NCBI GenBank assembly: GCA_030616165.1
Contig: JAUWXV010000091.1
Location: 1 to 13,094 of the forward strand
Direction of reading: 5' to 3'
DNA from: a bacterium
GTDB lineage: Bacteria > SM23-31 > JAUVVT01
DNA: 13,094 nucleotides
Part shown: in pieces, positions 1 through 13,094 of the stretch
How the letters are laid out: each line of letters opens with the position of its first letter
How positions within the stretch are numbered: position 1 is the first letter of the stretch
The notes under the pieces: generated by a model
What the model was told of the DNA's origin: nothing
Database searches by the model: none
What the model saw: the letters and a program-made list of their open reading frames with translations, nothing else
Position numbers and translations under genes: made by a program

Positions 1-99
1 ACCGACTTATTATTTATAGCTCTCTGCGTGCCCTTCGGGCTTGTCCTGTGGATTGGTGTTGTCACCAACAGAGAAGATAGTATAATAAAAGAAATTTAA
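1..99 (+). CDS. C-terminal end of a membrane protein (partial)
   Basis: The + strand is open from the first base (ACC) to a TAA at 97-99, giving 32 residues. They start T-D-L-L-F-I-A-L-C-V-P-F-G-L-V-L-W-I-G-V and continue V-T-N-R-E-D-S-I-I-K-E-I. About 20 strongly hydrophobic residues followed by a charged tail is what the last transmembrane helix of an integral membrane protein looks like. The 5' part lies outside the window, so the function cannot be named. It is the only + strand gene supported here and converges on the - strand epimerase-like gene that ends at 389. A strong hairpin at 121-142 follows its stop and could end its transcript. The call rests on composition and open frame only. 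A chance open stretch of this length is possible, but one that makes a clean membrane helix plus polar tail is less likely. Confidence 0.55.
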   Translation, partial: TDLLFIALCVPFGLVLWIGVVTNREDSIIKEI

Positions 100-102
100 T
101 TA

Positions 103-143
103 TTTTACAACCCCCTTTAGTTCCCCCTTTGATAAGGGGGAAT
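103..143. repeat. CCCCCTTT/AAGGGGG hairpin repeat, copy 1
   Basis: The segment reads TTTTACAACCCCCTTTAG, then TTCCCCCTT, loop TGAT, AAGGGGGAA. The stem pairs 121-129 with 134-142, a perfect 9 bp. The same unit recurs at 2211-2249 with an almost identical left flank (TTTTACAACCCCCTTTA), so it is an interspersed repeat and not only a local terminator. It lies between two convergent genes, where a bidirectional transcription end would be useful. No long T-tract follows on either strand, so a classical intrinsic terminator is not clear. Confidence 0.7.
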
Positions 144-164
144 TAAAAAGATGGAGTTTCTATT

Positions 165-202
165 TTTTTAGCTAAAAAGCATGACACATCCACTATAGTG
201 GA
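165..202. repeat. Two short perfect palindromes beside the MITE-like element
   Basis: Positions 165-178 (TTTTTAGCTAAAAA) and 189-202 (TCCACTATAGTGGA) are each 14 bp perfect palindromes, ten bases apart. The second ends two bases before the left terminal repeat of the element at 204-388. They could be target-site features, operator-like sites or remnants of a further element. Nothing in the sequence decides between these. Confidence 0.4.
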
Positions 203-203
203 G

Positions 204-388
204 CCTACTTTCTTTTCAAGATGATACGGCAAAAAATGAAAATTTAGCAGGGACAAATGAGAGGGTTGTCCCTACATGGTTTTGGAAATTAAAGTAAATC
301 AATTTATTACAGTTGCACTTATTTCAGCAAAAAGATTTAAAAATATAATTTTTAGACTTTTTGCCGTTTCATCTTTCAAGAAAGCAGG
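204..388. mobile_element. MITE-like element, copy 1 (185 bp, non-coding)
   Basis: The ends form an imperfect terminal inverted repeat of about 30 bp. The left end has CCTACTTT then AAGATGATACGGCAAAAA. The right end, read in complement, has CCTGCTTT then AAGATGAAACGGCAAAAA. A second copy with the same ends (CTACTTT...AGATGNCANGGCAAAAAG) lies at 11730-11890. Both copies share the inner right segment AAAAAGATTTAAAAATA running into ACTTTTTGCC. The centre carries a GGGACAA (250-256) / TTGTCCC (266-272) hairpin followed by CTACA. No transposase is encoded, so mobility would have to come from elsewhere. The right end stops exactly before the stop codon of the epimerase-like gene (389-391). Confidence 0.65.
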
Positions 389-1465
389 TTATTCAGAAAT
401 CAATTTAGGGATATATTCAACCCATCCGCTCATCTTTTTTTCTGGCTCAACAATCAAAAGATGGGAGATATCTTTATAATCCTTCTCATGCATATTATGG
501 GCATCTGTGGAACAGGTCTGATTCTCAATACAAAAGAAATTTTTCTTAATAGGTGTATAAACAACAAGGTGAGTAAAATCTTCACTTGCTCTCAGTAAAA
601 CCTGAAGATTTATTTTATTATAATTTAATTTTACTTTTGTTTCAGGAGTAACCCCATAATAAACATGGTCGAGGTCGAGTTTTTCGAGGGAAGTCAGTTT
701 TCTGATATCCTGAGGGGTTGCTTTAATATTGTATAATTTCCCCGTAGGAAGTAAATTTATTGCCACAAAAGCCTTCTGGATATCTGCCTGGATTAAGTTA
801 TCCTTTCTCTCACCAAATGTTTTAAAATAGGGATGAAGTCCAAACCCATAAGGAAGAGGTTTTGTTCCCTGATTCTCTACCTCATATTCAAATCTTAATC
901 TATCTTTCATAAGTGTAAAACTAAGTCGAATTGTATTTTCAAATGGGAAGGAAGGGAATAAATGATGGTCTTTTGTAATGGTTATATGACTCTTCAGAAT
1001 AACGCTCGATTCACTAACGACAGGTTCTTCAAACTCCCAAGGTTCGTCATACACCAGACCATGAAGATAGCGCTCCTTACCATTCTTTACCTGATGAATC
1101 TCTTCTCCCATAAACGTATATTTGCAATTCCTCACTCTATTCGGTGTAGGATAAAGAACAGGAGTTCCAAAATGAACATCTCTCAAATTGCTTATTGAAG
1201 GAGGCTGATTAATAATCTCGTATTTTCCAATCTTAAAATAAAAAAGGTTATCCCCAGCATCGGGGCAAATCTTAACTACCTTATTCTGTGAAGAATCATC
1301 AGGGTCAGCATAACTTAATGTTACTATTGACCAGCCTGTTTCAGAATCTTTTTCAATTTTAAAAGAAAACTGCTCCTTTTTATTCATAAGACCCCCACAA
1401 AAATTGATTAAAAATGTTATTGTTAATAAAAAAAGAATAAACCTTGTATTTTTAGACAACTTCAT
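389..1465 (-). CDS. Exported aldose 1-epimerase (mutarotase)-like protein
   Basis: A 358-residue protein of the galactose-mutarotase-like family, which interconverts alpha and beta anomers of free or phosphorylated sugars. Family landmarks appear in order: GTPVLYPTPNRVRN (100-113), LHGLVYDEPW (134-143), GLHPYF (209-214, His211 the expected general acid) and CIENQT (312-317, Glu314 the expected general base). The length is normal for the family. Unlike cytosolic GalM it begins with a signal sequence: K3/K5/R8, then a hydrophobic run at about 9-21, then C23. The residues before C23 (I-N-F) do not fit a canonical lipobox, so an uncleaved anchor or ordinary signal peptidase processing is as likely as a lipoprotein. 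The ATG is preceded by GGGGTG at a 5-base spacing. It lies 62 bp after gmhA on the same strand and is probably co-transcribed. The sugar substrate is unknown. Confidence 0.8.
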   Translation of the reverse strand: MKLSKNTRFILFLLTITFLINFCGGLMNKKEQFSFKIEKDSETGWSIVTLSYADPDDSSQNKVVKICPDAGDNLFYFKIGKYEIINQPPSISNLRDVHFGTPVLYPTPNRVRNCKYTFMGEEIHQVKNGKERYLHGLVYDEPWEFEEPVVSESSVILKSHITITKDHHLFPSFPFENTIRLSFTLMKDRLRFEYEVENQGTKPLPYGFGLHPYFKTFGERKDNLIQADIQKAFVAINLLPTGKLYNIKATPQDIRKLTSLEKLDLDHVYYGVTPETKVKLNYNKINLQVLLRASEDFTHLVVYTPIKKNFFCIENQTCSTDAHNMHEKDYKDISHLLIVEPEKKMSGWVEYIPKLISE

Positions 1466-1527
1466 TTAAACACCCCGGTTTTAAACTATTAAAGTGATGA
1501 AACAAATCAAAATTAACCTCCTCGAAA

Positions 1528-2142
1528 TCAGACTCTTTGTCCAAAAATCATATTCTCAACTATATCGCAAAGAATGTGGCCAATTGTTATATGACCTTCT
1601 TGAATTCGGCACACATTATCAGATGGGATTATAATATCCACATCACTCATCCCCTTTGCTTTCCCCCCATCCGCTCCCAAAAAGGCAATAGTTTTAACAT
1701 TTTTCTCTTTTGCTTTATTTACAGCATTTATCACATTCTGAGAATTACCGCTTGTTGATATTCCAATCAAAACATCGCCTTCATTTCCCAGTGCCTCAAC
1801 CTGTCTCGAAAAAATATGCTCAAATCCAAAATCATTTGAACAGGCAGTAATAACCGACGTATCAGTTGTTAGTGCAATTGCAGGAAGAGCCTTTCTATTT
1901 CTTTCAGATGTTAGTCTTACAATAAACTCTCCGGCGATATGCTGAGAATCAGCAGCACTCCCACCGTTCCCACAAAGCATTATCTTTTTCCCACTTTTTA
2001 AACATTCAGCAATTATCTCTCCAGCGAGAATAATCTCGTCAATACACGATTCTGAGATTTTCTTTTTTATGTCAGCACTTTCATACAGTATTGAACTGAT
2101 GAATTCGTTTAAATCATTTTTCTCCAATATATTATTCCTCAT
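1528..2142 (-). CDS. gmhA: Phosphoheptose isomerase (SIS family)
   Basis: A 204-residue SIS-domain protein. GmhA converts sedoheptulose 7-phosphate to D-glycero-D-manno-heptose 7-phosphate in the cytoplasm, the first step of ADP-heptose synthesis for the LPS core. Family hallmarks are CGNGGSAADSQHIAGEF (57-73), ALPAIALTTDTS (85-96), NDFGFEHIFSRQVEALG (103-119), the phosphate-binding GISTSGNS (127-134) and RIQEGHITIGHI (179-190). His68, Glu72, Gln181 and His189 match the zinc/catalytic set of characterised GmhA proteins. The ATG lacks a strong Shine-Dalgarno (AATTAAG precedes it), and the gene ends in TGA. Other heptose genes (gmhB, hldE, waaF) are not in the window, so a role in other heptosylated glycans is also possible. 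Closely related SIS proteins (for example DiaA) exist, but the active-site set favours GmhA. Confidence 0.9.
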   Translation of the reverse strand: MRNNILEKNDLNEFISSILYESADIKKKISESCIDEIILAGEIIAECLKSGKKIMLCGNGGSAADSQHIAGEFIVRLTSERNRKALPAIALTTDTSVITACSNDFGFEHIFSRQVEALGNEGDVLIGISTSGNSQNVINAVNKAKEKNVKTIAFLGADGGKAKGMSDVDIIIPSDNVCRIQEGHITIGHILCDIVENMIFGQRV

Positions 2143-2210
2143 CTTAATTTAAATTTTTTCTCACCTTTAGAGAAATAGAGGGATAAAGACACAGATTCTA
2201 AGTGTGATGT

Positions 2211-2249
2211 TTTTACAACCCCCTTTATCCCCCTTTTTTAAGGGGGAAT
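2211..2249. repeat. CCCCCTTT/AAGGGGG hairpin repeat, copy 2
   Basis: Second copy of the unit at 103-143. It reads TTTTACAACCCCCTTTA then TCCCCCTT (2228-2235), loop TTTT, AAGGGGGA (2240-2247), an 8 bp perfect stem. It sits in the 174 bp gap between the PcrB-like gene and gmhA, inside a transcription unit as judged by strand. The loop differs from copy 1 while the stem is kept, which favours a structure-based role or a hairpin-borne mobile repeat. Confidence 0.7.
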
Positions 2250-2316
2250 ATATATATGCCTTTATTCCTTAGTGCCTTTTTGCCTCTCTGTATCCGTGCG
2301 CCTCTGTGGTTCATTT
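2250..2316 (-). repeat. ACAGAG-rich degenerate repeat
   Basis: On the - strand this reads GAACCACAGAGGCGCACGG, then ATACAGAGAGGCAAAAAGG, then CACTAAGGAATAAAGGC. It is a low-complexity, purine-rich series built around ACAGAG/AAGGC units. Similar ACCACAGAG-type intergenic repeats are, to my recollection, widespread in genomes of uncultured bacteria. It abuts the stop codon of the PcrB-like gene. A related A/G-rich stretch lies on the other strand at about 2166-2195 (AGAGAAATAGAGGG and ACACAG). No coding potential is seen. Confidence 0.4.
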
Positions 2317-3075
2317 TCACTTTTTATAGTGAATAGCCTGTGCAAATTCTTTAATCAGTTTATTTCCCCCCAATTTTTCAAATAGACTCCCAATAACCAC
2401 AATAGAAGCCCCCGATTCGACTTTTTTCCTCGCAGTTTCGGGTTCCTTGATTCCGCCTCCCACCACTATTGGAAGTGTAATATAACTCCTGAGTTCCCTT
2501 ATAAACAAATCCGGAACAGGATATTCTGCACCACTTCCCGCCTCAAGATATATCAACTTCATACCCATATATTCTGCGGCAAGGGCATGTGCTTTTGCAA
2601 TTTCCGGTTTATCAGCCGGGATTGGCTTAGTGTTGCTCATAAACTCAACTGACGATGTTTTTCCTGATTCTATCAGCATATAACCGGTCGATATCGGCTC
2701 AAGACCAACTGCTTTTATTTCTGGCGCCGCTAAAACGTGGTCACCAAAAAGATGACTGGGATTTCTTCCACTTATCAAAGAAAGAAACAATATCGCATCC
2801 GCATCCCCTGATATCTGCATCGTATTACCGGGGAAAATTATTACCGGTATCTTAAGAATTCTTTTTAAATCTTTTATCACCTTTTCAAAAGTATGGCTTA
2901 TTAAAATGCTTGAGCCAACAAGAACAGCATCCACTCCATCATTCTGGCAAAAGTCAGCAAGAGCAAGATAGTCCTTCTCTTTTAAGCGGTCCGGGTCTAT
3001 GAGGACAAAAAATGCCGCACCCTTCTTTTCTATTATATTTAAAATATTTCCGTATATACTCAATCGGTTTTCCAT
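2317..3075 (-). CDS. Geranylgeranylglyceryl phosphate synthase-like protein (PcrB/GGGPS family)
   Basis: A 252-residue TIM-barrel prenyltransferase of the GGGPS/PcrB family. It joins a polyprenyl diphosphate to sn-glycerol 1-phosphate by an ether bond, the first committed step of archaeal-type lipids. Conserved blocks are LIDPDR (25-30), VLVGSS (51-56), FPGN (81-84), SLISGRNP (99-106), the binding loop YLEAGSG (176-182), VGGGIK (205-210) and VIGSLFE (227-233). The FLSLISGRNP and YLEAGSGA forms resemble the bacterial/archaeal 'group II' enzymes more than short Firmicutes PcrB. The start is ATG with no Shine-Dalgarno visible in the A/T-rich leader, and the stop is TGA. Whether it makes geranylgeranyl- or heptaprenyl-glyceryl phosphate cannot be read from the sequence. 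A glycerol-1-phosphate dehydrogenase and a second prenyltransferase, needed for full ether lipids, are not in the window. Confidence 0.87.
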   Translation of the reverse strand: MENRLSIYGNILNIIEKKGAAFFVLIDPDRLKEKDYLALADFCQNDGVDAVLVGSSILISHTFEKVIKDLKRILKIPVIIFPGNTMQISGDADAILFLSLISGRNPSHLFGDHVLAAPEIKAVGLEPISTGYMLIESGKTSSVEFMSNTKPIPADKPEIAKAHALAAEYMGMKLIYLEAGSGAEYPVPDLFIRELRSYITLPIVVGGGIKEPETARKKVESGASIVVIGSLFEKLGGNKLIKEFAQAIHYKK

Positions 3076-3380
3076 ATATTAATGCTATGTTATATGTTTA
3101 AATAAATTAGTGCCTTATTAAATAATAAATGACATATATTTTCCTGACATTTTTTAAAATGGAAAAGAACAGAAGGACAGGACAATGTCCTGTCCCTACA
3201 ATATATTTAATCATAAATGACTATTATGTAGGGACAGAACACAAAGTGCAGGCATTGTCCTGTCCGTTAACATATTTTTAAAAATTACACAAATGTAGAA
3301 ATTAATAAAATATTTTTATAGAAATTACAAAAAAGAACATATTTTATTTTACATGGCACTAGTTTTAAAACTGAGTAAAA
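3076..3380. other. 305 bp gene-free gap with inverted repeats
   Basis: No open frame with coding character was found on either strand. The gap is very AT-rich. Its centre is the double-hairpin repeat at 3175-3265. A distant inverted pair TAGTGCC (3108-3114) / GGCACTA (3355-3361) brackets this, with partial similarity just inside (TTATTAAATAATAAAT against TGTAAAATAAAATAT in complement). That may mark the ends of a decayed 254 bp element. The promoter of the PcrB-like gene must lie here if that gene is not read from upstream, but I see no convincing -35/-10 pair. Confidence 0.45.
3175..3265. repeat. Double-hairpin GGACAGGACA repeat (91 bp)
   Basis: The left hairpin is GGACAGGACA (3175-3184) with TGTCCTGTCC (3186-3195). 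The right hairpin is GGACAGAACA (3232-3241) with TGTCCTGTCC (3256-3265), one mismatch. Between them TGTCCCTACA (3191-3200) and TGTAGGGACA (3227-3236) form a perfect 10 bp inverted pair, so two alternative folds exist. The GGGACA/CTACA words also occur in the hairpins at the centre of both MITE-like copies (250-276 and 11764-11789), which suggests one related repeat family. Confidence 0.6.
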
Positions 3381-4919
3381 TTATCTGTCTTCTTCTATGA
3401 CATTAAATCCGAGCAAAGCAGCTATATTCTTGATTCTTTGTCTGTAGTCGCCAAAGGTTCCGCTTTTATGTACACCGTAAATATCGGGATAAATATATTT
3501 TTGTATTTTCTTAGCATCAACTGATGCTACAAGTTTAGTTCTTCATATCATTTCCCAAAAATGGTCTTTATACTTAGAATCTACAGTAAGCATTGGAATA
3601 GTTGTGCCTGTGTGAACCAGAATCTCCTTTCTAAGAACATCGACCTGCCATATTGTAACAGTTTCATTTGGTGGATATATTATACAAGAAGCAGCACCAA
3701 CTCCAGGCTTTGAACGTGCCCTTACTCTCCTCTCCCTATGGTCTGTTATTATATAAGGTACTCTTCTATCATCTCCCCAGGGATTCCATGGACCCTCGCA
3801 GTGCTGAACAATAGATGTATTATTGAACGTATCAACCGAAAAATCGCCAAACATACTCGGTCTCCCGAAAGCATACCGGGCTAACATATCTGTAAGCACT
3901 ATATTTAAATGTGATTGACATTTGGCGATTATACCCTCTTTTTGAAATTGGGAAGTACCCAAAGCGGGCCAGACCCTATCCTCGGGCCTCGGATTTTTAA
4001 TAAGAGTCCTGATGTGAAACGCTATTGCGGTAGAGTCATACTTTTTCATTAATTTTTTCATAGCCAGATAACATTTAGCCGATCTTACCACTTCCGATTC
4101 GAGAGTGTTTATCATTTTCTCTGCATCTCTCATCCACATTTTTGCAATTTCATTTGCCTCTTTACTGTCATTGTACCAAAGATTCTTGATTTCTTCATCC
4201 TGCACCACTTCATTAGTTCCAATTTTTTTAACTTTTACACCGAATGCCTGATTTATTGCATCAAGGATAATCTCGTTATATCCGGGCGGAGGATATTTTA
4301 GTACATCTCCATACATGACGTTGACATACTGCGAATCTGTAACGGATAAAATGCTTGCTCCTTTCATAAGTTTGAGGGCTTTGATTAATTTTATTTTTGC
4401 AACTAAATCTTCAAACATAGCAGAAGTAACTTCTGGTGAACCGGAAAAATTCCATGGGTCTAAAGCGGCATCCAATACCTTATTTTCGTGGTAAATCGGG
4501 TAGGGCATATTCATAAAATCACCCACAATAGAGATGTTTATTGTATGTAATCCTGACCTCAGCACATCATAATCTCTCGGCCAGCCATAGATGATAACCC
4601 CGTCATAATCCAATTTTTTCAGGTCTCTCATTTCATTAAGAACTGATTGTAGTTTTGCATCTTTCGTCGTATCCCTTATAACAAAATCCACCCCATCACA
4701 ATCTTTTTTCAACCTGCGTATGATTTCTTCGTTTGTCATCGGAACAAGTGAAGTATCATCTCTGGAAGGGGCTATATTAAAAAAAACCGTATAAATTTTT
4801 GCATTATTGCTATCCTGCAGATATTCTCTTGTTCTTGCAAAGATTGGCATTCCTAATACAGATGCACCGACAGCGGAGGTTGATAATTTTAAAAAGCTGC
4901 GGCGACTAAAATCTGACAT
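3381..4919 (-). CDS. Tat-exported sugar-isomerase-like protein, probable selenoprotein (in-frame TGA)
   Basis: From the ATG at 4919 the protein runs 458 residues to TGA (3543-3545) and continues in the same frame for 53 codons to TAA (3381-3383), 512 residues in all with residue 459 at the TGA. The extension (RTKLVASVDAKK ... GVHKSGTFGDYRQ ... LLGFNVIEE) looks like the C-terminus of the L-fucose-isomerase-like family, which I recall as G-G-C-R-T... then G-H/W-H...YGD. The TGA thus falls on the expected cysteine. The N-terminus has a twin-arginine signal (SRRSFLK, residues 5-11, a hydrophobic stretch, then PIFA). Other family-like blocks are KCQSHL (333-338), GRPSMFGDF (352-360) and QHCEGPW (372-378). 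ATG 4919, preceded by GAGA, is preferred over the TTG at 4982 because it puts the Tat motif at the N-terminus. Substrate unknown. The alternative is a nonsense-disrupted gene. Confidence 0.62.
3510..3533 (-). promoter_or_regulatory. Candidate bacterial SECIS stem-loop after the in-frame TGA
   Basis: On the - strand, within the coding sequence, CTT (3533-3531) pairs with AAG (3512-3510). A two-base GT bulge follows on the 5' side, then AGCATC (3528-3523) pairs perfectly with GATGCT (3518-3513) around the loop AGTT. The loop starts 20 nt after the TGA. Known bacterial SECIS elements lie directly 3' of the UGA. They have a loop about 16-37 nt away, a G in the first two loop bases, and often a bulged U beneath the upper stem, as in E. 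coli fdhF. All of these are met. The hairpin is short and could arise by chance, and SelB binding cannot be judged from sequence alone. Confidence 0.5.
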
Positions 4920-4989
4920 AATTTCTCGCAAATTAATTTTATTGAAAAATCTGGTAACTTTATCAAAGGAAGTGAAAATCAAAAATTTT

Positions 4990-7647
4990 TCATGTTTTCT
5001 TTAATAATTCCCTAACAACTTCTGCTGATTTTGATACTGCGTCATTCAATTTTTCCACATTTTTACCCCCTGCAGAAGCCATATGCGGATTCCCCCCACC
5101 GCCTCCTCCCACAATTTTTGCAATTTCAGAGACAATATTGCCTGCCTTTAAGGAAAATTCCCCTATAAGATTATCCGTCACAACGCAGACAAACACCGCC
5201 TTTTGTGATATATCTGAACCAAAAACACCCACACCCGATTTTCTCCTCTGCCTGAAAAGATCCCCCATTTCAACTAATTCTTCCTTACTTTCACATTTTA
5301 CAATCCCGGAATGAACAGGAATTTCAGAGCCTTTATAATTAATTACCTGTGGAGAATCGATGATTTTTTCAAATTCCGGATTCAAAAAAGAGTGCTTTGC
5401 TTTTTTTAACTGCTTTTCAAGATTTTTATTCTGCTCGATTAACAAATTTATCTTCTCAAGAAGATTTTCCCTTCTAACATTAAGTATATCCATTGCTTCT
5501 TCGACAGTCCTTCTGTTCTCCTTGTTCAATTTTTCAGCAGATTCGCCTGTAACCGCCTCGATTCTTCTTATGCCTGCAGCAACGCTCGACTCAGAAGTTA
5601 TCAAAAAATATCCGACTTGTCCAGTAAAATCCAGATGAGTCCCACCGCATAATTCCCGGGAATACCCATCTATCTCTACCACACGCACCTTATCGCCGTA
5701 CTTTTCACCGAAAAGCGCCACCGCTCCCCCTTTTACAGCCTCATCAAAGGGAACCCTCTCTTTTTTGATAACCTTCCTGTTTTCCCTTATCTTTTCGTTG
5801 ACAATCTTTTCGATTTCGGAAATCTCCCCAGTGGTGAGTTTCTGAAAATGATTAAAATCAAACCTGAGATAATCCGATGCAACAAGAGAACCAGATTGTC
5901 TAATATGTTCCCCTAAAACTTCCCGAAGAGCTTTATGCAAAAGGTGCGTAACGGTATGGTTTCGCATTACTGAAAGCCGACGCGGATAATCAACAGACGC
6001 TTTTACCTTATCACCGATTGTTATCTCCCCCTCGATAACTTCACCAATGTGAACAATCTCAAATTCTGATAATCTTTTTGTGTCCTTAACCCAGACTGCA
6101 CCTTTCTTATCGAGAAGATTTATAACTCCCTGGTCGCCAACCTGTCCACCCGCCTCACCGTAAAACGGCGTCTCCGGAAGATAAACCCTCACAATGCTAC
6201 CGGTATGAGCCTTTTCCAGAGCGTTGCCCTCTTCATCAACAATCTTTAAAATGTAAGTTTCAAGTTCTGTTTTGTTCTTTTTAAATTTAATTTTCTTCTT
6301 CAAAGGAACTGTCTTTACATTAACATATCTATCCGCCGTTTTTTCCCTTGACTTTTCCCTCTGTTTTTCCATTTCAAGTTTAAAACCTGCTTCATCTATT
6401 TCAATCTCATATTCCTCAGCCTTCAATTTTGTAAGGTCAACAGGATAGCCGTAAGTGTCATGAAGTTTGAAAACCACATCGCCCGGAAGCACTTTTTCTC
6501 CCCTTTTAACAGCATTTTCCACTGCTTTCCTGAAAATTTCATCTCCCCTGTCGATAGTTTTTCCAAAATTTTCTTCTTCTGATTTGATCACCTGAGATAT
6601 GTAACTGCATCTTTCAAGAATTTCGGGGTAAGCATTCCCCATAACATCCACAACCCTCGAGACAAGATTATAAAGAAAAGGCTCATATAGTCCAATGTCT
6701 CTGGCATATTTCATAGCCCTTCTGAGAATCCTCCGAATGACATACCCTCTCCCCTCATTTGAAGGTATAACACCGTCTGCAATTGAAAATGTCATTGCTC
6801 TTATATGGTCTGCAATTACTCTAAATGCGATGCTCTCTTTCGAAGAACTGTTCTGATAACTTTTACTGGAGGTCTCTTCTATAGATTCTATAATCGGCAG
6901 AAAAAGGTCGGTGTCATAATTTGAATTTTTCCCCTGTAAAATAGCCACAAGTCTCTCGAATCCCATTCCAGTATCTACATGCTTTTGTGGGAGTTCCTCG
7001 AAACTGCCATTTTCCTTTCTGTCATACTGAATAAACACAAGATTCCATAATTCAAGAAATCTGTCACAATCATCAAAAATAGTACAGTTCGGTCCGCAGG
7101 CAAACTCTTTACCCTTGTCAAAAATTATTTCAGAACAGGGACCGCAGGGACCAATTTCACCCATCTCCCAGAAATTGTCCTTTTTCCCGAGTTTGATAAT
7201 CCTTTCACGATTTATATCTGTAACATTTTTCCAGAGTTGTTCTGCTTCATTATCTTCCTCATATACCGAAGCCCAGAGCATATCCTTTGGAATTTTCCAG
7301 ACATTGGTAAGCAATTCCCAGGCAAACTCTATTGCCTCTTTTTTATAGTAATCACCGAAAGACCAGTTACCAAGCATTTCAAAGAATGTATGATGATACG
7401 TATCTTTGCCAACATCTTCAAGGTCATTGTGCTTGCCGGTGACTCTGATACATTTCTGAGAATTTGCCACTCTGACATAATCCCTTTTTCCCTCTCCCAG
7501 AAAAACATCCTTGAACTGATTCATCCCGGCATTGGTGAAAAGAAGTGTAGGGTCCTCGGCCGGTATTAATGGCGCACTGGGAATAATAGTGTGCCCTCTA
7601 TCTTTAAAGTATTTTAAAAAGTTTTCCCTAATATCCGAACTTTTCAT
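4990..7647 (-). CDS. alaS: Alanyl-tRNA synthetase
   Basis: A full-length 885-residue class II synthetase that charges tRNA-Ala with alanine in the cytoplasm. The catalytic domain (about 1-450) holds FTNAGMNQFKDVFLG (37-51), HHTFFEMLGNWSFGDYY (85-101), VDTGMGFERL (224-233) and the class II motif 3 arginine region GRGYVIRRILRRA (299-311). The editing domain has zinc ligands His564 and His568 (HTVTH) and Cys667 and His671 (CGGTH), so mischarged Ser and Gly can be removed. A coiled-coil segment (about 705-755) leads to the C-terminal DHHA1 domain ending in VGGGGGGNPHMASAGGK (846-862). No motif is missing. The gene ends in TGA, showing that TGA is a normal stop in this genome. It follows recX by 79 bp, and no T-box or other leader fits in that gap. 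Confidence 0.98.
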   Translation of the reverse strand: MKSSDIRENFLKYFKDRGHTIIPSAPLIPAEDPTLLFTNAGMNQFKDVFLGEGKRDYVRVANSQKCIRVTGKHNDLEDVGKDTYHHTFFEMLGNWSFGDYYKKEAIEFAWELLTNVWKIPKDMLWASVYEEDNEAEQLWKNVTDINRERIIKLGKKDNFWEMGEIGPCGPCSEIIFDKGKEFACGPNCTIFDDCDRFLELWNLVFIQYDRKENGSFEELPQKHVDTGMGFERLVAILQGKNSNYDTDLFLPIIESIEETSSKSYQNSSSKESIAFRVIADHIRAMTFSIADGVIPSNEGRGYVIRRILRRAMKYARDIGLYEPFLYNLVSRVVDVMGNAYPEILERCSYISQVIKSEEENFGKTIDRGDEIFRKAVENAVKRGEKVLPGDVVFKLHDTYGYPVDLTKLKAEEYEIEIDEAGFKLEMEKQREKSREKTADRYVNVKTVPLKKKIKFKKNKTELETYILKIVDEEGNALEKAHTGSIVRVYLPETPFYGEAGGQVGDQGVINLLDKKGAVWVKDTKRLSEFEIVHIGEVIEGEITIGDKVKASVDYPRRLSVMRNHTVTHLLHKALREVLGEHIRQSGSLVASDYLRFDFNHFQKLTTGEISEIEKIVNEKIRENRKVIKKERVPFDEAVKGGAVALFGEKYGDKVRVVEIDGYSRELCGGTHLDFTGQVGYFLITSESSVAAGIRRIEAVTGESAEKLNKENRRTVEEAMDILNVRRENLLEKINLLIEQNKNLEKQLKKAKHSFLNPEFEKIIDSPQVINYKGSEIPVHSGIVKCESKEELVEMGDLFRQRRKSGVGVFGSDISQKAVFVCVVTDNLIGEFSLKAGNIVSEIAKIVGGGGGGNPHMASAGGKNVEKLNDAVSKSAEVVRELLKKT

Positions 7648-7682
7648 CTTATAAAGGTCTTCAAATTATAAATTTTTACAAC

Positions 7683-7710
7683 TGCAACTTTTTTTATAAA
7701 AAAAGTTGCA
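7683..7710. terminator. 28 bp perfect palindrome between recX and alaS (possible terminator)
   Basis: TGCAACTTTTTTT (7683-7695), AT, AAAAAAAGTTGCA (7698-7710) gives a 13 bp perfect stem in the 79 bp gap after the recX stop. The stem is mostly A-T pairs with a short GC-containing base. On the - strand it is followed by GTTGTAAAAATTTATAA, not a clean T-run, so a weak or partial terminator, or an attenuating/processing hairpin ahead of alaS, is the most that can be said. Confidence 0.4.
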
Positions 7711-7726
7711 CAAAAAAACTTTTAAT

Positions 7727-8350
7727 CTATCCACTATTTACTCTCATCACTTCCCCAACAATCCCCCAATCAAATCCTCTTCTTAACAGAAGGTCTGCAA
7801 TTTTCTTTTTAATTTTTGGGTCATTGGAAGAAAGGTCAAATTTCTTTTTTTCTATCAGTTTAAGAGCAAGTTCCTTTTTATCAAATTCCGAGTAAACCTT
7901 TTTTAATGTTTCATCAATGATTTCGCTTTTTATACCCCTCCTCTTCAATTCATTTTTAAGCAATATCTCTCCCGCAGGTCTACGATTAATAAAATTCCTG
8001 CTGAATCTTAAAGCAAATTCCTTATCATTTATAAATCCAACACGCTTTAAATCATTTACAATCTCATCTATAATAGCCCTTTTTACTCTCCTTTCATAAA
8101 GTTTTTTTCTAATTTCTCTTTCGCTCCTTGACCTGTATTTTAAAAATTCAAGCGCCCTGTCTTTAGCGAGTTTTCTTTCAGCAAGGTCTTTTATCTTTTT
8201 TAGTTCTTTATCTTCATATTCAGACCCTTCTTTCATCCCGAAATAGTTTATCAGTTCGTTATCAATTTCCAATTTAAAAGAATCATCAAAAACTACCCTT
8301 CTATATCCCTTTCTCCCTTTAATCTTTTCAATATTTACAATTGTTTTCAT
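7727..8350 (-). CDS. recX: RecX-family regulator of RecA
   Basis: A 207-residue protein of the RecX family, which binds RecA filaments and modulates (usually limits) strand exchange. The diagnostic first helical repeat is ALEFLKYRSRSEREIRKKLYE, written here as A-L-E-F-L-K-Y-R-S-R-S-E-R-E-I-R-K-K-L. The second is VNDLKRVGFINDKEFALRF and RRPAGEILLKNELKRRGI, and a third repeat covers KIKKKIADLLLRRGFDWGIV near the C-terminus. It is highly basic (many Lys/Arg), as expected for the family. The ATG at 8350 is chosen over the TTG directly before it; TGAGAT lies upstream at a usable spacing. The stop is TAG. It is separated from recA by the TcmP/radical-SAM gene, although recX commonly follows recA directly. 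Confidence 0.9.
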   Translation of the reverse strand: MKTIVNIEKIKGRKGYRRVVFDDSFKLEIDNELINYFGMKEGSEYEDKELKKIKDLAERKLAKDRALEFLKYRSRSEREIRKKLYERRVKRAIIDEIVNDLKRVGFINDKEFALRFSRNFINRRPAGEILLKNELKRRGIKSEIIDETLKKVYSEFDKKELALKLIEKKKFDLSSNDPKIKKKIADLLLRRGFDWGIVGEVMRVNSG

Positions 8351-8446
8351 CAATTATCTCAGAACATATGATGTTTACGAAGACAACGTAACAAAATTCA
8401 ATCACAAAACACTACAAAACTGCGTAATTTTAAAAAATTTTTCATC

Positions 8447-10594
8447 TTACCATATGCAATTACATTTCATTTTTTTATAATTCATTTTTAGAGTATCCCA
8501 CATTTGTATAGTTTCTTTACACAAAGCTATGTTTTCAAATTTATAAGTTGACTGTATCTTCTGTATCAAAGTAGAATACATTTCATATCTAGTTTTAAAA
8601 TCGATTTTTTTACCCCAATTTGATGATTCTTTTAAATATTTAACCCATGTTTTATCAGCACAGCCGTTAATTGTACTTTGTAATCCTCGTAATGATCCTA
8701 AAGTAATTCTATCTGGCTTGAAATTTTTAAAAATAAGTTCGAGTAATTGCAGATAATATTTTTGCCAGTTTTTTACCGGAACCATTGGATCTATCCTGAT
8801 TCTCACTTCATATCCAGCATCAAAAACTTTCTTTGCTGCTTTGATTCTTTTTAATACATTTGGTGCTTTCTCCCATCTTCCAGCAACAGGTATAGCATTA
8901 AGACTAAAACTAATTATAACTTGATTGTGCGATTCCATTTCCAAGATATTCTTTATATTTGAAGACTTTGTCAAAAATAATACCTTATGACGATTTTGTG
9001 TTTCAAATAAAGGAATGATGAGTTTTGAAAATGGAGCTTTGTCGTTCTCATTCATTAGAGAGTCTGCGATTTCGCCGGTATTCAAAATTTCAGGTTCTTT
9101 AACTTCTTCTAAAAAACTTTTCACATGAATCTTAATCTTATCATAAGGTTTCACCACTGGAGAAATTCCTTCGGGTCTAAACCTAAAAGTTCCCTTAAGA
9201 TAGCACCAAGAACAATCAAAAGGACAACCATAAGCCCATTTAAGTTCGAGAAAATGCGGACAAACTACATCCGTCCTTTTTATTGGTAATGTTGTTTTAT
9301 CGAATCTTGTTATTATAGAACCATCATTTACTTTAGAAACTAATTTTTTCTTCTTTCCATCAAGGAGTGAATATTCTTTATAATGTATCTTTATTTTTGG
9401 TTTTATCCTTATAATTAAATCTTGCTCTGTAGTTAACATACTTGTTTGAACAGGATTGTTTTTTGGGAAAATTATTTCTGAATTTTTTATACTGCCTCTT
9501 GGACCTTTTCCTTCGATCTTGATTTTTTTATCTTTATTTTCTAATTCTTTTAAAGCTTCATCATAATGAGTCTCAACAAATTGTGTATCCATATAGGTTT
9601 CTTCCAAAATTTTTTTAAACGTCTTCCTTTCTCCCTCAAACCTATCTAAAAGATATTTTTTAAGTGATGCAATATCATCATCAAACAACATAATTTGTTT
9701 TCTATATTTAACTTCTTCTGGACCGAGATATGCAAAAGTTCCTGATGCTCCTTGTTTTTTCATTATATCCTTCATAATCTTCAATCCATCAAAATGATTT
9801 GTAGAATGTATGAGATAATACAAAGTCCTGCGTTTTTTAGACATACAAACACTAAAAGCCCAAGGATATTTAACTTTTGCTTCTTCACGTAAAGATTTAA
9901 TATACAAATCTTTTAATGATTGGTCTCTTTTTTTCCAATCAGGAATTCTATAAATTTGACGCCACTCATCAGTTGGATATAGTTCATTTAAAATCTTTTT
10001 TACACTCGGTACAGATAAAAAACGGTTAATGGCATCTGTCATAAACGTAAAAAATATTTCGGTTCGCGGTAAAGAGAGGATTTTCTTTATTATTTCAAAT
10101 GGAACTCCACTAATTCCAAATGGATCAATAAAAAAGAAAGAAGGTGCAATTCTTTGCCCAACCTTTTCCAATTCTTCATTTACTACATTACTAAATTCGT
10201 CATTTATTATATTAACTTGTAATTTATCTTGAAATTTAAGCTTTTTCTTTTCTCTACTTATAACACTTTTAAGATTCTTGTAGTTATCATTGTCTTTTTC
10301 GACACAAATACAAACAAATTCATCAAAATATGGTCTTCTTTTTTTCTCTTCAGCTTGCTCTAATAACCTATTTGCAACTTCTAACGCTATTATTGGAGAG
10401 CCTAAGGCCACAACCTTTCCTGTATTTTCATCAATATATTCTCCTCTCCCAGCAAAGCCGTCGATGAACAATATTCTTCTATGAAAAAATCCTAACTTAA
10501 CTATCCAAGGGTGTAAGTATTTCTTTAAAATTTCATGCTTTACTCTCGTGTGTTCCGAGTATTCCCATTTCTCTGGTGCGGAATCTTTAAGCAT
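8447..10594 (-). CDS. TcmP-like / spore-photoproduct-lyase-like radical SAM fusion protein
   Basis: A 715-residue two-part protein. The N-terminal half (about 1-370) resembles the three-Cys-motif partner protein TcmP, with KHEILKKYLHPW, FIDGFAGRGEY (43-53) and FFFIDPFGISGVPFEI (153-168), then a winged-helix-like tail near THYDEALKELE (342-352). The C-terminal half is a radical SAM domain of the spore photoproduct lyase type. It has WAYGCPFDCSWCYLKGTF with the C-x3-C-x2-C cluster at 457/461/464, then TGEIADS (506-512), FLTKSSN, FSLNA (563-567), RIDPMVPV (600-607), and a C-terminal LCKE...CNCIW. TcmP is normally a separate gene beside a three-Cys protein. Here both are one chain between recA and recX. 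The ATG at 10594 is preferred over the GTG four codons earlier because GGTGGGG lies six bases upstream. The catalysed reaction is unknown. The DPFG and GFAG motifs recall Rossmann-type methyltransferases, but that is inference. Confidence 0.8.
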   Translation of the reverse strand: MLKDSAPEKWEYSEHTRVKHEILKKYLHPWIVKLGFFHRRILFIDGFAGRGEYIDENTGKVVALGSPIIALEVANRLLEQAEEKKRRPYFDEFVCICVEKDNDNYKNLKSVISREKKKLKFQDKLQVNIINDEFSNVVNEELEKVGQRIAPSFFFIDPFGISGVPFEIIKKILSLPRTEIFFTFMTDAINRFLSVPSVKKILNELYPTDEWRQIYRIPDWKKRDQSLKDLYIKSLREEAKVKYPWAFSVCMSKKRRTLYYLIHSTNHFDGLKIMKDIMKKQGASGTFAYLGPEEVKYRKQIMLFDDDIASLKKYLLDRFEGERKTFKKILEETYMDTQFVETHYDEALKELENKDKKIKIEGKGPRGSIKNSEIIFPKNNPVQTSMLTTEQDLIIRIKPKIKIHYKEYSLLDGKKKKLVSKVNDGSIITRFDKTTLPIKRTDVVCPHFLELKWAYGCPFDCSWCYLKGTFRFRPEGISPVVKPYDKIKIHVKSFLEEVKEPEILNTGEIADSLMNENDKAPFSKLIIPLFETQNRHKVLFLTKSSNIKNILEMESHNQVIISFSLNAIPVAGRWEKAPNVLKRIKAAKKVFDAGYEVRIRIDPMVPVKNWQKYYLQLLELIFKNFKPDRITLGSLRGLQSTINGCADKTWVKYLKESSNWGKKIDFKTRYEMYSTLIQKIQSTYKFENIALCKETIQMWDTLKMNYKKMKCNCIW

Positions 10595-10670
10595 TTTTAT
10601 CCCCACCTTTATTTAGACATAGACTTTTAGCAAACCATAAGTTAACAGAACAAAATTTTAATGACCTTTA

Positions 10671-11690
10671 TTACTTCTCCTTTTCTTCAGGGATTAACAC
10701 CAAAACTTTTTTCACTTCGTGTTCAATCTTTTCAAAAATGTCTTTGTTTTCAGCAAGAAATTTTTTAACATTTTCTCTTCCCTGTCCAAGTCTTTCTTCC
10801 CCAAACGAGAACCATGTGCCAGTCCGATTAATAATTTTATTCTCAACAGCAAGGTCTAAGACTTCCCCTTCTCGTGAAATCCCGAAGCCAAACATCATAT
10901 CAAATTCACAATCTCTAAAAGGCGGGGCGACCTTGTTTTTAACGACCTTTACCCTTGTTCTGTTTCCGACAATTGCAGAACCCTCTTTAATCGATGCAAT
11001 TCTTCTAATATCCATTCTGACAGTTGCATAAAACTTAAGTGCCCTTCCACCCGGTGTAGTTTCCGGATTTCCAAACATCACTCCAATCTTTTCTCTTATT
11101 TGATTTGTAAATATAACGCATGTATTGGATTTACTCACGGTTCCTGTAAGTTTCCTTAAAGCCTGTGACATCAATCTTGCCTGCAATCCCATATGGGAAT
11201 CTCCCATTTCCCCTTCAATTTCAGCCCTTGGAACGAGTGCTGCCACCGAATCTATAACAACAATAGCCAATGCACCGCTACTTATTAATGTATTAGCAAT
11301 TTCGAGTGCCTGCTCACCATTATCGGGTTGTGATACAAGTAAATTATCTATATCAACACCGATCTTCTTTGAATAAATGGGGTCGAGAGCATGCTCTGCA
11401 TCAATGAAAGCTGCCACACCACCCACCTTTTGAGCCTCCGCTATTATATGAAGAACAAGGGTCGTTTTCCCTGAAGCATCAGGACCAAATACCTCTATAA
11501 CTCTCCCTCTTGGAACACCACCAACCCCAAGTGCATAATCAAGACCTAATGAACCAGTCGATATCGATGTAACCTTTACAACACCACCTTCGCCCCCTAA
11601 CTTCATAATCGAGCCTTTACCATATTGTTTATCAATCTGTGATATGGCGAGTTCAAGGGCTTTACTTTTATCCTGAACTATTTCTGCCAT
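10671..11690 (-). CDS. recA: Recombinase RecA
   Basis: A complete 339-residue RecA, the DNA-dependent ATPase that pairs homologous strands and triggers LexA cleavage. The N-terminal helix region has [20 protein letters not shown]. Walker A is GPDASGKTT (69-77; the more common form is GPESSGKTT). AEHALDP carries the catalytic Glu99. Walker B is [11 protein letters not shown] with Asp147. The loop 1 region is [18 protein letters not shown] and the loop 2 region is [19 protein letters not shown] (194-212). The C-terminus is short and acidic/basic mixed (PEEKEK). A strong ribosome site, AAGGAG, lies six bases before the ATG. The gap upstream to thpR holds a MITE-like element, so recA may have its own promoter or be read through from cinA-thpR. 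No clear LexA box is seen in the leader. Confidence 0.99.
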
Positions 11691-11697
11691 TTTTTAC
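11691..11697 (-). promoter_or_regulatory. recA leader directly before the start codon
   Basis: The seven bases between the recA start codon and the GGAG core, read on the - strand, are T/A-only spacer. With AAGGAG just upstream (11696-11702) they give the clearest Shine-Dalgarno arrangement in the window. Several other genes here (gmhA, alaS, the PcrB-like gene) show little or none, so recA is likely translated more efficiently than its neighbours. Confidence 0.5.
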
Positions 11698-11729
11698 TCC
11701 TTTATTTTTTCTTGAAAAAATTTTCTTTG

Positions 11730-11890
11730 CTACTTTATTTTTCAGATGGCACGGCAAAAAGTGGAGACATGCCATGGCATGTCTCTACAATATTAACCTA
11801 AATCCATATTTTACATCTGAATATTTTTGTAAAAAGATTTAAAAATAAATTATTTTGACTTTTTGCCATGTCATCTTTTCAATAAAGTAA
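11730..11890. mobile_element. MITE-like element, copy 2 (161 bp, non-coding)
   Basis: The left end reads CTACTTTATTTTTCAGATGG then CACGGCAAAAAGT. The right end, in complement, reads TTACTTTATTGAAAAGATGA then CATGGCAAAAAGT, an imperfect terminal inverted repeat of about 32 bp. The inner right segment AAAAAGATTTAAAAATA and the ends match copy 1 at 204-388. The centre is a 22 bp perfect palindrome at 11764-11785 (arms GAGACATGCCA / TGGCATGTCTC) followed by TACA, where copy 1 has a different GGGACAA hairpin. The terminal repeats are therefore conserved while the central hairpin varies. The element fills the gap between thpR and recA, ending 10 bp from the thpR stop. No transposase is encoded. Confidence 0.68.
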
Positions 11891-11900
11891 CAAATTTTAA

Positions 11901-12452
11901 TTATAATTTTATTATGTGCAATTTTGTATAAACAGCACCTGTCGGTTTCAGGTCACTTTTCATAATTAGTATCTCATCCGCAGTAAAAGTGTCCCCTTTA
12001 AATTCTATGCTGTTCATCTTCTTTACAAACTCATGTATATTATAAATATTTTTCACCCTTCCAACGGTTAGATGTGGGGAAAAACCTCTTTTTTCCTTCT
12101 GAAATCCAAGTTTTTCCAATTCATTATCAATAGATTTTGCCAGAGTTTTCAATTCTTCCGAGCCTTTTTTCAGACCCACCCAGATAACCCTTGGTCTGTT
12201 TAGATTAGGGAATCCACCCGTCCCCATTACCTCTATATCAAAAGGATTCTGATTCGACACACATTTTTTCAATGCTTCATAAATTTCAGAAATCTTATTT
12301 TCTTCTACTTCCCCCAAAAATTTTAATGTAATATGAATATTCTCGGGCTTTACCCAGGAAATTTTCGCCTTTTCTTTTTTAAGCGGCTCTTCATAAACTC
12401 CGATTTTATCCTTGATATTCTTCGGAATAGCAATCGCAATAAATGTTCTCAT
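11901..12452 (-). CDS. thpR: RNA 2',3'-cyclic phosphodiesterase (2H/LigT family)
   Basis: A 183-residue member of the 2H phosphoesterase superfamily. ThpR hydrolyses 2',3'-cyclic phosphates at RNA ends to 2'-phosphomonoesters and was first named 2'-5' RNA ligase. The two catalytic H-x-T-x motifs are intact: HITL (His40/Thr42) in NIHITLKFLGEV, and HLTV (His127/Thr129) in FSPHLTVGRV. The N-terminal MRTFIAIAIP and the RPRVIWVGL segment (87-95) are typical. AAAAGGG precedes the ATG at close spacing. It begins eight bases after the cinA stop, so the two are almost surely one operon, a pairing common in bacteria. The physiological substrate in bacteria is not established. Confidence 0.93.
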   Translation of the reverse strand: MRTFIAIAIPKNIKDKIGVYEEPLKKEKAKISWVKPENIHITLKFLGEVEENKISEIYEALKKCVSNQNPFDIEVMGTGGFPNLNRPRVIWVGLKKGSEELKTLAKSIDNELEKLGFQKEKRGFSPHLTVGRVKNIYNIHEFVKKMNSIEFKGDTFTADEILIMKSDLKPTGAVYTKLHIIKL

Positions 12453-12460
12453 AAACCCTT

Positions 12461-13094
12461 TTAAAAATTACTGATAATCTTTTCCCTCAGCATATTTATA
12501 GCTTCTTGAGTAGTTCTAATTTTACTTCTTTCTCTTTCTTTCCCGAAAAGATACCTCTCAGATATTGAGCCCTTTTTATCAGAATAACCGATATAAACTA
12601 ATCCGACAGGCTTTTTCGGGGCAGCGCCTGTTGGCCCAAATATACCCGTAGTAGATAGACCGATATCAGTTTTTGCAATCCTTCTGACACCTTCAGCCAT
12701 AGCAACCGCAACCTGTGAACTCACTGCTCCATACCTTTCTATCATTTCCTTTGGAACCCCTAAAATATCAATTTTTGCCTGATTACTGTATGAAACAACA
12801 CCGCAGTCGAAGTAGTCTGAACTTCCGCTTTTGTCAGTCAAACTACTAGATATAGAACCTCCGCTGCAGGACTCTGCAACAGCAACCGTAATCCCTTTTT
12901 CTTTTAAAAGTCTCGATACAACATCTATTAGAGATTCATCTTCTGTTGTATATACCCATTTATTTATATGTTTTAAAATTTTGTTCTTTGCATCTTCAAG
13001 TATTTTTTCCGCTTTATCCCTTTCAACACCCTTAATTCTCAAACGGATGTCAACTCCCTCTAACCTCGGAAGAAAGGAGACATAAGGATTCTTC
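12461..13094 (-). CDS. cinA: CinA, C-terminal part (5' end outside window)
   Basis: The frame is open to the window edge. Upstream of a possible TTG at 13042 it still encodes N-P-Y-V-S-F-L-P-R-L-E-G-V-D-I-R-L, which matches the inter-domain region of CinA, so the gene starts beyond 13094 and only about 210 C-terminal residues are visible. The C-terminal domain is the nicotinamide-nucleotide (NMN) amidohydrolase PncC fold. Landmarks are VAVAESCSGGSISSSLTD, SGSSDYFDCGVVSYSNQAK, ILGVPKEMIERYGAVSSQVA and TTGIFGPTGAAPKKPVGLVY (IFGPTG where IAGPTG is commoner). The missing N-terminal domain is expected to be the MoCF-biosynthesis/ADP-ribose-pyrophosphatase-like part. Its role is NAD salvage and nucleotide clean-up; an older link to competence explains the recA neighbourhood. 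Stop TAA, with thpR starting eight bases on. Confidence 0.93.
   Translation of the reverse strand, partial: KNPYVSFLPRLEGVDIRLRIKGVERDKAEKILEDAKNKILKHINKWVYTTEDESLIDVVSRLLKEKGITVAVAESCSGGSISSSLTDKSGSSDYFDCGVVSYSNQAKIDILGVPKEMIERYGAVSSQVAVAMAEGVRRIAKTDIGLSTTGIFGPTGAAPKKPVGLVYIGYSDKKGSISERYLFGKERERSKIRTTQEAINMLREKIISNF

Follow-up and report, generated by a model that had tools for sequence, protein, structure and literature searches.

Our analysis of a 13,094-nucleotide stretch of DNA from an uncultured bacterium (hereafter the window) indicates that a gene on its minus strand very probably encodes a Tat-exported selenoprotein, in which UGA codon 459 is read as selenocysteine (Sec). The frame from the ATG at 4919 to the TAA at 3381-3383 holds 512 codons and a single TGA, after which 53 conserved codons, starting with RTKLVASVDAKK, lead to the TAA. 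The original prediction had placed this continuation in the same, unshifted frame past the TGA at 3543-3545, and its coordinates needed no correction. The features on which the argument relies are the following, in window positions:

3381..4919, minus strand: predicted selenoprotein gene for an exported protein of the FucI/AraA fold, 512 codons plus TAA
4851..4919, minus strand: Tat signal peptide region (MSDFSRRSFLKLSTSAVGASVLG), 18.0 bits with TIGR01409 (cut-off 16.7)
3915..3917, minus strand: Gln335, at the place of the metal ligand Glu337 of FucI and Glu306 of AraA in the profile alignment
3843..3845, minus strand: Asp359, at the place of the metal ligand Asp361 of FucI in the profile alignment
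3801..3803, minus strand: His373, invariant in the family alignment
3543..3545, minus strand: in-frame TGA, codon 459, probably read as Sec; TGA in the homologues L005 and L013, Cys in the others
3512..3529, minus strand: bSECIS-like hairpin UAGCAUC-AGUU-GAUGCUA, 13 nt from TGA to stem and 20 nt from TGA to apical loop
3468..3470, minus strand: invariant His484, encoded past the TGA and aligned with the metal ligand His528 of FucI and His450 of AraA

For AraA we take the metal ligands to be numbered Glu306 and His450.

Two further genes carry a TGA at the same alignment column. One is a paralogue (L013, 61% identical) on a different contig, C2, of the genome that contains the window (G000; 3.74 Mb, 90% complete), and the other is a 70% identical homologue (L005) on contig C381 of G001, a genome from another genus of the same family; TGA-containing homologues, one of the proposed checks, are thus at hand. 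Each of the three genes has exactly one TGA, in that column, followed by RTK(L/I)(V/I)ASVDAKK. After the TGA, pN and pS were 0.09 and 0.32 between the window gene and the G001 gene and 0.17 and 0.62 between the window gene and its paralogue, and synonymous changes outnumbered non-synonymous ones on either side of the TGA in all pairs of the three genes. Judged by these rates, the codons past the TGA evolve under purifying selection. Neither sequencing error nor a recent nonsense mutation can account for this selection together with a TGA column shared by three genes. When we scanned contigs with the three-sequence alignment, only the sister genome and a Cys homologue from Pirellulales matched; both scan patterns were drawn from the N-terminal third, so more TGA members may be missed. 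In the phylum of G060 (392 genomes) and among 386 relatives no further TGA members appeared, and viral contigs, phages and plasmids yielded no relatives.

All 23 other homologues in the alignment, drawn from this genome, from its class and from further phyla, have Cys at the TGA column, mostly in the motifs CRTK, CRTQ or CRS. This universal Cys had been named beforehand as a test of the Sec reading; the GGCRT motif named with it is present in one relative (L021), and most others have CRT(K/Q). The nearest Cys homologue, L044 from Pirellulales, is 53-54% identical, has TGC at the column and is collinear with the window protein from the Tat signal through the C-terminus, while four distant Cys-bearing paralogues (L016, L021, L022 and L049) are encoded in the genome of the window itself. 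Besides the start, few family columns are invariant: P318, G329, H373, C374, C/U459 and H484. The three Sec members cluster together in the tree, nested within the Cys members (support 93/88, one change), a topology that fits a single Cys-to-Sec exchange.

The genome of the window has a complete set of genes for Sec synthesis and insertion. On contig C100, selA, selB, selD and selC lie in a row within 4.6 kb, with a SelA match at E 2.6e-136, SelB and SelD over their cut-offs (352.9 and 362 bits) and a tRNA-Sec of 70.3 bits with anticodon TCA, so that the search for selA, selB, selC and selD that had been suggested found all four on a single contig. One SelA of the sister genome G001 shares 78% identity with that of G000, which indicates that the sel cluster belongs to this lineage. 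In G001, a MAG that is about 70% complete, SelA was the only sel product over cut-off. The genome of the Cys-bearing relative in G032 had neither SelA nor SelB over cut-off, and the Pirellulales genome had a SelA match and no SelB over cut-off.

We also made two side observations on the sel genes. The selD of G000 (L031; contig C100, 115-1314, minus strand) has an in-frame TGA close to the N-terminus of its product, and the tRNA-Sec gene comes directly after selD; by its sequence, this SelD is itself Sec-coded. In addition, several of the six genomes covered from this small phylum (G001, G004 and G005) have two diverged SelA copies; in G001 these are fragments (L075 and L078) with 78% and 47% identity to the G000 SelA.

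Downstream of the TGA we identified a bSECIS-like hairpin, which the original prediction had not mentioned; its Sec reading was borne out and is amended by this element. Published rules for bSECIS elements ask for a loop of 3-9 nt with a G in its first two places, a stem of 4-16 bp, a spacing of 16-37 nt and a minimum free energy of at most -7.5 (PMC13188914). The window hairpin, with its AGUU loop, 7 bp, 20 nt spacing and -8.6 kcal/mol, falls within all these limits, and 3 of 200 shuffled sequences were as stable. The paralogue has the hairpin UUGCAUC-AGUU-GAUGCAA (-8.2 kcal/mol; 0/200 shuffles as stable), and that of G001 has five perfect inner pairs and, at -7.4 kcal/mol (13/200 shuffles), narrowly misses the published limit of -7.5. 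A search with free hairpin position had a background of 7.6% and did not discriminate, and we used a fixed geometry and a comparison with selD instead. In the selD hairpin of G000, GCUUAAC-GGA-GUUAAGC, the offsets of the 5' arm and of the loop equal those in the window hairpin, and a Watson-Crick stem of at least 5 bp with a G-bearing loop at exactly this offset occurred at 0.16% of positions. No such hairpin follows the Cys codon of L044. The consecutive codons GCA TCA GTT GAT are identical in the three TGA genes and are the sole run of at least four in the alignment. Only one pair covaried, one sequence was unpaired at that place, and the signal did not go beyond shuffling; upon synonymous resampling, an equally good stem arose in 8-24% of draws, because the amino acids themselves favor the stem. 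The hairpin thus supports the Sec case but does not carry it. An Rfam search near the TGA returned chance matches only.

From these elements a route to the full-length protein can be proposed. With all components encoded in G000, SelD would provide selenophosphate and SelA would use it to make Sec; SelB with Sec-tRNA (anticodon UCA) would be brought to UGA 459 by the hairpin at 3512-3529, and the ribosome would read the codon as Sec and go on to a product with the L-fucose/L-arabinose isomerase fold. We infer that the full-length protein is made.

The protein is apparently exported by Tat, as had been claimed. The TIGR01409 score lies above its cut-off, while the Pfam TAT_signal model PF10518 gave 16.7 bits, below its cut-off of 22.7; RR..FLK is conserved in all three Sec members and L044 carries a Tat signal as well. 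Formate dehydrogenase-N, FdnG, is a Tat-exported selenoprotein too, with an unrelated fold and a molybdenum cofactor, and the likeness ends at the export route.

With Pfam and NCBIfam, the Tat signal was the only family assignment of the window protein. Its AlphaFold2 model (pLDDT 83) gave VIA Z scores of 25-27 to FucI, D-arabinose isomerase and AraA along the full mature protein (407-436 residues, rmsd 3.7-4.5), with a Z of 27 and 430-436 aligned residues for the D-arabinose/L-fucose isomerases; the next unrelated fold reached a Z of about 10 through a single-domain match. As modeled, the window protein has the L-fucose/L-arabinose isomerase fold. Its relatives have weak matches to SftI and AraA, and the closest curated sequence model for them, NF048012 (sulfoquinovose isomerase SftI), scores L014 at 65 bits and L016 at 45 bits, far under its cut-off of 700 bits; the window protein itself scores 15 bits and falls outside SftI. 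The original description as isomerase-like thus stands for the fold, which the remote SftI/AraA similarity of the relatives also favors, whereas plain sugar-isomerase activity is doubtful because the catalytic, metal-ligand Glu is Gln in this clade.

The Mn2+ of FucI is bound by Glu337, Asp361 and His528, of which the first two are considered to transfer the protons in the ene-diol mechanism (PMC6894278). The window protein shares the fold of FucI and AraA over its mature length and keeps the Asp and His ligands of this triad as Asp359 and His484, but it has Gln335 in place of the Glu, is only 10-14% identical to them, is predicted to be Tat-exported and has Sec459 where no Cys is aligned in E. 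coli FucI or AraA. Every Sec member has Gln at the Glu position, as do L044 and L059, which are exported and carry Cys, but not L006; this indicates that Gln arose before Sec. As an observation apart, the Sec members and L044 have a His two residues after the Gln (CQ[SA]H). We infer that Asp359 and His484 bind a divalent metal and that Gln335, perhaps together with His337, stands in for the usual Glu, in what is possibly a rebuilt metal site older than the Cys-to-Sec exchange. In a low-confidence alignment with FucI (hhalign probability 0.4%), Sec459 adjoins the loop with the substrate-contacting Trp of FucI, which offers a lead only for a position of Sec459 beside the sugar pocket.

The genomic surroundings loosely point to glycan breakdown. 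In the window the gene has as neighbors an aldose 1-epimerase-like protein, a SIS-domain protein, a PcrB-family protein and alaS; the G001 copy adjoins an alpha-L-rhamnosidase (GH78-type), and the paralogue adjoins a ceramidase-like protein and an acetyl-xylan-esterase/S9-like hydrolase. Elsewhere in the window (8447-10606, minus strand), between recA and a recX-like gene, lies an unusual fusion, a 719-aa protein with an N-terminal GMT-like wHTH (PF22560) and a C-terminal spore-photoproduct-lyase-like part (PF20903).

The fold, the retained Asp and His ligands and the neighbors suggest metal-dependent sugar chemistry, and the lost Glu argues against plain FucI-type isomerization. Tentatively, Sec459 may lie in or beside the sugar pocket and, in the role that Cys has in the relatives, serve metal-dependent, extracytoplasmic chemistry on a sugar or sugar derivative as a nucleophile, a metal ligand or an acid/base of low pKa. 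That it is a direct metal ligand or catalytic acid/base within a rebuilt site of Gln335, His337, Asp359 and His484 is a more specific version that we consider unlikely. About as likely, the protein is a selenoprotein that does not convert sugars and that with the loss of the metal-ligand Glu became a sugar-binding or redox protein, for example with Sec459 paired with Cys334 or Cys374. The change of Glu to Gln, which the Sec members share with L044 and L059, and the conservation of Cys334 and Cys374 would agree with this, as would the view that most known Sec sites are redox-active (PMC13188914); however, Asp359, His373 and His484 are kept, the two Cys are conserved also in members that keep the Glu and so are not special to the clade, and the window protein has no CxxU or UxxC motif.

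As for the decoding of codon 459, it is very improbable that the TGA is a true stop, ending a 458-residue protein with a decaying remainder left by a recent truncation or a pseudogene. This is where conventional reading with table 11 ends the protein, but the same TGA stands in three diverged genes with protein-level selection past it, both the last part of the fold and the invariant His484 are encoded beyond it, and the full sel set is present in G000. Still less probable is that a suppressor tRNA or an altered genetic code places Trp, Cys or Arg at codon 459. Any code in which TGA is a sense codon keeps the frame open, but TGA is the ordinary stop of three of the nine other genes in the window, so that there is no global reassignment, as the original prediction had it. 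Moreover, the genome encodes SelB and a tRNA-Sec with anticodon TCA, the other homologues all have Cys at the column, and a bSECIS-like hairpin follows the TGA.

Prokaryotic selenoproteins were listed as 87 families in 2022 (PMC9312934) and as 119 families in 2026 (PMC13188914), the latter including the families of Haft and Tolstoy 2025. The window protein resembles the listed families in its Sec/Cys exchange, in the bSECIS-like hairpin right after the UGA and in the sel genes of its genome, but none of the 119 families in the whole 2026 table is a sugar isomerase or has the FucI/AraA fold. A term search of the 2022 review yielded no sugar-isomerase selenoprotein, and neither did a literature text search for selenoprotein and fucose isomerase. 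We found no published listing of such a protein, though a groundwater MAG survey (Deng 2026) may hold unlisted candidates. In agreement with the earlier remark that such an exchange is not known from the described bacterial families, we file it as a new family of bacterial selenoproteins.

Our results expose a gene-calling error, in which the standard call cuts the protein off ahead of its invariant C-terminal His. They also add a selenoprotein family on the FucI/AraA fold, a class not known for redox chemistry, whose members are apparently Tat-exported. The window protein would allow a direct test of the role of selenium in a predicted metal-dependent sugar enzyme, for which L044 is a natural Cys-bearing counterpart for side-by-side kinetics. 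If the rebuilt-site reading is true, it would be a selenium-dependent, non-redox, metal-dependent sugar enzyme that works outside the cytoplasm.
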